From Streptomyces sp. ML-6 (lineage in GTDB: Bacteria > Actinomycetota > Actinomycetes > Streptomycetales > Streptomycetaceae), in NCBI RefSeq assembly GCF_030116705.1, contig NZ_JAOTIK010000002.1, positions 1 to 64,000 on the forward strand: a stretch of 64,000 nt of DNA. Reading direction: 5' to 3'. The notes under the pieces were generated by a model. It had not been told where the DNA came from, searched no databases, and saw nothing but the letters and a program-made list of their open reading frames with translations. This document shows positions 1-64,000 of the stretch, in pieces. Both the position numbers and the translations under genes were made by a program. Every line of letters begins with the position of its first letter. Within the stretch, counting starts at the first letter, position 1.

Positions 1-756
1 CGACGGCACCAGCCACAACAGGGCGTGCCCGGGGGCGGAGCGCCCCGGGCACGCCCGGGGCGGCGCGGCACCGGCCCCAGCCCCCGGGAAAGGTCCTCAG
101 GCGCGCCCCAGCACGCCCGCGCCGCTCCCCGCCCCTGTGCCCCGTCCCGTCGACGGCTGCATGCTGCGCCCGTCATGCCGTCAGGCACGGCCCCCTCTGC
201 ACCCTGCCCCGCAGCCGGGCGGAATTCGGGCCGTCAGGCGCGGCTGAAGAGCCGTCAGGCTCTCCAGCCCGTGCTTGGGCGCTCCCCAGCCCCCGCATCG
301 CCGCGCCTTGGCCCCCGCACTCCGCGTTCCGGGCCTGCGCTGCGGCCTGATCGTGGCGGGTAGTAAGGCCGGTAGCGCGGAGGGGCGCAGCGGTGTGACG
401 GGCGGGGTGTGGGTGTGGGCCTCGGCGAGGTGCTGGCCGACGACAGTTCGGCGCTAGCGGGCGGCCGCGCTCGGCCAGGGCCGCGCCGAGGCCCACACCC
501 ACACCCCGCCCGTCGGTTCGCTGTCGTGTCAGGTGCGCCTGCCTCCTCGGCACGCCCTCCCAGCGGGTACGTGCAGGTGCACCATGGCCGGCCTTGTCGG
601 ACCGTCGACGCCGAGTGGTCGCGTCGCTGCCTCCGGGGAGGGCCCGCCCCGGAAAAACAGGATTAGGCAAAATGGGGTGGAAAATGCTCCCGAGTCCGGG
701 ATAATTAATTTCCGCTGCACTGCCTGGATCGCTCGACAAACAGTTAGGAATATCCG
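1..756. other. Gene-free leading region with strong palindromes
   Basis: I find no credible coding sequence here; open frames on both strands look like GC-rich chance frames. The stretch holds a short hairpin near 24-57 (GGGCGTGCCCGGGG facing CCCCGGGCACGCCC) and the long inverted repeat listed separately. Composition changes around 690-750, where AT-rich sequence (ATAATTAATTTCC) precedes the first gene and is a plausible promoter zone. Confidence 0.5.
397..514. repeat. Perfect 31-bp inverted repeat with 56-bp loop
   Basis: Positions 397-427 are the exact reverse complement of 484-514. Inside the loop a second pair matches (433-440, CTGGCCGA, against 471-478, TCGGCCAG), so the whole 118 bp could fold as a long cruciform. 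It is much longer than an ordinary terminator and lies in gene-free DNA. Whether it is an origin, an end-derived palindrome or a protein-binding site cannot be told from sequence. Confidence 0.85.
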
Positions 757-1287
757 ATGAAGAAGATCGCCTTATTCGGCCCTCCTGCGAGCGGGAAAAC
801 GACGATCGCGAAAGAACTTTCCGCTTCGCTGGAAATTCCTTGCACTGACCTTGACAATGTGCTGTTCACCGAGAACGGTCCTCTTCCACTCGATGAATTC
901 CGGGGCAAGGCCGAGCGGATCACGCGGGGGGAATCGTGGGTGGTCGAGGGGAATTACTCAAAGCTTGCAGACGTGGTGTGGCACCGGGCGGATGTCCTGG
1001 TCTGGCTCGACCTCCCGTTGCCCCTGATCGTGCGCCGGATCGTGTACCGGAGCCTGCGCCAGCTCACCGGCCTGGACGCGAGCATCCAGGCGCAGCGGCT
1101 CACGTGGAAGCGTGCCTTCTTCGGGCGGCGGTCCCTGCTGCGCACGGCTGTCCGGAAGTATCGCAACAACCGCCCCCGGTATGCCCGGCAGGTCGCCGAG
1201 ACGGCCGAGCTGGGCGTCCGTGTCGTACGGCTCCGCAGTGGGCGGGAGGCGGATGCATGGCTCGCGCGGCAGCTCTCGGGACGGTGA
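757..1287 (+). CDS. P-loop NTPase, adenylate-kinase-like
   Basis: A 176-residue cytoplasmic protein. The Walker A motif GPPASGKT lies at residues 8-15, right after the first beta strand. An LDNVLF segment and the stretch ESWVVEGNY resemble the small bacterial proteins often annotated as topology modulation or adenylate-kinase-like proteins. The arginine-rich middle fits a nucleotide-kinase lid. The ATG has AGGA about seven bases upstream. The phosphorylated substrate is unknown. It stands alone, with AT-rich DNA in front. Confidence 0.75.
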   Translation: MKKIALFGPPASGKTTIAKELSASLEIPCTDLDNVLFTENGPLPLDEFRGKAERITRGESWVVEGNYSKLADVVWHRADVLVWLDLPLPLIVRRIVYRSLRQLTGLDASIQAQRLTWKRAFFGRRSLLRTAVRKYRNNRPRYARQVAETAELGVRVVRLRSGREADAWLARQLSGR

Positions 1288-1512
1288 GCGGGTCGCAGGG
1301 GATGAAGGCGGCACCGAAGAGTCTTAGATACTGTAATGTTGTAACTGTCGAATGCTGGGTCGGGAAAAGGTCGAGGCCGACGGAGAGCCGCTCTGAGAGC
1401 GACCCGGCACACCGCCGGCCTCGTAACCACGTCGCAGGCCCGGAAAAGGAACCAGCCTGCACCCAAACTCTACAGGTCGCACCTGCGGCACAGCAGCCCT
1501 CGAGGAGACGAT
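1288..1512. other. Intergenic, promoter region of the next gene
   Basis: No gene is seen in these 225 bases. The AT-richer patch around 1320-1350 is the likely promoter zone for the helix-turn-helix gene; no exact -35/-10 boxes can be named with confidence. Confidence 0.3.
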
Positions 1513-2133
1513 GTGATCCCCCGTAACCGGCCGGTCATCAACGAAGCCGACGTCGCCCGCCGCATCGGCGTGCCGCTGGCCACCTGGCGCCGCCGCGACG
1601 CTCCTGGCTTCCGCAGCCGCGTCCCCAGCCTGCTCCCTGAGAGTCGCTACCTGGTCTACGACCTGGCCCAGGCCGAGGCCTACATCGACGGCAAGCCGAT
1701 CCCCGCACTGCCGCAGGACGAGCACCCCGAGGACCTGCTCACCGCCGACGAGGCCGCCGCGGTCCTCGGCATCAACCCGGGCACTGTCCGCGCCTACGCC
1801 GTTCAGGGCTACCTCTCGGCCGGCACGACCGTCTACGGAGCCCGGCTGTGGCCCCGCCGCGAAGTCAACAAGCGCCGCGACAACCCGCCGGGCCAGGGAA
1901 AGGGCGGCGGCCGCCGCGCCGGCGAACCTCAAGTCCCCCGCAAACAGCACTCCTACGAAGGAGACCCGCGGCTCCGTACCGCCAGTGAGGCCCTCGCTGC
2001 GGCGAACAGCGCGCCCAAGAGCCGCATCGCCGCCGAACTGGCCGCAGAGCACGGAGGTACACCCCGCACCTGGGAACGGCTCCTCACCGCAGCCGCGGCG
2101 CTCCAGGACGGCGCCCCCGAGGCCCGTGCCTGA
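1513..2133 (+). CDS. Helix-turn-helix DNA-binding protein, MerR/excisionase-like
   Basis: A 206-residue protein with two candidate DNA-binding segments. The first is near the N-terminus (INEADVARRIGVPLATWRRR). The second, around residues 76-105, reads LTADEAAAVLGINPGTVRAY followed by a small wing, which is typical of the excisionase-like HTH_17 fold. The C-terminal third is basic and alanine-rich. It precedes the helicase gene on the same strand with a gap of about 110 bases. It could control the helicase or the element; the target is unknown. Confidence 0.7.
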   Translation: MIPRNRPVINEADVARRIGVPLATWRRRDAPGFRSRVPSLLPESRYLVYDLAQAEAYIDGKPIPALPQDEHPEDLLTADEAAAVLGINPGTVRAYAVQGYLSAGTTVYGARLWPRREVNKRRDNPPGQGKGGGRRAGEPQVPRKQHSYEGDPRLRTASEALAAANSAPKSRIAAELAAEHGGTPRTWERLLTAAAALQDGAPEARA

Positions 2134-2243
2134 GAGACCACCCCTGACAACGAGCGCACGGAAGCGGGCCTCCCCGAGGCGGGGCACCGCATCGGTGCTT
2201 CCTTCCTGATTACGCGTCACCCGCGAAAAGGAGAACACGGGAC

Positions 2244-4688
2244 ATGACCGTGATGAAGCTGCGTGACCACCAGATCGAGGCCGTGAGCGCGATTGTGCGC
2301 GGTCTCGATATCCCGCCGGGCGGTATTCCCTGGAATGGTCTGCGCGGCCAGGTGCACGCCGCGTGCGGAACGGGAAAGACCATCATCGCGGCGGCCTCCG
2401 CGAAAAGGATTGTTCCCAAGGGCCGCGTTCTCGTGGTGGTGCCGACCCTCGATCTCCTGGCGCAGACCGTGAAGGCGTGGAGCAGCGTCGGGCACAGAGG
2501 GCCGGCGGTCATGGTGTGCTCGCCGCTGGAGGATCCGGAGCTGTGGCACCTGGGAGTGCGGTGCACCACGAACCCCGTGCAGCTGGCGCTGTGGCACGCC
2601 ACGGGGCCAGTGACCATCTACGCCACCTACGCCTCGCTGGGCGTGCTCAGGGAAGCCTTTGAGGGCGCCTACGGCCAGAAACTCGGCCCGGTGGACCTCG
2701 CCTGTGTCGATGAGGCGCACCGGACGTCGGGGTCGATGGGGAAGGCGTGGGCGGACATCCATGACCAGACGAAGATCCCGGCGCGCCGGCGGCTGTATCT
2801 GACGGCGACGCCGCGGATCTGGGAGGAGCGGCTGAACCGTGAAGTGGCCGAGGGGGTGCGTGACCCGTTGCCGCGGGAGATGGCGGCCTCGATGGATGAC
2901 GAGAAGGTCTTCGGGCCGGTCCTCTACAAGCTGTCGCTGGCGTCGGCGGTGTCGCGCAAGTTGCTGGCGCGGTACCAGATCATCGTTCTGGAGCTCCAGG
3001 ACCCGGTCGTGACGCCGGAGCGGCTGATGGGTGAGGAGCGGCACACCGAGGAGGTCCGCGGGCAGCGCCTGGGTGCCCTCCAGGCTGCGCTGCTGCACAC
3101 GATGGAGCAGCACAACCTGTCGACGTGCATCACCTTCCACCACCGGACCATAGAGGCCGCGGCGTATGCGGAGGGTCTGGAGCGGGTGGCCGAGCGGCTG
3201 CACGCCGACCGGCCCGAGAAGTACCCGGCTCGGATCTGGGCGGACTGGCTGTGCGGTGAGCACGTGCCGGAGCGTCGGCGGGAGGTGCTGCGCGGGTTCG
3301 GCTCCACCGCCCGGCGGGCTGTGCTCTCGAACTGCCGCGTCCTGGGTGAGGGCGTGGATATCCGGGCCGTGGACTCGGTGGCCCTGCTGGACCCCAAGGG
3401 GGCCCCGCACGACATCGTGCAGGCGATCGGCCGCGCTCTACGTCAGAAGCCCGGTGAAGGAAAGCTCGCTTCCCTGATCGTGCCGGTATTCCTCCGGCCT
3501 GACGAAAGCCCGGAGGATATGTTCACCTCTGGTTCGTACCGGCCTTTGGTGAAGGTATTGGAAGGTCTGCGGGCTCACGATGAAGAGGCAATCGAGTTGC
3601 TGGCTATTCCGCAGGAGCCGCAGAAGGACGTCGTGCAGCCCTCCAGATACCTCGGTGCTGCGCCTGGTGATAACGAGGAGGAAACCCGGTTGCTGCTCCG
3701 TTTCGCGGCTCCCAGGGACCCTGTGATGGTCGCGGACTGGGTCAGCTTCAACGTGATCGACACGGAGCGGCAGGACTGGGCTCGTGGCTGGGCGGCGCTC
3801 AGGGGCTTCGTCGAGCGCGAGGGGCACGCCCGGGTGCCGTACGAGCACCGCGAGAGGGCGTTTCCTCTGGGGCGGTGGGTCGCGGAGCAGCGGCGGGCGT
3901 TCGGGGCGGGGCAGATGGCCGGGGTGCGTGCCCGGCGGCTGGAGAAGCTGGGCATGGCCTGGTCGGCCGCTGATGCGCGGTTCCAGGAGAATCTGGCGGC
4001 GGCGAGGGTGTACTACGAGCAGCACTGGACGCTGTGCGCGCCCCGGTCGGCGGCGGTGCTGGACAGGCCGGTGGGGCAGTGGCTGTCCAACCTGCGCCGT
4101 CCCGGCGCGCTGGCCGGGCACCCGGAGTGGGAGGCCGCGCTGGTGGCCCTGGACGAGGACTGGAATCCGTCGTGGCCGGCGCAGTGGCAGCGGCACTTCG
4201 CCGCGCTGCGGGAGCTGGTGCGCGACGAGGAAGGGCCGGCGGAGGTTCTGCCCGGGTTCACCGTGCACGGCATGGACGTCGGCAAGTGGCTGGCCCAGCA
4301 GCGCAGGCCCGAGGTCTGGGCGGCCCTGGTACAGGGTCAGCGCGAGCGCCTGGAGGCGGTCGGTGTCACCCCGCTCCCGGTGACCGTGCTCCCGGAAGTC
4401 CCTGCCCCGGCCCCGGCCCTGGCGGAGCCAAGCATGCCCGCCGAGTCGTCCACGGCGCCTGTGAGCGCCTTCGAGAGGGGCGTGGCGGCCCTGGAGCAGT
4501 ACAAGGCCCGCACGGGCTCTGTGAAGGTGCCCAGGGCTCACGTGGAGGTGTTGCCGGACGGGTCGGAGGTCAAGCTCGGAGTCTTCCTGTCCAACACCAA
4601 GTCCAGGCGCGCGAAGCTGACCGTCGACAAGCTCGTCGCGTTGGCCGGCCTCGGGCTGGAGTGGGCGGCCATGGAAGGAGCGGCGTGA
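2244..4688 (+). CDS. DEAD/DEAH-box helicase with helicase-associated repeats
   Basis: An 814-residue superfamily 2 helicase. The N-terminal motor has Walker A GTGKT at residues 42-46, DEAH at 156-159 and TATP at 187-190. A second RecA-like domain follows, ending in an IGRALRQ motif VI. From about residue 505 come several W-containing helicase-associated repeats (for example LGRWVAEQRRAF and VGQWLSNLRRP); a last repeat near the C-terminus ends in LAGLGLEWA. Such proteins are frequent on Streptomyces linear plasmids and chromosome ends. A role in transfer or end maintenance is inference. An ATGA overlap couples it to the next reading frame. Confidence 0.9.
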   Translation: MTVMKLRDHQIEAVSAIVRGLDIPPGGIPWNGLRGQVHAACGTGKTIIAAASAKRIVPKGRVLVVVPTLDLLAQTVKAWSSVGHRGPAVMVCSPLEDPELWHLGVRCTTNPVQLALWHATGPVTIYATYASLGVLREAFEGAYGQKLGPVDLACVDEAHRTSGSMGKAWADIHDQTKIPARRRLYLTATPRIWEERLNREVAEGVRDPLPREMAASMDDEKVFGPVLYKLSLASAVSRKLLARYQIIVLELQDPVVTPERLMGEERHTEEVRGQRLGALQAALLHTMEQHNLSTCITFHHRTIEAAAYAEGLERVAERLHADRPEKYPARIWADWLCGEHVPERRREVLRGFGSTARRAVLSNCRVLGEGVDIRAVDSVALLDPKGAPHDIVQAIGRALRQKPGEGKLASLIVPVFLRPDESPEDMFTSGSYRPLVKVLEGLRAHDEEAIELLAIPQEPQKDVVQPSRYLGAAPGDNEEETRLLLRFAAPRDPVMVADWVSFNVIDTERQDWARGWAALRGFVEREGHARVPYEHRERAFPLGRWVAEQRRAFGAGQMAGVRARRLEKLGMAWSAADARFQENLAAARVYYEQHWTLCAPRSAAVLDRPVGQWLSNLRRPGALAGHPEWEAALVALDEDWNPSWPAQWQRHFAALRELVRDEEGPAEVLPGFTVHGMDVGKWLAQQRRPEVWAALVQGQRERLEAVGVTPLPVTVLPEVPAPAPALAEPSMPAESSTAPVSAFERGVAALEQYKARTGSVKVPRAHVEVLPDGSEVKLGVFLSNTKSRRAKLTVDKLVALAGLGLEWAAMEGAA

Positions 4689-5073
4689 TGATCGCAGCCG
4701 CGGAAGAGCGGGGTGTGCAGGATGCTGTGCGGCGGCACGCCCGCACCAGGGCCTTCGCGGAGGCGGAGGGCTTCGTCTCGGCTGTGCTGTCCGACCCTCG
4801 GGTGCAGGTGACGCGGGGGCGGGTGGACGGCGGAGACGGAGCTCGGCATGGAGCTGTGCATCCGTCTCCAGTCGTTCCAGGACCGCTATGACCAGGCCGT
4901 GGCGGGTGGCGACGTGGCCCGGCTCCCGGGATCTGCCCGGGCAAGCACGGCCGCTGGGGGCGGATCTGCGTCCTGCCCGACGGGCATGAGACCTCGATGG
5001 AGGAACCGCACTGGGGCCGCAACAGCGAGGGCCAGCCGATAGCGTGGGTGGGCAGCACACCTGACGACTGGTG
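4688..5073 (+). pseudogene. Small unknown gene read through two frame changes
   Basis: The start ATG overlaps the helicase stop (ATGA). The opening frame runs to a TGA at 4889-4891. A better coding frame takes over around 4840 (MELCIRLQSFQDRYDQAVAG). The original frame resumes at about 4926 (GICPGKHGRWGRICVLPDGH) and ends in STPDDW before TGA at 5071-5073. Joined, these give a plausible protein of about 128 residues. Two compensating single-base indels explain this best. No family is recognised. This may be a sequencing artefact rather than decay. Confidence 0.55.
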
Positions 5074-5098
5074 AGCGGCGGTGGTAAGACCGGCGGAG

Positions 5099-5129
5099 GG
5101 ACCCCGGGGCGCAGGGCGGCCCGGGGTCC
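5099..5129 (+). terminator. Hairpin terminator after the helicase operon
   Basis: GGACCCCGGG at 5099-5108 pairs with CCCGGGGTCC at 5120-5129 around an 11-base loop, just downstream of the last codon of the helicase-linked gene. No U-tract follows, as is common in Streptomyces. Confidence 0.6.
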
Positions 5130-5155
5130 TCCACTGTCCGGGGCCGGGGACGCCT

Positions 5156-5240
5156 CTCCCAGGTCCTACACGCACTGAGGTGCGATGCCCGGGGGTTCCG
5201 AGCTGCGGCATCGCACTGGTGTGCGTGTAGGGCCTGGGAG
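5156..5240. repeat. Near-perfect 34-bp inverted repeat
   Basis: Arms 5156-5189 and 5207-5240 match at 29 of 34 positions when one is reverse-complemented; the mismatches cluster in the middle. The loop is 17 bases. It lies in non-coding DNA directly after the terminator-like hairpin. It could be a second terminator, a structured RNA or a binding site for a dimeric protein. Confidence 0.75.
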
Positions 5241-5299
5241 CTTGGGCCGCTCCCCTCACCGAACTGCGGCGCGGCCAGGACCAGTTCAGTTCGGAGTGA

Positions 5300-5359
5300 G
5301 ACGACCTGACCGACAAGCGCCAGGCGCTGGCTGGCCTCGGGCTGGAGTGGGCGCAGTAG
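5300..5359 (+). pseudogene. Remnant of a second helicase C-terminus
   Basis: Twenty codons here read DDLTDKRQALAGLGLEWAQ before TAG. This closely resembles the end of the intact helicase upstream (LTVDKLVALAGLGLEWAAM). The frame is closed by TGA at 5297-5299, so only the tail of a related gene is left. It suggests the intergenic region between 5.1 and 5.5 kb arose by deletion or duplication next to a helicase gene. Confidence 0.6.
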
Positions 5360-5570
5360 CGCAATGGGGGCTCTATGGGTCCTGCTTTCGGTGCCCTTCT
5401 ACATGCTGTGCAGCTAGTCGGGGGAGCGGCAGCGGAAAGCTGCGGTTGGCGCGACTCCACCGCGAGCAACTTTCAGTGACACTTGAAGCGGTACTGAAAG
5501 TTGGCTACGGTGGGGGCTGCACCAACCGCACGGGCAAGCCCTGCGGCATCGCCCCGGAAGGACCTGTGGA

Positions 5571-7501
5571 ATGACCGTGAGCAAACTCCCGACACCCGTG
5601 TCTGAGACGGCGACTGTGGCGGTGCGCAACGCCCGGAACACCCTTGCCATGGTGGCCAAAGGGCCGATCCTCCGAACGGGCAACCCTGATGACTCCGCGC
5701 GTGTGGTGCTGTGCTGGGGCGAAGGCGGCGCCGGGGCCCTGAACAGGTGGGAGGTCACGGCCTCATGGCGCGGTCACGGCTTCTGGGTGGCACAACACAA
5801 GGGGAGTGGTTCATCACTCGCGAGCGAATGCACCCGGCGGACCTCAGTAAGAACCCGAAGCAGTGGCGCAAGTCTGAGCAGGTCCGACACTCGGACCGCC
5901 GCCCGATCCGGAGCCGGGCAGAGGCGGAAGCCCTGATGATCGCCCGGGTAGAGGAGCGGCGTGGCCGTGAGTCCAAAGTGCGTGGGATCATCAAGGCCGC
6001 GGCCGATGGCCCGGCTCCGAAGTGGACCCCGGCCCCGAGCATCATCAAGCCGCGCAAGGCCCCGCGTGCGGACTGGTCCCCGGCTGACGTACTGGCCAAA
6101 TGGGGCGACTCGGTGAGCTACGAGGAGATCATCGAGGAGGAGGCCGAGGACGTCGCCACTTTTGAAGGGGCTGCCGGTCCCTCGGGGCTCGTCGAGTGCC
6201 AGGCAGCGGCCGAGACCACAATCAGCCAGAGCGCGGAGGCCGGAGAGATCAAGACCGGAGCACCGACGGGGGCCAGCACGCCGGCGCCTACCAGGGTGTC
6301 CGACCCGGGCAGTGTCCAGACGTGGGAGGGCGGCGGCACGGTTCCGGGCGTCGATGATCCCTGCCCGACAGCGCCCTGTCAGGGCGTTAATGCGAACGGG
6401 TCGAGCGAGATTCTCCTGCAGGTGGCAGAACCTGTCTCCGACGCGCCCGTAGTACCAACACCCGTCAAAGGCGTGCCCCGGTACCGATTCAGGCGATGCG
6501 ACGACCGGGGATGCTACCCGGTGACGGTCGATGGCGCGTTTGTCGGCCACGTCTACCGAATTCGCTGCACATGGTTGGCCATCGGCCTTTCCGAAGAGCA
6601 TGCGACCAGTCACACCAGCCGCGCGGCAGCAGCGGCCCGACTCGTAGCGCTGATTGACATGCGGGTCGCTGCTGAAGCCGACATGGCGCGCAACATGCGG
6701 CGGCGCACTGAGCCACCCCAGGGATGGCGCTTCACCATGTGGGACGCGGTCGGTCCGGGCGACATCGTCCGAACCCCGGCCCGGTGCCAGCCCGTACAGG
6801 GAGCCTCGGACGGCGGTCCGTTGTATCCGGAAGTGTGGAGCGCCCCGGTGACCTTGACCGGTGTCGACTATCTGTCCAGCGGGGCCATTGTGGCGCGTGG
6901 ACAGGAGGAGGGCGCGCCTGCATGGTCCGGAATGGGTGTCCTCCTGTCCACGCCAAAGTTCGCTGAGGTCGGCGTCCTGGTGCCGGAGACGACCCCGGCG
7001 CGGACGACCCCGGCACAGTGGGTCGGCGCCCAGGCCGAGGGAAAGGGAAAGGTGCTCTTCCCCTTCGGGGGAAGAGGTGTCGGCGGCTGCGTCACGCTGA
7101 CCCATGCCGCTGACCTGCGAGGACAGCGGGCAAGCGAATCCACCGTTGGCAACCTGTTGAGCAACCCGTTGCGCAACCTGTTAGGCAACCCGTTACGCAA
7201 CCTGTTGAGCAACCGGTGGGCCTGCGGGCTTTACGTCGACATGGTGGCGACGGTTCCGTCGTGTGGTGGGAGATCGAGCAGCATGGCGTGGAAGAGCGGG
7301 GCGGCCGGGAGGGTCGGGCGTAGGCCGCCCAGTGTCTGCCAGCCCCATGATTCGTACAGTGCCCGGACCTTGGGGTGCTCCTGGAGGACCAGGAGCGTGG
7401 CGCGTTGTTCGGGCCGGGGTATGAGCAGTGCGTCGTGGAGTCGGCGGGCGGTGCCGGTCTTGCGCCAGGGGGCGCGGACCATGAGCTCGCTGAGTGCGTA
7501 G
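5571..7501 (+). pseudogene. Unknown gene, frameshifted near 5800, uncertain 3' end
   Basis: Translation from ATG 5571 gives a coherent N-terminus (MTVSKLPTPVSETATVAV) that ends in WRGHGFWVAQHK. The continuation GEWFITRERMHPADLSKNPK lies in another frame from about 5800, so one indel separates the halves. The second frame stays open to 7501, but its last 270 bases oppose the GNAT gene and contain the 12-bp repeats, so the true end is probably near 7100-7230. The middle is charged and proline-rich, and the later part has a Cys-containing segment (YRFRRCDDRGCYPV). I recognise no family. Confidence 0.45.
7148..7219. repeat. Six tandem 12-bp units, each with a CAAC-N2-GTTG palindrome
   Basis: Units start at 7148, 7160, 7172, 7184, 7196 and 7208 and follow the pattern NGCAACCYGTTR; the last unit is degenerate (AGCAACCGGTGG). 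Most contain the dyad CAAC-CT/CC-GTTG. In one frame they encode a repeating four-residue motif (NPLR/NLLS), in another QPV repeats. They lie between two convergent genes. They could be iterons or operator sites, or simply a low-complexity coding tail. Confidence 0.8.
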
Positions 7502-7812
7502 GTGCGAGTGCCGGTCTCGGTGATGGTGTCGGCGGGTGTGTCGGTGAGCAGTCCGCTCCACCACCGGCTGGCGGGAGGCAGCGGGGCTCCGTAGGCGTAG
7601 CCGACGGGCTGGTCGTGGTCGTAGGCGACGGTGCAGGTCCAGCCGGGGCGGGTCATCCAGCTGTCGAGTCCTTCGGCGAACCGGTCGAGGGCGCAGAACG
7701 GGTCGCTCTGTGCCTCCTTCGCGTAGACCTCGGCGTAGATGTCCAGCAGGAGCGGGCGCAGGCGGGGGGTGTGGCGGGTGGTGTAGTGGCGGATTTCTAT
7801 GCCGGTGGTCAC
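7231..7812 (-). CDS. GNAT-family N-acetyltransferase
   Basis: Read from GTG 7812, which has AGGAG upstream, this is a 193-residue protein beginning VTTGIEIRHYTTRHTPRLRP. The acetyl-CoA binding region is around YALSELMVRAPWRKTGTARR, followed by the helix and the late strand VLQEHPKVRALYESWGWQ, a typical GNAT C-terminal motif. The substrate is unknown. It follows the TPR regulator gene by 14 bases on the same strand, so the two are probably co-transcribed. Confidence 0.8.
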   Translation of the reverse strand: MTTGIEIRHYTTRHTPRLRPLLLDIYAEVYAKEAQSDPFCALDRFAEGLDSWMTRPGWTCTVAYDHDQPVGYAYGAPLPPASRWWSGLLTDTPADTITETGTRTYALSELMVRAPWRKTGTARRLHDALLIPRPEQRATLLVLQEHPKVRALYESWGWQTLGGLRPTLPAAPLFHAMLLDLPPHDGTVATMST

Positions 7813-7826
7813 TTCGGGTGGTTCTC

Positions 7827-9065
7827 CTATGCGGTGGCGAGGGCGCGGTGGAGGGTGGCAAGCCGGTCGGTGATGGCGCGGCTGCCGATGTGTGTGGTGT
7901 CGATGGCGGCTGTGGTGGTGTGGGCGTCGGTGGTGTTTCCCTGGGCGAGCTGGAGTTCGGCGAGCTGGACGGTGTAGTACGCGTGGCTGCGGCGCAGGCC
8001 GGGTTCGAGGAGGGTGAGGGCCTGGGCGGTGGCGGTCTCGGCGTCGGCGAGATGCCCCATCGCCTGGTGGGTGATGGCGGCGAGTCCGCTGATCTCGGCC
8101 GTGGTGAGGAAGTTCAGCCACCGGGGTGCGGGCTGGGTGGGGTCGATGCGGTCGTGTGCGGTCTGGGCGGCGAGCAGGGCGCGGGCTGCGGCGGGGCGGT
8201 TGCCGGTGTGGGCGTGGCTGATGGCCAGGCGGGATTGGAGCAGGGCGGTGTAGCGGGGGTTCTGGCGGGCTGCGCGGCTGGTGAGGGCGGTCTGGCTGAT
8301 GCGCAGAGCTTCGCGGTGGTGGCCGCCGCGGCGGGCGTGGATGGCGAGGTCGGACCAGGCTCGGGCCTGGGCCTGCGGGTTGGATCCGAGGATGGCTCTT
8401 TGCAGGGCGGTGGTGCGCCACCGGTGTGCTGCGTCCAGGTTGCCGGCGTCGTCGGCGGCCCATCCGGCAGAGCTGCACAGCGATGCGATCGTGGTGTGGA
8501 GTGCCTGTTCGACGCGGGGGCCGTAGGTGCAGTGGTCGGCTGCGGTGGTCAGGCGGTCGAGGTAGGTGGTGGCGACGGTCAGGAGGGGTTCGCCGCCGAT
8601 CGCTGCGAAGTGGGCGTCGAGGCGGTTGATCCTCTCCCGGGCGCGGGTGATGTCGCTCATCGCGAGGCGGCCGCCGGTGGGGGTTTCGTCGATGCTGAGG
8701 GCGAGGGCGACTGTGGTGGCGGCGGTGGCGATGATGAAACGGCGGCGGCGCACGGGCACCTCCTTCGTCGGTGCGGGAGGCCTTGGGGGGGTGGGCAGGT
8801 TCGCGCTGTTTTTGCCTCGGGGGATGAAGCCGAGTGCCTGCGCCGGGCGGTCGAAGAGCTGTTCCAGGGCGTGAAGGTAGCGGGTCCAGGGCCATCGGAC
8901 CTCGCCGCTGATCCAGCGCCGTACGTGGCGGTCGGTGCACTTGCGGGGGTGGTTCTCCCCGAAGATCCGGGCGGTGACCTGGTTGATCTCGTCGGCTAGG
9001 CCCTGGTGTGTGAAGCCGTACTCGGCCATCACCGCCTCGAGCCGGGTGTTCCGCTGCCTGTCCAT
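7827..9065 (-). CDS. XRE-type/TPR regulatory protein
   Basis: A 412-residue protein starting at ATG 9065 behind a GGGGGGA ribosome site. The N-terminus (LEAVMAEYGFTHQGLADEIN) and the following KCTDRHVRRWISGEVRWP segment are a helix-turn-helix. A hydrophobic stretch, RRRFIIATAATTVALAL, follows near residue 105. The rest is alanine-rich helical repeats (for example ARAWSDLAIHARRGGHHREA) like tetratricopeptide repeats. Streptomyces has many such one-component regulators. It heads a two-gene unit with the GNAT and diverges from the gene at 9238. Confidence 0.8.
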   Translation of the reverse strand: MDRQRNTRLEAVMAEYGFTHQGLADEINQVTARIFGENHPRKCTDRHVRRWISGEVRWPWTRYLHALEQLFDRPAQALGFIPRGKNSANLPTPPRPPAPTKEVPVRRRRFIIATAATTVALALSIDETPTGGRLAMSDITRARERINRLDAHFAAIGGEPLLTVATTYLDRLTTAADHCTYGPRVEQALHTTIASLCSSAGWAADDAGNLDAAHRWRTTALQRAILGSNPQAQARAWSDLAIHARRGGHHREALRISQTALTSRAARQNPRYTALLQSRLAISHAHTGNRPAAARALLAAQTAHDRIDPTQPAPRWLNFLTTAEISGLAAITHQAMGHLADAETATAQALTLLEPGLRRSHAYYTVQLAELQLAQGNTTDAHTTTAAIDTTHIGSRAITDRLATLHRALATA

Positions 9066-9237
9066 CAGGTCCCCCCGTAAGTACCGGTCGCGGCGCGGAC
9101 GGTAGTCCTGCCGGTTTTCTCCTGTTGGTAAAACTGTCCGGTCCCTGGCCGGTACTTGCCCGGAATCCGGCCTGAGCCCACCCGAACGTGTCGCGGTTGT
9201 CTGGGAGTACGCCGACAACCGTCCCGGGGAGGCCCTC
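9066..9237. promoter_or_regulatory. Divergent promoter region
   Basis: This 172-base gap separates the TPR regulator (left, minus strand) from the gene at 9238 (right). Both promoters must lie here. No certain -10/-35 pair or operator could be picked by eye. Confidence 0.4.
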
Positions 9238-9699
9238 ATGCCGAACTCGTCCGGCCACCACCGCACCGCCCGGCCCTTACCGGCCCGGGTGCGCAGGAAG
9301 ATCGCAGCGCTCCGCGCCCCGGCATCAGACGGGCCCCTCGTCGTCCCGGTGACCGCGGTGGCGCTGTATGCCGTGGTACCGGTGCCGGGCACCGAACACC
9401 TGGTGCTGCCTCCTCTGGCCGCGCACGCAGAGGCACGGGACTGGAGGGTTCCGGCCGGGTGTGCGGTGACCGACACCGGGCCACTCGACCAGGAGACGGA
9501 GCTGCGGCCGGGCTGGGCACGCATCCGCGCAGCGGTGGACGGCGGCCGGATTTCCGGGATCGTCGTCCCTTCGTTCGCGCACATCGCCTACCGCTGGCAC
9601 GACTGGAACGCGCAACGGTCCTGGCTGCTGGGCCGCAATCTGTTCGTCACCGCCACCGACACGGTCACGGGTCTGGAACCGGAGGAATCACGGGCATGA
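9238..9699 (+). CDS. Small protein, possibly resolvase-like
   Basis: 153 residues, no signal peptide or membrane segment. The C-terminal half (AAVDGGRISGIVVPSFAHIA) recalls the part of serine recombinase N-terminal domains where a conserved strand precedes the catalytic helix. The catalytic serine motif of a resolvase is not evident, so an active recombinase is unlikely. It overlaps the next start by four bases (ATGA), which implies coupling. Such pairs next to XRE/TPR regulators are common in Streptomyces. Confidence 0.5.
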   Translation: MPNSSGHHRTARPLPARVRRKIAALRAPASDGPLVVPVTAVALYAVVPVPGTEHLVLPPLAAHAEARDWRVPAGCAVTDTGPLDQETELRPGWARIRAAVDGGRISGIVVPSFAHIAYRWHDWNAQRSWLLGRNLFVTATDTVTGLEPEESRA

Positions 9700-10115
9700 G
9701 CTACGGCGTGCTGCACGACCCCGAGGCGCTCCTGGCCGAGGAGCTGCCGCTCGACCGTACCCCCGTCACGGCGCTGGCCGACGCGATTCTGGCCCGGAAG
9801 AACGTGAAGGGTCTACGGGCGGGCGACTGCGCGCAGATCGCGCTGCTCCTCACAGGGCACGCCCGCGTCGTCGCCGCCGAAGTGGGCCGGCGCTTCGAAA
9901 ACCTGCCCAAGGACAGTGACCTGCGGCCGCTGATCGACCAGGTCCTCCAGGAAGCGGAGCGCCGCCTGTCGGTCACTTCCCGGACCACCCTTGCGTACGC
10001 CCAGCAACGGGCCCGGCTGGTGAAAGCGCTGTACCGGGCGCTGGACCGGCTCCCCAACCCCGGCCCGCGCCCGAGGACTCCTGACCTCTGCGGCTCCCCC
10101 GGTGGCACGGGATGA
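9696..10115 (+). CDS. Small helical unknown protein, DUF6415-like
   Basis: 139 residues from ATG 9696, coupled to the preceding gene. The pattern LLLTGHARVVAAEV, then a helix with LIDQVLQEAERRL and a final AQQRARLVKALYRALDRL, looks like the short all-helical proteins grouped as DUF6415 in actinobacteria. That assignment is from memory of the pattern, not a search. Function unknown; it ends at a clear hairpin terminator. Confidence 0.55.
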   Translation: MSYGVLHDPEALLAEELPLDRTPVTALADAILARKNVKGLRAGDCAQIALLLTGHARVVAAEVGRRFENLPKDSDLRPLIDQVLQEAERRLSVTSRTTLAYAQQRARLVKALYRALDRLPNPGPRPRTPDLCGSPGGTG

Positions 10116-10161
10116 AGGAACCCTCGGGTCGGAGAAGGTTTCCATCCCCGGGGGTTCCTTC
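10114..10161 (+). terminator. Hairpin terminator
   Basis: GAAGGAACC at 10114-10122 faces GGTTCCTTC at 10153-10161, with an extra GGG/CCC pair inside. It overlaps the end of the gene that stops at 10115 and so ends the 9238-10115 unit. Confidence 0.75.
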
Positions 10162-10195
10162 GTCTCGTGAGGACGGCCGGATGCTCGGGCCTCGG

Positions 10196-10426
10196 TCAGC
10201 CCGCCCACCCGATGTCACGGACCTCCAGACCGTCGCGGTAGGCCACGTACGAGACCCAGCACCGGCTCCCGAACACGTCGACAACGTCCTCGCCGCCGGG
10301 CGTCGGCCACCGGTCGGGTCGCTTCGCGACGTCGACGATCAGGTCCTGCACAGTGCTCCGCGCCGCGGCGGACGGCAGCCCGTCCATCACCTCCGCGGCC
10401 AGCCACTCCAGCCGTACGTACCGCAT
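10196..10426 (-). CDS. Small unknown protein
   Basis: 76 residues from ATG 10426, with GGGGGTG seven bases upstream. Sequence MRYVRLEWLAAEVMDGLPSA then VQDLIVDVAKRPDRWP and a strand-rich C-terminus with WVSYVAYRDGLEVRDIGW. The compact alpha/beta look would fit a RelE/HigB-like toxin fold, but no catalytic residues identify it and no antitoxin partner is next to it. An upstream ATG at 10459 is possible but less well supported. Confidence 0.55.
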   Translation of the reverse strand: MRYVRLEWLAAEVMDGLPSAAARSTVQDLIVDVAKRPDRWPTPGGEDVVDVFGSRCWVSYVAYRDGLEVRDIGWAG

Positions 10427-10690
10427 TCTGCGCACCCCCGGTGATCGGCAGGAGAGCACGCTACGACGGAACGTCTGGGCTTGCCGGGGCCTGTGGATAT
10501 CCCGGTGATGGGCCTGTGGCGGCCAACGGCAGTAGTGGCATCTGGTGGTTACCCGGGTCAGCGCGAGCGCTCAGTGCGACGTGGGTCTGCTTTTGGGCAA
10601 CCTTCTGACCTGCGCATTTGATGGTTTGGGTCAGCGGTCGGGTCAGGGGTGCTGAGAAGAGTTCACGGCATCACCTGAACGGGAGCTGTC
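10427..10690. promoter_or_regulatory. Divergent gap before the conjugation operon
   Basis: No gene is seen. The gap separates the small minus-strand gene from the long plus-strand operon starting at 10691, so it should hold the operon promoter. AT-richer sequence around 10600-10630 (TTTGATGGTTTGGG) is the best candidate. Confidence 0.35.
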
Positions 10691-11530
10691 GTGACTGGAA
10701 CGCGGGTTTTTGAGTCGCTGGATGCCGAATGGGCGCTGGTCTGCGCCGAGGCCGGGAGCGCCGAGATGGTGCTGGGCTGGTTGCAGGAGGGCGGGGTGGT
10801 CCTCAGCTGCGGGCGAGCAGCAGGTCTCGAGGATGTGCTGGCCGAACTGGGGGGTCGGGACCGGGGGCAGGGGCGTGTGCACAGTGACCGGTGGATGCGG
10901 GTGCTGCTGGAGCGGGCGGCCGGTGAGGGTGTTGGTGCGCAGTTGGCTGCGCGGGTGGTGGTGCAGGCGATGGTGCCGGGTGCGGTGCGGCTGACGCAGC
11001 GGCTGTTGCGGGCCGGCCGGGATTTCGACGAGGTGGGGCAGGTCGTCGTCGCGTGCCTGTACCAGGTCGTACGCCGGTACCCGTTGCAGAGGGCGGGCGG
11101 GGTCGCGGCGAACCTCCTTTTGGAGACGCTGCATCTGGCGAGCCGTGAGCTGAGGGCGGATGCGGAGACGGACGCGCTGCCGTGGCACCCGGCCCTCGAA
11201 TCGGCGGTGGTGTTTGACGGGCCGGTGGCCGATCCGGCGGAAGAGGTCTGGCAGACGGTCGTCGGACGGCAGGCTGTTGAGGCCGGGCTCCTCGCAGCTG
11301 GTGAGGTCCCGGACGGTGCGCGGGGCGAGCTGGTCGAGCTGCTGGTGTGGGCTGTGGCTGCCGGACTGCTCGAGGTGGTACGGGCTCGGGTGATCGCGGA
11401 AGAGTCCCGGGCTGGGGCGCGGGAGAGCGCGGAGCGGGCTGGTGTGTCCGCGATTGCGTGGCGGCAGCGTCGGAGCCGGACCGTGCGGCAGCTGCGGTCG
11501 GTCGCGGACCGGTGGGTGCAGGCGGCGTGA
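10691..11530 (+). CDS. Unknown protein heading the conjugation operon, weakly sigma-like
   Basis: 279 residues, alanine- and valine-rich and helical, without membrane segments. The segment AMVPGAVRLTQRLLRAGRDF, then acidic and hydrophobic helices, and a C-terminal GVSAIAWRQRRSRTVRQLRS, loosely resemble sigma-70 regions 2 and 4. I would not call it a sigma factor on that basis. As the first gene of a transfer operon a regulatory role is plausible. The stop codon is followed by a weak coding stretch before the next likely start. Confidence 0.55.
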   Translation: MTGTRVFESLDAEWALVCAEAGSAEMVLGWLQEGGVVLSCGRAAGLEDVLAELGGRDRGQGRVHSDRWMRVLLERAAGEGVGAQLAARVVVQAMVPGAVRLTQRLLRAGRDFDEVGQVVVACLYQVVRRYPLQRAGGVAANLLLETLHLASRELRADAETDALPWHPALESAVVFDGPVADPAEEVWQTVVGRQAVEAGLLAAGEVPDGARGELVELLVWAVAAGLLEVVRARVIAEESRAGARESAERAGVSAIAWRQRRSRTVRQLRSVADRWVQAA

Positions 11531-11646
11531 TGACGATTTCTCAGATTTCTCGGCTGTGGCTGTCACGTCTGGGGGGCGGGCGCTCCTTGGTCTGGGTGTG
11601 CGGCGGAACGGCTGCCGTACTCGGGCTTGGAAGGGGTGAGCGGGAC

Positions 11647-11895
11647 ATGGCGGATCCGGTGCTCGCGGCGGAGGACGGCGGGGACATCGAGCTGCTGGTG
11701 CGGGCGCGTCGACGGTTGCGTGATCTGGTGGTGCAGCTGGAGGTGGCGCCGTTCGCTGACCGAACGGCGCGGTCCATGCGCGCCTACCTCGATGAGGATG
11801 CGGCACCGGCCCAGGCCGCGTTCGCCCGCTGGGCCGCGTTGCCGAAAGCGGCTCGGGACACGCTGGCCGCCCGGATGCGGCAGGAGCAGCCGTGA
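11647..11895 (+). CDS. Small unknown protein of the conjugation operon
   Basis: 82 residues from ATG 11647, which has GGGGTGAG six bases upstream. An earlier in-frame ATG overlaps the previous stop (11530), but codons between 11530 and 11646 lack the usual G/C third-base bias, so I chose the later start. The protein is charged and helical (RARRRLRDLVVQLEVAPFAD). It overlaps the next gene by four bases. Confidence 0.55.
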   Translation: MADPVLAAEDGGDIELLVRARRRLRDLVVQLEVAPFADRTARSMRAYLDEDAAPAQAAFARWAALPKAARDTLAARMRQEQP

Positions 11896-12917
11896 AGCGC
11901 CGCAAGGAGCAGCCGCAGGATGTGCTGCCTGCCGAGGCGGGTGGTTGGGCGCTGGGTTCCCTGGGCGGTGCGGCGAACGCGGTAACGGTGATCCGCCGTA
12001 CGGCCTGGGTGCTGTTGGTGGCCGGGCCGGTTCTGGCGGGGTGGGCGCTCGTGTCCCGGCCTGCGGTCACGGCGCCTGCGGCCCCGGTGCGCCAGGAGCA
12101 GCCGGCGGCCGGGCAGCCTGCGGGGCCGGGTGGGTTCGCCGAGTTGTTCGTGAGCGCGTATTTGACGGCTGGGGAGGGCACCGAGGAGTTCTTGGCGCCG
12201 TTCTTGCCGAATGCCCGCGAGGTGAGTCTGACGGCTGATCCGGGCGTGCAGCGGGCGCAGGAGGTCGCGGCGGTAAGGGTGCGGGCCGTGTCTGCCGGGT
12301 ACTGGTCGGTGACCGTGGCTGCCCGGGTGGTCTCGGCCGGTGCCGCGGGCGGGAAGAAGACAGGGCTGGAACCGGGTGGGGCCGGGCCGGTGCTGCGGTA
12401 TTTCCAGGTTCCGGTCAGGGCCGGTGCGGGCGGGGGTTTGGCGGCTGTGGCGCTCCCGGCCGAGGTGGGTGCGCCGTTGTCGGGTGAGGCTCCGTCGCTG
12501 GCGTATGGGCAGTCGGTCCCGGTCCGCAGTACCGATCCTGCTGCGCAGACGCTCACGGGGTTCTTTGCCGCCTATCTGGCCGGCCGCGGCGAGCTCGACC
12601 GCTACTTGTCCCCCGGGACGGCCCTGGCCGCGGTGTCGCCTGCCCCGTACGGGCGGGTCGAGGTGGCCCGGTTCGCCGAGGTCGGCACGAACGACCCGTT
12701 TGGCACCGACGAGCGGGGCGTTCCCGTGTCCGACGGGGAGCGCAGGCAGCTCCTCGTCGATGTCACCGCATCCGATGCCGGCGGGCAGGAACGGCCGCTG
12801 ACGTACGCCGTCACGATCACCGCGCGGGACGGGCGCTGGGAGATCGCATCCGTGGAAGGGGCCCCCGTGCTGAGCAAGGAGCCGGTCGGGGCCGGGACGA
12901 AGGAGAGCGCGCAGTGA
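11892..12917 (+). CDS. Conjugal transfer protein, TcpC/VirB8-like
   Basis: 341 residues. A cytoplasmic head of about 35 residues precedes one membrane helix (AWVLLVAGPVLAGWAL, about 38-53). The rest is predicted outside the membrane and contains two similar segments, one around FAELFVSAYLTAGEGTEEFL and one around LTGFFAAYLAGRGELDRYLS. This tandem NTF2-like arrangement matches TcpC, the Gram-positive equivalent of VirB8, which scaffolds the transfer channel. It sits between other transfer genes with overlapping stops and starts. Confidence 0.8.
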   Translation: MKRRKEQPQDVLPAEAGGWALGSLGGAANAVTVIRRTAWVLLVAGPVLAGWALVSRPAVTAPAAPVRQEQPAAGQPAGPGGFAELFVSAYLTAGEGTEEFLAPFLPNAREVSLTADPGVQRAQEVAAVRVRAVSAGYWSVTVAARVVSAGAAGGKKTGLEPGGAGPVLRYFQVPVRAGAGGGLAAVALPAEVGAPLSGEAPSLAYGQSVPVRSTDPAAQTLTGFFAAYLAGRGELDRYLSPGTALAAVSPAPYGRVEVARFAEVGTNDPFGTDERGVPVSDGERRQLLVDVTASDAGGQERPLTYAVTITARDGRWEIASVEGAPVLSKEPVGAGTKESAQ

Positions 12918-13237
12918 TGGACGTGACGGTACTGGCTGGGGCGATCGACGACGTCGACCAGCTCACCCAGAGGATCACCGGTTTGCTGGTCGGCTCGGTG
13001 ATGTCGTTCATGGTGGTTGCGGCAGTGGTGACTGCCTGGGCCAAGTCGAAATCGATTCTGGCTGCCGGTGTGGCGCTCGCCGGTGGCGTGGCGTTGTGGT
13101 TCGCGGTGATGAATGCTGCGGTGTTCCGCGACAGTGTGGGCGAGGACATCGCTCCGAACAGCGGCTCCGTGAAGAACGCGGGCGCTGTTCATGCGGTGGT
13201 CCGAGTCGTCGAACCGGTGGACGGTGCGCGGCGATGA
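12914..13237 (+). CDS. Small membrane protein of the transfer apparatus
   Basis: 107 residues with two hydrophobic segments (VGSVMSFMVVAAVVTAW and a later AAGVALAGGVALWFAVM). The C-terminal tail GSVKNAGAVHAVVRVVEPV is clearly related to that of the next gene. Size, topology and position suggest a pilin-like (VirB2) or TcpD-like component; family membership is not certain. It starts within the TcpC stop region (overlap of four bases). Confidence 0.65.
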   Translation: MMDVTVLAGAIDDVDQLTQRITGLLVGSVMSFMVVAAVVTAWAKSKSILAAGVALAGGVALWFAVMNAAVFRDSVGEDIAPNSGSVKNAGAVHAVVRVVEPVDGARR

Positions 13238-13491
13238 CCAGCGTTCTCGCCGTCTTCCTGACGGCAGTTGTGGTGCTCTTCTCGGTGTCGCATGTATGGG
13301 CCAAGGTCCGCTCACTGTTTTCTTCGGTCGCAGTACTCGTCGGCACGGCGCTCTTCTTGTACGTGCTCCTGGCGGCCGTGTTCCACGACAGCGCCGGTGT
13401 CGAGATCGTCTTCGACGGTTCCGTGAAGAGCGCGGGCGCCGGTCACACGGTGGTCCGGGGCATCGAACCTGCGGCCGGTGAGCAGCGGTGA
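13234..13491 (+). CDS. Small membrane protein, paralogue of the preceding gene
   Basis: 85 residues from ATG 13234, overlapping the previous stop. It has two membrane segments (VLAVFLTAVVVLFSVSHVWA and SVAVLVGTALFLYVLLAAVF). The tail GSVKSAGAGHTVVRGIEPA mirrors the neighbour's tail, so the two genes come from a tandem duplication. Likely a structural part of the transfer channel. Confidence 0.65.
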   Translation: MTSVLAVFLTAVVVLFSVSHVWAKVRSLFSSVAVLVGTALFLYVLLAAVFHDSAGVEIVFDGSVKSAGAGHTVVRGIEPAAGEQR

Positions 13492-14174
13492 GCGGCGTTG
13501 CGGCGCCGGAAGTGCTGGTTGGCCGGTGCTACACCCGGGCGCGCCGTCACCCTTTGATGATCGGGAAGTGGCCGGGTGGGCGGGGCCGGATCTGGGGTGG
13601 TCCGTACACGGTGCCGCAGATCGTGGTCCTGGCCGCCTCGCTCGCGGGCCTGGTGCTGACGCGGGGGGTGTGGGCTCATTTCGGGCTGTTCAACTATGCG
13701 ATCGCGATCGGTGGGCCCTATGGGTTGTCGCTGCTGGTGCGCCATATCCGGGTCGACGGCCGTAATCCGCTGGCGGTGGCCGCGAGTTCCGCCTCGCTGG
13801 TGGCGCGGCCGCGGGGAGGGCGGCTGGGCGGTCGTCCGCTCAGGTCGCGGGGTGGTCACCAGCCGCTGATCGGGGTGTGCAGCGTGACCTGGGCCGCACC
13901 GCAGCCCGGGGCAGGTGCCAGGGGCGCGGGCCGCCCCGTGCTCCGCCCGGTCCGGTCTCAGGCTGCGGCCTCCCGTGTGATGGGCGCCGGCCGCACCACC
14001 ACAAGCGCTTCTGTGTCCGAGAGCCCTGTGCCCGTCGGCCGGAAGGACGTCGGCGCAGCCCGTGGAGCGGTTGGCCGTCGGCCGGCGCCGGTCGCGGCTT
14101 CGTTGCTCGCCGCCCGGCGCCGCGGCCGCCAGTTCAGCACGAGTGATGCGCCTGTGGCGCAGCGAGGGGAGTGA
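13488..14174 (+). CDS. TcpE-like conjugal transfer membrane protein
   Basis: 228 residues from GTG 13488, overlapping the previous stop. After a short basic N-terminus come two membrane helices (TVPQIVVLAASLAGLVLT and HFGLFNYAIAIGGPYGLSLL), then a loop and a long, basic, disordered tail. TcpE-family proteins have this layout and help recruit the VirB4 ATPase. The position directly before the VirB4 gene agrees. Confidence 0.7.
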   Translation: MSGVAAPEVLVGRCYTRARRHPLMIGKWPGGRGRIWGGPYTVPQIVVLAASLAGLVLTRGVWAHFGLFNYAIAIGGPYGLSLLVRHIRVDGRNPLAVAASSASLVARPRGGRLGGRPLRSRGGHQPLIGVCSVTWAAPQPGAGARGAGRPVLRPVRSQAAASRVMGAGRTTTSASVSESPVPVGRKDVGAARGAVGRRPAPVAASLLAARRRGRQFSTSDAPVAQRGE

Positions 14175-14177
14175 CCT

Positions 14178-16769
14178 GTGATGCGGATGCCGATCCGGCA
14201 TGTGGCCGGGAATGTGATGTGGACGGTGCACGGTCAGGTCTGGGCGGTCTACCGGGTGGCGGGGGCGGATGCCGCTCATGCCTCGCGGCGGGCGAAGGAG
14301 CAGCGGCTGGGGCAGCTGGAGGCGCTGGTCAAGGCGCTCAAGGGTGAGTCGATGCTGCTGAGTCTGTGCCCGGCCGTCGACCCGGCGAGTGTGGTCGCGA
14401 AGATGACCGAGGGGATCGATCTGGCGGGCTGTGGCCGGTACCGGCAGGCCATCGGTGTGCTGCGGGGGCAGTTGGAGCAGTTGGAGCTGACGGGGCGTAC
14501 GGACTGGCTCGCAGTTCCGCTTGCGATGACGCGCGGGGAGTCGGTACGGGAGGTTTTCGCGGCGGCGCGTGCGGATGTTGCTCTGCAGCTGGGGCTGCTT
14601 CCGCGGCCGGTGTCGGCGCGCGAGGAGGACGAGCGCCTGGCCCAGGCGCAGCGGATGGCGTCGGTGTGGCCGCCGGGTATTGCTCTGCGTCCGGCGACGA
14701 CGGCGGAGGTTTTGTGGATCTACGGGCACAGTGCCCGTCGTGGGGTGTTCGAGCCGGTGCTGCCGGAGGGTGCGGGGCCGGGGATGCGGGGCCGGGGGCG
14801 GGGTGCGGCGGCGCTCGGCCAGGTGGTGCTCGCCGAGGGCGGCAACCTGTTCGACGAACTCGACGGGCAGGGCCTGGGCGGTGGCGGGGCCGGTTCTGTC
14901 CGGGCGGGGAGGCAGAAGGCAGGGCGAGCGAATCCGTTCGCGCGGCGCTGGCTGGAGGTGACCACGGAGTGGGGGCCCTCGTATCAGGTGATGCTCGCGC
15001 TCTCCGAGATGCCCGAGGCGTTCGCGTTTCCCGGGTCGGAGTATCTGTCCTCCCTGGATGCGTTCTCGTTCCCGGTGGACTGGGTGGTGCGCCTGAGCGT
15101 CTCCTCCGGTACCGAGGCGGAGGCGAAGACGCGGCGTCAGGCGCGTGAGCTCGCCAACCAGTACAGCGAATACGACGGTGAGACCGCGGGTGTCCCGGCC
15201 AGCGTCGACAAGGCAGTGGGCGGGCTGGACGAGTACCGCGAGCGGCTGACCGCCTCGCAGACGGAGGTCGAGGTCCGTGCCATGACCGCCCTGTGCGTGT
15301 GGGGCGGCACCCCGGAGGAGGCCGAGCGGCGGGCCGGGGAGCTCGCCGGGCACTTCACCGGCAACGAGTACACCTTCACCCGGCCGCACGGTGAGCAGGA
15401 GAACCTCTGGTACGGGATGCTGCCTGGTACCCGCACTCCGCGGGTCATGGCCCAGTACGCGCAGTACCTGGTGGCGCGGGACTTCGCGATGGCCGGCCCT
15501 TTCACGGGCAGCGGGCTGGGGGATGCCTCGGGGCCGTTGTTCGGGCTGCAGCTGGCCGGCGGCGGGGTCAGGCCGGTGCTGACGGACTGGGCGCGCGGCC
15601 CGCGGGAGAACACCTCGGCGACCGCGGCGTTCATCGGGGAGCTCGGTGCGGGCAAGACGACCGCGATGAAGTCGGCCGTGTATTCCGTGCTCGCCGCGGG
15701 CCGGCGGCTGCGGGGCGGTACCCGGCGGGGCCGGGCCGTGATCGTGGACCGGACCCCGCGCCAGGAATGGCTCCGCTACGCGCAGGCGTGCCCCGGCGAG
15801 ACCGAGTGCATCACCATCGACGACCAGGCGGCCGTTTCTCTCGATCCTTTGCGGCTGTTCGCCGGGCGGGAAGCGCAGCGGTTCACCGAGTCGTTCTTGA
15901 CACTGCTGCTGGGGCTGGCTCCCATGAGCGATGAGGGCATCGCCCTGTCGGAGGCGGTCGAGGCGGTGCTGGCCGAGCCGCATCCCTCGATGCGGGTCCT
16001 GGTCGAGGAGCTCACCAACCGCGGCGCCTCGGGTGATACGCATTCGGCGATGGCTGCCCGCCGCCTGTCGGCGGTGAGGCGCAAGGACCTGGCTCGCGCG
16101 GTGTTCGACGAGTCGCTGCCCGTGGTCCGCGGCTCGTCGGCCGACACCCTGGTCTTCTCGGTGTCCTCGCTGGCGTTGCCCACCAAGAGCGAACTGCGCG
16201 GCGGGGAGCGGCTGGAGAAGATGGAGTTCGAGAAGATCTTCGGGCGTGCGGTGATGTACCTGATCGCCGCCCTGTCCCGGAAGGTCGCCTATGCGGACCT
16301 GGACGAGTTCGCGCTGGTGGTGTGGGACGAGTGCTGGTGGCTGACGTCCAGCCCGGAGGGCCTGGCGCTGGCGCTGGAGCTGGTCAAGGACGGGCGTAAG
16401 CACAATGCCGGTGCTCTCTTCGGCGGGCACGACGATGACGACATCGGCCCTGACGACGAGGGCGGGCAGATCCTGCGCGGGCTGATCCCCCGCAAGTTCG
16501 TCTTCCGGCAGACGGACCGCAATCTCGCCCGCCGTACCCTGCTCTTCCTCGGCTGCAACCCGGACGACGAGGACCTCCTCGCCCTGGTCATGACCGGGCT
16601 GTCGCCCAACAGCGCCGAGTTCGGTGACGAGGAACGGGCGGCGCGGGCCGGTGAATGTCTGCACCGCGACCTGACCGGCCGAATCGGTGCCATGCAGGTC
16701 ACACTGCCCGCCGACGAGCAGGCTGTGGCCCACATCCATTCCCAGCCCATGCAGAGCGCAGCAGCATGA
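14178..16769 (+). CDS. VirB4/TraC-family conjugation ATPase
   Basis: 863 residues. The C-terminal motor carries Walker A GELGAGKTT at residues 487-495 and Walker B LVVWDECWW with its Asp-Glu at about 717-718; a late DRNLARRTLLFLG segment is typical of the family. The N-terminal half has the VirB4 signature around the conserved stretch ending in TFTRPHGEQENLW. The protein should power assembly or substrate transport of the type IV-like channel at the inner face of the membrane. A proline- and glycine-rich insertion lies near residues 205-245. Confidence 0.88.
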   Translation: MMRMPIRHVAGNVMWTVHGQVWAVYRVAGADAAHASRRAKEQRLGQLEALVKALKGESMLLSLCPAVDPASVVAKMTEGIDLAGCGRYRQAIGVLRGQLEQLELTGRTDWLAVPLAMTRGESVREVFAAARADVALQLGLLPRPVSAREEDERLAQAQRMASVWPPGIALRPATTAEVLWIYGHSARRGVFEPVLPEGAGPGMRGRGRGAAALGQVVLAEGGNLFDELDGQGLGGGGAGSVRAGRQKAGRANPFARRWLEVTTEWGPSYQVMLALSEMPEAFAFPGSEYLSSLDAFSFPVDWVVRLSVSSGTEAEAKTRRQARELANQYSEYDGETAGVPASVDKAVGGLDEYRERLTASQTEVEVRAMTALCVWGGTPEEAERRAGELAGHFTGNEYTFTRPHGEQENLWYGMLPGTRTPRVMAQYAQYLVARDFAMAGPFTGSGLGDASGPLFGLQLAGGGVRPVLTDWARGPRENTSATAAFIGELGAGKTTAMKSAVYSVLAAGRRLRGGTRRGRAVIVDRTPRQEWLRYAQACPGETECITIDDQAAVSLDPLRLFAGREAQRFTESFLTLLLGLAPMSDEGIALSEAVEAVLAEPHPSMRVLVEELTNRGASGDTHSAMAARRLSAVRRKDLARAVFDESLPVVRGSSADTLVFSVSSLALPTKSELRGGERLEKMEFEKIFGRAVMYLIAALSRKVAYADLDEFALVVWDECWWLTSSPEGLALALELVKDGRKHNAGALFGGHDDDDIGPDDEGGQILRGLIPRKFVFRQTDRNLARRTLLFLGCNPDDEDLLALVMTGLSPNSAEFGDEERAARAGECLHRDLTGRIGAMQVTLPADEQAVAHIHSQPMQSAAA

Positions 16770-16846
16770 CCAGGCGGGCTGCCGCATCGGCGGGGACACC
16801 GAGGGCGCGCGCCCGGGCCCGGGGCGTGGGGGTGCTGCAGGGGTGA
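16766..16846 (+). CDS. Possible 26-residue coupling peptide
   Basis: An ATG at 16766 overlaps the VirB4 stop (ATGA) and opens a basic 26-codon frame (MTRRAAASAGTPRARARARG) whose TGA at 16844-16846 overlaps the GTG of the next gene. The double overlap would let ribosomes pass from VirB4 to the channel gene. It may have no product function and may be chance. Confidence 0.3.
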   Translation: MTRRAAASAGTPRARARARGVGVLQG

Positions 16847-19364
16847 AGCGGTGGGCGCGCCCCGGGCGGTCCATGGCTGCGGGGCTGATGCTGCTGGTGC
16901 TGTCGTTCCTGGTGTCGCTGGTGCTGGCGGGCGTGTCGGCGAGCGCGGCCCCCACACCGACGCCGGCGCCTTCGCCTTCGGTGGGTCCGACGCTGCCCGG
17001 CCCGCAGAACCCGCTCGAGCCGAGCCCGCTCGTCCCCCAGCCGGGTACGTCGGGCCGGCCGGATGACTCCCCGCTGATCCGGGACGGGATCAAGGAGGCC
17101 GAGAAGGAGGAGAAGGCCGCCCGCGCCGAGTTCGACAAGCTGGTGGAGAAGTACAAGAAGGACCGGGCCGCGCAGGGCGGGGTGCTGTCCGCGTTCGAGG
17201 TGACCGACCGGGACGGGAATCCGGTCAGCTCGTACCGCATCTACTCCGACACCGGGGACTGGAACGACTGGGACCTGAGTGTGCAGGGGTTCCTCGTCGA
17301 GATGATGTTCATGGGGAACAAGTGGATCGTCAGCTTCGCCTGCTTCCTCTTGACCTGGAGCCTGGCGTTCTCCCTGGCCGGGCTGATGCTCAAGCCGGCG
17401 CTGCAGGTGTCGACGTCGCTGTACGGGAGCGTTGTCGTGCAGATGGGTCTGCCGGTGCTGTTCCTCACCTTCACGATGGTCGTCGCGTCGTGGCATCTGC
17501 TGTTCGGAAACCGGGTGCGCGGCTGGGGCGAGATGGCGGCTGCCCTGGTCATCTCCGCACTCGCGCTCGGTGCTCTCGCCTCTCCCCGCAGCTCCTGCTC
17601 AGCAAGGACACCGGGGTGGTGGGCGTGGTGCGGGACCTGGCGGTCGAGACCGCCGCCCTGGTCCTGGACAAGGAAGCCATCGACACGGCCCGGCCGACCA
17701 CTGAGAGCGGATGGGAGAAGAAGCCGTCCGGGTCGACCGTGGGTGCGCAGGTCCGGTCCTCGCCGAGCGCGCTGGCCCGCCCCATCACCGACGCCCTCGT
17801 GGACGCGTTCGTGGCCCGGCCGGCCATGCTCCTGTCCTACGGGCGGACCTTCGAGGGCAGGTGCGGGAAGAAGTTCCGCGATTCACGGGTCCAGCAGGCC
17901 GTGTTCGACCAGCTGGTCGACACCAAGATGGAGAAAGGCAAGTCCTTCCTCAAGGACCTGCCGGGCTTCGGGATCGCGCTGCCCGACAGCGTCAAGAACT
18001 GGATGGTCGACACCACCGTCGACGCCGCCACCTCCCAGATGCTGGAACAGGTCCACGCGTCCGGCCCCATCAAGGCGTTCGAGAAGGCCTGCGTCCAAAA
18101 CGCCGGCACACTGAAGAAGGCGTCGATGGACAAGGTCGGCGGCGCGCTCTTCATGCTCCTGGCCGCGTTCCTCACCTGCATGTTCGTCATCGTCCTGGAC
18201 GGTGCATTCCTCTTCGCCCAGCTACAGATCGCCATCGAGGCGATGATCGCAAAGGTGGCCCTCGCGGCGGGGATCCTGCCCGGCCCCGGCCGGGCCTGGC
18301 TGTGGGGCCGGGCCGCGGCCATCGCCCGCGGCCTCGCCCTGATGCTCGCCTCCATCGCCTCCATGTCCGTCTTCATCGTCGTCGTCAACGCCGTGCTGAA
18401 CACACCGGAAAGCGACCTGCCGGGCGGTCTCACCGTCCGGTTCGTCCTTTTGGACTGCGTCTGCGTCGCCGCGTTCATCTACCGCAAGAAGCTCGCCCGC
18501 TCCACCCGCGGAGCGGTGGCACGCGCCCGTCACCGCCTCGGCAACTCGCCCCTGGGCGGATCCGTCTCCCCCGCCCCCGTCGACATGCCGAGGCGCGGCG
18601 GGCTCGGCAAGGGCCTGCTGCTCGGCGGGCTCATGCTCGGCGCGGCCGCCGCCACCGGGGGAACCGGTGCTGTGCTCGGCGGCGCCGGACGCATCGGCTC
18701 CACCCGGCTCGCCGGACGCATCGGCGGCTGGCTCGCTCACGGCGGGGGCCGTGCCGTGGCGGGGCTGACCCGGCTCACCGGCCGCACCATCGAGGCCGGG
18801 GCGAAAGGCACCGTGAAGGCCGGGGTGTTCGGCCTCAAAGCCACTGTCGGACTGCCGGTGTACGGGCCGCGCGCGGCCCGCAGGGTCGGCGCGGCTGCGA
18901 CCGCTCTGCCCGCCCAGGCCGCAGGCCGGGTCAGCAGCGCCGTCCAGAACCTCCAGCAGAGCGCGCAGAGTTTCCACCGGAGCTACGTCCAGCCCGCCCA
19001 GCAGTTCGCCGGGGAGTACCGGCACAACGTGCGCTCCCTCGGCCGGATCGTCCGGGGCCGGCCCGGGCTCGGCCCCTACACCCCGCCCCGGGCCGCTGTT
19101 CCCGGTCCCCGGCGGGCACCGGCGCCCCGCCCCGCCCGGCCGGCTCCTGCACCCCAGCCGGCCCCCGCACCGCCCGTCCGGCGGCGCCCTGCGCCGCCGC
19201 GCGTCGCCCAACCGCCCTCCAGCGCGGCCCAGGCCATGCTCCAGCAGCGCCTGCACCGCATGCGCCAGCCGCGGAACACCGGGAGCAGCACCCCGCCTGC
19301 GCCCGTCCCCTCCGCCCCTGCGCGTCGTTCGCAGGCCGCGCCGCGCCTGGGAGGGCGCTCATGA
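16843..19364 (+). pseudogene. VirB6/TrbL-like transfer channel protein, frameshifted near 17580
   Basis: From GTG 16843 the product starts with a signal-like helix (GLMLLVLSFLVSLVLAGVSA), a proline-rich linker and a charged coil, then membrane helices. The frame breaks between ALALGALAS and the continuation PQLLLSKDTGVVGVVRDLAV, which lies one frame over from about 17590 and runs to 19364. The second part has further hydrophobic segments and a long basic, alanine/proline-rich tail. Joined, it is a polytopic channel protein of about 840 residues. One missing or extra base explains the break; both halves keep strong coding character, so the change is recent or artefactual. Confidence 0.75.
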
Positions 19365-20471
19365 GCGGCGCACGGAAAGTGGCCTTGGCCGTTTCCCTGT
19401 ACTGGTTTCGGCTGTGGGTGTCGTCGGCGTCCTGGTGCTGTTCATTGCCGCTGTCGCAAACGGGGCGGCCGGACACGAGAAGGAGGCCGCCGCCCCGCCG
19501 TCCGTGTCCGGGGCGGCCCCGGGGCGGTGGCCGGCATCAGTCCGGTGATGCTGTCCGCCTACACCCGCGCCGCCGCGAACGTGCGCGCCCTGCGGCCGAA
19601 GTGCACGGGCATGCGGTGGTCCGTCATCGCTGGGATCGGCAAGGTCGAGTCCAACCACGCCTCCGGGCGCACCATCACAGTCGGCGGGGATGTCCGCCCG
19701 CGTATTCTCGGGGTCCGGCTCAACGGATCCGGGGCCGGGGGGAACACGAGCGTCTTCTCCGACACCGACCACGGCCGGCTCGACGGCGACACCGCGTACG
19801 ACCGGGCAGTCGGCCCCATGCAGTTCCTGCCCTCCACCTGGAACGGCCCCAGCGGCCAGGACGGAAACGGTGACGGGGTGAAGGACCCGCACAACGCGTT
19901 CGACGCCGCGCTCGGAACCGCCGTCTACCTGTGCGGAACCGGGACCACCGACCTGTCCCGGACCGACCAGCTGCGCAAGGCGGTCTACCGCTACAACCGT
20001 TCCGAGGCGTACGTGGGCGACGTCACCGGCTACGTCGACGAGTACGACCACCTCCCCGCCGCCCAAGACAGCACGGCGGGGTCGGCGACCGGCCGGGCCG
20101 GCGCCGTCGTCGACGCCGCGCTGGCACAGCGCGGCACTCCCTACGTGTGGGGCGGCGGCAGTACCACGGGCCCCACCAAGGGCGGCTACGACTGCTCGGG
20201 CCTGATGCTCTACGCCTTCTACCAGGGCGCCCGGGTCACGCTTCCCCGCACCTCCCAGCAGATGCGGCACTCCGGTACCCGGGTCCCCCGCTCGCAGATC
20301 CGGCCCGGCGACCTCATCGTCATCAACAACGACGGAAACTGGGGACACGTCGGCCTCTACACCGGCAACAACACCATGGTCCACGCGCCCCGGCCCGGAA
20401 AGACCGTCGAGACCACCTCAACGTCCGGGTACTGGGAGCGGTACGACTGGGACGTACGCCGAGTGCTATGA
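19361..20471 (+). pseudogene. Transglycosylase-NlpC/P60 cell-wall enzyme (VirB1-like), two frame changes
   Basis: ATG 19361 overlaps the previous stop and starts MSGARKVALAV. The membrane anchor (VLVSAVGVVGVLVLFIAAVA) lies in the next frame, and the catalytic part, from GTG 19527, in a third. The catalytic part has a soluble transglycosylase domain (IAGIGKVESNHASG, then GPMQFLPSTW) and a C-terminal NlpC/P60 peptidase domain with Cys in YDCSGLMLY and His in GNWGHVGLYT. Such enzymes open peptidoglycan for the transfer channel. Indels near 19400 and 19520 (a G/C run) separate the frames; the catalytic block itself is intact. Confidence 0.8.
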
Positions 20472-20689
20472 AGTCGTGTAGATTCTCATTGGAGATGTCG
20501 TTGTCTCAGTGTTCTGTCATCAACTTGTCGTCCAGCAGCCCGAGTTACAGGACGGGCTCGACGTAAACGACGAACGTCATCTCGGTTCGAGAACCAGCCT
20601 TTCGCTTGGTTTTCCATGCCTTCCGTGCAGATTCCCGCTGGCCACGCGCCATCGTCCCGGTGTCGGTTCCGCCTACACAAGGGGTCGCT
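20472..20689. other. Likely end of the Tn7-like transposon
   Basis: The 218-base gap between the conjugation operon and tnsA has no gene. It starts TGTCGTTGTC at about 20496 and contains several TGTC-rich, partly repeated segments (20496-20540, and inverted around 20560-20580), as expected for TnsB-binding ends of Tn7-like elements. The matching far end was not found, so the boundary is tentative. Confidence 0.35.
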
Positions 20690-21440
20690 GTGGCACGCGC
20701 TTCGAGCCAGAAGAGCACGACAGAAGGTGAGACGGTCTCGGTCCGCTACCGGCAAGCGGATGGCCAGTTCGTTGAAGCGGTCCTGGACCGCCTCATCGTT
20801 CCCGAGGTGACCGGCGGCCTGCCGGTACGGGATTTCCGCTGGTACAAGGGCCGTCGTCATTACTCGGGCTGGTACCACGCCGCCACAGTGGGGCGGCTGG
20901 TGGCCTACGAGAGCCGGTTGGAGCTGGCTCGGATTCTGCTGGCCGATTTCGACCGCGGTGTCGTGGAGATCGCCTCCCAGCCCTTCCAGCTGGCCGGTCG
21001 TGACGGTGACCGGCTTCGGCGGCACATCCCTGACCTGCTGCTTGTCCACTCTGACGGTCTGGTGACCGTCGTCGATGTCAAAGCCCCTCACGCATGAAGG
21101 ACCCGAAAGTGACTGCACAGTTCGCCTGGACGAAGCGCATCTGCGCTCGTCGCGGCTGGTCCTACGAGACCTGGTCGGGCGGCGATCGGGCCGTGGTGGA
21201 GAACGTACGGTTCCTCGCGGGCTACCGGCGCCCTCAGCTGCTGGAGATGGACCGGGCGCCGGCAGTGCTCGCGGCGGCCCGGGGCCAGTCGACCATCGGC
21301 GGCATCGAGGCGGCCCTGGCCGCTCGGTTTCCGGCACATGCGGTCCGTCCGCTGGTGCTGCACCTGATCTGGTCGGGAGCCCTGGTCGCGGACCTGCGGC
21401 GCCCCTGGCGGCGGCCACCTCGATCGAGGTGGCGTCATGA
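20690..21440 (+). pseudogene. tnsA: TnsA-like endonuclease, broken in two places
   Basis: From GTG 20690 (AGGGG upstream) the catalytic domain shows the PD-(D/E)xK set: Glu in YESRLELARILL, Asp in RHIPDLLLVH and Lys in VVDVKAPHA. TGA at 21095-21097 then stops it, overlapped by ATG 21094, and the C-terminal domain (KDPKVTAQFAWTKRICARRG) continues in that new frame. Near 21405 a second shift leads to the natural end LAAATSIEVAS, whose stop overlaps the tnsB start. TnsA makes the 5' strand cuts that free the transposon. The ATGA overlap at 21094 could allow a split protein; two indels are the simpler reading. Confidence 0.75.
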
Positions 21441-23491
21441 CCGGCCGGGCAGTGACCGTCTTCCCGGGGGTGCGGCTGCTCTACTGCGGCGACGTGGCCG
21501 AGGTTGTCGAGCTGGAAGGACTCACGGCCACGCTGCGCAACGAGCGGACGGGTGAGTTCAGCACACTGCCGCTCGGGCGGTTGGCGGCCGACGCCCGGTC
21601 CCTGGGGGCGGGGAGTGAGCCGGAGACGCAGGATGGGTCTGTCCTGCTGGCGAACCTGTCCCCGGCCCGGCGGGCGAGGCTGCATGAGAGGGCTCGGCAT
21701 GTCCGGGAGGTGCTGACCGGCTTCCGAGCCGGGCACCCGGACGGCGCCGCGGCCGACGAGCCGCGCCCGCAGTTCCAGCCGGATCTGCCGCTCGGGGACC
21801 GCACCGCGGCCAAGGCGACGGAGCTGAAGGTCTCACCTCGGACGATCGACCGGTGGGTGGCTGCCTACCGTGAAGCAGGCGAGGCCGGGCTGGTGGACGC
21901 CCGAGCCGTCAAGGGCCGGGGTTCGCGGGTGGATCCGCGCTGGGAGGAGGCCCTGCGCTGGGTGCTGGCCGAGTTGGTGAACGCCTCTACCCCCACCCGG
22001 TCCGCGGTGCTGCGCCGCACCGAAGATCGACTGGAAGAGGAGTTCGGGGCCGGGACGGTGCCTCTTCCCTCGCGCGCTACGGCCTACCGGCGCCTGGCGG
22101 AGCTGACGAAGGGCACGAGCGCGGTGTCCGGCAGTGCCAAGTCCCGCCGCTCGATCGCGGACCGGCCCCGCGGCGCCTACGGTCGGCTGCGGGCGACGCG
22201 GCCGGGTGAGTACGTGGTGCTCGACACGCAGGACCTGGACATCTACGCGATGGAGCCGGTCACCTGCCGCTGGGTTCCCGTCCAGCTCACTGTCGCCCAG
22301 GACCTGTTCTCCCGCTGCATCGTGGGCCTGCGGGTGACAGCGTGCTCCACCAAGGCGGTCGACGTCGCCGGGGTGCTGTTCGAAGCCGTCTGCCCGCCCA
22401 TGGACACTGCGGACCGCCCCGAGCTCGCTCCCTATCACGGGCTGTGGGACCACGTGGTGTTCACCGAGGAGGACGCGGTTCCCGGGCGGGGGCTGTGTCC
22501 GCCGGAGACGCTGGTCGTCGACCACGGCAAGGCATTCATGTCGGCCCACGTGATCAGTGTCTGCACCCGGCTGGGCATGTCGATCCAGCCTGCCCAGCCG
22601 AAGAAGCCCACCGACAAGCCAACCGTCGAGCGCTTCTTCCGAACGCTGCGGGAGGGGCTGATCCAGCATCTGCCCGCCTACAAGGGCCCGGACATCCACA
22701 GCCGCGGGGAGAGGATCGAGGACCAGGCGTTCTTCTACCTCCACGAGGTCGAGGAGATCGTCCGCGAGTGGATCAGCGAGGTGTTCCACCGCCGCGCCCA
22801 TGAGGGACTCACCGTCCCGCACTGGCCCCACCTGCAGTTGTCCCCGCTGGAGATGCTCCGCGTCGGAGTGCACCGGGCCGGACGGCTGCGGATGCCCGCC
22901 ACCGCCGAGCTGGCCTTCGAGTTCCTGCAGGTCAGGCCGCGCACCATTCAGCACTACGGCGTCGATGTCGACGGGCTGCGTTACAACGGGCCCGCGCTGG
23001 ACGGGCTGCGCGGGACGACGAGCCCCTACGGCGGGCGTCTGGCCGGGCGGTGGCCGATCCGCGTCAACCCCGACGACGTGCGGTTCGTCTACTTCCAGGA
23101 CCCCGACGACGGCTCCTGGCATGCCCTGGAATGGGAACACGCTCCCGCGCTGAACATGGCCTTCAGCACCGAGGCCGCCGCCTACGCCCGGCGGCTGGCC
23201 GCCCGCACCGGACGGCACATCGATGCCTCGAAGGCTCTGGGAGATCTGCTGGCCCGCTGGGACCAGGGGCTGGTCACCGACCGCCGCGAGCGTCGCATGG
23301 CGGTGCGGCTGTCGGCCGAGCGGGCCGCGCTGTCCCTGCCCACCCTGCCGGACCAGGCCACGGCCACGAGCCGGCCGGAGCTGACGGTGGTGCCAGATCC
23401 TCCCCTCGGCGACAGCGACGACGAGGACGAGCTCTTCGATGCCCCGCAGGGCGAGGACTACTACGCCGATGCCTTCGAGGTGATCGAATGA
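21437..23491 (+). CDS. tnsB: TnsB-like DDE transposase of a Tn7-like element
   Basis: 684 residues. Helix-turn-helix segments occupy the N-terminal third (AAKATELKVSPRTIDRWVAA). The retroviral-integrase-like core has Asp263 (VVLDTQDLD), Asp362 (LVVDHGKAF) and Glu398 (PTVERFFRTLREG), 35 residues between the last two as expected. A Mu-type beta-barrel domain follows, and an acidic tail that could bind the TnsC ATPase. It should bind the transposon ends and join them to target DNA. The gene is intact and overlaps both neighbours by four bases. Confidence 0.9.
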   Translation: MTGRAVTVFPGVRLLYCGDVAEVVELEGLTATLRNERTGEFSTLPLGRLAADARSLGAGSEPETQDGSVLLANLSPARRARLHERARHVREVLTGFRAGHPDGAAADEPRPQFQPDLPLGDRTAAKATELKVSPRTIDRWVAAYREAGEAGLVDARAVKGRGSRVDPRWEEALRWVLAELVNASTPTRSAVLRRTEDRLEEEFGAGTVPLPSRATAYRRLAELTKGTSAVSGSAKSRRSIADRPRGAYGRLRATRPGEYVVLDTQDLDIYAMEPVTCRWVPVQLTVAQDLFSRCIVGLRVTACSTKAVDVAGVLFEAVCPPMDTADRPELAPYHGLWDHVVFTEEDAVPGRGLCPPETLVVDHGKAFMSAHVISVCTRLGMSIQPAQPKKPTDKPTVERFFRTLREGLIQHLPAYKGPDIHSRGERIEDQAFFYLHEVEEIVREWISEVFHRRAHEGLTVPHWPHLQLSPLEMLRVGVHRAGRLRMPATAELAFEFLQVRPRTIQHYGVDVDGLRYNGPALDGLRGTTSPYGGRLAGRWPIRVNPDDVRFVYFQDPDDGSWHALEWEHAPALNMAFSTEAAAYARRLAARTGRHIDASKALGDLLARWDQGLVTDRRERRMAVRLSAERAALSLPTLPDQATATSRPELTVVPDPPLGDSDDEDELFDAPQGEDYYADAFEVIE

Positions 23492-24063
23492 GGCAGCCGC
23501 ATCTGTTCAGCCTCTCCCGCAAGGAGGGCTGGCGCCGCTTCGTCGACGAGCCGGCCCGGCAGCGCCCCGCGACCCTCACCCGGCGCCAGCTGGCGGCCCT
23601 GGGCGAGGAGGCGGCCGAGGACTACAACGACGCCCGGCACGACTGGCATGCCAACTTCGGCATCGTGCAGACACCCCAGCTGGCCTCCGTCCACGATGCG
23701 TTGGACGAGATCGTCGCGTCCAACCGGCAAGACGGCGACCGCATCCGTTCCGCGGCCGTCATCGACGCCCTGCCGGGTCTGGGCAAGACCACCATCGCCA
23801 ACCTCTTCGGCCGCACCTTCGACCGCCAGCAGATGCGCCGCCTGGGCCAGGTCACCGACGCCGGGCACGAGCGCATCCCCGTCTTCCGTGTCGGGCTGAC
23901 CTCCAACACCACACTGCGGACCCTGAACCGGATGATCTGCGAGTTCTACGGCCACCCGGCCGCCGACCGCGCCAATGCCGCCACCTTGGCCAGTCACGCG
24001 CTCGACTGCGTTCTATCCTGCGAGTCCCAGCTGGGGATCATCGACTTTACCGACCGCCCGTAG
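23488..24063 (+). pseudogene. tnsC: TnsC/TniB AAA ATPase, N-terminal part, cut by insertion
   Basis: The first 186 residues of a TnsC-type ATPase, with Walker A DALPGLGKTT near residue 96. The family sequence stops at LGIID (codon 24043-24045), the start of Walker B, and is followed by six foreign codons read from the inserted transposon. The remainder of the gene resumes at 31319 as DIHLLDTRTRV. Joined, the halves give about 352 residues, the normal length. TnsC selects the target and activates TnsB, so loss of Walker B should abolish transposition. Confidence 0.9.
24046..24057 (+). repeat. Left terminal inverted repeat of the Tn554-like element
   Basis: TTTACCGACCGC, the exact reverse complement of 31301-31312. 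A related copy lies 68 bases inside at 24114-24124. Confidence 0.9.
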
Positions 24064-24168
24064 TCCTGCCCGTGATGTCCGTCTGGGACTGTGACCAGCA
24101 CGTCCTGGGCTTGTTTACCGACCGGGTCCGGGACGTCTGTCATGTTCTGGAGTCGGTACGGAGGACAA

Positions 24169-25347
24169 GTGGTACGGCACGTTGTGGTGGGGGACCTGAG
24201 GGTCCAGCGGATCGAGCGGAAGGACGGGCAGCGGTCATGGACGATCGTCTGGCCCGAGGGAACACTGCACGCGGAGGCGGACCGGTTCCTGCGTGAGCAC
24301 GAGGGCTCGGGCACGCAGAGGACGTACGCGTACTACCTGGTGGACCACCTGCGGTGGCTGGAGCGCGAGTGCCTGGCCTTCGACACGGTCCAACTGCGTG
24401 ACCTGGAACGGTATATGGGGATCGTCGGCGCCGAGGTCCGCATACCGCTCGGGGAACCGTGGCGGGTGGGCAAGCGCCCCTACGGCCGCTCGGCGCTGTC
24501 GACCGCGGCGGCCTGCTTGAAGGGCTTCTACCTGCAGCAGGCTTCTCGCGGCATCAACGGCGAACTCGGCAAGAAGCTCGACAAGTCCCGTCTGCCGACG
24601 CGGGCCGACAAGCGCCGCTCGTTCCTCGGGCACGTGAAGAACAAGCTGCCGACCAACCCACTGGCACCGAAGGGGCCGCACCGCCGGCACCCGAAGATGC
24701 TGCCGGAAAAGGCCAGGGAGAGGCTGCTGGGGACAGTGAACGCCGCCCGGGACCGGCTGGTTATCGACTGGCTCGCCGACGGCGGACTTCGGATCGGCGA
24801 ACTCTGCGGGCTGCACCTGGTCGACCTGCACCTGCGCGAGAACGCGGCCTGCGGCGAGTGCCGCACCCCGCACCTGCACGTCTGCCACCGGCCCGGCAAC
24901 CCGAACCGGGCCGAGGCCAAGACCAAACATCCCTGGCGGGTCGAGCGCGGGACGGTGACCGGCGGGCTGATCAAGCGGGTCAGCCCGGCGATGGTGCACT
25001 CCTACTTCGAGTACATGACGACCGAGTACCCGCGGGGCGCCGGGCACGGCATGCTCCTGGTCCAGCTGCACGGCGCCGATAGCGGCCAGCCGTGGGCTCC
25101 GGTCGGCGCCCGCCGGATGCTCGGCCGGGCCGGGAAACGCGCCGGGTTGGGGCTGGTGAAACCCCATGCCTTCCGGCACACCTTCACCTCGGCGGTTCTC
25201 GATGCCGCGGACGGCAACACCCTGATCGCCCGGGACGCCGGCGGCTGGGCGTCGGCCGCGATGGTCGATGAGGTCTACGGGCACGTCGATGTCCACGACC
25301 CGGTCTTCGATGCCGCGCTTCGCACGGTCTGGGGTGAGACGAAGTGA
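24169..25347 (+). CDS. tnpA: Tyrosine recombinase, TnpA of the Tn554-like element
   Basis: About 392 residues from GTG 24169, which has GGAGG upstream; ATG 24142 is an alternative. An N-terminal SAM-like core-binding domain (GTQRTYAYYLVDHLRWLERE) is followed by the catalytic domain with Arg208 (GGLRIGELCGL), His333 and Arg336 (HAFRHTF) and nucleophile Tyr370 (VDEVYGHVD). A small Cys/His cluster (CGECRTPHLHVCH) is inserted in the catalytic domain. It acts with TnpB to cut and rejoin the element ends. The gene overlaps tnpB by four bases. Confidence 0.88.
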   Translation: MVRHVVVGDLRVQRIERKDGQRSWTIVWPEGTLHAEADRFLREHEGSGTQRTYAYYLVDHLRWLERECLAFDTVQLRDLERYMGIVGAEVRIPLGEPWRVGKRPYGRSALSTAAACLKGFYLQQASRGINGELGKKLDKSRLPTRADKRRSFLGHVKNKLPTNPLAPKGPHRRHPKMLPEKARERLLGTVNAARDRLVIDWLADGGLRIGELCGLHLVDLHLRENAACGECRTPHLHVCHRPGNPNRAEAKTKHPWRVERGTVTGGLIKRVSPAMVHSYFEYMTTEYPRGAGHGMLLVQLHGADSGQPWAPVGARRMLGRAGKRAGLGLVKPHAFRHTFTSAVLDAADGNTLIARDAGGWASAAMVDEVYGHVDVHDPVFDAALRTVWGETK

Positions 25348-27965
25348 CCGCGAACTCGCTGCTGCCCCTCTACACCGAACGTTCCGACCGCGAGGGCCGT
25401 GACAGGCTGGAGATCCTCACCGCGCTGATCAGTGCCCCCTTTTTCGACCCGATCTTCCGTGGAGTACTCGTCCGGGTTCCCCAAGACCACTCCGTCTACC
25501 AGTGGGGATGCGTCGTCGGCGCCTGCGAACGCGTCCGCTCCGGAGGGACGGACCTGTGCTCCAACCATCTCCGGCAGTGGGGAAAGGCGCGGGAATCGGG
25601 CACGACCCGGGCGGAGTTCCTCACTGCGGCACAGCCGCTGTCCCGGGCCGAGTTCGAGCGCGAGGGCCCGTGCTCGATCTGCCCCGATCGGCCGGCGGAG
25701 CCGCGAACCGACCTGCGGTTGTGCCGCGCCCACTACAGCTCCTGGAAGTACTACGTCGCCCCGCGCGATTCCGGGGCGGACTTTGAGCAGTGGGCTGCTG
25801 AACAGGAGCCCCGCGGGGGTTACGGCAACTGCAAGGTCACGGTCTGCCCCGGGCTGGCGGAGTCGCCGCTGGGTTTGTGCAGCTGGCACTGGCACCGTTA
25901 CAAGCGCGACCGCCGCCCCGGCGGGGCGGCCCTTCCGGCCAGCTGGTGGCAGCGATACGAGAGCCAGGGACGCTCCGTCCCCGTCTCCTGCACGGACGAG
26001 AACGCCTTCCGCACCTGGTGCGCGAGGGTCGATCCGGCCCCGAGGCCGGGACTGGTCAACCTGCGCGGTCTGCGGCCGCTGCTGCGAGCCGAGATCCAGT
26101 ACACCCTGTTCGCCCACACCCAGCAGGACCGGCACAGCATCTGGCGCCTGGACTGGATCCAGAAGCTCGTCAACCTCGCGCGAGAGCGCGACGCCGGCTC
26201 GCTGACCGACCTGGACTTGGACGACTTCCCGCGGTTTCACACCTCGATTGTGAAGAAGATGCTCCACTACCTGCGGCTGGTCTACTTCACCCCCGAGCAG
26301 ACGCGGGACGCCGGGTTCCTCGAGACCGACCACTTCGGCATCCGCTTCCCTCACCGGGCCAGCCACATCGACCTGACCCGCATCACCCAGCGCTGGCTGC
26401 GTGACCTGCTCTGGGACTACACCGCCGAGCTCATCCGCTCGCCCCACCGCCCACGCACCGCAGTGCCCATCGACGGCATCCGCCGGGCCTGCACCGAGCT
26501 GAGCGCGTTCATAGAGGTCGACGCCCCCGGCGGCGGCCACGACCCGAGCGCCTTGCGGGTGGAGCACATGCACCGGTTCATCGCCGATCAGCGCCATCGT
26601 GAACGCCACGGGCTGCCCTCGCTGGTGATGAAGGGGCTCTACGGAAAGCCGTCGACGGTCACCTCCGTCACCCGCACCGACGTGTTCAACGGCGTCCGCA
26701 AGCTGCTGCGGAACGCGATGGAGAACGGCGCCGCCGAACGGCTCGGCCTGGACCGCGAGTTCATCATCGCCATGCCATTCGCCGGCGGCGAGCCGCTGCG
26801 AGCCCGGCGTCCGTTTCCCGACGAGGTCGCCCGAGCCCTGGCCGACGAGGCCAACCTCGCCCAGCTCACAGAGCAGTACGACCCCGATGACCAGGGGATG
26901 CGGGACGTCTGGGAGACCATCGTGCTGACCGGCCGCCGCGTGAACGAGGTCCTCAAGCTGCGCTGGAACTGCATCGGCCGCTACGGCGGCCTGCCGATGT
27001 TCTGGCACGACCAGACCAAGGTCGGCAACTACGACACCGCAATCCGTATCCCCGACCGGCTCTACGACCTCCTCGCCGAACGGCAGCGCAAGACACTGGA
27101 CCGGTTCGTCGCCCGGCACGGACGCCGCCCGACCGGCACCGAACGCGCTCAGCTTGCCCTGTTCACCAGCAAGGTCCGCAACCCCGACGGCGCTACCGCT
27201 CTGTCCTACCAGTGGTTCCACCGAAGGTTCCGGGAGTGGGCCACCGAGCTCGACCTCGGCCAGCTCGTCCCCCATCAGGCTCGCCACACTCTGGCCACCA
27301 GCCTGCTTCGGGCCGGGGCGAGCCTCACCCACATCCGCCGCTATCTCGGCCAGGTCTCGGACCGGATGGCCGAGCACTACGTCCACCTGACCAGCGAAGA
27401 CCTGGAGAACGTCCTCCAGCACGTCTGGGTCACCGGCCCCGGCACCGCCCAACCCGGCGAACTCCTCGCCGGAGAGACCACCCCACTCACCCGAGAGCAG
27501 GCCCAGGCCCTCGCCATCGACCTCTCACGCCGCAGCACCCCCTCCGAGGGCGGGTTCTGCACCTTCCAGCCCGTCGTCGACGGCGGCGCCTGCCCCTGGA
27601 ACCTCGACTGCCACAACTGCGACAAGTTCGTCCTCTCCGGCGCCGACCTCCTCTACTGGCGGCGCAAACGCGAACAGTGGCGGCTGCTGGCCGAAGGCGC
27701 CCCGGACGACGCGATCGCCGACTATCTCCACCGCTACTTCGAGCCCACAGCCCGCGCCATCGACGGCCTGGAGAAGGCCCTGGTCGGCCTCGGCCTCCTC
27801 GGCGACGCCCTCGCCCTTGACCTGCGCAAACCCCAGGACTACTTCCACCGCGTGTGGTCCACGGCCTTCCGCGCCGCCGACCTCGCCGACGCGGGCGACG
27901 ACGAGCAGAGCGAGTACAGCGATACGTGCACAACCGACAACGACCCCGAGCAGGACATCGCATGA
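25344..27965 (+). CDS. tnpB: Tyrosine recombinase, TnpB of the Tn554-like element, with zinc-finger regions
   Basis: 873 residues, longer than the roughly 630 of staphylococcal TnpB. The N-terminus has three Cys-rich units with similar spacing (CVVGACERVR...LCSNH, CSICPDRPAE...LCRAH, CKVTVCPGLA...LCSWH), which look like small zinc fingers. The catalytic domain lies at about 480-690, with Arg in TGRRVNEVLKL, HxxR in HQARHTL and Tyr near residue 679 (AEHYVHLT). A further Cys group (CPWNLDCHNC) follows and then a helical tail. It probably forms a hetero-complex with TnpA. Confidence 0.88.
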   Translation: MTANSLLPLYTERSDREGRDRLEILTALISAPFFDPIFRGVLVRVPQDHSVYQWGCVVGACERVRSGGTDLCSNHLRQWGKARESGTTRAEFLTAAQPLSRAEFEREGPCSICPDRPAEPRTDLRLCRAHYSSWKYYVAPRDSGADFEQWAAEQEPRGGYGNCKVTVCPGLAESPLGLCSWHWHRYKRDRRPGGAALPASWWQRYESQGRSVPVSCTDENAFRTWCARVDPAPRPGLVNLRGLRPLLRAEIQYTLFAHTQQDRHSIWRLDWIQKLVNLARERDAGSLTDLDLDDFPRFHTSIVKKMLHYLRLVYFTPEQTRDAGFLETDHFGIRFPHRASHIDLTRITQRWLRDLLWDYTAELIRSPHRPRTAVPIDGIRRACTELSAFIEVDAPGGGHDPSALRVEHMHRFIADQRHRERHGLPSLVMKGLYGKPSTVTSVTRTDVFNGVRKLLRNAMENGAAERLGLDREFIIAMPFAGGEPLRARRPFPDEVARALADEANLAQLTEQYDPDDQGMRDVWETIVLTGRRVNEVLKLRWNCIGRYGGLPMFWHDQTKVGNYDTAIRIPDRLYDLLAERQRKTLDRFVARHGRRPTGTERAQLALFTSKVRNPDGATALSYQWFHRRFREWATELDLGQLVPHQARHTLATSLLRAGASLTHIRRYLGQVSDRMAEHYVHLTSEDLENVLQHVWVTGPGTAQPGELLAGETTPLTREQAQALAIDLSRRSTPSEGGFCTFQPVVDGGACPWNLDCHNCDKFVLSGADLLYWRRKREQWRLLAEGAPDDAIADYLHRYFEPTARAIDGLEKALVGLGLLGDALALDLRKPQDYFHRVWSTAFRAADLADAGDDEQSEYSDTCTTDNDPEQDIA

Positions 27966-28549
27966 AGACCTCTGCCGTTCCAGAACCCCGCACGGCCGCC
28001 GCCCTGGCCGCCCGCCGCCACAAGACCGAGACCGCCCTGAAGCGGGTCCGTGAAGCCATCATCCGGCTCCGGCGTGAGAAGGCCCAGGTCAGCGTGACCG
28101 CCGTCGCCCGTCGAGCGGACGTCTCCCGCACCTTCCTCTACGACAATCCCGAGGCCAGAGCCGTCATCGCCTCCGCGATGGCCGAGGCTGGAGAGCGCCG
28201 GACCCAGTTGCTCGCCGACCAGGGCGAGGAACGTGAGGCGACCTGGCGTGAACGCGCTCTGAATGCCGAAGACGCCCTCAAGACCGCTCACAGCGAGATC
28301 CTCGCCCAGCGGAATCGCATCGGTGAACTCATCGGCCAGGTGCGGGACTTGGAGGCCGAATGGGCCGAGGAGGCCGTCCAGCGGATCACTACCGAGAACA
28401 CCACCCTCAAACAGCGAGTCCGTCAGCTCACGGCCGACAACCGCAGCCTTGACGAGCGGCTCAAGGCGGCCCGCTCCAACCTCCGCTTCCAGGACCGCCG
28501 CGTCGCTGACCTCGAAGCCCGGATCGTTGACCCAGCGTCAGGCATCTGA
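27962..28549 (+). CDS. tnpC: TnpC-like DNA-binding coiled-coil protein
   Basis: 195 residues from ATG 27962 (ATGA overlap with tnpB). The N-terminal half has a helix-turn-helix (VSVTAVARRADVSRTFLYDN). The second half is a long coiled coil (NRIGELIGQVRDLEAEWAEE onwards). This matches the third gene of Tn554-type elements (DUF6262-like), which affects the frequency and orientation of insertion. It completes the tnpA-tnpB-tnpC operon. Confidence 0.8.
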   Translation: MKTSAVPEPRTAAALAARRHKTETALKRVREAIIRLRREKAQVSVTAVARRADVSRTFLYDNPEARAVIASAMAEAGERRTQLLADQGEEREATWRERALNAEDALKTAHSEILAQRNRIGELIGQVRDLEAEWAEEAVQRITTENTTLKQRVRQLTADNRSLDERLKAARSNLRFQDRRVADLEARIVDPASGI

Positions 28550-28573
28550 CCTCGCCTTCGCTCTTCCGGCCTC

Positions 28574-28605
28574 ATGGCCCGTTCTCCGTCCGGTGGACGG
28601 GCCAT
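28574..28605. terminator. Bidirectional hairpin between tnpC and ptuB
   Basis: ATGGCCCGT (28574-28582) pairs with ACGGGCCAT (28597-28605). It lies between convergent genes and can serve both strands. Confidence 0.7.
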
Positions 28606-28634
28606 GTCGGCGTACACGTGAAAGTGGCCTGCAG

Positions 28635-29476
28635 TCACTCCAGGAATCCTCCGTTACAGAAGGCACCATCCGCTGCGAGGGTCCGGTAGGTCACGCCTTC
28701 CCACCCGTTGGGTTGGACAGCGAGTCGAGTGGCGGCTTCGGCCGCGAGGTATTCGTGCACGAGCTCCTTGCCGCCAGCCTTGAACTGTCCTTCGAGGGTG
28801 TGTTGGATGTTCCTCAGGGTCCGGTTGGCCTGCACTGCGTAGGTCTTCGCCAACCCGAACATAGTGAAGTGGTGCGTGGCCCGGGCTATGAGGCCCTGCC
28901 CCCATGTTGGTGGCGGGGTCACGAAGAACTCCAGCCGCACGGGGGCGTCGTGAATGACTTTGGCCTGCAGCCAGGTCACGTCGTCGATACGGTCGAGATA
29001 CGGGTGTAAAGGTGTGGTCTCAACCGTGGTCGGCTTTTGATCGCCTTTGATGTGGTTGCAGTCGCTGCAGGCTGGCACCAGATTGAGTGGGGCCACGCAA
29101 AGAGCGGGGAAGGACATCTTAGGCAGGACGTGGTCGAGCTGACGGACGGTTCCGTGCCCGCACAGGGGGCACCTCTCGTCGACGGGGGCGCCCATGAGCT
29201 TGTCATAGATTAGGCGGCCCTTTTGGTTCCCCGCATCCCGTTCTCGTACGCCCAGGTCACGGCGGCCTTGTCGTCGATGCCTGGAACCTTGAACTCGGCG
29301 GCTTCCAGGGCGTGCAACGTCTGGCTGTGGGCTGCTTCCCGGAAGCGCTCTCCTGCAGCTTCGACGGCTTCGGCCGCGGCTGTCAACTTCTCTTGCCGAC
29401 TGGTGTCCCGGGTGCTGCTCACACATGCGTCGTAGCTCTCGCGGGCTGTCTCGGCGGGGGGCTCCAGCGGCCACAT
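28635..29476 (-). pseudogene. ptuB: PtuB-like HNH nuclease of a Septu system, one frameshift
   Basis: From ATG 29476, overlapping the ptuA stop, the product starts MWPLEPPAETARESYDACVS. It reads to VTWAYENGMRGTK, where the frame closes after four codons. The continuation KGRLIYDKLMG lies one frame back at the run CCAAAAGGG (about 29218). The HNH nuclease with its Cys pairs follows (CPLCGHGT, DHVLPK, CSDCNHIKG). In Septu, PtuB is the effector nuclease that assembles with PtuA. One missing A in the A-run would restore about 280 residues, so this may be an assembly error. Confidence 0.75.
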
Positions 29477-31034
29477 CAGCGGCTCTCTCCTGCGGCCTTG
29501 TCTGCGAGGAGGATCCGCACCAGCCCCTTGGCCTCGCCGCCCAGCTGGCCGCCGAAGTGGGCAAGGACTTCTTCGTAGGTGCCATGGGCCCTGACCGCCC
29601 TTTTGACTTCCGCGTAGAAGCCGGACTCCTTCACCTCCAAGCCGAAGATCTCGTGTGTGAGGACACCGACGTTCTCACCGAAAGTCTCGATGGTGGGCCG
29701 CTCGGCCTGACGGTTGCCCCAACGGCTCAGTTTCCAGATGCAGGAGCGGGGGACCTCTTGGAGGACGACAGGGGAGTGGGTGGCGATGACCGCGACTGCG
29801 TTGCGGTCATCCATCAGGTACGACAACGTCCTGATGAAGGAAGATAGGAGCGGTGGGTGCAGGTGGGCCTCGGGTTCGTCTAGGAGCACCAGGGACTGCT
29901 CGGCCACGAGCGTGGCCAGCTTCGTGATGGTCAGCAGCACGATCGAGTGGCCTGAACTGAGTTGGCCAAAGATCCTTCGGGCTGCCTCTTGATCGCTCTC
30001 CGTGAATGTCTGTGGCGACTGCTCACGGAGGCGTCGAGCGAAGTCATGGACGGGGAGGCGGCGAAATGCGGGTCACTGCTCAGAATGCGCAGGGCATGGA
30101 CCCACCGTCCGAGCCGTCCGGCCGCCCAAACCTCTTTGAGGCAACTGGCGAACTCCGAGCCCAGTTGTTCATGTGATTTGGGCTCGCCGAGGTTGTTCCC
30201 AGCGCTAGCGAGCCCCACGTACGCGTACGTGGTCGCTGCGTGGTCGGGGTCGCCAACCACACTGACGAAGGGGTCGAAGGCACTGAAGGTGACGGAGACG
30301 ACGTTGACGAAGGGTTCACCGTCCTCCGCGGTGGGGGTGGGGAGGTGTTCGATTCGGCCGGCATTGACGTCGGCGCGGTCAGGGTGGACGGCCGCTTGGG
30401 CCATGTTGCGCAGCAGGGTGGTTTTGCCGACTCCGTTGCGTCCGATCAGGACGTGAATGTTGCTGGACGGGGTGGTGCGGGGGGTGACCACGAAGCTGAG
30501 TGGCGGGGGCGGCGGGACGTCGCTGTCTGGCGCGGGAACGAGGTAGTTGAAGCGGTACTCGGTGAGCCGGGAACCACCGCTGGCGATGCGCTTGAACTGG
30601 GCCATGACCGTACGCTTCTCGACGCTGCGCAGCAGCGAGAGGGCCGTCACGTCGTATTGGAGGGCGAAGTCCAGACGCTTTGATGAGAGAGCGATATCAC
30701 CCAGTCCGATGAGGATCTCCAAGCGTACCTGGGTGCCGAGTTTCCTGATGCTGTCGTAGTACAGGTCGTCTTGGCCCAGGGAGAACAACTCGGGCCTGCG
30801 GAGGGAGTCAAGGTGCTCGAACTGCCCTACGGGGAGGGGACTGGGCCCCGGTTCCTGGGCGCCGAGGGCGATCTTGACGCGGCCCAGGCGCTGGATCTGT
30901 CTGTTTTCGTCCCGAAACCAGAGGTCGTAGCTGGTCTGGTAGCCGTGGTCGTCCCCGGCAACTGGGACGAGGATGGCTTCTTGGGGGCCTTCGTCCGACG
31001 GGGACTGTCGATCGGCTTGGACCACGAATCGCAC
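29476..31034 (-). pseudogene. ptuA: PtuA-like AAA ATPase of a Septu system, one frameshift
   Basis: From GTG 31034, with AGGAG upstream, a SMC/Rad50-like ATPase. Walker A is IGRNGVGKTTLLRN; Walker B and D-loop are LVLLDEPEAHLHPPLL; the switch His is in VIATHSP. The frame changes near 30063: SSDPHFAASPSM should continue RRLPVHDFARRLRE in the other frame. A single lost C in TTCGCCGCC explains it. PtuA binds nucleotide and holds PtuB; Septu protects against phages. Gene order ptuA-ptuB with a 1-base overlap matches known systems. Confidence 0.75.
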
Positions 31035-31318
31035 AGGGTCTCCTGGGAGCCACTCAGGGGCGCCGAGCCTTGACGAAGCGGATGCGGCGCCGGGACTCGT
31101 GAACGGTATCTGGTCCTGGGGCCTGGTAGCGGCGTGTATTCAACTGCCGTGAGTTGAGCCCGTTCATCAATACTCGGCTGAACTTCGGGGAGTACGCGGA
31201 CAGCCGTCTCACGAGACCACACAGACGAACGACAGCAACTCTCCATCACGGACATGTAGTCTATGAATCGTCGCAGTTCAGAGCCGGTTTCCGAGCTCCT
31301 GCGGTCGGTAAACTGGAC
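31035..31318. other. Right end of the Tn554-like element
   Basis: No gene of its own. It contains the ptuA promoter region, the terminal repeat at 31301-31312 and the 6-bp core CTGGAC at 31313-31318. An open frame that runs into the tnsC remainder is fortuitous. Confidence 0.6.
31301..31312 (-). repeat. Right terminal inverted repeat of the Tn554-like element
   Basis: GCGGTCGGTAAA, exact reverse complement of the left end at 24046-24057. Confidence 0.9.
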
Positions 31319-31819
31319 GACATCCACCTCCTGGACACCCGCACCCGCGTGGGCGCCGAGACGTCCGACCAGATGAAGTACCTGTCCGAACGTGTCGGCG
31401 CCACCTTCGTCTACGCCGGAGTCGCCGTCGAGGACTCGCCCCTGCTGAGCGGAATCCGCGGGGCGCAGCTGGCGGGGCGGTTCAAGCTCCTGTCCAACCC
31501 TCCCCTGGCATACGGGAGTCGGGAGCAGCAGGCAGCGTGGCGCGGGCTGCTGGACGGCATGGAGAACGCGCTGCGTCTTGAGCGGCACCGTCCCGGATCG
31601 CTGGGGCGCATGGCCCGCTATCTGCACGAGCGCACCGGCGGGCGGCTCGGGAGTCTGTCCGCGCTGATCCGCGAAGGAGCGATCACCGCGATTCTGGACG
31701 GCACCGAGAAGATCACCAAGAAACAACTCGATGCCGTCCGTCTCGACCATCTCGCTGAGCAGGATGCACGGCCCCCAGCCGAGCAGGCCCCGTCCGGCCA
31801 CTCCCGGACGGCCGCCTGA
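31319..31819 (+). pseudogene. tnsC: TnsC/TniB AAA ATPase, C-terminal part
   Basis: 166 residues that continue the tnsC half ending at 24045. It opens with DIHLLDTRTRV, the rest of Walker B, and keeps the sensor-like region GATFVYAGVAVEDSPLLSG and the C-terminal TnsB/TniQ-facing domain (GSLGRMARYLHERTGGRLGS). No start codon or ribosome site of its own is evident, so it is probably not translated as a useful protein. TniQ lies 98 bases downstream. Confidence 0.85.
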
Positions 31820-31917
31820 ACAGCACGTACTCGCCCCTGCCTCTTGTTCTGCTTGTTTGGTGGACGTCCCCATCTGCGGGCGTCCACCGGCCAGTCGAAA
31901 GCTGACCTCACCACGCT

Positions 31918-33021
31918 ATGCCCCTGTCCCCACCTGTCCAAAGCCGCCTGGCCGCGGGCGCGATACGCACCGCGCCCCTCGAAGGCGAGACGACCGCTTC
32001 ATGGATCACCCGGTGCGCAGCCCGCTACCACCTGCCCGCAAGTCCTTACCTCCGAGCCGTCCTTCAGCAAGAGGGCCGCGCCACTGTGAGCGGCCGGAGC
32101 GCGCTGGGCGCCGAGCTCTACCTCAATGCCGCGGCCCGCGAACGCGTGGCCGCCTACAGCCGCATCGAGGAGCAGGTCCTGGCACGCGTACTGCCCGCCT
32201 GGCCGCTCGACCTGGATGTTCTACGGCACCACACCGGGCCGGCCGCGCACTGGCAGTCCCCCACCACGCACACGGCCGCGTCGGTCATGGCCGGGTGCCT
32301 CAAATGCACCGCACCACGCAGCCGCGGACAGCAGGTATGGCAGTACCGGGGCCGGCACCAGCGCGTCTGCCACACGCATCGCATCTGGCTCGTCGGCGGC
32401 GAGGCGGGCTACACCGGACCGACCCAGATACCGCTCGATCACCTGGGCCAACACGAAGCCGCCCGCATCCTGGCCGCACACCGACGCCACCAGGACCTCA
32501 CCGACCCAGGCGGCATAGCCGCCGAGGCGTGGCTGTGGGCCCGCGGCACCATCCAACACCTCTACACCGACCAGAAATTGATGTCGGGCACTGTGCCGGT
32601 TTCGTGGAACAAGCGCCTTGACGCCCTGGCCGCACAGGCCGGTCGTATGGGCAAGGTGTGGCCGTGGTGGATCATCGCCCGCGACCTGGTCACCTATCCC
32701 GAGACCTTCGCTCTGGCCGAAGCCCTCACCGCGATGACCGCGGACGCGGACGCGTACCAACACGCCGCAGCCGAAGAGCACTTGGCTGGCCTTCTGTCCG
32801 ACGCACTCCGGACGAACACCGGCCCAGACCCCGCCGACGAGGCGGGAACCCTCGCTCGATGGCTCGCCCGACACGCACGCAGCGAACTACAGCGCTGGCT
32901 GAACAGCCGCCACGGCGACGCGAGCGCGGCACCCCTGCACGTGGCGCCCCTGACCTGGGCCCTCAAACGACACGCCGACCGTCAGGGCTGCGAGGCGGAC
33001 GGGGTGTCCGGCCCGGTGTAA
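31918..33021 (+). CDS. tniQ: TniQ/TnsD-family target selector
   Basis: 367 residues from ATG 31918; an in-frame TGA lies 15 bases upstream. The N-terminus (APLEGETTASWITRCAARYH) is the TniQ opening motif. A zinc-binding pair, CLKC with CHTH, follows. The C-terminal half is helical and would bind target DNA. In Tn7-like elements this family picks the insertion site and recruits TnsC. There are no Cas genes nearby, so a CRISPR-guided version is not supported. The 3' end overlaps the convergent GNAT gene by 40 bases. Confidence 0.8.
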   Translation: MPLSPPVQSRLAAGAIRTAPLEGETTASWITRCAARYHLPASPYLRAVLQQEGRATVSGRSALGAELYLNAAARERVAAYSRIEEQVLARVLPAWPLDLDVLRHHTGPAAHWQSPTTHTAASVMAGCLKCTAPRSRGQQVWQYRGRHQRVCHTHRIWLVGGEAGYTGPTQIPLDHLGQHEAARILAAHRRHQDLTDPGGIAAEAWLWARGTIQHLYTDQKLMSGTVPVSWNKRLDALAAQAGRMGKVWPWWIIARDLVTYPETFALAEALTAMTADADAYQHAAAEEHLAGLLSDALRTNTGPDPADEAGTLARWLARHARSELQRWLNSRHGDASAAPLHVAPLTWALKRHADRQGCEADGVSGPV

Positions 33022-33881
33022 GAGAACCGGTACCCGGCGAAGTCGCCGACGTGGATGTATCCGAGGCGCTGATAGAGAGCGTTACTGGTGGGGTTGTCCG
33101 GGTCCGTGAACAGGACAACGTCCGTCGCGCCCGCGGCCAACGCGGCGCGGCTCGCCTCGGCGGTCACGGCGCCCGCGAATCCGCGGCCCCTCAGGTGGGA
33201 TGGGGTGTAGACGGGGTCCAGCCGGATCATGCCGCCGACAAGCGAGGTCGTGGCTGCCATGGAGACGGGAGTGCCGTCCGAGGTATGCCAGAACGTGAAG
33301 TGCCGGTCACCGAAACGCGAGTCGACCCAACGACCGGCATCGATCAAATCGATGGAGGACTGCTCTTTGACATCCACGCAGAACTCGCGGCACCAGCGCA
33401 CAACTTGCTCATGGTCTGTCCCGTCCGCGATACGCCCCTGTCCCTCGGGGCGGGGCTGCGGTGGGGTGAGCGTACCGAGACGGTAGAGGTGAGTCCGCCA
33501 GAAGATCTCCGATACTGCTCCTGTGCGCTGCTGCCATGCCCGTGCGAAAACGGTGGCGGTGTCGTGGTCCGCAATGACGTTCACCGGCAAGTGGCCCTGC
33601 CGGGTCAGACGGGCAGCGAGGCCATCGGCCTGCGAGGCAGAGAGCGGGGTAAGGCCCAAACGGCCACGCGGAGTGCGGTAGAAGATGGCGCGGACCTCGC
33701 CTTGTGACGCAAACCAGCCGAAGACGGCCGCCTCGGCCTGTGCGCCTGTACCGCTGACACGCAGCTTCTCGATGTCCGTCAACGGCGTGTTGTGGAGAGC
33801 AGGCCGCGAGCGCAGAAAGTCCCCGGTGTGAGCGAGGAAGACATCGATGTCTTCAGTGAGTTGCCAGTCATCCGTGAGCAT
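32982..33881 (-). CDS. GNAT-family N-acetyltransferase
   Basis: 299 residues from ATG 33881 with GGTGGA upstream. The N-terminal half is a divergent domain. The C-terminal half is a full GNAT fold with acetyl-CoA loop YTPSHLRGRGFAGAVTAE and the late strand-helix NPTSNALYQRLGYIHVGDF. Two-lobed GNATs of this size are common in Streptomyces. Substrate unknown. It may be cargo of the Tn7-like element, as it lies just behind tniQ. Confidence 0.8.
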   Translation of the reverse strand: MLTDDWQLTEDIDVFLAHTGDFLRSRPALHNTPLTDIEKLRVSGTGAQAEAAVFGWFASQGEVRAIFYRTPRGRLGLTPLSASQADGLAARLTRQGHLPVNVIADHDTATVFARAWQQRTGAVSEIFWRTHLYRLGTLTPPQPRPEGQGRIADGTDHEQVVRWCREFCVDVKEQSSIDLIDAGRWVDSRFGDRHFTFWHTSDGTPVSMAATTSLVGGMIRLDPVYTPSHLRGRGFAGAVTAEASRAALAAGATDVVLFTDPDNPTSNALYQRLGYIHVGDFAGYRFSYTGPDTPSASQP

Positions 33882-34140
33882 GCTGCATGGTCCACCAAGG
33901 CAGTAGCCCCACGCACCCCTCCGTGTGGGTTCCAGCACACGCTTCATACCCACACTCGGTAGAGCTGACCAGCCGCCCAACCAACCTGCACACCCGCCAC
34001 ACCACACAAGCCACAGGCCTACGCGGCGCCCGCAGTGCACCACCAGGACGTCATCCCGCTGATCAGGAAAACTGACTCAGCTCCCATGGGCTATCACTCA
34101 GCCCATCTGAAAAACACCAGGCCACACCACCACCCAAAGA
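33882..34140. other. Intergenic region upstream of the GNAT gene
   Basis: No gene is seen. It should contain the promoter of the minus-strand GNAT gene and the breakpoint of the truncated IS3 element to the right. Confidence 0.3.
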
Positions 34141-34805
<665 letters not shown>

Positions 34806-34855
34806 GACTCGATCCTTTCATGAAATCGAGTCTCCACTTCACCCGGGGCGGTTCA

Positions 34856-35460
34856 CCCGGGCGCGTGCACACAAGCTGGTCGGCGAGCTCTCTGATGACG
34901 CTTGGGTCCGTGTGAGCTGCGGGGACGGCGCCCACGGGCCGCGTGAATACCACTGGGCGGCGGCCCCGATCCGGCCCTGGCGGCGGGAAGGCTGGGACCA
35001 CTGGTTACTGGCACGGCGCAGCCTCACCGACCCCACGGACATCGCCTACTACATCTGCTTCTCCCCTGCCGGGACCCCGTTGGAGGAACTCGCGCGGACA
35101 GCGGGGTCCCGGTGGATGGTCGAGGAGTGTTTCCAGACGGCGAAGAACGAAACCGGGCTCGATCACTACCAGGTCCGCAGTTACACCGCGTGGTACCGGC
35201 ATATAACCCTCTCCATGGCCGCCCTCGCCTTCCTCGCCATCCTGCGAGCGGAGGCAAAAAAGGGGATCCAGACACCGGCCATACTCAATCGCTCATACCC
35301 ATGACCATGAATGAGGCCCGGCGAATCTTCAACCGCGTCTCTTCCCCCATTCACCACCACATTCAGCACGTACTCGCGTGGTCGCTATGGCGAAGAAGGA
35401 GTCAAGCACGAGCCCGTACCAGCCATTACCAACGCAGAGGACATCACGAAGTGTCGTTGC
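34856..35460 (+). pseudogene. IS701-family transposase, C-terminal remnant (copy 1)
   Basis: The N-terminal half is missing; the visible part starts about ARAHKLVGELSDDAWVRVSC and includes the conserved WMVEECFQTAKNETGLDHYQ. The frame ends at 35304, but the family tail (LIPMTMNEARRIFNRVSSPI, then SQARARTSHYQRRG) continues in the -1 frame after the run GCAAAAAAGGGG near 35257. The same -1 relation occurs in the two other IS701 copies here. Confidence 0.8.
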
Positions 35461-35525
35461 AGTATGCATCCCGTACGCGATCGTGCAGGACGGAGTCGTA
35501 CGCGACTGGGGACGTTCAGTGGTAC

Positions 35526-35549
35526 GTCCCCCTCCTTGAGGAGGGGGAC
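35526..35549 (-). terminator. Perfect 10-bp hairpin terminator
   Basis: GTCCCCCTCC (35526-35535), loop TTGA, GGAGGGGGAC (35540-35549), just downstream of the minus-strand WbqC gene stop at 35557. Confidence 0.8.
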
Positions 35550-35556
35550 GGCTGCG

Positions 35557-36351
35557 TCAGGCGGCGGGCTGTAGGACGGTGTGGACGGCGGCGAGGGCCT
35601 GGAGCCGGTCGGCCACGGCATCCGGGCCGAGAGCCGCAAGGGCCCACAGGGCACTGAGCTGGCTGCCGGAGGAGCAGATATTGATCAACGGCGGCCGGAA
35701 CGGCGCCACGGCGATGTTCCGGGCGGCGAAGGGTGCGGGGTCGAGATAGGTCATGCCACCGGTCCCGCACAGATACGCGCGGGCGCCGGTCGCGGCGGAG
35801 AGGCCCGCGAGCCGGACGGATCGGCCCGGCCGGGACGGGAGTTGGCTGCTGGTGAGGATCTGGCCCTTCCAGCCGAGCAGGTCCAGCAGGACGCGGGTGG
35901 AGATCTCGGCGACCGTCGCGGTCCGGCCGGTGGTGAAGGCGTCCAGCACCGGGTCCAGGGCCTTCGCGAGGGCGGGCCAGTGGGGGCTGGAGCCGTAGTG
36001 CTGCCGCAGCATCCCGGCGGTTCGGCGGCAGGCCAAGGCAGGGTCGTCGATCCGGGCGTCCCGGATGAGGGTGGGCCGCCCATTGGGGAGGTGGGTGGGG
36101 ATGGTGAGCCACTGCTGGCGGGCCGGGTCGTCGAGGTCGGCGAGACGGGCTCGGTGCTGGTAGTCGCGGCGGGTGAACTGCACGTCGTCCAGGACGATCC
36201 AGCAGTCCGCCGCGAACAGCTTGGCCAGCGTCGTCAGTCTCGGGAACACATTGGGCTGGTGGATCGCGCACAGCCCGCCCGGGGCGGGCAGGTCACGAGG
36301 TGATGAGGCGGCTGGTGAAGCCGTCGGCGATGAGGGATTCGTACGCGGCAT
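35557..36351 (-). CDS. WbqC-family protein
   Basis: 264 residues from ATG 36351. The diagnostic N-terminal block is CAIHQPNVFPRLTTLAKLFA, then DCWIVLDDVQFTRRDYQHRA and WLTIPTH, all typical of the WbqC-like family found in surface-sugar and natural-product clusters; its chemistry is not firmly known. It overlaps the YdcF-like gene by 59 bases, so a later start is possible, though no better one is seen. The C-terminus includes RFPPLINICSSG-like segments (here FRPPLINICSSGSQLSALWA). Confidence 0.75.
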   Translation of the reverse strand: MPRTNPSSPTASPAASSPRDLPAPGGLCAIHQPNVFPRLTTLAKLFAADCWIVLDDVQFTRRDYQHRARLADLDDPARQQWLTIPTHLPNGRPTLIRDARIDDPALACRRTAGMLRQHYGSSPHWPALAKALDPVLDAFTTGRTATVAEISTRVLLDLLGWKGQILTSSQLPSRPGRSVRLAGLSAATGARAYLCGTGGMTYLDPAPFAARNIAVAPFRPPLINICSSGSQLSALWALAALGPDAVADRLQALAAVHTVLQPAA

Positions 36352-36820
36352 GCACGTCCTCCGGGACCTCCTGCTCGGTGGCGAACCCGAGCTTCGGATA
36401 CTCGATCACCCGCTGGAGATCACCGACGAGCATGTCCAGGACGAGCTTCTCGTCGCCGATGGACTTCAAGTAGTCGTCGAACTCCAGCGGCTCCGACGCG
36501 CACAGGATCTCGACGTCGGGCCACAGCTTGCGGGCGGTCGCGAACGATCGCCTCTCCATGTAGGGCTTGGACACCAGCAGCACCGTGCTCGGGTGGATTC
36601 CAGCGCCGGTGAGGACCTCACGCGAGAGGGTGATGTTCTGCCCGGTGTTCCCGGCGTTGGGCTCCAGCAGGATCGCCTCGGCGGGGACGCCGAGGTCGTG
36701 GCTGCCCAGCCCGATCGCCACGTCGACGGGCCGCAGTTCGTGGTTCATCTGGTGGTAGTCCCAGATCAGCTTGGCCTGGCGCCACTGGTCCTCGGTGATG
36801 GCCTGCTGGTTGTCGCTCAC
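36293..36820 (-). CDS. YdcF/SanA-like DUF218 protein
   Basis: 175 residues. AIGLGSHDLGVPAEAILLEP, then GNTGQNITLSREVL and LLVSKPYMERRSFATARKLW, match the DUF218 (ElyC/SanA/YdcF) fold, with the conserved Glu and Asn-Thr-x-x-Asn. There is no membrane anchor, so it should be cytoplasmic. Its role with the WbqC gene is unknown; together with the regulator fragment upstream they form one minus-strand unit. Confidence 0.78.
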   Translation of the reverse strand: MSDNQQAITEDQWRQAKLIWDYHQMNHELRPVDVAIGLGSHDLGVPAEAILLEPNAGNTGQNITLSREVLTGAGIHPSTVLLVSKPYMERRSFATARKLWPDVEILCASEPLEFDDYLKSIGDEKLVLDMLVGDLQRVIEYPKLGFATEQEVPEDVHAAYESLIADGFTSRLITS

Positions 36821-36835
36821 GCGTTGTCTCCCTGG

Positions 36836-37179
36836 TCACCGTTGCCGGGGGCCGGTCGGCCCCTCGCTCATGGCCTTGATGCCCTCGATACTGCGCAGCT
36901 GGTGCACGAGTCCGTACTGCGCGGCCACCTTGGCGGCCTGGTCGAGGACGAGGTGTCCATCATCCCGGGTCGCTGCGTCGGAGAGCAGGATGTGGCCATG
37001 AGCGGTGTCCAGTCGCACGCGTTGCATCGGTGATTCGGTGGTCCCGCTGTTGCGGGCGATGTCGATGAAGTGCAGGGCCTGGGTGAGGTCGCCGGCGCCG
37101 CGGCGGGCGAGGGCGAGTTTCTGATGGGCCACCGACCAGTCGTCGATTCTCTGGGGGTCGGAGCTGTCTTCGCAGGCTC
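36836..37179 (-). pseudogene. C-terminal fragment of a TPR-type regulator
   Basis: About 110 codons, DDWSVAHQKLALARRGAGDL then LDTAHGHILLSDAATRDDGH, resemble the C-terminus of XRE/TPR regulators such as the one at 7827. An in-frame stop lies just upstream, so the N-terminal DNA-binding part is lost. It sits 15 bases before the YdcF-like start, so the original three-gene unit lost its promoter-proximal end. Confidence 0.6.
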
Positions 37180-37243
37180 TGGTTCATGTTGATGCAGCTC
37201 AGCGACTCAGTAGCTGAGTGTACGCATCACGACACCTGTGGTG

Positions 37244-37530
37244 CTAGTGCTCGATCCGGTGATCTGCGGCCGCATCGGCGGTGATGGCCCAGCACTCGTG
37301 GTCTCGCCATTCACCATTGACGAACTGGAAGCCTGCTGAGTAGCCCTCGCGCTGGAAACCCAAACGCTTGACGAGATTCAGCGAGGGCGCCGACTGGAGG
37401 CGACCCGGCGGAACGGTTACTCCGTCGTCGATGAGGAGGCAGAATCCGGCTTGTGCTCGGTCGCCGTGCCGGTCCGTGACTTCACCGATGCCGCCGTACA
37501 GGTCGTCGGACCACGACGACGCCTGGAACT
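37244..37530 (-). pseudogene. GNAT acetyltransferase C-terminal fragment
   Basis: Reading from about 37530 to the TAG at 37244-37246 gives GGIGEVTDRHGDRAQAGFCL and then LNLVKRLGFQREGYSAGFQF and NGEWRDHECWAI, the last half of a RimJ-like GNAT with its typical late motif. The start and acetyl-CoA loop are missing. Confidence 0.6.
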
Positions 37531-37790
37531 CAGGACCCAGGAGTGCGTGACCCCGCCCTGCGATGGGCGCGCCACCTGGAGAGGGGGCCCTGCGCGGAGC
37601 CTGACCAGCAGTGCACGTCCGTCCGGCTACGGGCGAGGACTCGCGAAGTCTGAGGGGTCCGGGTCACGGCATCGTGGTCCGGCCACCCGACTGAACGGCC
37701 CGCGGCAGCGCTGGAATTGGCGTCGTGGATGAGCACGGTGCTCTCTCGTACCGGGCGGCGTGGACAGTCCGGATGCAGCGCGCCTGCCTC

Positions 37791-38693
37791 CTAGGTGCCT
37801 CCGACGCCGCGCTGTACAAGCAACAAGGAGAGAGCTTCGACTGCGGGTGAAGTGTCGGCCTCCCGGGTCGTGATGTGGATGTCGTGCGTGAGGCCGGTAG
37901 GTTGCGCTACTTCGAGGTAGGTCACGCCTGGGCGAGGGGCTGCCGCGAGAGCGGGGATGAGTGCCACGCCGAAGTCCGCAGCCACGAGCAGGGACAGGAC
38001 ATCGTATTGGTCGGAGCGGAACGCAATGTCGGGCTCGAAGCCCTCAGCTCGGCAGATGAGTTCTGTCGCTGCCTGAAAGCCAGAGCTCGGCAGTGCAGAG
38101 AGCCAGGTGGCATCGGCGTAGTCCCGAAGATTCGCGGTGGTCTGGCCGGCTCGCTGAAGGTGAGGGGGCACAGCCAGTAGCATCCGGTCGCGGTGAAGGA
38201 GCACCTGGCGCAGGCCCTGGAGACCGGGTTTTGGCAGACGTCCGTATTCATGAGTGACGGCCAGATCCAGGTCTCCGTTCGCCACCGCCGGCATGGATGT
38301 CTCCGGCTCCGCCTCCGTGAATGTCATGCTCACGTCCTTGTATCGCTGACGGAAGGCCATCAGCGTGGGCACGATGAGCCCGGTGGCGACGCTGTTGAAG
38401 GCCGCGATGCGGACCCTGCCTCCACGCAAACCCGACACAGCCCGTACGGCGGCCTCCGCAGCCTCGAGTTCGACGAACACGCGATGGGCATGTTCGACCA
38501 GAACCCGCCCCGCCTCGGTGAGACGTACGCTGCGGGCGGAGCGCTCCAGCAGCGCGGTACCGATGTCCTGTTCCAGGGCGGAGAGCTGCTGGGAGGCGGC
38601 TGAAGGCGTGCAGCCTGCCAGCTGAGCCGCTCCGGCGATGGTGCCTGTGCGTACGAGGTCTCGAAGCAGGCCGAGCCGACGAGTGTTGAGCAT
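37791..38693 (-). CDS. LysR-family transcriptional regulator
   Basis: 300 residues from ATG 38693. The winged helix-turn-helix is at the N-terminus (GTIAGAAQLAGCTPSAASQQ), followed by the linker helix and a periplasmic-binding-like effector domain (RVRIAAFNSVATGLIVPTL onward). It lies downstream of the permease on the same strand, not divergent from it. The link to amine metabolism is by proximity only. Confidence 0.85.
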   Translation of the reverse strand: MLNTRRLGLLRDLVRTGTIAGAAQLAGCTPSAASQQLSALEQDIGTALLERSARSVRLTEAGRVLVEHAHRVFVELEAAEAAVRAVSGLRGGRVRIAAFNSVATGLIVPTLMAFRQRYKDVSMTFTEAEPETSMPAVANGDLDLAVTHEYGRLPKPGLQGLRQVLLHRDRMLLAVPPHLQRAGQTTANLRDYADATWLSALPSSGFQAATELICRAEGFEPDIAFRSDQYDVLSLLVAADFGVALIPALAAAPRPGVTYLEVAQPTGLTHDIHITTREADTSPAVEALSLLLVQRGVGGT

Positions 38694-39009
38694 GGGAGAA
38701 ACCTATGTCCCTCGGCTGCCCAGTCTGGGCAGCGAGCCGAATGGCTGCGGTCGCTTCCAGGAGGGCGCCGAGATCGGGCAGGTCGGAGCCGACGAGCGGG
38801 GGGCTCCCCAACAGGGTGAGCAGTGTGGGATGAATCGATCGTCGGCGGTCCCTTTTGGGACTGGATCTGTTGTACGGCACCGCAGGAGGGCGACGTCTGG
38901 CTCGACTGCGGGACGGGCTGGTCAGGGGGACGGCCAGTGCAGCCCGCTCAGGCAGGTCGAGCCCGAGCGGTCCCGTGCCGGCCGTCCCTGGATGTGGGAA
39001 GGACAGCGG
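38694..39009. other. Intergenic region, permease to LysR
   Basis: 316 bases without a supported gene. It should carry the LysR promoter and the permease terminator. Confidence 0.35.
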
Positions 39010-40542
39010 TTAGGCGAGGCCTGTCGGGGGTTGCTCGGGGGCAGAAACAGTCGTTGCGGGCAGTGATGTGACTGATGACTCCAGCCCGTACATACCGTTG
39101 CTCGACCTGCTTGCCAGCCGGGAGTGGCGGCGCCCGAAGACCACGTACAGGACGGCGGCCAGAAGGAGCCAGGCTGCGAAGAGTGTCCAGGTGATGCCGG
39201 GGAGAAGGTAGGCGAGGTAGAGGCAGGAGGCGGCAGCCAGTACCGGAACGACGGGGTGAAAGGGCACCCGGTACGGGCGGTGTGCGGTGGGGGCGATCCG
39301 ACGGAGCACACTGACTGCGGCAGCCACCGCGACGAACGCGATGAGGGTGCCCATGCTGGTGAGGTCAACCAGGTACTTCAGCGGGACGAGGGCCGCGAGG
39401 ACGCCAGTGATGAGCCCGACGATCCAGGTGTTGTGCACCGGAGTGTGGCGCTTGCGGTTCACCCGCTGGAAGATCTGCGGGACCAGACCGTCTCGGGCCA
39501 TGGAGAGCAGGATGCGCGTCTGGCCGAAGAGCGTGACCAGAACGATGCTGAAGATGGACACGACGGCACTGGCGGACAGGAGGACGGCAGGCCAGCCCAT
39601 ACCGGTCACGTTGCGGAGGATCTCGGCGAGTACGGCCTCACCCGCGTCGGACTGAGCGCCGAACCGGTCCATGGGCTGGGCTCCGATCGCGGCGATGGAG
39701 ACCAGCACGTAGATCAGGGTGACGACGGCGAGGGTGAAGAAGAGGGCGAGCGGAACCGTCCGTTTGGGGTTGCGGACTTCTTCGCTTGCCGTGGCCACTG
39801 TGTCGAAGCCGACGAAGGTGAAGAAGACGCTGGAGGCGGCGGTGCCGATGCCGGCAAGGCCGTGGGGGGCGAAGTCGGCGAAGTTGTCCGACCGGAAGGC
39901 CGTGAAGGCGATGGCCACGAACATCACCAGTGCCGCGAGCTTGACGACGACCATGATCGCGTTGACGACGGCTGACTCGCGGGTGCCACGGGCCAGAAGT
40001 GCGGAACAGAGCAGGATGACGACGAGTGCGGGGATGTTGACCACGCCGCCTGCGCCCGGTGGTTGGCTGATCGTGTCCGGGAGAGAGAACCCGAAGAGCG
40101 CGTCGGTCAGTTCGTTGAGGTACTGGCCCCAGCTGACCGCCACAGCCGAGACGGAGACACCGTATTCAAGGATCAGGCACCAGGCGACGAGGTAGGCCAT
40201 GCCCTCGCCGAGGGAGGCATAGGCATAGGAGTATGTGCTGCCTGCCGCAGGAAGCACGCCGGACAGTTCCGCGTAGCAGAGGGCTGCCAGGCCTGCGACT
40301 GTGGCGGCGATGACGAAGGAGAGTACGACGCCGGGGCCGGCGAGGGGGACGCTGGTGCCCAGGATGAAGAAGATGCCGGTGCCGACGACCGAACTGATGC
40401 CGATCAGGGTGAGTTGGGCCAGGCCGATCGTGCGGCGCAGAGTGGTCCCCGCTGGTGGACCGTCCAGCGGATCGCCGGCTGCGTCGGCGAGCATGTGGTC
40501 AAGGGATTTGCGGCGAAGCAGCTGGTTCGGCCTGAGGCTCAT
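39010..40542 (-). CDS. APC-family amino acid/polyamine permease
   Basis: 510 residues with about 12-14 membrane helices. The first has the APC substrate motif GISSVVGTGIFFILG. Also seen are AALCYAELSGVLPAAGSTYS and FFTFVGFDTVATASEEVRNP, which together are typical of the cationic amino acid transporter branch. It should import an amino acid or a polyamine across the cell membrane. Its neighbours (ureohydrolase, aminoaldehyde and amine oxidation genes) suggest agmatine, guanidinobutyrate or putrescine. Confidence 0.85.
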   Translation of the reverse strand: MSLRPNQLLRRKSLDHMLADAAGDPLDGPPAGTTLRRTIGLAQLTLIGISSVVGTGIFFILGTSVPLAGPGVVLSFVIAATVAGLAALCYAELSGVLPAAGSTYSYAYASLGEGMAYLVAWCLILEYGVSVSAVAVSWGQYLNELTDALFGFSLPDTISQPPGAGGVVNIPALVVILLCSALLARGTRESAVVNAIMVVVKLAALVMFVAIAFTAFRSDNFADFAPHGLAGIGTAASSVFFTFVGFDTVATASEEVRNPKRTVPLALFFTLAVVTLIYVLVSIAAIGAQPMDRFGAQSDAGEAVLAEILRNVTGMGWPAVLLSASAVVSIFSIVLVTLFGQTRILLSMARDGLVPQIFQRVNRKRHTPVHNTWIVGLITGVLAALVPLKYLVDLTSMGTLIAFVAVAAAVSVLRRIAPTAHRPYRVPFHPVVPVLAAASCLYLAYLLPGITWTLFAAWLLLAAVLYVVFGRRHSRLASRSSNGMYGLESSVTSLPATTVSAPEQPPTGLA

Positions 40543-40768
40543 GAGTACTCCTGGATGTGTCCCTCAACCCACCTGGCTGTCCCGGTGTGGGCCTTGGTGC
40601 CGTTGTGCGGTGCCGTTCTCGGATCGGGCCCAGAAAGTCCGGAGGCTGCTTGGTGTTTCTTGCCCGCGATGGAGAGATCCGGCCATGTGCGAAGTAGGCC
40701 GCCGGTGGTGAAGACGTGATGTGGCGCAGGACGCGGGGGCGCATCGCCGTCTCTGCGGGCTTCCTGAT
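40543..40768. other. Gap between ureohydrolase and permease
   Basis: 226 bases, no gene seen. It is the probable promoter region of the permease, which may still be co-transcribed with the ureohydrolase upstream. Confidence 0.3.
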
Positions 40769-41737
40769 TTACCGGCTCTCGCTGAGCGAAATGAGGGAAA
40801 TGAGTTCCCATGCGGTGTGGGCGGCGGCGAGTCCAGTGATGTCACTGTGGTCGTAGGCGGGGGCGACTTCTACGACATCGCATCCGACGACATTCAGACC
40901 CGACAGGCCGCGGAGCGTCTTGAAGAATTCACGGGTCGCCAGTCCGCCCACCTCGGGAGTTCCGGTGGCCGGGGCGTGCGCAGGGTCGAGGACGTCAATG
41001 TCGACGGAGATGTAGACGGGACGTGTACCCAGGCGGCGCCGGATCTGCGCGACGATGTCGCTGACCTTCCGATCCTGGAACGCCTCGCTGTCGATGATCT
41101 CGAATCCGCCTTCCCGGTCATCGGCAAGTTCGCTCGGGTCGTAGATGCCGCCGCGCGTTCCGACATGCTGGCAGTGGTTGAGGTCGATGATCCCTTCCTC
41201 GGCCGCGCGCCTGAAGGGCGACCCGTGCCACACGCTTGCCCCGTGGCAGGTGTCCCAGGTGTCCAGGTGGGCGTCGAAGTGCAGGACCGCCAGAGGCCCG
41301 TGTGCCGAGGCTGCCGCCCGTATGAGGGGCAGAGCGACGGTGTGGTCACCGCCGAGGGCGACCACACGTGTGCCCTGGTCCACCAGACGCCGCGCGGCGG
41401 CCTCGATCGTCGCGACTGCGCGGGGGATGTCGTACGGACCCACCGCGACGTCGCCGGCATCGACGACCTGTTGCGAGTCGAACGGAAAGACGTCGAGGAA
41501 CTGGTGGTACGGGTGCAGCTGTCGCGAATTCTCGCGGATATGCGCGGGACCGAAGCGGGCGCCGGGCCGGAAGCTGGTCCCGCTGTCGAAGGGAATTCCG
41601 AGGACAGCTACGTCGGCGTGAGCGACGTCTTCGATCCGAGGAAGAAGCGCGTAGGTCGCGATCCCGCCGTAGCGAGGCATCTCGGTTTCGTTGCGCTGGC
41701 CGATCGGCGTGGGATTTCCCATGAGCGTATTACTCAT
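40769..41737 (-). CDS. speB: Agmatinase/guanidinobutyrase-family ureohydrolase
   Basis: 322 residues from ATG 41737; ATG 41722 is an alternative, neither with a strong ribosome site. The binuclear manganese site is complete: GGDHTVALP, LHFDAHLDTW and VDIDVLDPAHAPATGTPEVG. The enzyme hydrolyses a guanidino compound to urea and an amine; agmatine to putrescine or guanidinobutyrate to GABA are both possible for this subgroup. It is the first enzyme in the likely amine catabolism set and precedes the permease on the same strand. Confidence 0.88.
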   Translation of the reverse strand: MSNTLMGNPTPIGQRNETEMPRYGGIATYALLPRIEDVAHADVAVLGIPFDSGTSFRPGARFGPAHIRENSRQLHPYHQFLDVFPFDSQQVVDAGDVAVGPYDIPRAVATIEAAARRLVDQGTRVVALGGDHTVALPLIRAAASAHGPLAVLHFDAHLDTWDTCHGASVWHGSPFRRAAEEGIIDLNHCQHVGTRGGIYDPSELADDREGGFEIIDSEAFQDRKVSDIVAQIRRRLGTRPVYISVDIDVLDPAHAPATGTPEVGGLATREFFKTLRGLSGLNVVGCDVVEVAPAYDHSDITGLAAAHTAWELISLISLSESR

Positions 41738-42123
41738 TTCATAGCGGCGTGCATGCTCTGGTTCAGCGTTGTATAGCCCACACGCCTGTCGAGGCGGCCG
41801 GCTCCGGTGATGAGGAAGCGGCGCGGAATATCCGCCAGGCGTCTGCCGGTAGGCAGAGGTCGGCCAGAATTCCGCAATACGACAGAAGGGATAAGGGCGG
41901 TTTACGCGTGCGTGAACAGCGTGGCTCATACTCAGCGGCAGGAGAAGCAGGGTCGCCTGATGCCGAGCTTAAGTTGCACTAATGCTCGGGGTGGGGTTGC
42001 GGGCGTTGAAGACTGGTCACATGCGCGCCAGGCGCATAGGCCGCCGCTGGCTGCGGCTCGACCTTCCGGTCCGCAGACCGCCATGTGCCGCAAACATCCC
42101 CGGTCACTGCCGCTGGGGCGCCG
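41738..42123. promoter_or_regulatory. Intergenic region upstream of the ureohydrolase
   Basis: 386 bases without a convincing gene. It lies before the minus-strand ureohydrolase and after the minus-strand folP, so it should hold the ureohydrolase promoter. No operator was identified. Confidence 0.35.
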
Positions 42124-42970
42124 TCAGGCCTGCTCGAGGGCTCGGGCGACGCGTACCGCGTCCGCCGTGGCGCTCACCGCGTGGACGCGTACGGCCCATG
42201 CGCCGGCGCTTGCCGCGAGCGCGGAGACGGCGGCCGTGGCTGCGTCGCGTTCCGGAGGCGGCGGCGGTGCGCCGTCGGCGCGGGTGAGGACGTGGCCGAG
42301 GAAGCGTTTGCGGGAGGCGGCGATGAGCAGCGGGAGCCCGAGGGTGTGGAGGCGGTCAGTGTGGGCGAGGAGGGCAAGATCGTGGTCGGCGTTCTTGGAA
42401 AAGCCGAGCCCGGGGTCGACGATGACGCGGTCGGGTGCGATGCCGCCGGGCCACGGCGGCATCCACGCGTGCCTGGAGTTCGTCGACGACCTCGGTGACG
42501 ACGTCGGTATAGCGGCCCTTGACGTTGCCGCCTTGCAGATGGCCCCGCCAGTGCATGACGACAAAGGGCACCCGTGCGGCGGCAACGACCGAGATCATGG
42601 CGGGGTCGGCGAGGCCGCCGCTGACGTCGTTGACCAGCACGGCCCCGGCTTCGACCGCGACGGAGGCGCGCATCGTGTCCACGGAGACAATGGCGCCCTC
42701 GGAAGCGGGGCCGCGGACGATCGGGATGACCCTGCGCAGCTCCTCCGCCTCGTCGACGCGGCCGGAGCCCGGACAGGTGGACTCGCCGCCGACGTCGACC
42801 AGGTCGGCTCCCCGTGCGACCAGGTCGAGGCCGTGCTTGACGGCGGGCGCCGTATCGAACCAGCGCCCGCCGTCGGAGAAGGAGTCGGGGGTCACGTTCA
42901 CGACCCCCATGACCGCGCAACGGTCCCACTCCGGAAGGCCCGCGGGGGCCCGGCGATCACGCCGAGGCAT
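42124..42970 (-). pseudogene. folP: Dihydropteroate synthase, one frameshift
   Basis: From ATG 42970 the sequence has VMGVVNVTPDSFSDGGRWF, DVGGESTCPGSGRV and VNDVSGGLADPAM, all active-site blocks. Near 42455 the frame changes between LQARVDAAVA and GGIAPDRVIVDPGLGFSKNA; the rest (PLLIAASRKRFLGHVLTR) is intact in the new frame to the stop at 42124. One extra C/G in a GGCCCGG run explains it. The enzyme joins p-aminobenzoate to pterin in folate synthesis and is the sulfonamide target. A copy outside a folate operon suggests an acquired or spare gene. Confidence 0.8.
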
Positions 42971-43340
42971 CGACCGCGCTCATGACGTGCTTGATGCGCG
43001 TGTAGTCCGCGAGTCCGTAGGCGGACAAGTCCTTGCCATGTCCGGACTGCTTGAACCCGCCGTGCGGCATCTCAGGAGTAAGAGGTCCGTGTGTGTTAAC
43101 CCATATCGCGCCGAAGTCGAGCGTGCTCGTGGTGCGCAGGATACGGGCATGATCGGTGCTCCACACCGAGGCGGCCAGACCATACGGCTGGTCGTTGGCC
43201 AGTTCGATGGCCTCCTGCTCGGTGGTGAACCTCTGCACCGTCAGGACCGGGGCGAAGATCTCCTTCTGCACGATCTCGTCCCGCTGGCGCACGCCCGAGA
43301 TCACGGTGGGGGCAAGGTAGTACCCGCGATGCCCTTCGCG
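42957..43340 (-). pseudogene. Aminoaldehyde dehydrogenase, C-terminal fragment cut by IS6
   Basis: The last 127 residues of an aldehyde dehydrogenase: GYYLAPTVISGV, QKEIFAPVLTVQRF, IELANDQPYGLAASVWSTDH and the final HGGFKQSGHGKDLS. This tail is typical of betaine/gamma-aminobutyraldehyde dehydrogenases, which fits polyamine breakdown. Family sequence ends exactly at the IS6 border (43341). The catalytic Cys and cofactor domain are lost. Confidence 0.8.
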
Positions 43341-44203
43341 GGCGTTGTCACGTTGTTGGGTGTGTAAGTGTCTGACGGTGCGTCGGGGCATGATGGGACC
43401 GCGGTCCGGGCCGTGTTCAGGCCGTGGTGAGACGGCCGACGGCGCCGGTGATCTGGTCCCAGATGGCGAAGCGGATGGTCATCTCAGCTCGGTGTTCGGG
43501 GGCGGTCATCAGGTGGCGGCGGGGCCGGAAGTGGGGTGAGATGCCGCTGAAGGCGGACAGGAACCGCTGTGCTGCGCCTACAAAGCGGAAGCCCTTCATC
43601 GCGCATTCGCGTTGCCGGGTGGGCTGGTGGCTGTTCTCGGCCCGGTTGTTCAGGCCCTTGTGTGAGCGGTGTTCGACCGAGGGCATGACCTCGCGGTGGG
43701 CCGCGCCGTAGGAGCGGAGCTTGTCCGTGACGATCACGCGCGGCACGGCGCTCGTCTTCTTCATCAGGCGGCGAAGGAAGCGCCGGGCGGCGGCCTTGTC
43801 CCGGCGGCTCTGCACGAGGATGTCGAGCACGTTGCCGTCCTGGTCGACGGCCCGCCACAGGTACTTCCGCTCCCCGTTGACCTTGATAAACACCTCGTCC
43901 AGGTGCCATTTATCCCTGGGTCGGGGCCAGCGGCGACGCAGTCCGTCGGCGTAGGCCTGCCCGAACTTGGCGCACCACCGCCGGACCGTCTCATAGGAGA
44001 CGATCACGCCGCGCTGGAGCATCAACTCCTCCACCTCACGGAAGCTGAGCGGGAAGCGGAAGTCCAGCCACACGCAGTGGGAGATCACCTCGACCGGGTA
44101 CCGGTGTCCCCTGTATGACGGCGACGTGCACCCCACGTACGATCCCCCTCCACCATGATCAACCCGAGGATCCTCCCACGCCATCCGCCAACGTGACAGT
44201 GCC
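43341..44203 (-). mobile_element. IS6-family element (complete copy)
   Basis: Ends are GGCGTTGTCACGTT (43341) and, inward from 44203 on the other strand, GGCACTGTCACGTT, giving 14-bp imperfect repeats. About 863 bp with one transposase gene. The 8-bp flanks (CCTTCGCG left, GCTGGCAC right) differ, so there is no target duplication; this fits IS6-mediated deletion or fusion. Confidence 0.85.
43417..44136 (-). CDS. IS6-family transposase
   Basis: 239 residues from GTG 44136, with GGAGGGGG upstream. It has the helix-turn-helix FREVEELMLQRGVIVSYETV. The catalytic triad is in KWHLDEVFIKVNG, VIVTDKLRSYGAA and the Glu of NNRAENSHQPTRQRE. It appears intact. The first 30 codons are repeated in a broken, inverted copy at 48308. 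Confidence 0.88.
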   Translation of the reverse strand: MGCTSPSYRGHRYPVEVISHCVWLDFRFPLSFREVEELMLQRGVIVSYETVRRWCAKFGQAYADGLRRRWPRPRDKWHLDEVFIKVNGERKYLWRAVDQDGNVLDILVQSRRDKAAARRFLRRLMKKTSAVPRVIVTDKLRSYGAAHREVMPSVEHRSHKGLNNRAENSHQPTRQRECAMKGFRFVGAAQRFLSAFSGISPHFRPRRHLMTAPEHRAEMTIRFAIWDQITGAVGRLTTA

Positions 44204-44264
44204 GCTGGCACCGTTGCAGCGCGAACGGCTTCACATCTGGTTCTGCTCCCTTGCGGAGGCGGCG

Positions 44265-44297
44265 GGGGTATGCGCACTGGGGCATGGCGCATACCCC
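44265..44297 (-). terminator. Hairpin terminator of the amine oxidase operon
   Basis: GGGGTATGCGC (44265-44275) pairs perfectly with GCGCATACCCC (44287-44297), 19 bases past the stop of the minus-strand aldehyde dehydrogenase. Confidence 0.75.
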
Positions 44298-44315
44298 TCG
44301 CCGACGAGGTGGCGA

Positions 44316-46049
44316 TCAGCCGCGGAGGGCAGAGGCGAAGAGGGCGGGGAGGTCCTGCCATCGGGGGTTGGCGGCGAACTCGGTGAGGAGGCGGCCGGTG
44401 CGGGCGGCGGTGGTGTTGGTGACGAACCACGGGGGCTTGGGGGAGATGGACGCGTCGCCGTTCAGGACGGAGCGTGGTGCGGGGCGGAAGGGGCCGGTGA
44501 CGACGGTGCGTTCGGTGTGGTCCAGGAGGAGGGCGTTGTGGACGATGCCGATGCCGCTCTGGACGTCGTCCAGGGTGTGGCCGGGGAAGGCACCCCAGGT
44601 AGCGCGGGGTGTGGCGTAGCCGACACCGGTCCAGGCGTTGACGGCGACGGTGCCGTAGCGCAGGTCGGCGATCGCGGCGCGCAGGCGCGGGCCGAGGGCT
44701 TTGATGGTGTCGGGGTGGACGATGAGGTTGGCGCCGAGGGTTCCGTGGAGGCGATCGTTGGCGGCGGTGACGGCGGCGTCCAGGAACCGTGCGCCGGTGC
44801 CGGGAAGTTCGGCGACGCCGAGGACCGGTCCGAAGTACTCGGTGGTGAAGGCGGACTCGTCCGGGTCGGTGAGGTCCAGTCCGGTGAGGAGGGTGCGTTC
44901 CGGGGTGCCGCCGGGCTTCTCTGCGTGGCCGGGATGCAGCTCGCGGGCGGCGCGGACGCGGGCCTCGCAGCCGGGGTACCAGGCCGGGCGGGCGGGTGCG
45001 GCGGCCAGGGCCCGGCGCAGGGCGGTGAGGAAGGCGTTCTTCTGGGGCCAGTCGGAGCTGAGGATCAGGATCTGGCCGGCGATGCAGTTGCAGCCGCTGT
45101 TGTGCAGCCGCATGGTGGCGACGTGCTCGGCCTGGTAGCGCAGGTCCGCTTCGGACCACTCTCCCGGGACGACGATGATCGGTGCTACGCCGCCGAGTTC
45201 GCTGGTCATGGGCTTGGACAGGTGCGGTGTGCCGGCGGCCTTGGCGGCCGTCGCCGCCTTGCCGGTGCCCCAGACCACGGCGTCGTGGGTGGCTTCGCTG
45301 CCGGTCATGTGGACGGCGGTGATGCCGGGGTGCCCGGCGAGGGCCCCGCCCACCTCGGGACCGCCCGTGACGATCTCGACCAGGCCCCGGTCGATGAGCG
45401 GCTTGAAGGCCGCGCGATAGACGTCGGCGAGCGGGTCGGTGGTGGGGTTGAGCTTGAGGACGGCGGTGCGGTTCTCGGCGAACAGCTGGTACAGCACGTC
45501 CAGGGGCGGGATGGAGAAGATGTTGCCGGCGCCCAGGACCAGGGCCACGCCCCTGGTCCGTCGCGGGGTGCGCTGGGTGAGGCCGACCGTGGCGCGCAGC
45601 TGCTCCTCGGTGGTGCCGGGGGTCGTCCAGACCTCGGCGTGGAAGCCGTTCATGAGGAGCTTGTCGTAGGTGTCGTACGGGAGGACCTGGACGGCGAGCC
45701 GGTCGCCGGGGGCCCGGGTGAGGCGTGTGCCGGCGAGGACGTCGGTCCCTTCGTCGAGGCGGCGCAGGGTTTCCTGGAGGGCCTGGAGGTAGGTGAGCAC
45801 CGCGTACGAGCCGCTGAGCCATTCCTCTCCGAGGAGCGGGGAGGCGGGGTTGAGCTGCTTGATGTCGGCCGCGGTGCGCACCCATGTGTCGGCGGTGGCT
45901 GCGGTGGCGGAGGCGACTTCGAGGAGCAGCTCGCGCCGTTCGGGCAGGTGGGTGCGGGCCCAGGCGCGTTCGCCGGTGGCGAGTCGGTCGACCAGGGCGT
46001 CGAGGTCGGGGGCGGGGGTGGTGCTGTGGGTGGAGGGCTGGTCGGTCAT
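44316..46049 (-). CDS. Aldehyde dehydrogenase-family protein
   Basis: 577 residues. The Rossmann-type region has GVALVLGAGNIFSIPPLDVL and VHMTGSEATHDAV. SELGGVAPIIVV carries the general base Glu. The nucleophile Cys is in LHNSGCNCIAGQ. It is longer than ordinary ALDHs (about 480-500) and belongs to a divergent branch. It follows the amine oxidase gene by 27 bases, so it probably oxidises the aldehyde that enzyme makes. Confidence 0.82.
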   Translation of the reverse strand: MTDQPSTHSTTPAPDLDALVDRLATGERAWARTHLPERRELLLEVASATAATADTWVRTAADIKQLNPASPLLGEEWLSGSYAVLTYLQALQETLRRLDEGTDVLAGTRLTRAPGDRLAVQVLPYDTYDKLLMNGFHAEVWTTPGTTEEQLRATVGLTQRTPRRTRGVALVLGAGNIFSIPPLDVLYQLFAENRTAVLKLNPTTDPLADVYRAAFKPLIDRGLVEIVTGGPEVGGALAGHPGITAVHMTGSEATHDAVVWGTGKAATAAKAAGTPHLSKPMTSELGGVAPIIVVPGEWSEADLRYQAEHVATMRLHNSGCNCIAGQILILSSDWPQKNAFLTALRRALAAAPARPAWYPGCEARVRAARELHPGHAEKPGGTPERTLLTGLDLTDPDESAFTTEYFGPVLGVAELPGTGARFLDAAVTAANDRLHGTLGANLIVHPDTIKALGPRLRAAIADLRYGTVAVNAWTGVGYATPRATWGAFPGHTLDDVQSGIGIVHNALLLDHTERTVVTGPFRPAPRSVLNGDASISPKPPWFVTNTTAARTGRLLTEFAANPRWQDLPALFASALRG

Positions 46050-46076
46050 GGTGGGGCCTCGCTCACGTGTTGGGGG

Positions 46077-47441
46077 TCAGGAGAGCTTGGGGAGGATCTC
46101 GTCGGCGACGCGGTGGCCGGATTCGGCGGCGCCGTCGATGTAGCCCGCCCATCGGGTGGCGGTTTCGGTGCCGGCCCAGTGCAGGGGGCCGACGGGGCGG
46201 CGCAGGGCCGGGCCGAAGCGGGTGAGGGCGCCGGGTACGGCGAAGGCTCCGTAGCAGCCGCGGCTGTACTCCTCCTCCGCCCAGTCGCGTTCGATGAAGG
46301 CGATGGGGTTGCGGGCCTTGGGACCGAAGTAGCCGACGAGGTCGTTGATCACCTGGGCGCGGCGCTCGTCGGGGTCCATGCGCGATCCGGTGTCGGCGTG
46401 GCGTCCTTCGAGGAAGCCGACGAGTACGCCGCACGATCCGTCGTGGGGGGTGTTGTCGAGGACGGTGCCGAAGGGGCGGTGGGTGCTGTTGGCCTGGCCG
46501 CTGAGGCCGGCGTGGCGCCAGAACGGCTCCTCGTAGGCGATGTTGATCTTGATGACGCGGCCCATCGGCATCCGCTGGATGAGCTGGTCGCGGTCGCCGG
46601 GCAGGCCGGGTGTGTAGCGGATGCGGGCGGCGAGCGGCGGCGGGACGGCGACGACGGCGCGCTGGGCGCGGACGGTGAGGCCGCTGCGCGTGGTGACGCG
46701 GACGCCGGAGGTGGCGGCGGGCTGCCAGTCGATGTCGGTGACGGGGGCGTCGAGGACGATCCGTTCGCCGAGTTCCTCGGCCAGTTCGAGCGCGATGCGC
46801 TGCGTTCCGCCGAGGACGCGGTCCTGCTGGGCCCCGCCGGAGACGTTGATCAGCTGGTCGAGGCCGCCGGCGGCGCCGACGTAGAAGGCGGCCCAGAGTG
46901 CGGACATGTCCTCGGGTTCACTGGAGAAGACCGCCTCGGTGATCAGCCGGAAGAAGTCCCTGCCGCCCGGGGTGCGGGCGGTGCGGTGCAGCCAGGTGTC
47001 GAAGGTCTGACGGTCGAGTTCCTCGGCCTGGGGTGCCCGCCAGGGATCGGCGGCGGCGACCTGGCGGGCGATGCGGTCCAGGCAGTACTGGGTCTGTCCG
47101 ATGTCGGCGAGGACGAGGGGGTTGAGCTTGGGGATCCGGCCCGTGTACTGGACGCGGGTGGTGCGGAACTCACCGATGTGCTCGCCGTCGCCGTGGGTGG
47201 GGTAGGTGCGCAGACCGAGTTCCCTGATGAGTTCCATGGCCTGGTGCTGGGCCGGGCCGACCCACTGCCCGCCGACCTCAATGGGGGCGCCCCCGGGCAG
47301 CTCGCCGTTCAGGAGCCGGCCCCCTACGCGGTCCCGTGCTTCCAGGACCAGTACATCCGCCCCGTTCCTCACGAGGTCACGGGCGGCCACCAGGCCCGCC
47401 ACACCGGCGCCGGCGATCACGACGTCCGCTGATTTCTCCAT
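46077..47441 (-). CDS. Flavin-containing amine oxidase
   Basis: 454 residues from ATG 47441 (GGTGGG five bases upstream; an ATG at 47453 lacks a site). The FAD-binding Rossmann motif DVVIAGAGVAGLVAARDL is at the N-terminus, followed by EARDRVGGRL. The C-terminal FAD site reads GPLHWAGTETATRWAGYIDG. It should oxidise a primary amine such as putrescine to the aminoaldehyde with release of ammonia and hydrogen peroxide. First gene of a two-gene operon, divergent from a TetR gene. Confidence 0.87.
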   Translation of the reverse strand: MEKSADVVIAGAGVAGLVAARDLVRNGADVLVLEARDRVGGRLLNGELPGGAPIEVGGQWVGPAQHQAMELIRELGLRTYPTHGDGEHIGEFRTTRVQYTGRIPKLNPLVLADIGQTQYCLDRIARQVAAADPWRAPQAEELDRQTFDTWLHRTARTPGGRDFFRLITEAVFSSEPEDMSALWAAFYVGAAGGLDQLINVSGGAQQDRVLGGTQRIALELAEELGERIVLDAPVTDIDWQPAATSGVRVTTRSGLTVRAQRAVVAVPPPLAARIRYTPGLPGDRDQLIQRMPMGRVIKINIAYEEPFWRHAGLSGQANSTHRPFGTVLDNTPHDGSCGVLVGFLEGRHADTGSRMDPDERRAQVINDLVGYFGPKARNPIAFIERDWAEEEYSRGCYGAFAVPGALTRFGPALRRPVGPLHWAGTETATRWAGYIDGAAESGHRVADEILPKLS

Positions 47442-47471
47442 CACGCCCACCATTCATACGAAGCGCATCTG

Positions 47472-47488
47472 ACATACATAGCGTATGT
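47472..47488. promoter_or_regulatory. Palindromic operator between amine oxidase and tetR genes
   Basis: ACATACATAGCGTATGT is a dyad of 6-bp arms around ATAGC, placed in the 61-base divergent gap. Related half-sites flank it (CATACG near 47455, GCGTATGG near 47500). It is the probable TetR binding site, covering both promoters. Confidence 0.7.
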
Positions 47489-47502
47489 GATATCCATGGC
47501 GT

Positions 47503-48111
47503 ATGGAAACCTTGCGCGAGAAATACGCGGAGAACACGCGGCGCACCCTGCTCGACACGGGGCTCAGCCTCTTCACCGAGCGGGACTACACGGCCGTCTC
47601 CGCAGAGGAGCTGGTGCGCACCGCCGGGCTGACGCGCGGCGCGCTCTACCACCACTTCGACGGCAAGGCCGGCCTCTTCGAAGCGGTCTTCGAGGAACTG
47701 GAGCGCCAGGCCACCGAGGACATCCGGGCGGTGGTCATGTCCGTGCCCGATCCTCGGGAGCGTGCCTACCGGGCGGCCGACGCGTTCCTCGACGTCTGCA
47801 GCGGGCAGGCGTACCGGCACGTCGTGCTGCAGCAGGGCCCGATCGCCCTGGGCTGGCAGCGGTGGCGCGAGCTGGACCAGCTCCACCTCGGCGGCCTGGT
47901 GCTGGACGTCGTGAACGCCGCTCTGGACGCCGGGCGCCTGCGGCCCCACCCCGCCGCTCTGGTCGCCCGGGCCTTCTACGGCGCGCTCACCGAGCTCTCC
48001 ATCACGATCACGGAAGCCGACGAGCCGGAGCGGACCCGCGTCCAGGCGGCGGAACTCGTACGCGACCTCATCGGCGGGGTCGTGACCGACGGCGGCACGC
48101 CCCCGGCGTGA
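47503..48111 (+). CDS. TetR-family regulator of the amine oxidase operon
   Basis: 202 residues. The N-terminal DNA-binding domain reads FTERDYTAVSAEELVRTAGL then TRGALYHHFDGKAGLFEAVF, a standard TetR helix-turn-helix. The C-terminal ligand domain includes YRHVVLQQGPIALGWQRWRE, seen in several actinobacterial TetR regulators. Divergent placement and the palindrome suggest it represses the amine oxidase-ALDH operon and itself, probably released by the amine or aldehyde. Confidence 0.85.
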   Translation: METLREKYAENTRRTLLDTGLSLFTERDYTAVSAEELVRTAGLTRGALYHHFDGKAGLFEAVFEELERQATEDIRAVVMSVPDPRERAYRAADAFLDVCSGQAYRHVVLQQGPIALGWQRWRELDQLHLGGLVLDVVNAALDAGRLRPHPAALVARAFYGALTELSITITEADEPERTRVQAAELVRDLIGGVVTDGGTPPA

Positions 48112-48136
48112 CCCCGCCGCCCCCTTCGCCCCGTCG

Positions 48137-48307
48137 TCACGCCGCGGAGGGCGGCGTGGTGTCGGGCTGCCCGGGCCGGGGGTGCCGGGCGAACCAGCGC
48201 GCGACGGGTTCCGCGGTCACTCCGTGCAGGACGACGCTGAGAAGGACGGTCGCCGCCGTCACCTTCACGACGAAGTTCGCCTCGCCTTCGGGCAGTTCGA
48301 TGGGAAC
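48137..48307 (-). pseudogene. Cation/proton antiporter C-terminal fragment
   Basis: Fifty-six codons, LPEGEANFVVKVTAATVLLS then VVLHGVTAEPVARWFARHP, match the last membrane helix and tail of NhaP/CPA1-type antiporters. The gene is cut at its left-reading end by the IS6 copy starting near 48308. Confidence 0.65.
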
Positions 48308-48400
48308 TGTCACGTTGGCGGATGGCGTGGGAGGATCCTCGGGTTGATCATGGTGGAGGGGGATCGTACGTGGGGTGCACGTCGCCGTCATACAGGGGTG
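48308..48400 (+). mobile_element. IS6-family element, terminal fragment in inverted orientation
   Basis: From ACTGTCACGTTGGCGG to the codons for VGCTSPSYRG, about 92 bases are identical to the reverse complement of the complete copy's right end. The fragment stops at 48400, about 18 bases before the ISL3 border. Confidence 0.85.
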
Positions 48401-48539
48401 GCTTCGTTCACGTGAAGTGGTTCTGGCTCGCTTTCCGTGATGTGCGCACGCTGAGTGACGACTGACGCTCCGATCGAGCTCCGGGAAGTTGCCTGAAAAT
48501 GACCAGGGCCGATCTTGATGTGGTCGACAGTGCGGCGTC

Positions 48540-50141
48540 GTGGAAGAGATGGCGCCCCGCCTGGAGGGCCTGCTGTTACCGTCCATTGCGGACGTGTCGG
48601 TGCTGTCGCTGGACGTGAGCAACGAGGCGATACGCATCGACGCCTGCAGTACGGCGGACAGGGCGGCATGCCCGGACTGCGGGAGCGAGTCGACCCGGGT
48701 GCACAGCTCTTACCTGCGGTTTCCAGCGGACGTGCCGAGTGGGGGACGTCTGGTCGTCCTGCAACTGAGAGTCCGGCGGTTCTTCTGTCCGGAGCCTTCG
48801 TGTGCTCGGCGGACGTTCGCTGAGCAAATGCCGGGACTGACCCGGCGGCACAGCAGGTGGACGGAGCGGTTACGGTCGACTCTCGCCGCAGTGGGTCTCG
48901 CCCTCGCCGGCCGGGCCGGCGCCCGGATGGCACGGGCCTTCGGGGTGTCCGTCAGCCGCAGCGCGGTGTTACGGCTGCTCGATGCATTGCCTGAACCCGC
49001 AGTCCCGGCCCCGCGAGTGGTGGGGATTGATGAGTACGCCACACGCAAAGGACGGGTCTACGGCACGGTGCTCGTCGACGTCGAGACCCACCGGCCGGTG
49101 GATCTGCTGCCCGACCGAGAGGCGTCCAGCCTGGCCGCATGGCTGGCGAAGCGACCCGGGATCGAGATCGTCTGCCGAGACCGCGCACCGTTCTTCGCGG
49201 AAGGCGCCACAGCCGGGGCACCACAGGCGACACAGGTCGCCGACCGCTGGCATTTGTGGCACAACCTCGGGGAGGCCGCCGAGCGGGCTGTCGCCCGCCA
49301 CCGCCAGTGCCTTCGCGTCCTGGTCCCCGATCGCGAGGCGAAGGCCGACGAACCAGCGCCGCCCGAGGAGAAGGCGAACTCTCCATGGCGGAGCGAGCGA
49401 TTCGCTAACCGCGTCCGAGCCCGGCACGCCACGGTCCACGCGCTGCTGGAAGCTGGCCACAGCCGCCGTTCCATCGGGCGTCAGCTCCAGATGACCCACC
49501 GCACCGTCAAAAGCCTCGCCGACGCTGCGAAACCGGAAGACCTCTTTCGCGGCCAGTGGCAGCACAACAGGACCTCCGTCCTCGACGAGTACAAGCCCTA
49601 CCTGGACGAACGCTGGGACGAGGGCTGCACCAACGCCTGGAAGCTCTGGGAGGAGATCGTTCCCTTGGGCTATCGCGGCAGCTACGGCCGGGTCAGCGCC
49701 TACCTTCGAGAGAAGCGCACCTCGCCACGGCCGGTCACCGCGCAACCGCCAGCACCCCGCGTGGTGACGAGATGGATCCTCAGCCGACCCGAGACGCTGA
49801 CCGAGATCGAACAGCTCCGGCTCAAAGCCGTCCTTGCCAACTGCCCTGAACTCGACGCCCTGACCGGTCACGTCCGGTCCTTCGCCCAAATGCTCACCGA
49901 GCGGCAGGGGGAACGACTCCCGCAGTGGCTCGACGCCGTCCGCCAGGACGACCTTCCCAGCCTCCACACTCTCGCGGCCGGCATCGATCGAGACCGCGAC
50001 GCCGTCATCGCCGGCCTCACCCTGCCCTGGAACTCTGGCGTCGTCGAAGGACACGTCAACAGGATCAAGATGCTCAAGCGCCAGATGTTCGGCCGAGCCG
50101 GTTTCAGCCTGCTACGCAAGCGCGTATTACTGGCCACCTGA
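48540..50141 (+). CDS. ISL3-family transposase
   Basis: 533 residues, full length. The N-terminal zinc ribbon is CPDCGSESTRVHSSY with the second pair in RRFFCPEPSCARRTF. A helix-turn-helix follows (MARAFGVSVSRSAVLRLLD). The DDE domain starts at VVGIDEYATRKGRVYGTVLV, with the middle Asp in QVADRWHLWHNL and the final Glu in WNSGVVEGHVNRIKMLKRQM. A second helix-turn-helix is inserted around GHSRRSIGRQLQMTHRTVKS. It appears functional. Confidence 0.9.
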   Translation: MEEMAPRLEGLLLPSIADVSVLSLDVSNEAIRIDACSTADRAACPDCGSESTRVHSSYLRFPADVPSGGRLVVLQLRVRRFFCPEPSCARRTFAEQMPGLTRRHSRWTERLRSTLAAVGLALAGRAGARMARAFGVSVSRSAVLRLLDALPEPAVPAPRVVGIDEYATRKGRVYGTVLVDVETHRPVDLLPDREASSLAAWLAKRPGIEIVCRDRAPFFAEGATAGAPQATQVADRWHLWHNLGEAAERAVARHRQCLRVLVPDREAKADEPAPPEEKANSPWRSERFANRVRARHATVHALLEAGHSRRSIGRQLQMTHRTVKSLADAAKPEDLFRGQWQHNRTSVLDEYKPYLDERWDEGCTNAWKLWEEIVPLGYRGSYGRVSAYLREKRTSPRPVTAQPPAPRVVTRWILSRPETLTEIEQLRLKAVLANCPELDALTGHVRSFAQMLTERQGERLPQWLDAVRQDDLPSLHTLAAGIDRDRDAVIAGLTLPWNSGVVEGHVNRIKMLKRQMFGRAGFSLLRKRVLLAT

Positions 50142-50204
50142 TCAACCACCCGCCTCTCGGTGATAGGACTTCCCTCTACGGAAAGACGATGAGAAGGCGA
50201 CAGC

Positions 50205-50717
50205 GTGGACGCAGTAGTAGCGATCAGCCTGATCCGCATGGCCGCTGCAGACTTGGCCATGGAACCCTGGCAGCGCCCCTCGGACGCTTACCTGGTCGAG
50301 TTGGGCCTGGATGCCCTGATGGCCGACATCGAGGCTCCCTCGCTTCGCCTGCTGGCTGGCCTCGCTCGTAGTGAGTATCCCCAGGCCCGCGAGCTGTTCG
50401 ACCTTGTACTGGAAGAGTTGGGTCTGCTGCCGCTGATCTCGGACGATCTTGCCAAGGCGCGATGGACCGCGGCCCAGTGGTGGGCCAGCCAGATCGTGGC
50501 GTGCCAACTCGATCCCGTGCACGGAGCGAAGCTGATCTATGAGGAAGCTGCAGCCGAACTCGACTACCCCGACGCGCTGCAACCCATCGTTGATCTGGCG
50601 AGAGCGCTCGACCTGCCGAACGATCAACCTTCGGACCAGCAGCACATTCGCGACCGGGTCACCTCCGCGGCGCAAGAATTTCTCGCCACAGAAGCGCACC
50701 AGAACCACAGCCTTTGA
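50205..50717 (+). CDS. Unknown passenger protein of the ISL3 element
   Basis: 170 residues from GTG 50205. It is acidic, helical and without membrane segments (LRLLAGLARSEYPQARELFD and ELDYPDALQPIVDLARALDL). It lies between the transposase and the right inverted repeat, so it moves with the element. No family is recognised. Confidence 0.6.
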   Translation: MDAVVAISLIRMAAADLAMEPWQRPSDAYLVELGLDALMADIEAPSLRLLAGLARSEYPQARELFDLVLEELGLLPLISDDLAKARWTAAQWWASQIVACQLDPVHGAKLIYEEAAAELDYPDALQPIVDLARALDLPNDQPSDQQHIRDRVTSAAQEFLATEAHQNHSL

Positions 50718-50768
50718 GCTACGTCGCATGACCCACCGTGACCGGTTCACGGAAAGCGAGCCAGAACC

Positions 50769-51096
50769 CCACCAGGGTCGGGTCCTCTAATCGGCGGGCC
50801 TTCTCGCGGACCTGGCAGCGCAGGAGTTCGTGGATGACCTGGTCGGTGCCGTCGTCCCGCCAGGCGGCGAAGTAGTAGTACGTCGCGCTCTTCGGCGGCA
50901 GGTCGTGCGGGAGGTAGGCCCACTGGCAACCGGTCCGGCCCTGGTAGAGGATCGAGTTCACGATCTCCCGCATCTCGTAGGCGCCCTGGTGGCCGCTGAC
51001 CGAACGATGCCGGTCCTTCCACGCGGTGATCACCGGCTCGATCAGAGCCCACTGCGCGTCCGATAAGTCGCTGGGGTACGGCTTGCGTTCACTCAT
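50769..51096 (-). pseudogene. IS5-family transposase, N-terminal fragment
   Basis: From ATG 51096: MSERKPYPSDLSDAQWALIE, then GRTGCQWAYLPHDLPPKSAT, the standard DUF4096 start of IS5-type transposases. It ends at ARRLEDPTLV, where the ISL3 border at 50768 cuts it. The catalytic domain is missing from the window. Confidence 0.85.
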
Positions 51097-51261
51097 CTGA
51101 TCACACCAGCAGACCACCGGCTGCGGACCAGCAGATTCCGCCCGTGCCCACACCATCAGGTGACGACAGAACCACCCAAGGAGTCACGAACCGCCCTCTC
51201 ACACCCCACGAGACACGACTGCGCTACCAAAGCGATCAAGCCCTCGCGGCATAACAAGAGC

Positions 51262-51642
51262 GTGTCCAACATCACGGGGAAACTTCAGGCCCTGGCCGGG
51301 CGCCGGATCGTGATCTACAACCGGGACTGCGACACCGGCAGGCTGCGGTGGGAGCTCCACCTCCACCACACCCGTGCCACGGTCGATCTGACCAAATACC
51401 GCCTGTGGAGCGGCGAGCAGCACCCGGCCGCGGACGCCTGGCTGGACGCACAGCAGTGGGATGAGTACGCGACGGAGCAGTACGCCGTCTTCTACGGCGC
51501 CTGGCACCTCTACTGGGGCACCTACACCTGGCAGCCGCTGGGCGGCGGACACCGCGCCCTGGGCGACTGTCAGACTGTGATCACGCGGTTGGAGGAGACG
51601 GCCAAAGGCCGTGGGTTCGAGTTTTCCAAAGGGGGCTCGTAG
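51262..51642 (+). CDS. Unknown protein
   Basis: About 126 residues from GTG 51262 (a longer frame starts at ATG 51160). VSNITGKLQALAGRRIVIYN then HHTRATVDLTKYRLWSGEQH and YAVFYGAWHLYWGTYTWQPL. It is rich in Trp and Tyr and has no signal peptide. No family recognised. Coding character is good from about 51270 on. Confidence 0.5.
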   Translation: MSNITGKLQALAGRRIVIYNRDCDTGRLRWELHLHHTRATVDLTKYRLWSGEQHPAADAWLDAQQWDEYATEQYAVFYGAWHLYWGTYTWQPLGGGHRALGDCQTVITRLEETAKGRGFEFSKGGS

Positions 51643-52195
51643 CCGAACTCACGGCTCGTACGTCCAGAACCGTACCGGGGCGGGCTCGGGTTCGTCCCGG
51701 TACGCCGAACCAAGGGCCAGACCGCGGCCTCGTACGAGTGGCAGACGGCTGCAGCCGACAGCGGCACAGGCCGAGCACGCCGAGCCAGCCGGATTCACTG
51801 TCGTCCGGGAGGGCAGCGGCTGGGTGACCCTGGTGGCCCGAGGCGCGGGTATCGTCACTGCCGGAGACCGCCCTCAGGTCCGCAGCGTAATTGCCCTCGT
51901 CCTCTCGGGGATTCGCCGACAGTCGCGAACCGGGCCGGGCGAGCGGGGTCATGAGTGCGGCTACTCAGGTGGGCGCAGAGGTTGGCCACGGACGGTACGC
52001 CGGGTGGCTGCGCTGTGTTGCGGGCCCGTGCACCCAGTGCGACCTTGGTCGAGGGGGCGATGCCGACGGCCTTGCGGGCGACGGCACTGCGGGCCGATGC
52101 ACGGCTGAACCGCGCCCCACCCTCCCCGGCACCTGCCAGTCGGTGGACCGGCGCGTCCACGAACCGGGGGAAGCACACAGAAAGCGGGAAACCTC
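51643..52195. other. No recognisable gene
   Basis: 553 bases with several open frames on both strands but none with convincing protein sequence. The last 100 bases should hold the promoter of the subtilisin gene. Confidence 0.35.
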
Positions 52196-53530
52196 ATGGC
52201 GAACGGATCCACGAGCATGCACGCCTTCGGCGAGCAGCCCGATCGGCCCTCAGCCGACGGTACGAGCCGCGGTACGCAGTACACCGGACGGTACGTGGTC
52301 GTGCTCGACCCGAACAGTCAGCAGCGCGGACTGGACGCGCTGGTTTCGGCCGCGGGCATCGCTCCCGTGCGACGGGTCCGGGGAGTGGCCGCCGCGGAGG
52401 CCTCCGGACTCCTCGAAAACCCCGACGTCTCGGTGGTCTTCGAGGACCTCGCCGTGGCCGTCGTCGAGGTGCGGCCCGAGCAGCGGCTCGCGCTGGTGAC
52501 CAGTGCGGAGGCGGAGGACGCGATCCTTGCGGCCGAGCCGGAGCGATGGGTCCGCGCCTCGCAGATCATCGCCCCCGACCGGGCGCCAGCCAAGTTCTTC
52601 CCGGCCTACCGCGGCGACGAGGACGTGCTCGCCCGCCAATCCCGTGCCGAGGCCGCCGCGGACCAGGGACCGGCGCTGGACGAGCAGACCACGACCTGGG
52701 GGCTCCAGGCCATCCGGGCCAACGCCTCCGGCCTGACCGGCCGCGGGGTGAGGATCGCCGTCCTCGACACCGGTGTGGACACCGACCACCCGGACCTGGC
52801 AGGCCGCATCGAGGAGACGGCGTCCTTCGTAGCCGACGAGACCGTCGAGGACGGCCACGGGCACGGCACACACTGTATCGGTACCGCCGCCGGTCCGGCC
52901 CAACCCCAGCAGGGACCCCGCTACGGTGTGGCGACCGAGGCACGCGTGCTGGCCGGCAAGGTGCTCAACAACGAGGGCGACGGTACAGACGGCCAGATCC
53001 TGGCGGGCATGGAGTGGGCGATCGCCAAGGGCGCGAAGGTGATCTCGATGTCGCTCGGCGGGCGCGTCGAGCTGGGCGAGCTCTTCCCGCAGACGTACGA
53101 GATCCTGGCCGAGCGCGCGCTGCAGCTCGGCACGGTGATCGTCGCGGCGGCCGGCAACCACAGCCTCCGGCCGGGCTTCGTGTCGCCTGTCGACGTCCCG
53201 GCGAACTGTCCCTCCATCCTTGCCGTGGGCTCACTGGACAAGGCGATGCGGATCGCGTTCTCCTCCTGCGGAGGCCTCAACGGCCAGGGCGGTGAGGTCA
53301 ACATCGCCGCTCCCGGCGTGCGCGTGCACTCGGCCGCTCCCGGCGGCGGCTACGCGACGATGTCGGGCACCAGCATGGCGACGCCGCACGTCGCGGGTGT
53401 CCTCGCCCTGCTCTCCGAGGCGAACCCCGAGGCCTCCGCGGCCGATCTGGTCGCCGCACTGAAGGCCGGGGCGTTCCCGCTGCCGCAGCCCGCCCGGGAC
53501 GTGGGCGTGGGTCTGCTGCAGGCGCCGTGA
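52196..53530 (+). CDS. S8-family subtilisin-like protease without signal peptide
   Basis: 444 residues. The triad is Asp191 (AVLDTGVDTDHP), His226 (GHGHGTHCIG) and Ser393 (MSGTSMATPHVAG), with the oxyanion Asn in VIVAAAGNHS. An N-terminal region of about 160 residues includes a segment like an I9 propeptide (GRYVVVLDPNSQQRGLDALV). There is no signal peptide, so it should act in the cytoplasm or leave by another route. It overlaps the next small gene by four bases (GTGA). Confidence 0.88.
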   Translation: MANGSTSMHAFGEQPDRPSADGTSRGTQYTGRYVVVLDPNSQQRGLDALVSAAGIAPVRRVRGVAAAEASGLLENPDVSVVFEDLAVAVVEVRPEQRLALVTSAEAEDAILAAEPERWVRASQIIAPDRAPAKFFPAYRGDEDVLARQSRAEAAADQGPALDEQTTTWGLQAIRANASGLTGRGVRIAVLDTGVDTDHPDLAGRIEETASFVADETVEDGHGHGTHCIGTAAGPAQPQQGPRYGVATEARVLAGKVLNNEGDGTDGQILAGMEWAIAKGAKVISMSLGGRVELGELFPQTYEILAERALQLGTVIVAAAGNHSLRPGFVSPVDVPANCPSILAVGSLDKAMRIAFSSCGGLNGQGGEVNIAAPGVRVHSAAPGGGYATMSGTSMATPHVAGVLALLSEANPEASAADLVAALKAGAFPLPQPARDVGVGLLQAP

Positions 53531-53766
53531 GCAAGCCGACGGGGCCGGCCGAGCCCGTCGGGGTGATCGTCGCGGTGGACCCCGGCCGCTTCGCGGAGGT
53601 GGTCGGGGCCCTGCGGCGGGCCGGGTTGACGGTCACGAGTGAGCAGCCGGTCCTCGGCACGCTCTCCGGCACCGTCACGGAGGACCGCGTGGCGGCCTTG
53701 GCGGCCGTCGACGGTGTCGACTCCGTCGACCGGGAGCGGACCTACCGGCTGCCTCCCCACGACTAG
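53527..53766 (+). CDS. Small I9-inhibitor-like partner of the protease
   Basis: 79 residues from GTG 53527. GVIVAVDPGRFAEVVGALRR, then VTEDRVAALAAVDGVDSVDR, the pattern of subtilisin propeptide/inhibitor I9 domains (a ferredoxin-like fold ending in a charged strand). Similar free-standing domains inhibit subtilisins. Coupling to the protease gene suggests a dedicated inhibitor or folding helper. Related small proteins are often misnamed ketohydroxyglutarate aldolase. Confidence 0.65.
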   Translation: MSKPTGPAEPVGVIVAVDPGRFAEVVGALRRAGLTVTSEQPVLGTLSGTVTEDRVAALAAVDGVDSVDRERTYRLPPHD

Positions 53767-53798
53767 TACTGCAATCACAGTTATGGGGTCTGGTGTGA

Positions 53799-54793
53799 TT
53801 GAGTGTCGTCGTGTCTGTGGATCTTGGTGTGCGTCAAGTTGATTCCTGGCGTGAGGTGTTGGTGGGGTTGCACGCGCGGTTCGCTGCGCGGTTTGCCCGC
53901 TCGGAGCCGCGGGGTCGGGCGCTGGAGTACATGTCCGGGCTGGTTGCGCCGTTGGAACGGAAGAACGGCTGGTCGCTGGCGGAACGTGCCGGTGAGACAC
54001 ATCCGATCGGGATGCAGCGGCTGCTGGGCGAGGCTGACTGGGACGCTGATGGGGTCCGCGATGACGTCCGGGACTTCGTCGTGGAGAGCATCGGCGACAA
54101 GGACGCGGTGCTGATCGGTGACGACACCGGGTTCCTGAAGAAGGGCACCAGGTCGGCCGGCGTGCAGAGGCAGTACTCCGGCACCGCGGGGCGGACGGAG
54201 AACTCCCAGATTGGCACCTTCCTCGCCTACGCCTCCCGGCGGGGGCGGGCGTTGATCGACCGGGAGTTGTATCTGCCGAAGTCCTGGACGGACGACCGGG
54301 AGCGGTGCCGGGCGGCCGGCATCCCGGACGACGTGCCGTTCGCCACGAAGATCGAGCACTTCCAGGCCATGCTCCAGCGCGCCCTGGACGCGAAGGTGCC
54401 GTTCGCGTGGGTGACCGCCGACGAGGCATACGGGCAGGCCAAGCGACTGCGGTACTGGCTGGAGCAGCGCGGGGTCGCGCACGTGCTGGCGACCAAGGTC
54501 AACGACACCGTCATCACCACCCGGGGCGCCGACATCCGGGTCGACGCCCTGATGGCCGGCCTGCCGAGGCAGGCGTGGAAGCGCCTGTCGGCAGGGGCCG
54601 GCGCCCACGGGCAGCGGTTCCATGACTGGGCCCGGGTGCCGGTCCGGATCTGGTGGGAGAACGGCTTCGGGCACTGGGTGCTGGCCCGCCGCAGTCCCAC
54701 CGATCCCACCGAGATCGCCTACTACGTCTGCTACGGCCCGGTCGGCACCCGGCTGAGGGACCTGGCCCGGGTGGCGGGAGCCCGCTGGCAGGT
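53799..54793 (+). pseudogene. IS701-family transposase, N-terminal part
   Basis: MSVVVSVDLGVRQVDSWREV onward, including IGMQRLLGEADWDADGVRDD and the catalytic Asp regions (LIGDDTGFLKKGTRS, WVTADEAYGQ). It breaks at ARWQV where the IS3 element enters; the rest resumes at 56124. Confidence 0.85.
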
Positions 54794-54843
54794 TGAACCG
54801 CCCCGGGTGAAGTGGAGACTCGATTTCATGAAAGGATCGAGTC

Positions 54844-55170
54844 ATGGCACGACCTTCCCGTTACCCGCTTGAGCTGCGCCGACGTGCGGTGCGCATGGTC
54901 GCCGAGGTCCGCGGCGACCACCCGACCGAGACCGCGGCCTTGCAGGCGGTGGTCGAGAAGCTGGACATCGGCTCCCGCGAGACGCTGCGGAACTGGGTCA
55001 AGCAGCACGAGATCGACGCCGGGCAGCGGCCGGGGACGACGACGGAGGAGTCCGCCCAGCTCAAGGCGTTGAAGAAGGAGAACGCCGAGCTGAAGCGGGC
55101 CAACGAGATCCTGAAGGCGGCGGCGTCTTTCTTCGCGGCCGAGCTCGACCGGCCACACACACGCTCGTAG
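54844..55170 (+). CDS. IS3-family OrfA
   Basis: 108 residues, helix-turn-helix and leucine zipper, nearly identical to copy 1 at 34479 (differences include Glu for Asp in PTETAALQ and Glu for Gly in RANEILKA). OrfB follows in the -1 frame, as usual for the family, where a programmed shift makes the OrfAB fusion. Confidence 0.9.
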   Translation: MARPSRYPLELRRRAVRMVAEVRGDHPTETAALQAVVEKLDIGSRETLRNWVKQHEIDAGQRPGTTTEESAQLKALKKENAELKRANEILKAAASFFAAELDRPHTRS

Positions 55171-56096
55171 CGTTCATCGACGAGCACAAGGGCCGCTTCG
55201 GCGGCGTCGAGCCGATCTGCAGGACGCTCACCGAGCACGACTGCAAGATCGCCCCTTCCACCTACTACGCCCACCACAAACGCCGGAGCACACCGTCGGC
55301 CAGGACCGTGCGCGATACCGAACTGAAGGAACGGATCAGCGAGGCCTTCCAGGCCAACTACCGTGTCTACGGGGCGAGGAAGATCTGGCGTGAGCTGAAC
55401 CGGCAGGGCCACCGCGTGGCCCGCTGCACCGTCGAGCGCCTGATGCGTGAACTTGGCATCGCCGGAGCGGTCCGCGGCAAGCGCGTGATCACCACGCTGC
55501 CCGGCGGCCAGTCCGAACGGGCGCCGGATCTGCTGGACCGCGACTTCGTCGCCGCTGCCCCGAACCGCTGCTGGGTCGCGGACTTCACCCACGTCAAAAC
55601 CTGGTCCGGTGTCGTCCACGTCGCCTTCGTCGTGGATACGTTTTCCCGCCGGATCGTGGGCTGGTCCGCAGCCACCGTGAAGGAAACGATCTTCGTCCTG
55701 GACGCCCTGGAGATGGCCGTGTGGCAACGTGACCGAGACCAACATCCGGTGCGGCCGGGCGAGTTGATCCACCACTCGGATGCCGGATCGCAATATACGA
55801 GTTTCCGGCTCGCCGAGCATCTGGACACCGCCGGCATCGCCGCCTCGATCGGATCGGTCGGTGACGCCTACGACAATGCCCTGATGGAGAGCACGATCGG
55901 CCTGTACAAAACCGAGCTGATCAAGCCCCGGCGGCCCTGGAAATCGCTCGCCCAGGTCGAGCTGGCCACCGCCGAATGGACCGACTGGTACAACCACCGC
56001 AGGCTCCACGGTGAGATAGGCCACGTCCCGCCCGTCGAGTACGAAGCCAACTACTACATGGAATCCACGAAACCCCAGGTCACAACCACAATCTGA
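55140..56096 (+). CDS. IS3-family OrfB (expressed as OrfAB by -1 frameshift)
   Basis: The frame opens before the orfA stop ([20 protein letters not shown]) and has no clear start of its own; the first ATG is at 55308. It has the HTH_21 domain ([20 protein letters not shown]) and the rve catalytic domain with Asp in CWVADFTHVKTW, Asp in LIHHSDAGSQYTS and Glu in DNALMESTIGLYK. Complete and probably active. Confidence 0.85.
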   Translation, partial: RARPATHTLVAFIDEHKGRFGGVEPICRTLTEHDCKIAPSTYYAHHKRRSTPSARTVRDTELKERISEAFQANYRVYGARKIWRELNRQGHRVARCTVERLMRELGIAGAVRGKRVITTLPGGQSERAPDLLDRDFVAAAPNRCWVADFTHVKTWSGVVHVAFVVDTFSRRIVGWSAATVKETIFVLDALEMAVWQRDRDQHPVRPGELIHHSDAGSQYTSFRLAEHLDTAGIAASIGSVGDAYDNALMESTIGLYKTELIKPRRPWKSLAQVELATAEWTDWYNHRRLHGEIGHVPPVEYEANYYMESTKPQVTTTI

Positions 56097-56123
56097 GATC
56101 TCTACCGAACCCGGGGCGGTTCA

Positions 56124-56460
56124 GGTCGAGGAATGTTTCCAGGCCGCGAAGAACGAGTGCGGCCTGGACCACTACCAGGTCCGCCGCTACGACGCCTGGT
56201 ACCGGCACATCACCCTGTCCATGGCCGCACTCGCCGCACTGACCGCCATCCGCGCCCAGGAACTGTCAAAGGGGGCAACCATCTCGGACAAACCCACCTG
56301 ATCCCGTTGTCCGTCGCAGAGATACGCCGCCTGATCGGACTCATCCTGCGGCCACAACACCTCACGCCGACGCACCATCTGCACCGGTCATGGTGGAGAC
56401 GACTCAGTCAGACCCGCGCTCGCCACAGCCACTACAAACGCCGAGGCCAGACCCCATAAC
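56124..56460 (+). pseudogene. IS701-family transposase, C-terminal part
   Basis: Continues the part ending at 54793: VEECFQAAKNECGLDHYQVR then HITLSMAALAALTAIRAQEL. The frame then closes at TGA near 56301. The family tail (HLIPLSVAEIRRLIGLILRP, then ARHSHYKRRGQTP) is in the -1 frame after TCAAAGGGGGC at about 56265. So the transposase carries both the IS3 insertion and a frame change. Confidence 0.8.
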
Positions 56461-56477
56461 TGTGATTGCAGTACTAG

Positions 56478-56728
56478 TACTGCAACAGTGCTTGCCGTGA
56501 CTGATGGCCAGGTCATGGGCTGTGTCCGCGCCGTTTGTAGTGGCTGATGCGGGCCTGGTGTTGTCGTCGTCGGCGCCAGGTCGACCAGTGCAGGATGTGC
56601 TCGACGGGTGTGGGCCGACGGTCGGTGAGGCGGGTGATCAGCCGTCGTATTTCGGCGAGGCTGAGGTGGATGAGCTGGGAGGATCCGTTTCTGCTTTCCC
56701 GGCATCCAGCTCGCGGGCTCGCAGGACG
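56478..56728 (-). pseudogene. IS701-family remnant (copy 3)
   Basis: TACTGCAACAGTG at 56478 is an IS701-type end directly beside the CTAG of copy 2. On the minus strand the tail reads LIHLSLAEIRRLITRLTDRR and ARISHYKRRGHSP. The preceding LRARELDAGKAE lies one frame away, again a -1 relation. The rest was lost. Confidence 0.75.
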
Positions 56729-56738
56729 GGCCTTGACC

Positions 56739-58531
56739 CAAGGCCGGGTAGTTAACGTTTTCGCAGGTCACGCAAGGGGTGTTGGGGTCCATGCAGTGGC
56801 GGCGTAGAGGCCGGGGCCAAGTTTGTGGATGAGGCCGGTATCGGCCCATCTGGAGAGCTGCCGATACATGGTCTCCATGGTGATGTCGCCGAAGTGGGAA
56901 GCGATGTCACGGGGGCGCCAGAGGCGGGTGGGGTCTTCCTCGAGCAGGCCCAGGATCCGGTGACGTCGGCGCTCGGCGAGGGCTGTGTGCCGGTCGTCGC
57001 GGGAGATGGCGGGGAGTTGAGGGTGCGGTTCGCGAGGTTCGAGGACGCTGATGTCGAGACCGGTGATCGTGCGGCTGGTGTCGGGCCTGCCGTCGTCATG
57101 GCGGGTGCTGTAACGGGACATCGGTGACTTGACCTTGCGGGTGCTGACGCGCTGCCGTCGGGGCGGCAGGAGACGGGCCAGGATCCGGTGCCCGATCAGC
57201 CCGACGCGGCCGACATCGGCGGGGTCGGTGATGACGGCGGCGGCCTGGACGACCTGGTCGCGGGCGGTCTGGAGCGCGATGGTGAAGCAGCAGCGGTCCG
57301 GATCGGTGCCGGGCAGCGACTCGGCGGCCTCGACCATCATGGTGCACAGGGCCTGGTAGAGGGTGAGAAGGGCCCACATCTCCTGTTCGACGCCGGCCGG
57401 GTCGCCCGAGCGCAGGACGCGCCCGTTCGTGATCGTGTGGCGGAGCGCGTAGTACGCAGATTCGTGTTCCCACCGCTGGTGGTAGAGGCCCACCAGCGCG
57501 GCCGCCGGGTATCGGCGGGCGTCGGTCAGAGTGGTGACCAGCCTGTAGGAGCCGGTGAAAACGGTGCCGTCCGCGCAGGTCACCGTGATGTTCGCGTCGA
57601 TCACACGTACCTTCACGGCGGCGATCACCGACAGGTATGAGCCGTCGGCGAGACGTGTCAGGACGGGGGTACGCCGGTTGCTGCGGAGTCGGCCCAGGAA
57701 CTGGGCGCGGGTCGCGGTGACGGAAGCGAGGAAGTCGTTGCCGTCGAAGCCCTTGTCCCACAGGACGAGCATGTCCGGCCGCAGCAGATGCAGCAGGCGC
57801 GAGGCATAGCTGGTCTCGCCCTCGGCGGTGGGTCCGAACACTGCGCCGATCAGGGCCCGTGTCCCGGTCTCGACCAGCGTCATCAACTCCAGTGTGGGAT
57901 AGCCGTGATGGGAGGTTCGCCCCAGCCAGGCCCTGTTTCGCCCGGAGTCGGGGACCTTCTGCGAACTGCAGCCGTCGAATGACACAGTCCGGTACGGCCC
58001 GAACCGCACACCGGGTGTCGTCGGCCGTGCCAGAGGCCCCGCGAGAACCTCGAATAACGCCCGCACCGGCGCACTGCCCAGTCGTCGGCGCAGATCACGC
58101 AGGGCCTTCGGCGTGGGGGAGGCCACCGGCACTTCGGCCAGCCCGGCCGTCAGCTTGTCCCAGACCAGCCGGTAGCCGACTTCAGGGAACAGACACATCG
58201 CGAGCAGGAAGTAGATCCCGACCCGCGAAGGAAGATCGCGCAGTCGTCTCTGCACCGAGCGGGTCTCCGCCAGGACCGCGTCGATGAGCTCGAACGGCAC
58301 GACGGGCGTCAACTCGCCCAGACGCCCGGGCGCGAACCGGCCCGCGGCCACTGTGACCGTACGGGTGATGGCCATCACCGAGGCCGGCAGGACATGATGA
58401 AACGGCAACGGAGCTCCTCGAGTACAAGCTGTCTTGGACGACTGCCTGCACCAACGAGCTCCGTTGCTCTTGCGTCGGAAATCTTTCAACTGGCGCGCAT
58501 GACCTGCGAAAACGTTAACTACCCGGCCTTG
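56739..58531 (-). mobile_element. IS4-family element
   Basis: Ends CAAGGCCGGGTAGTTAACGT (56739) and its inverted copy ending at 58531 (about 30 bp). The 10-bp direct repeats GGCCTTGACC are at 56729-56738 and 58532-58541. 1793 bp. It landed in the end of an IS3-type element. Confidence 0.85.
56768..58375 (-). CDS. IS4-family transposase
   Basis: 535 residues from ATG 58375. N-terminal IS4 domain (LTPVVPFELIDAVLAETRSV) and DDE_Tnp_1 catalytic core: Asp in YRTVSFDGCSSQKVPDS, Asp in MLVLWDKGFDGNDFLA and the family signature YHQRWEHESAYYALRH with the final Glu. A C-terminal winged-helix-like segment (RHRILGLLEEDPTRLWRPRD) follows. It appears intact. Confidence 0.88.
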   Translation of the reverse strand: MAITRTVTVAAGRFAPGRLGELTPVVPFELIDAVLAETRSVQRRLRDLPSRVGIYFLLAMCLFPEVGYRLVWDKLTAGLAEVPVASPTPKALRDLRRRLGSAPVRALFEVLAGPLARPTTPGVRFGPYRTVSFDGCSSQKVPDSGRNRAWLGRTSHHGYPTLELMTLVETGTRALIGAVFGPTAEGETSYASRLLHLLRPDMLVLWDKGFDGNDFLASVTATRAQFLGRLRSNRRTPVLTRLADGSYLSVIAAVKVRVIDANITVTCADGTVFTGSYRLVTTLTDARRYPAAALVGLYHQRWEHESAYYALRHTITNGRVLRSGDPAGVEQEMWALLTLYQALCTMMVEAAESLPGTDPDRCCFTIALQTARDQVVQAAAVITDPADVGRVGLIGHRILARLLPPRRQRVSTRKVKSPMSRYSTRHDDGRPDTSRTITGLDISVLEPREPHPQLPAISRDDRHTALAERRRHRILGLLEEDPTRLWRPRDIASHFGDITMETMYRQLSRWADTGLIHKLGPGLYAATAWTPTPLA

Positions 58532-58559
58532 GGCCTTGACCCCGGTTTCTGGACACGGG

Positions 58560-58859
58560 TTATGCGGCTTGCGTCAGCGCAGTGGATGTCGTTCGGAGGG
58601 CGTTCTCGTGGGCGATGGGGCTGCGGTGTCCGAGGCGGGAGTGTCGGCGTCGGACGTTGTAGCGGTGCAGCCATCGGAACGCGTCGAGCCGGGCCGCTCG
58701 CTCGTCGGCCCAGTGCTTGCGGCCCTGGAGGGTCTCGCGTTTGAACGTTGCGTTGAAGGATTCGGCCAGTGCGTTGTCCGCGCTGGAGCCGATCGCGCTC
58801 ATGGACTGGCGGACGCCGGCCTGGTGGCAGGCGTCGGCGAAGGCCTGGCTGGTGTACTG
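58560..58859 (-). pseudogene. IS3-family OrfB, C-terminal part
   Basis: YTSQAFADACHQAGVRQSMS, then the catalytic Glu in ADNALAESFNATFKRE and the C-terminal RWLHRYNVRRRHSRLGHRSP. It is the continuation of 60316-60917, separated by the IS30 insertion. Confidence 0.85.
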
Positions 58860-60315
58860 CCCGGACTCAATCGGTCGTCGCAACACCGGCTTCCTGGGTC
58901 AAGGGGAGGTGCTCGTTGAGGGCTTCGGCGGGTGTCTTCCAGGCGAGGGTTTTGCGGGGCCTGTTGTTGAGCGCGAGGGCAACGGCCTCGAGTTCGCTGG
59001 CGTCCCATCGCGACAGGTCGGTGCCTTTCGGGAAGTACTGACGAAGGAGTCCGTTCGTGTTCTCGTTGGTGCCCCGCTGCCAGGGGCTGTGCGGGTCGGC
59101 GAAGTAGACCTTCAGGCCCGTGCCGATGCGGAGTTGAGCATGCTGGGCCAGCTCCTTGCCGCGGTCCCAGGTCAGTGACCGCCGCAGATGTTCGGGCAGC
59201 GTGGTGATCGTGTCAGCGATCGCGTCCTTCACGGCCTCGGCGCCGCGGCCTGCCAGTGCCGGGCCGTTCTTCACTCGTGGTTCGAGGCCGTAACCGTCCA
59301 TTCGGGGCAGGTGCAGCAGCATCGTGAACCTGGTCGTGCGCTCGACGAGCGTGCCGATCGCCGAATGGTTCAGGCCGATGATCAGGTCGCCCTCCCAGTG
59401 CCCCGGGACCGCTCGGTCCTCGGCCTCAGCCGGTCGTTCGCTGATCATCAGCTCAGGCGTGACATGGCCACCGGGACGCCGCCGCGTTCGAGCACGCGGG
59501 ACGCGCAACGCTCGCCCGGTGCGCAGACAGGCGACCAGTTCGCGCTTGAGCGCGCCGCGGCCCTGGACATAGAGGGCCTGGTAGATCGCCTCGTGCGAGA
59601 TGCGCATGGACTCATCATCGGGGAAGTCGGCCCTGAGCCGGTTCGAGATCTGCTGCGGACTCCACGACGTCGCCCACCGCCGGTCTCGCCGCCTGGGCTT
59701 GTTGCGGCCTTTCCACTGGGGCGTTGCAGGCCCCGGCACAGGCCTCCCGTCTGCAGCCCGGATCACCCCGGCGAGCCTGTCCTGCACGTATCCACACAGC
59801 CGCTCATTCCCCGCCAGCTTCGCGGTCTTCGGCCTCTGTGCTCTGCGCTCGGCATGCCACTGCGCGGTGGTCGCCCGATACTCCAGACGGTAGGTGCGCG
59901 TTGACGCGTTCCGGCGTAGCTCCCGCGAGATCGTCGGCGGCGAGCGGCCCAGCCGACGCGCGATCTCACGGACCCCGATGTTCTGAGCCCGCCACAGGGC
60001 GATGTCCTCGCGCTCCGCAAACGACAGATAGCGTCCCGACACCGTCGGGGAGAGATTCGGTCCCACGCCGCCAGCGTGGCGAAACCACCGTGTCCCGACT
60101 GCGGGCGACACCCCGGCCTCGACTCCTGCTTCCTCCGACCGGAGCCCTCGGGCGATCGCAGCCCAGAACCGCACGCGGTCCTCACGCCACGCAACCGTTG
60201 GCCGGCCCGGCGACGGCATCTGCCCCCGGTACTCACGAACCCTGCGCTGCTGCGGGCCAACACCCATTACTCCACCTCCGACTACGAGGTGTTGCGACGA
60301 TCAGTTGAATCCACC
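58860..60315 (-). mobile_element. IS30-family element
   Basis: About 25-bp imperfect inverted repeats begin GGACTCAATCGGTCGTCGCA (58863) and, on the other strand from 60312, GGATTCAACTGATCGTCGCA. A 3-bp direct repeat CTG (58857-58859 and 60316-60318) fits the family. One transposase gene. Confidence 0.85.
58867..60267 (-). CDS. IS30-family transposase
   Basis: 466 residues from ATG 60267; ATG 60219 is a second candidate. The helix-turn-helix region is RYLSFAEREDIALWRAQNIG then VREIARRLGRSPPTISREL. The catalytic domain has Asp in HWEGDLIIGLNHSAIG, Asp in LTWDRGKELAQH and Glu in RGTNENTNGLLRQYFPKGT. Complete. Confidence 0.9.
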   Translation of the reverse strand: MGVGPQQRRVREYRGQMPSPGRPTVAWREDRVRFWAAIARGLRSEEAGVEAGVSPAVGTRWFRHAGGVGPNLSPTVSGRYLSFAEREDIALWRAQNIGVREIARRLGRSPPTISRELRRNASTRTYRLEYRATTAQWHAERRAQRPKTAKLAGNERLCGYVQDRLAGVIRAADGRPVPGPATPQWKGRNKPRRRDRRWATSWSPQQISNRLRADFPDDESMRISHEAIYQALYVQGRGALKRELVACLRTGRALRVPRARTRRRPGGHVTPELMISERPAEAEDRAVPGHWEGDLIIGLNHSAIGTLVERTTRFTMLLHLPRMDGYGLEPRVKNGPALAGRGAEAVKDAIADTITTLPEHLRRSLTWDRGKELAQHAQLRIGTGLKVYFADPHSPWQRGTNENTNGLLRQYFPKGTDLSRWDASELEAVALALNNRPRKTLAWKTPAEALNEHLPLTQEAGVATTD

Positions 60316-60917
60316 CTGGGCGCCGTGATCGGTGTGCAGGATTGCTCCGGCGGGGCTGCCTCGGGTGCGTTCGGCGGCGGCCAGGGCGTCGGTGACGAGA
60401 TCGGTGCGCATGTGATCTGCGATCGCCCAGCCGGCCAGGCGGCGTGAGGCGAGGTCGATGACGGTGGCCAGGTAGAGGAACTTCCCGCTCTCCAGGGGGA
60501 GGTAGGTGATGTCGCCGACGTACTTCGTGTTCGTCTCGCGTGCGGTGAAGTTGCGGCCGATCAGGTCCGGGGCCTTCGCCGCGGCCGGGTCCGCGACCGT
60601 GGTGCGGTGCCTTCGTCGCAGCCTCACGCCGGCCAGATTGATGCTCCGCATCACGCGTGCGACCCGCTTGTGGTTGACGCGTTCGCCGTTCTCGCGGAGC
60701 TCGGCGGTGACCCTGGGGACGCCGTAGGTGCCGTCCGACTCGCGGTGCACGGCCCGTATCCGTGATGCGAGAGCGGCGTCGGCCGCCTGCCGGGCGGCCC
60801 GGTCGACGGCGGTGCGGCACCAGTAGTAGAAGCTGGAGCGGGCGATGCCCAGGATGGTGCACAGCCGCTTCACGCCGTAGCGGCGCTGGTGGTCGGCGAC
60901 GAACTGGAAGCGGTTGG
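60316..60917 (-). pseudogene. IS3-family OrfB, N-terminal part
   Basis: RFQFVADHQRRYGVKRLCTI, the HTH_21 domain (GTYGVPRVTAELRENGERVN) and the first two catalytic Asp (KYVGDITYLPLESG, AILHTDHGAQ). It then enters IS30. The start and orfA are missing. Confidence 0.85.
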
Positions 60918-61236
60918 GCCTTGACCCCGGTTCCTGGACACGAGTCATGCGGCTTGCGTCAGCGTAGTTGATGTCGTTCGGAAGGCGTTTTCGTAGGCGA
61001 TGGGCTGCGGTGTCCAAGGCGGGAGTGTCGGCGCCGGACGTTGTAGCGGTGCAGCCATCGGAAGGCGTCGAGCCGGGCTTCGCGTTCGCCGGTCCAGTGC
61101 TTGCGGCCCTGGAGTGTTTCGCGTTTGAACGTCGCGTTGAAGGACTCGGCGAGCGCGTTGGCCACCGAGCTGCCGATCGCGCTCATGGACTGGCGAACGC
61201 CGGCTCGGCGGCAGGCGTCGGCGAAGACCTGACTGA
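60918..61236 (-). pseudogene. IS3-family OrfB, second C-terminal fragment
   Basis: A related copy: VFADACRRAGVRQSMSAIGS, then ALAESFNATFKRETLQGRKH. Near its end the frame shifts (HRSP then AYENAFRTTSTTLTQAA in another frame). The element end TTGACCCCGGTTCCTGGACA starts at 60923. It abuts the first copy head to tail. Confidence 0.8.
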
Positions 61237-61390
61237 TTCTCGTAAGTTCGGCCCGCCGACGATCGCACCGGCGGCGAAGGCGATGATCAGCAGACCGACG
61301 CGGGAGACACCGACGCCGAGAGCAGAAGGCCTCGGAGATCATCTTGTAGGCGTCCGGCGTCACCACGAACGCCGCTTCCCTGGCAGTACC
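61237..61390 (-). pseudogene. Decayed membrane-protein fragment
   Basis: On the minus strand the pieces VTPDAYKMISEAF and, in another frame, RVGLLIIAFAAGAIVGGPNL look like parts of a multi-helix transporter. Too short and broken for a firm call. Confidence 0.3.
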
Positions 61391-62032
61391 TCACCTTCGC
61401 TGCTCCGACCCGTGGTGCGCCAGGGCCCGTGCTACCAGGGCGGCGGGCTCGGGTTGTGCCTGCAACGCCTTCAGGATCAGCATCCACCACCGGTGCAGCC
61501 GGTCGGGGAGATCCTCGTGCTCCGTCATCTCCTCGGTGAGGTCGTACAGCCCGAAGAACGAGCACACCAAGGTAGTGGCGGTGTCCGACGGCTCGACTTC
61601 GTCGGCCAGTTCGCCGTCGGCGCGCGCCTTGGCCAGAAGACGCGTGACGGCAGCCGTCCAGACGGCGAAGGGAGTGGGTATGGCGACGTCGATGGTGCGG
61701 CGCTCGGCCCACAGGCGCGCGCCGGCCCGGGTCATGACGTCGTCGCGCAGTGCCTTGGCGATATCGAAGCTGAGGGCGACCAGCTTCTCCAACGGTGGTA
61801 TCCCGGGGGCGGTATAGCGGTCGTTCAACATCGCCCAGGATGCGAACTGTTCGCGCACTACCGCCAGTGCGAGTTTCTCCTTGCTGGAGTAATGGAAGTA
61901 GACGGCTCCGCTGGTGCGCCCTGAAAGGTCGCTGATCTCATTAATGCTTGTCCGTGCGTACCCTTGTTCAACGAAAAGGTGTGCTGCAGCTTCCAGCAGA
62001 GACCTTCGCGTTGCACGCGCCCTGTCCTGCAT
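61391..62032 (-). CDS. Gamma-butyrolactone receptor-like TetR regulator
   Basis: 213 residues. DNA-binding domain RRSLLEAAAHLFVEQGYART then SGRTSGAVYFHYSSKEKLAL. The ligand domain has the ArpA/ScbR-like order of motifs: LVALSFDIAKALRDDVMTRA, GARLWAERRTIDVAIPTPFA, then FFGLYDLTEEMTEHEDLPDR. Such receptors bind gamma-butyrolactone, butenolide or furan signals and repress antibiotic genes. No afsA-type synthase is visible here, but a HAD phosphatase lies divergently. Confidence 0.82.
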   Translation of the reverse strand: MQDRARATRRSLLEAAAHLFVEQGYARTSINEISDLSGRTSGAVYFHYSSKEKLALAVVREQFASWAMLNDRYTAPGIPPLEKLVALSFDIAKALRDDVMTRAGARLWAERRTIDVAIPTPFAVWTAAVTRLLAKARADGELADEVEPSDTATTLVCSFFGLYDLTEEMTEHEDLPDRLHRWWMLILKALQAQPEPAALVARALAHHGSEQRR

Positions 62033-62605
62033 GCGTGTTCCACTTTCGTTCGTCAGTTCACATTTTCTTGATCAGGGAAAGTCGTGCGCCGTAGCGCACA
62101 TACGGCGCTCTGCGCCGTTAATGCTTGGAGATTATTATTGTTCTTTGGTCGTACGTGAGTACGGTCAATCGCGAAAATTCGCGCTCCGCCGTTGCTGCCG
62201 GTGCGGGCATCGGCCTCCGCAGTTCGGAATCTACAGTCAAGTCCCCTTGGCTCTACTTGAGTTGGAGGGAGCGGCTCTGTTTCGCCTGTTATCGGTTGTC
62301 GCGCACGCGCCGCGAGTACTGGGTAATGAGCGTGCCGTCAAACACTCGAAATGATGATTGCACCTCCTTGGCTGAGGAATTAACGTAGTCATCACGATGT
62401 TTCTGGGGGTCATCCGGAGAAAGTCGGACGACGTCCGTTGCTGGAGGACCCGGAGACGAAGCATCGGCCTTCACACATGGTCGAACGGGAACTCGTTCGA
62501 CAGCGCTCACCTTCTGCGGCCAGGCGCGCCTCTCCGCAGCGCCCTGCTTCCTACTGCGAGCACCAACGATGCGGGGCGGCGCGCTCTTTCGAGAACGGCA
62601 GGTAA
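62033..62605. promoter_or_regulatory. 573-bp divergent region between receptor and HAD genes
   Basis: AT-richer than its surroundings. It has dyads that could be receptor operators: GTGCGC-CGTA-GCGCAC near 62085-62100 and CGTAC-GTGA-GTACG near 62151-62164. On the minus strand a strong AGGAGGTG near 62360 precedes a 24-codon frame (VQSSFRVFDGTLITQYSRRV), possibly the N-terminal remnant of a lost gene. Confidence 0.5.
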
Positions 62606-63292
62606 ATGTCACCTCGTCGCATCTTCATCTGGTCCCCAGCCGCCATCGTCTTCGACTGTGACGGAACCCTCGTTGATACCGAACGACACTGGCAGGACGC
62701 GCGCAGCCGGGTCTTCGGAGAGTTCGGTCTGAAACCCCGCCCCGGCTTCGCCGAACGGGCCAAGGGCGTGCACTACACCGAGTGCGGCAGCCTCATGGCC
62801 AGAGAGGCCGGGAAGCCGCAACTCGCCGACGACATGACGCACGCACTCCTGAGGCAATTCACGGCGCTCGTTGCCGAAGACCCCGTGACCATGCCGGGCG
62901 CGGCGGCACTGGTCCGCCTCGCCGCCCGCCACATCCCGCTCGCGGTCGCCAGCAACTGCCCGCTGGACGTGGTCGAGTCCACCCTTGCCCGGGTCGGCCT
63001 GCTCAGCTACTTCGCCCATGTCGTCGTTGCGGGTGACGGGCTGCTACCGAAACCCCATCCCGACGTCTACGCCACCGCGGTCCGCCTGTGCAGCGTGCGG
63101 CCGGAGGACGCGATGGCTGTGGAAGACTCGGTCACCGGGGTCGAGTCGGCCCGGAGAGCCGGTATGCGCGTGCTCGGCGTGGGACCTCGACCGGCCGCAG
63201 AGGAGGCTGACCAGGCCGACCTGTGGCTGCGCACTCTGGCTGATCCGGAACTCCAGGCATGGGCCCATGCCTGGGCGGACAGGACGGCCTGA
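62606..63292 (+). CDS. HAD-superfamily phosphatase
   Basis: 228 residues. Motif I is IVFDCDGTLVDTERHW with nucleophile Asp17 and acid Asp19; motif II Thr/Ser is in LAVASNCPLDV; motif III Lys is in LLPKPHPDVYATA; motif IV is MAVEDSVTGVESARRAG. The helical cap follows motif I. It removes phosphate from a small metabolite. HAD phosphatases take part in butyrolactone and furan signal synthesis (for example MmfP), so a role with the neighbouring receptor is plausible but inferred. Confidence 0.82.
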   Translation: MSPRRIFIWSPAAIVFDCDGTLVDTERHWQDARSRVFGEFGLKPRPGFAERAKGVHYTECGSLMAREAGKPQLADDMTHALLRQFTALVAEDPVTMPGAAALVRLAARHIPLAVASNCPLDVVESTLARVGLLSYFAHVVVAGDGLLPKPHPDVYATAVRLCSVRPEDAMAVEDSVTGVESARRAGMRVLGVGPRPAAEEADQADLWLRTLADPELQAWAHAWADRTA

Positions 63293-63322
63293 GATGCCCC
63301 GGGCATCCTTCGGCCCGGCGGG

Positions 63323-64000
63323 GTGACGCGCAAGGAGCACTACGAGCCGCGTGCGCGGCTCGTCCCTGCCGAGCCGGAGAAGGCCATCGCCGCGGCGGAA
63401 CTGGCGCAGGTCGCAAACCGCCCGATCTACGTCGTCATGGCCGTGACCGCCGAAGGCATCCGGGACATCCTGGGGATCTGGGCCGGCGACGGCGGCGAGG
63501 GCGCGAAGTACTGGCTGCACGTGTTCACCGAGCTGAAGAACCGCGGCACCGACGACGTGCTCATGCTGGTCTGCGACGGACTGAAGGGCCTGCCCGATGC
63601 GGTGGAGGCCGTCTGGCCTCGAACGATTGTCCAAACCTGTGTCGTTCACCTGCTGCGGAACAGCTTCCGTTACGCGGCCCGCCAGGACTGGGACAAGATC
63701 GCCAAGGCGCTGCGGCCCGTTTACACCGCGCCGAACGAAGACGCGGCGATGGAGCGGTTCCTGGAGTTCCAGGAGGCGTGGGGCCGGAAGTATCCGGCGA
63801 TCGTGAAGCTGTGGTCCGACGCCTGGGCCGAGTTCGTGCCCTTCCTCTTCTTTGACGTCGAGTTCTGCAAAGTCATCTGCTCGACGAACGCGATCGAGAG
63901 CGTGAACGCCCGCATACGCAAGGCCGCCCGGGCTCGCGGGCACTTCCCCAACGAGGCCGCGGCGCTCAAGTGCGTCTACATGGCGCTGATGAGCCTGGAC
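63323..64000 (+). pseudogene. IS256-family (mutator) transposase, partial
   Basis: The frame opens near GTG 63323; family sequence begins about ANRPIYVVMAVTAEGIRDIL and continues through the catalytic Asp in MLVCDGLKGLPDAVEAVWP, the zinc-like TCVVHLLRNSFRYAAR and the final Glu in CSTNAIESVNARIRKAARAR. The N-terminal 150 or so residues, including the first catalytic Asp, are missing; the 3' end runs past the window. Confidence 0.8.

Follow-up and report, generated by a model that had tools for sequence, protein, structure and literature searches.

Analysis of the window, the whole stretch of 64,000 nucleotides from Streptomyces sp. ML-6, revealed a mobile element seated within the tnsC gene of a Tn7-like transposon. 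The best overall explanation of the sequence, to which we give a probability of about 0.8, is that the element is a Tn554-type transposon with a degenerate target site, and that its copies in tnsC genes have acted as a recombination hub. The features of the locus, in window coordinates, are as follows.

20606..21097, + strand: TnsA-like endonuclease, N-terminal part (NCBIfam NF033179, E 3.6e-36)
21437..23491, + strand: TnsB-like DDE transposase (Mu-transpos_C)
23488..24045, + strand: tnsC left half (type 174), ending QLGIID (AAA_22 positions 6-91, TniB 11-126)
24040..24045, + strand: left 6-bp core ATCGAC, the native target core
24046..31312, + strand: Tn554-like element, 7,267 bp, with 12-bp perfect inverted ends
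24046..24057, + strand: left terminal repeat TTTACCGACCGC, 12 bp
24091..25347, + strand: TnpA, the shorter tyrosine recombinase (Phage_integrase, E 3.2e-13)
24114..24125, + strand: subterminal direct copy TTTACCGACCGG, 68 bp inside the left end
25344..27965, + strand: TnpB, the long tyrosine recombinase (Phage_integrase, E 3.6e-15)
27962..28549, + strand: TnpC, coiled-coil DUF6262 protein (E 8.6e-11)
28635..29476, - strand: PtuB/PDC-M01B-like HNH cargo gene (PADLOC PDC-M01B, E 4.4e-75), frameshifted here
29476..31034, - strand: PtuA/PDC-M01A-like ATPase cargo gene, frameshifted here
31301..31312, + strand: right terminal repeat GCGGTCGGTAAA, 12 bp
31313..31318, + strand: right 6-bp core CTGGAC, read as an import from an earlier site
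31319..31819, + strand: tnsC right half (type 178), starting DIHLLD
31918..33021, + strand: TniQ-like gene of the type-178 transposon (Pfam TniQ, E 2e-07)

Regarding the ends, the perfect 12-bp inverted repeats that a sequence-only reading had taken as the bounds of the element are present at both positions and agree with the genome-wide count, the exact terminal 12-mer having eight matches in the 9.13-Mb genome, which correspond to the two ends of four element copies (contigs C1-C4); the control, the same 12-mer reversed without complementing, had one match. The subterminal TTTACCGACCGG copy is possibly an accessory recombinase site, and paired TTTACCGAC copies with the 68-bp spacing were also detected in relatives (e.g. 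L019, L022, L025, L026 and L030, and further L032, L033, L035 and L039).

The Tn554-type trio proposed by the sequence-only reading was confirmed, with TnpA and TnpB matching Phage_integrase, TnpC matching DUF6262 and all three genes lying in one operon. The TnpA start in relatives lies approximately 26 codons downstream of the annotated one, and residues R234, H359, R362 and Y396 are invariant (n = 25 sequences); TnpB likewise keeps its catalytic residues and carries three N-terminal Cys/His quartets (C56-C61-C72-H75, C110-C113-C127-H130 and C163-C168-C179-H182), each conserved at 93% or more (n = 80 sequences). There is no target duplication. In the uninterrupted locus L204 the left flank and the right flank of C3 are continuous exactly at 9529/9530, and this comparison shows the left core to be native and the right core to be different; similarly, G077, whose type-178 tnsC is uninterrupted, has GTCGAC where the window has the right core CTGGAC, and the two cores were unequal in 22 of 41 elements. 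As expected, unequal cores fit the Tn554-type 'att-brought-in' mechanism. The pattern of a native left and an imported right core is seen directly at these junctions, and by analogy with Tn554 and Tn552-II a circular form carrying a donor core would account for it, since insertion would leave the target's own core at the left end and place the imported one at the right end.

Tn554 and Tn552-II of Staphylococcus also have TnpA, TnpB and TnpC and no target duplication, and for Tn552-II a target core on the left and a donor core 'brought in' on the right are described, of 7 bp compared with 6 bp here (PMC12486829). With 88 distinct sites spread over many gene families, the present family is Tn554-like rather than Tn554. 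Tn554 itself uses one site in radC and is not known to have terminal inverted repeats, in contrast to the many target genes and the 12-bp perfect inverted ends found here. A tblastn search of TnpB against plasmids returned, among the matches listed, no name closer than 'tyrosine-type recombinase'.

The survey of insertion sites placed the window and 103 of 126 relatives' loci, giving 88 sites distinct by their 24-bp left flank; the other 23 loci had no fixed left end, lay at a contig start or were subgroup copies with one constant flank, and right ends were located with the terminal repeat itself as search criterion. The element lies at a codon boundary in 84 of the 88 sites, a count linked to the DNA motif itself, because T at codon position 2 in GC-rich DNA couples motif and frame. 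The second core codon encodes D/E in 51 of 69 forward sites and N in four more, and at least three of four hydrophobic residues followed by D/E/N were found in 47 of 68 scorable forward-oriented sites, against a background of 1.2% of the remaining positions in those reading frames (249 of 20,116), sites in one gene family and related TnpA not being independent observations. In thirteen forward sites the second core codon encodes none of D, E or N, frame corrections included, and further sites keep the acid with fewer than three hydrophobic residues ahead of it. Among the targets are the Walker B motifs of TnsC and ComM, HAD motif I, ATP-grasp and TnsB; by the author's own motif-based labels, checked by Pfam on 30 proteins of which some had no match, tnsC- or tnsB-like genes account for 23 of the 88 sites and ComM-like genes hit at Walker B for 11 (L168 is ComM by Pfam). 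Tn7-type neighbours were detected beside nine of the 12 other tnsC-type sites and nine of the ten tnsB-type sites.

Insertion exactly at the Walker B codons of tnsC was supported. Within the window the interrupted protein ends at AAA_22 position 91 or TniB position 126 (Pfam); the same endpoint was found in six forward-oriented tnsC-type relatives scanned (L107, L129, L155, L119, L130 and L121), and in the reverse-oriented L131 the interrupted protein begins at AAA_22 position 90. The suggestion that the family homes on a conserved ATPase motif stands in so far as the same Walker B residue is hit in other tnsC/TniB-like genes, but not for the many non-ATPase targets, and homing on tnsC alone or on ATPases alone was rejected because the 88 sites are spread over many enzyme families. 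Insertion into the genes of other transposons, also suggested, recurs in relatives seated in tnsC/TniB-like genes and in tnsB. The ATCGAC core, sought in uninterrupted tnsC genes, is present in all three of the closest (65-69% identity), and in only three of the 28 in which the site was readable, so that the core is not fixed; the others have GTCGAC (14), CTGGAC (6), GTGGAC (3), CTGGAT (1) and GTTGAC (1). Neither insertion of homologous elements at unrelated sites nor absence of ATCGAC from uninterrupted relatives was found in the terms of the sequence-only reading, though more distant tnsC genes do carry other cores.

With a site matrix trained without the gene family under test, the rejoined site of the window ranked first among 75,306 positions, and 25 of 39 sites fell in the top 1% and 12 of 39 in the top 0.1%, with poor ranks for the five reverse-oriented tnsB sites (10-74%), one ATP-grasp site (9%) and one IS transposase site (8%). 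On the TnpA tree, which holds 85 of 88 sequences (the other three were too short), the target label, assigned by the motif-based classes above, changes 23 times, compared with a shuffled mean of 49.7, and was as low in none of 200 shuffles; as read from these sequences, the target label is inherited along TnpA lineages.

According to the preferred reading, movement would be mediated by the two tyrosine recombinases, TnpA and TnpB with its zinc-finger-like front, together with TnpC, through a degenerate DNA site consisting of the 6-bp core and two arms, the left one enriched for T at each third position and the right one for GA. The pattern would, in GC-rich actinobacterial genes, spell a hydrophobic strand that is buried and has an acid at its end, and such strands would be active-site strands, e.g. 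Walker B. The sites, their frame and the motif shared across families are observed as such, and from them we infer direct recognition of the site by TnpA/TnpB. Lineages would keep and switch favourite genes, with tnsC and tnsB of Tn7-like elements as frequent targets that are disrupted by insertion. A stronger proposal, held tentatively and at less than even odds, is that the recombinases of this large actinobacterial family evolved to read the DNA signature of a catalytic beta-strand (hydrophobic strand plus acid), the element homing on active-site codons of any conserved enzyme available, above all those of the Tn7-like motor and transposase, while the same codons in different tnsC genes would form a crossover hub swapping TnsC and TniQ modules, and thus target-site choosers, from one Tn7-like transposon to another. 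It is also possible, though less likely than not, that a short degenerate motif suffices wherever it is present and that the concentration in active sites reflects survival and GC-rich codon structure with no active-site targeting. The motif is degenerate, and hydrophobic codons in GC-rich DNA would by themselves produce its pattern of one T per codon; L048, a site with no supported coding frame, has CTGGAC nonetheless and is placed at roughly the top 1%; and tnsB and tnsC are dispensable to the host, so that survivors would be enriched there. However, sites at one and the same residue of a given family recur in separate TnpA lineages, starred branches forcing at least five label changes for tnsC and at least six for ComM, and since strand-plus-acid makes up just 1.2% of positions, a preference-free motif should meet many other genes.

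Regarding the interrupted transposon, tnsA, tnsB, tnsC and tniQ are present in this order, yet they form a hybrid of two lineages. The TnsA-like gene resumes in another frame at 21094-21555 and its protein matches type-174 relatives G034 and G175 at 80-86%, as do the TnsB-like transposase (88/87/74%) and the left half of tnsC (91/91/87%) those of type 174. The right half of tnsC, in contrast, matches G077 and G289 at 91% and type-174 relatives at only 37-40%, for which reason a single interrupted tnsC gene was rejected, and the TniQ-like protein matches G077 at 77% and G289 at 72%; the type-178 tnsC of G289 is interrupted at the same codons. Joined with either core, the flanks keep the frame over 352 codons (LGI(I/L)DDIHLLD), and the predicted normal-length TnsC is thus obtained in frame, but as a hybrid whose halves match two Tn7-like lineages. 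Contig C3 carries the unshuffled right half, i.e. the parental pair, beside its copy of the element, and the hybrid arrangement is on C1, C2 and C4, which are alike up to about 34.1 kb. Copies in two different tnsC genes of the strain would have formed a recombination hub, the element joining the left flank of one Tn7-like lineage to the right flank of another. The chimera could also be an artefact produced where the assembly passed wrongly from one copy of the repeated element to another, the replicon being really C3-like, and the same 31-34 kb do stand at the start of four contigs in copies that differ mainly by single-base indels typical of read error. We nevertheless consider this improbable, because the hybrid is found on all of C1, C2 and C4, which stay together throughout their shared stretch, and because a wrong path should leave an extra element end or a type-178 left half, whereas no second left element end was found anywhere in the assembly and no type-178 tnsC left half of high identity was found in it (best 53%).

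Transposons related to Tn554 have been described from actinobacteria (Van Houdt et al., 2012; PMC3414803); like the element of the window, they combine an abnormally long and a normal-size tyrosine recombinase with a TnpC-related third protein, and they occur in the same hosts. The kinship of this group with Tn554 is given as stated in that paper, the element of the window being classed by its genes and junctions; the section of the paper on these transposons gives a unique site for Tn554, with several attB sites speculated, and contains no target rule, junction anatomy or insertion into Tn7-like genes, unlike the present data. The element might instead be a Tsy transposon or a direct cousin, with YRec corresponding to TnpA, TnsF to TnpB and HTH to TnpC, which is a serious possibility although not a probable one. 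As described, Tsy and the TnsF of Tn6022 (Faure et al., 2023; PMC10293859) involve YRec, HTH and a TnsF with a zinc-finger front, and insertion of Tsy at comM Walker B was shown experimentally; in agreement with this, the present elements have a pair of tyrosine recombinases that look active, the longer of them with a zinc-finger-like front, and a third protein of small size, and 11 of the 88 sites lie at Walker B of ComM-like genes. The gene order, however, is unlike that description, in which YRec and HTH lie upstream of TnsF, TnpC being downstream of TnpB and matching DUF6262 alone, and Tsy is described as comM-specific with no detectable inverted repeats, whereas the present family has clear inverted ends and is found in genes of many enzyme families, TnsC and TnsB of Tn7-like elements among them, and in the window sits in tnsC, not comM (TnpB and TnsF being compared by description). 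Strand-biased circularizing integrative elements also have several recombinase-type genes in their core and form circles in which the junction strand is biased, but are described from Gammaproteobacteria only and with tfp and srap genes (PMC10214605).

Precedents are thus known in the Tn554-related actinobacterial transposons (2012) and in Tsy/TnsF at comM Walker B (2023), and the target is unexpectedly general here. In the literature searched, mostly papers outside subscription journals, the general rule was not found in print; no paper besides PMC10293859 was found on active-site targeting, the 2012 paper alone (PMC3414803) on Tn554-like elements in Streptomyces, and only unrelated papers on DUF6262, while papers on Tn554 and Walker B concerned, by title and abstract start, resistance and strain genomics only. 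Walker B targeting has so far been shown for comM alone. If general, the rule would explain the wide host and gene range of a site-specific element, because unrelated genes have few conserved stretches in common, and active-site codons belong to these. Inteins and homing endonucleases use the same logic of conserved active-site codons; in contrast to these, the present element breaks the gene. The many natural sites make the target-site specificity of Tn554-type recombinases testable, suggest a source of recombinases whose specificities are graded, for use in genome engineering, and offer a concrete route for Tn7-like transposons to become mosaics.

Regarding the cargo, the proposed ATPase-HNH pair was corroborated by matches to PtuA and to the candidate defence families PDC-M01A/B (PADLOC), the two PtuA-like pieces in the window matching PtuA at E 1e-68 and 5.1e-66. 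By these matches the pair is a putative Septu system, a PtuA ATPase with a PtuB HNH partner, resembling Septu/PDC-M01, but here as cargo only and frameshifted in the window's copy. The proposed spreading of phage defence did not generalise, and defence cargo was rejected as a family trait: any PADLOC match was found in only two of ten relatives' cargo proteins scanned, one of them weak, and the gap from the tnpC match to the right end is below 250 bp in six of 40 resolved relatives. In a partly overlapping set of ten cargo proteins, Pfam gave two APH-type phosphotransferases, one nucleotidyltransferase, one aldo/keto reductase, one FtsX_ECD and one CHAT protein, with four lacking a match. The possibility that both cargo genes are truly dead was rejected, since neither is frameshifted in all four copies: the PtuB-like gene is an open 280-aa frame in C1 and C3, and the PtuA-like gene is a single continuous frame in C4.

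Relatives of the recombinase TnpA were detected at E<=1e-40 in 47 of 392 genomes of the genus, and the loci sampled comprised 47 around these matches and 79 named loci (126, overlapping). Left ends were placed for 104 elements including that of the window (67 relatives via the repeat and 36 by hand), representing 88 distinct sites, and right ends, where used, were located via the inverted repeat, which gave 41 distinct elements with that of the window counted in. At 84 of the 88 distinct sites, the insertion point coincides with a codon boundary. The second codon of the 6-bp core encodes D or E at 51 of 69 forward sites and N at 4 of 69, and at least three of the four residues before it are hydrophobic at 47 of 68 forward sites, against 249 of 20,116 other positions in the same frames for this strand-plus-acid test. 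The target genes fall into the following classes.

Genes interrupted by the element family, classed by motif with a Pfam check for part of them
tnsC/TniB/AAA_22, Walker B: 13 sites
ComM, Walker B: 11 sites, both orientations
tnsB: 10 sites, both orientations
nuclease-like VIVE-YKR gene: 9 sites, DUF5655 match
HAD, LLFLDVD-G: 7 sites
MvdD-type ATP-grasp, FLE-CNP: 4 sites
glycosyltransferase 2: 2 sites
single targets: including DNA ligase, HD domain, creatininase, 3-hydroxyacyl-CoA dehydrogenase and PCMT

In the AAA proteins of the window and of the loci L107, L129, L155, L119, L130 and L121, the interrupted protein ends at one shared profile residue (AAA_22 91, TniB 126), and in the reverse-oriented L131 it begins at AAA_22 90. 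A reading frame on the reverse strand (window 35557-36351), which we take to be WbqC-like, contains CWIVLDDVQF and may be an unused target; the element of locus L159 sits after a similar RWIILD.

Regarding the DNA at the sites, the left arm has T at -14, -11, -8 and -5 and GA at -3/-2, and GA is preferred directly after the core on the right side (one site per family in both cases). Using a site matrix trained leaving out the tested gene family, the rejoined window site ranked 1 of 75,306 positions, 25 of 39 sites were within the top 1% and 12 of 39 within the top 0.1%, and all five reverse-oriented tnsB sites failed (rank 10-74%). The sites thus share a DNA signal, which is not fully symmetric. 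In GC-rich genes this signal nearly equals a hydrophobic strand plus an acid, and given this coupling, codon phase and the protein motif do not count as separate lines of evidence.

The target class follows the TnpA tree, with 23 changes compared to a mean of 49.7 after shuffling and a count as low in 0 of 200 shuffles. Target class switched repeatedly on this tree, HAD having one origin and tnsC requiring at least five forced changes. All of these counts are weakened by near copies and by target labels that we assigned ourselves. Among the 88 sites, 23 are within tnsC- or tnsB-like genes, and neighbours of Tn7 type were found at 9 of 12 tnsC-type relatives (exceptions L131, L130 and L121) and 9 of 10 tnsB-type relatives (exception L126). 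For part of the family, this supports the suggestion of the sequence-only reading that these elements parasitize other transposons. This kind of element was defined in 2012 (PMC3414803) and comM is a known Walker B target of a tyrosine-recombinase system (PMC10293859); as far as our literature searches show, the breadth of active-site targets within one family, the repeated use of tnsC and tnsB as hosts, and a chimeric Tn7-like transposon joined via the element are new.

Left and right cores are unequal in 22 of the 41 elements. Wherever the native core is known it is the left one, as for ATCGAC in the window (24040-24045) and in the sister copy on contig C3; ATCGAC is at the site in all three of the closest uninterrupted tnsC genes, which match base for base both as far as the junction and onward from it (L204, between 9529 and 9530). 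The right core is foreign in both copies, being GTCGAC in C3 and CTGGAC (31313-31318) in the window, the latter compared to GTCGAC in the tnsC of genome G077, which belongs to type 178, one of two Tn7-like lineages. A native left and a foreign right core correspond to the pattern that a paper on Tn552-II calls 'att-brought-in' and states to agree with Tn554 (PMC12486829). The core itself is not conserved among uninterrupted tnsC genes, 28 readable sites having GTCGAC (14), CTGGAC (6), ATCGAC (3), GTGGAC (3), CTGGAT (1) and GTTGAC (1). In L113, the left core GCGGTC and the right core GACCGC are reverse complements, as though this element had been acquired from a site of the same kind that lay in the opposite orientation.

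The window and C3 part at the right end of the element, where their identity ends. The genes on the left side (TnsA, TnsB and the TnsC N-terminal half) match genomes G034, G175 and G252 of the other lineage, type 174, and to these the right flank of C3 is 92, 84 and 90% identical in the TnsC C-terminal half and 77, 72 and 56% in TniQ. The right flank of the window reaches only 37-40% with their TnsC C-terminal half, and matches the type-178 genomes G077 and G289 (91 and 91%; TniQ 77 and 72%). No full-length tnsC among the 392 genomes matched the joined protein at >69%. In G289, contig C111 contains a complete element of 4.7 kb that ends in GGTCGGTAAA-ATCGACGA and contig C106 opens with CATCCATCTCC of the type-178 tnsC; read across the contig break, this suggests an insertion at the same codons of that other tnsC. 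Since the flanks match two lineages and G289 appears to have this insertion, recombination between two copies of the element, each in a different tnsC gene, is probable. The reciprocal product was not detected in this genome, where the best match to the type-178 N-terminal half was 53% and no further element end was found. Mis-assembly, which would join the two halves artificially, retains some residual likelihood.

Contig C2, of which the window is the start, is 994,925 bp long in a genome of five contigs (9.13 Mb). Its first ~34.1 kb are common to C1, C2 and C4, and 31.3 kb are common to these and C3, at 99.94-99.98% identity; the same 31-34 kb thus stands at the start of four contigs of one genome (window 1-34100; C1, C3, C4), as would result from an exchange or copying of the ends of linear replicons. 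All four copies have the Tn7-like transposon (tnsA, tnsB, tnsC, tniQ) with tnsC interrupted by the 7,267-bp element, the 12-bp inverted ends of which are perfect; the 12-mer has eight genome matches, two per copy, and its reversed control one. The tnsA reading frame is broken in two (window 20606-21555).

Both TnpA and TnpB match Phage_integrase, and TnpC matches DUF6262. Residues R234, H359, R362 and Y396 of TnpA do not vary among 25 relatives, and three C-C-C-H quartets at the TnpB N-terminus are at least 93% conserved in the 80 relatives that have a long uninterrupted frame. An extra copy of TTTACCGACCG lies 68 bp inward from the left end, a spacing kept by several relatives. The cargo encodes an ATPase resembling PtuA and an HNH protein resembling PtuB; both genes are frameshifted in the window, and for each of them one or more of the sister copies has an open frame. 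TnpA is disrupted in C3 and TnpB in C1 and C4, and the whole trio is open in C2. Such single-base differences among near-identical copies look like read errors. The cargo genes of L097 and L118 include APH phosphotransferase domains.

A subgroup of TnpA relatives (L072, L074, L077-L079, L082, L084, L094, L158, L160-L162, L164, L165, L170 and L172) has the same left flank throughout, GTGAGGGTGACGGAC or a close variant of it, and is possibly a trio settled at telomeres; L078 and L079 lie ~8 kb from both chromosome ends in Streptomyces scabiei.
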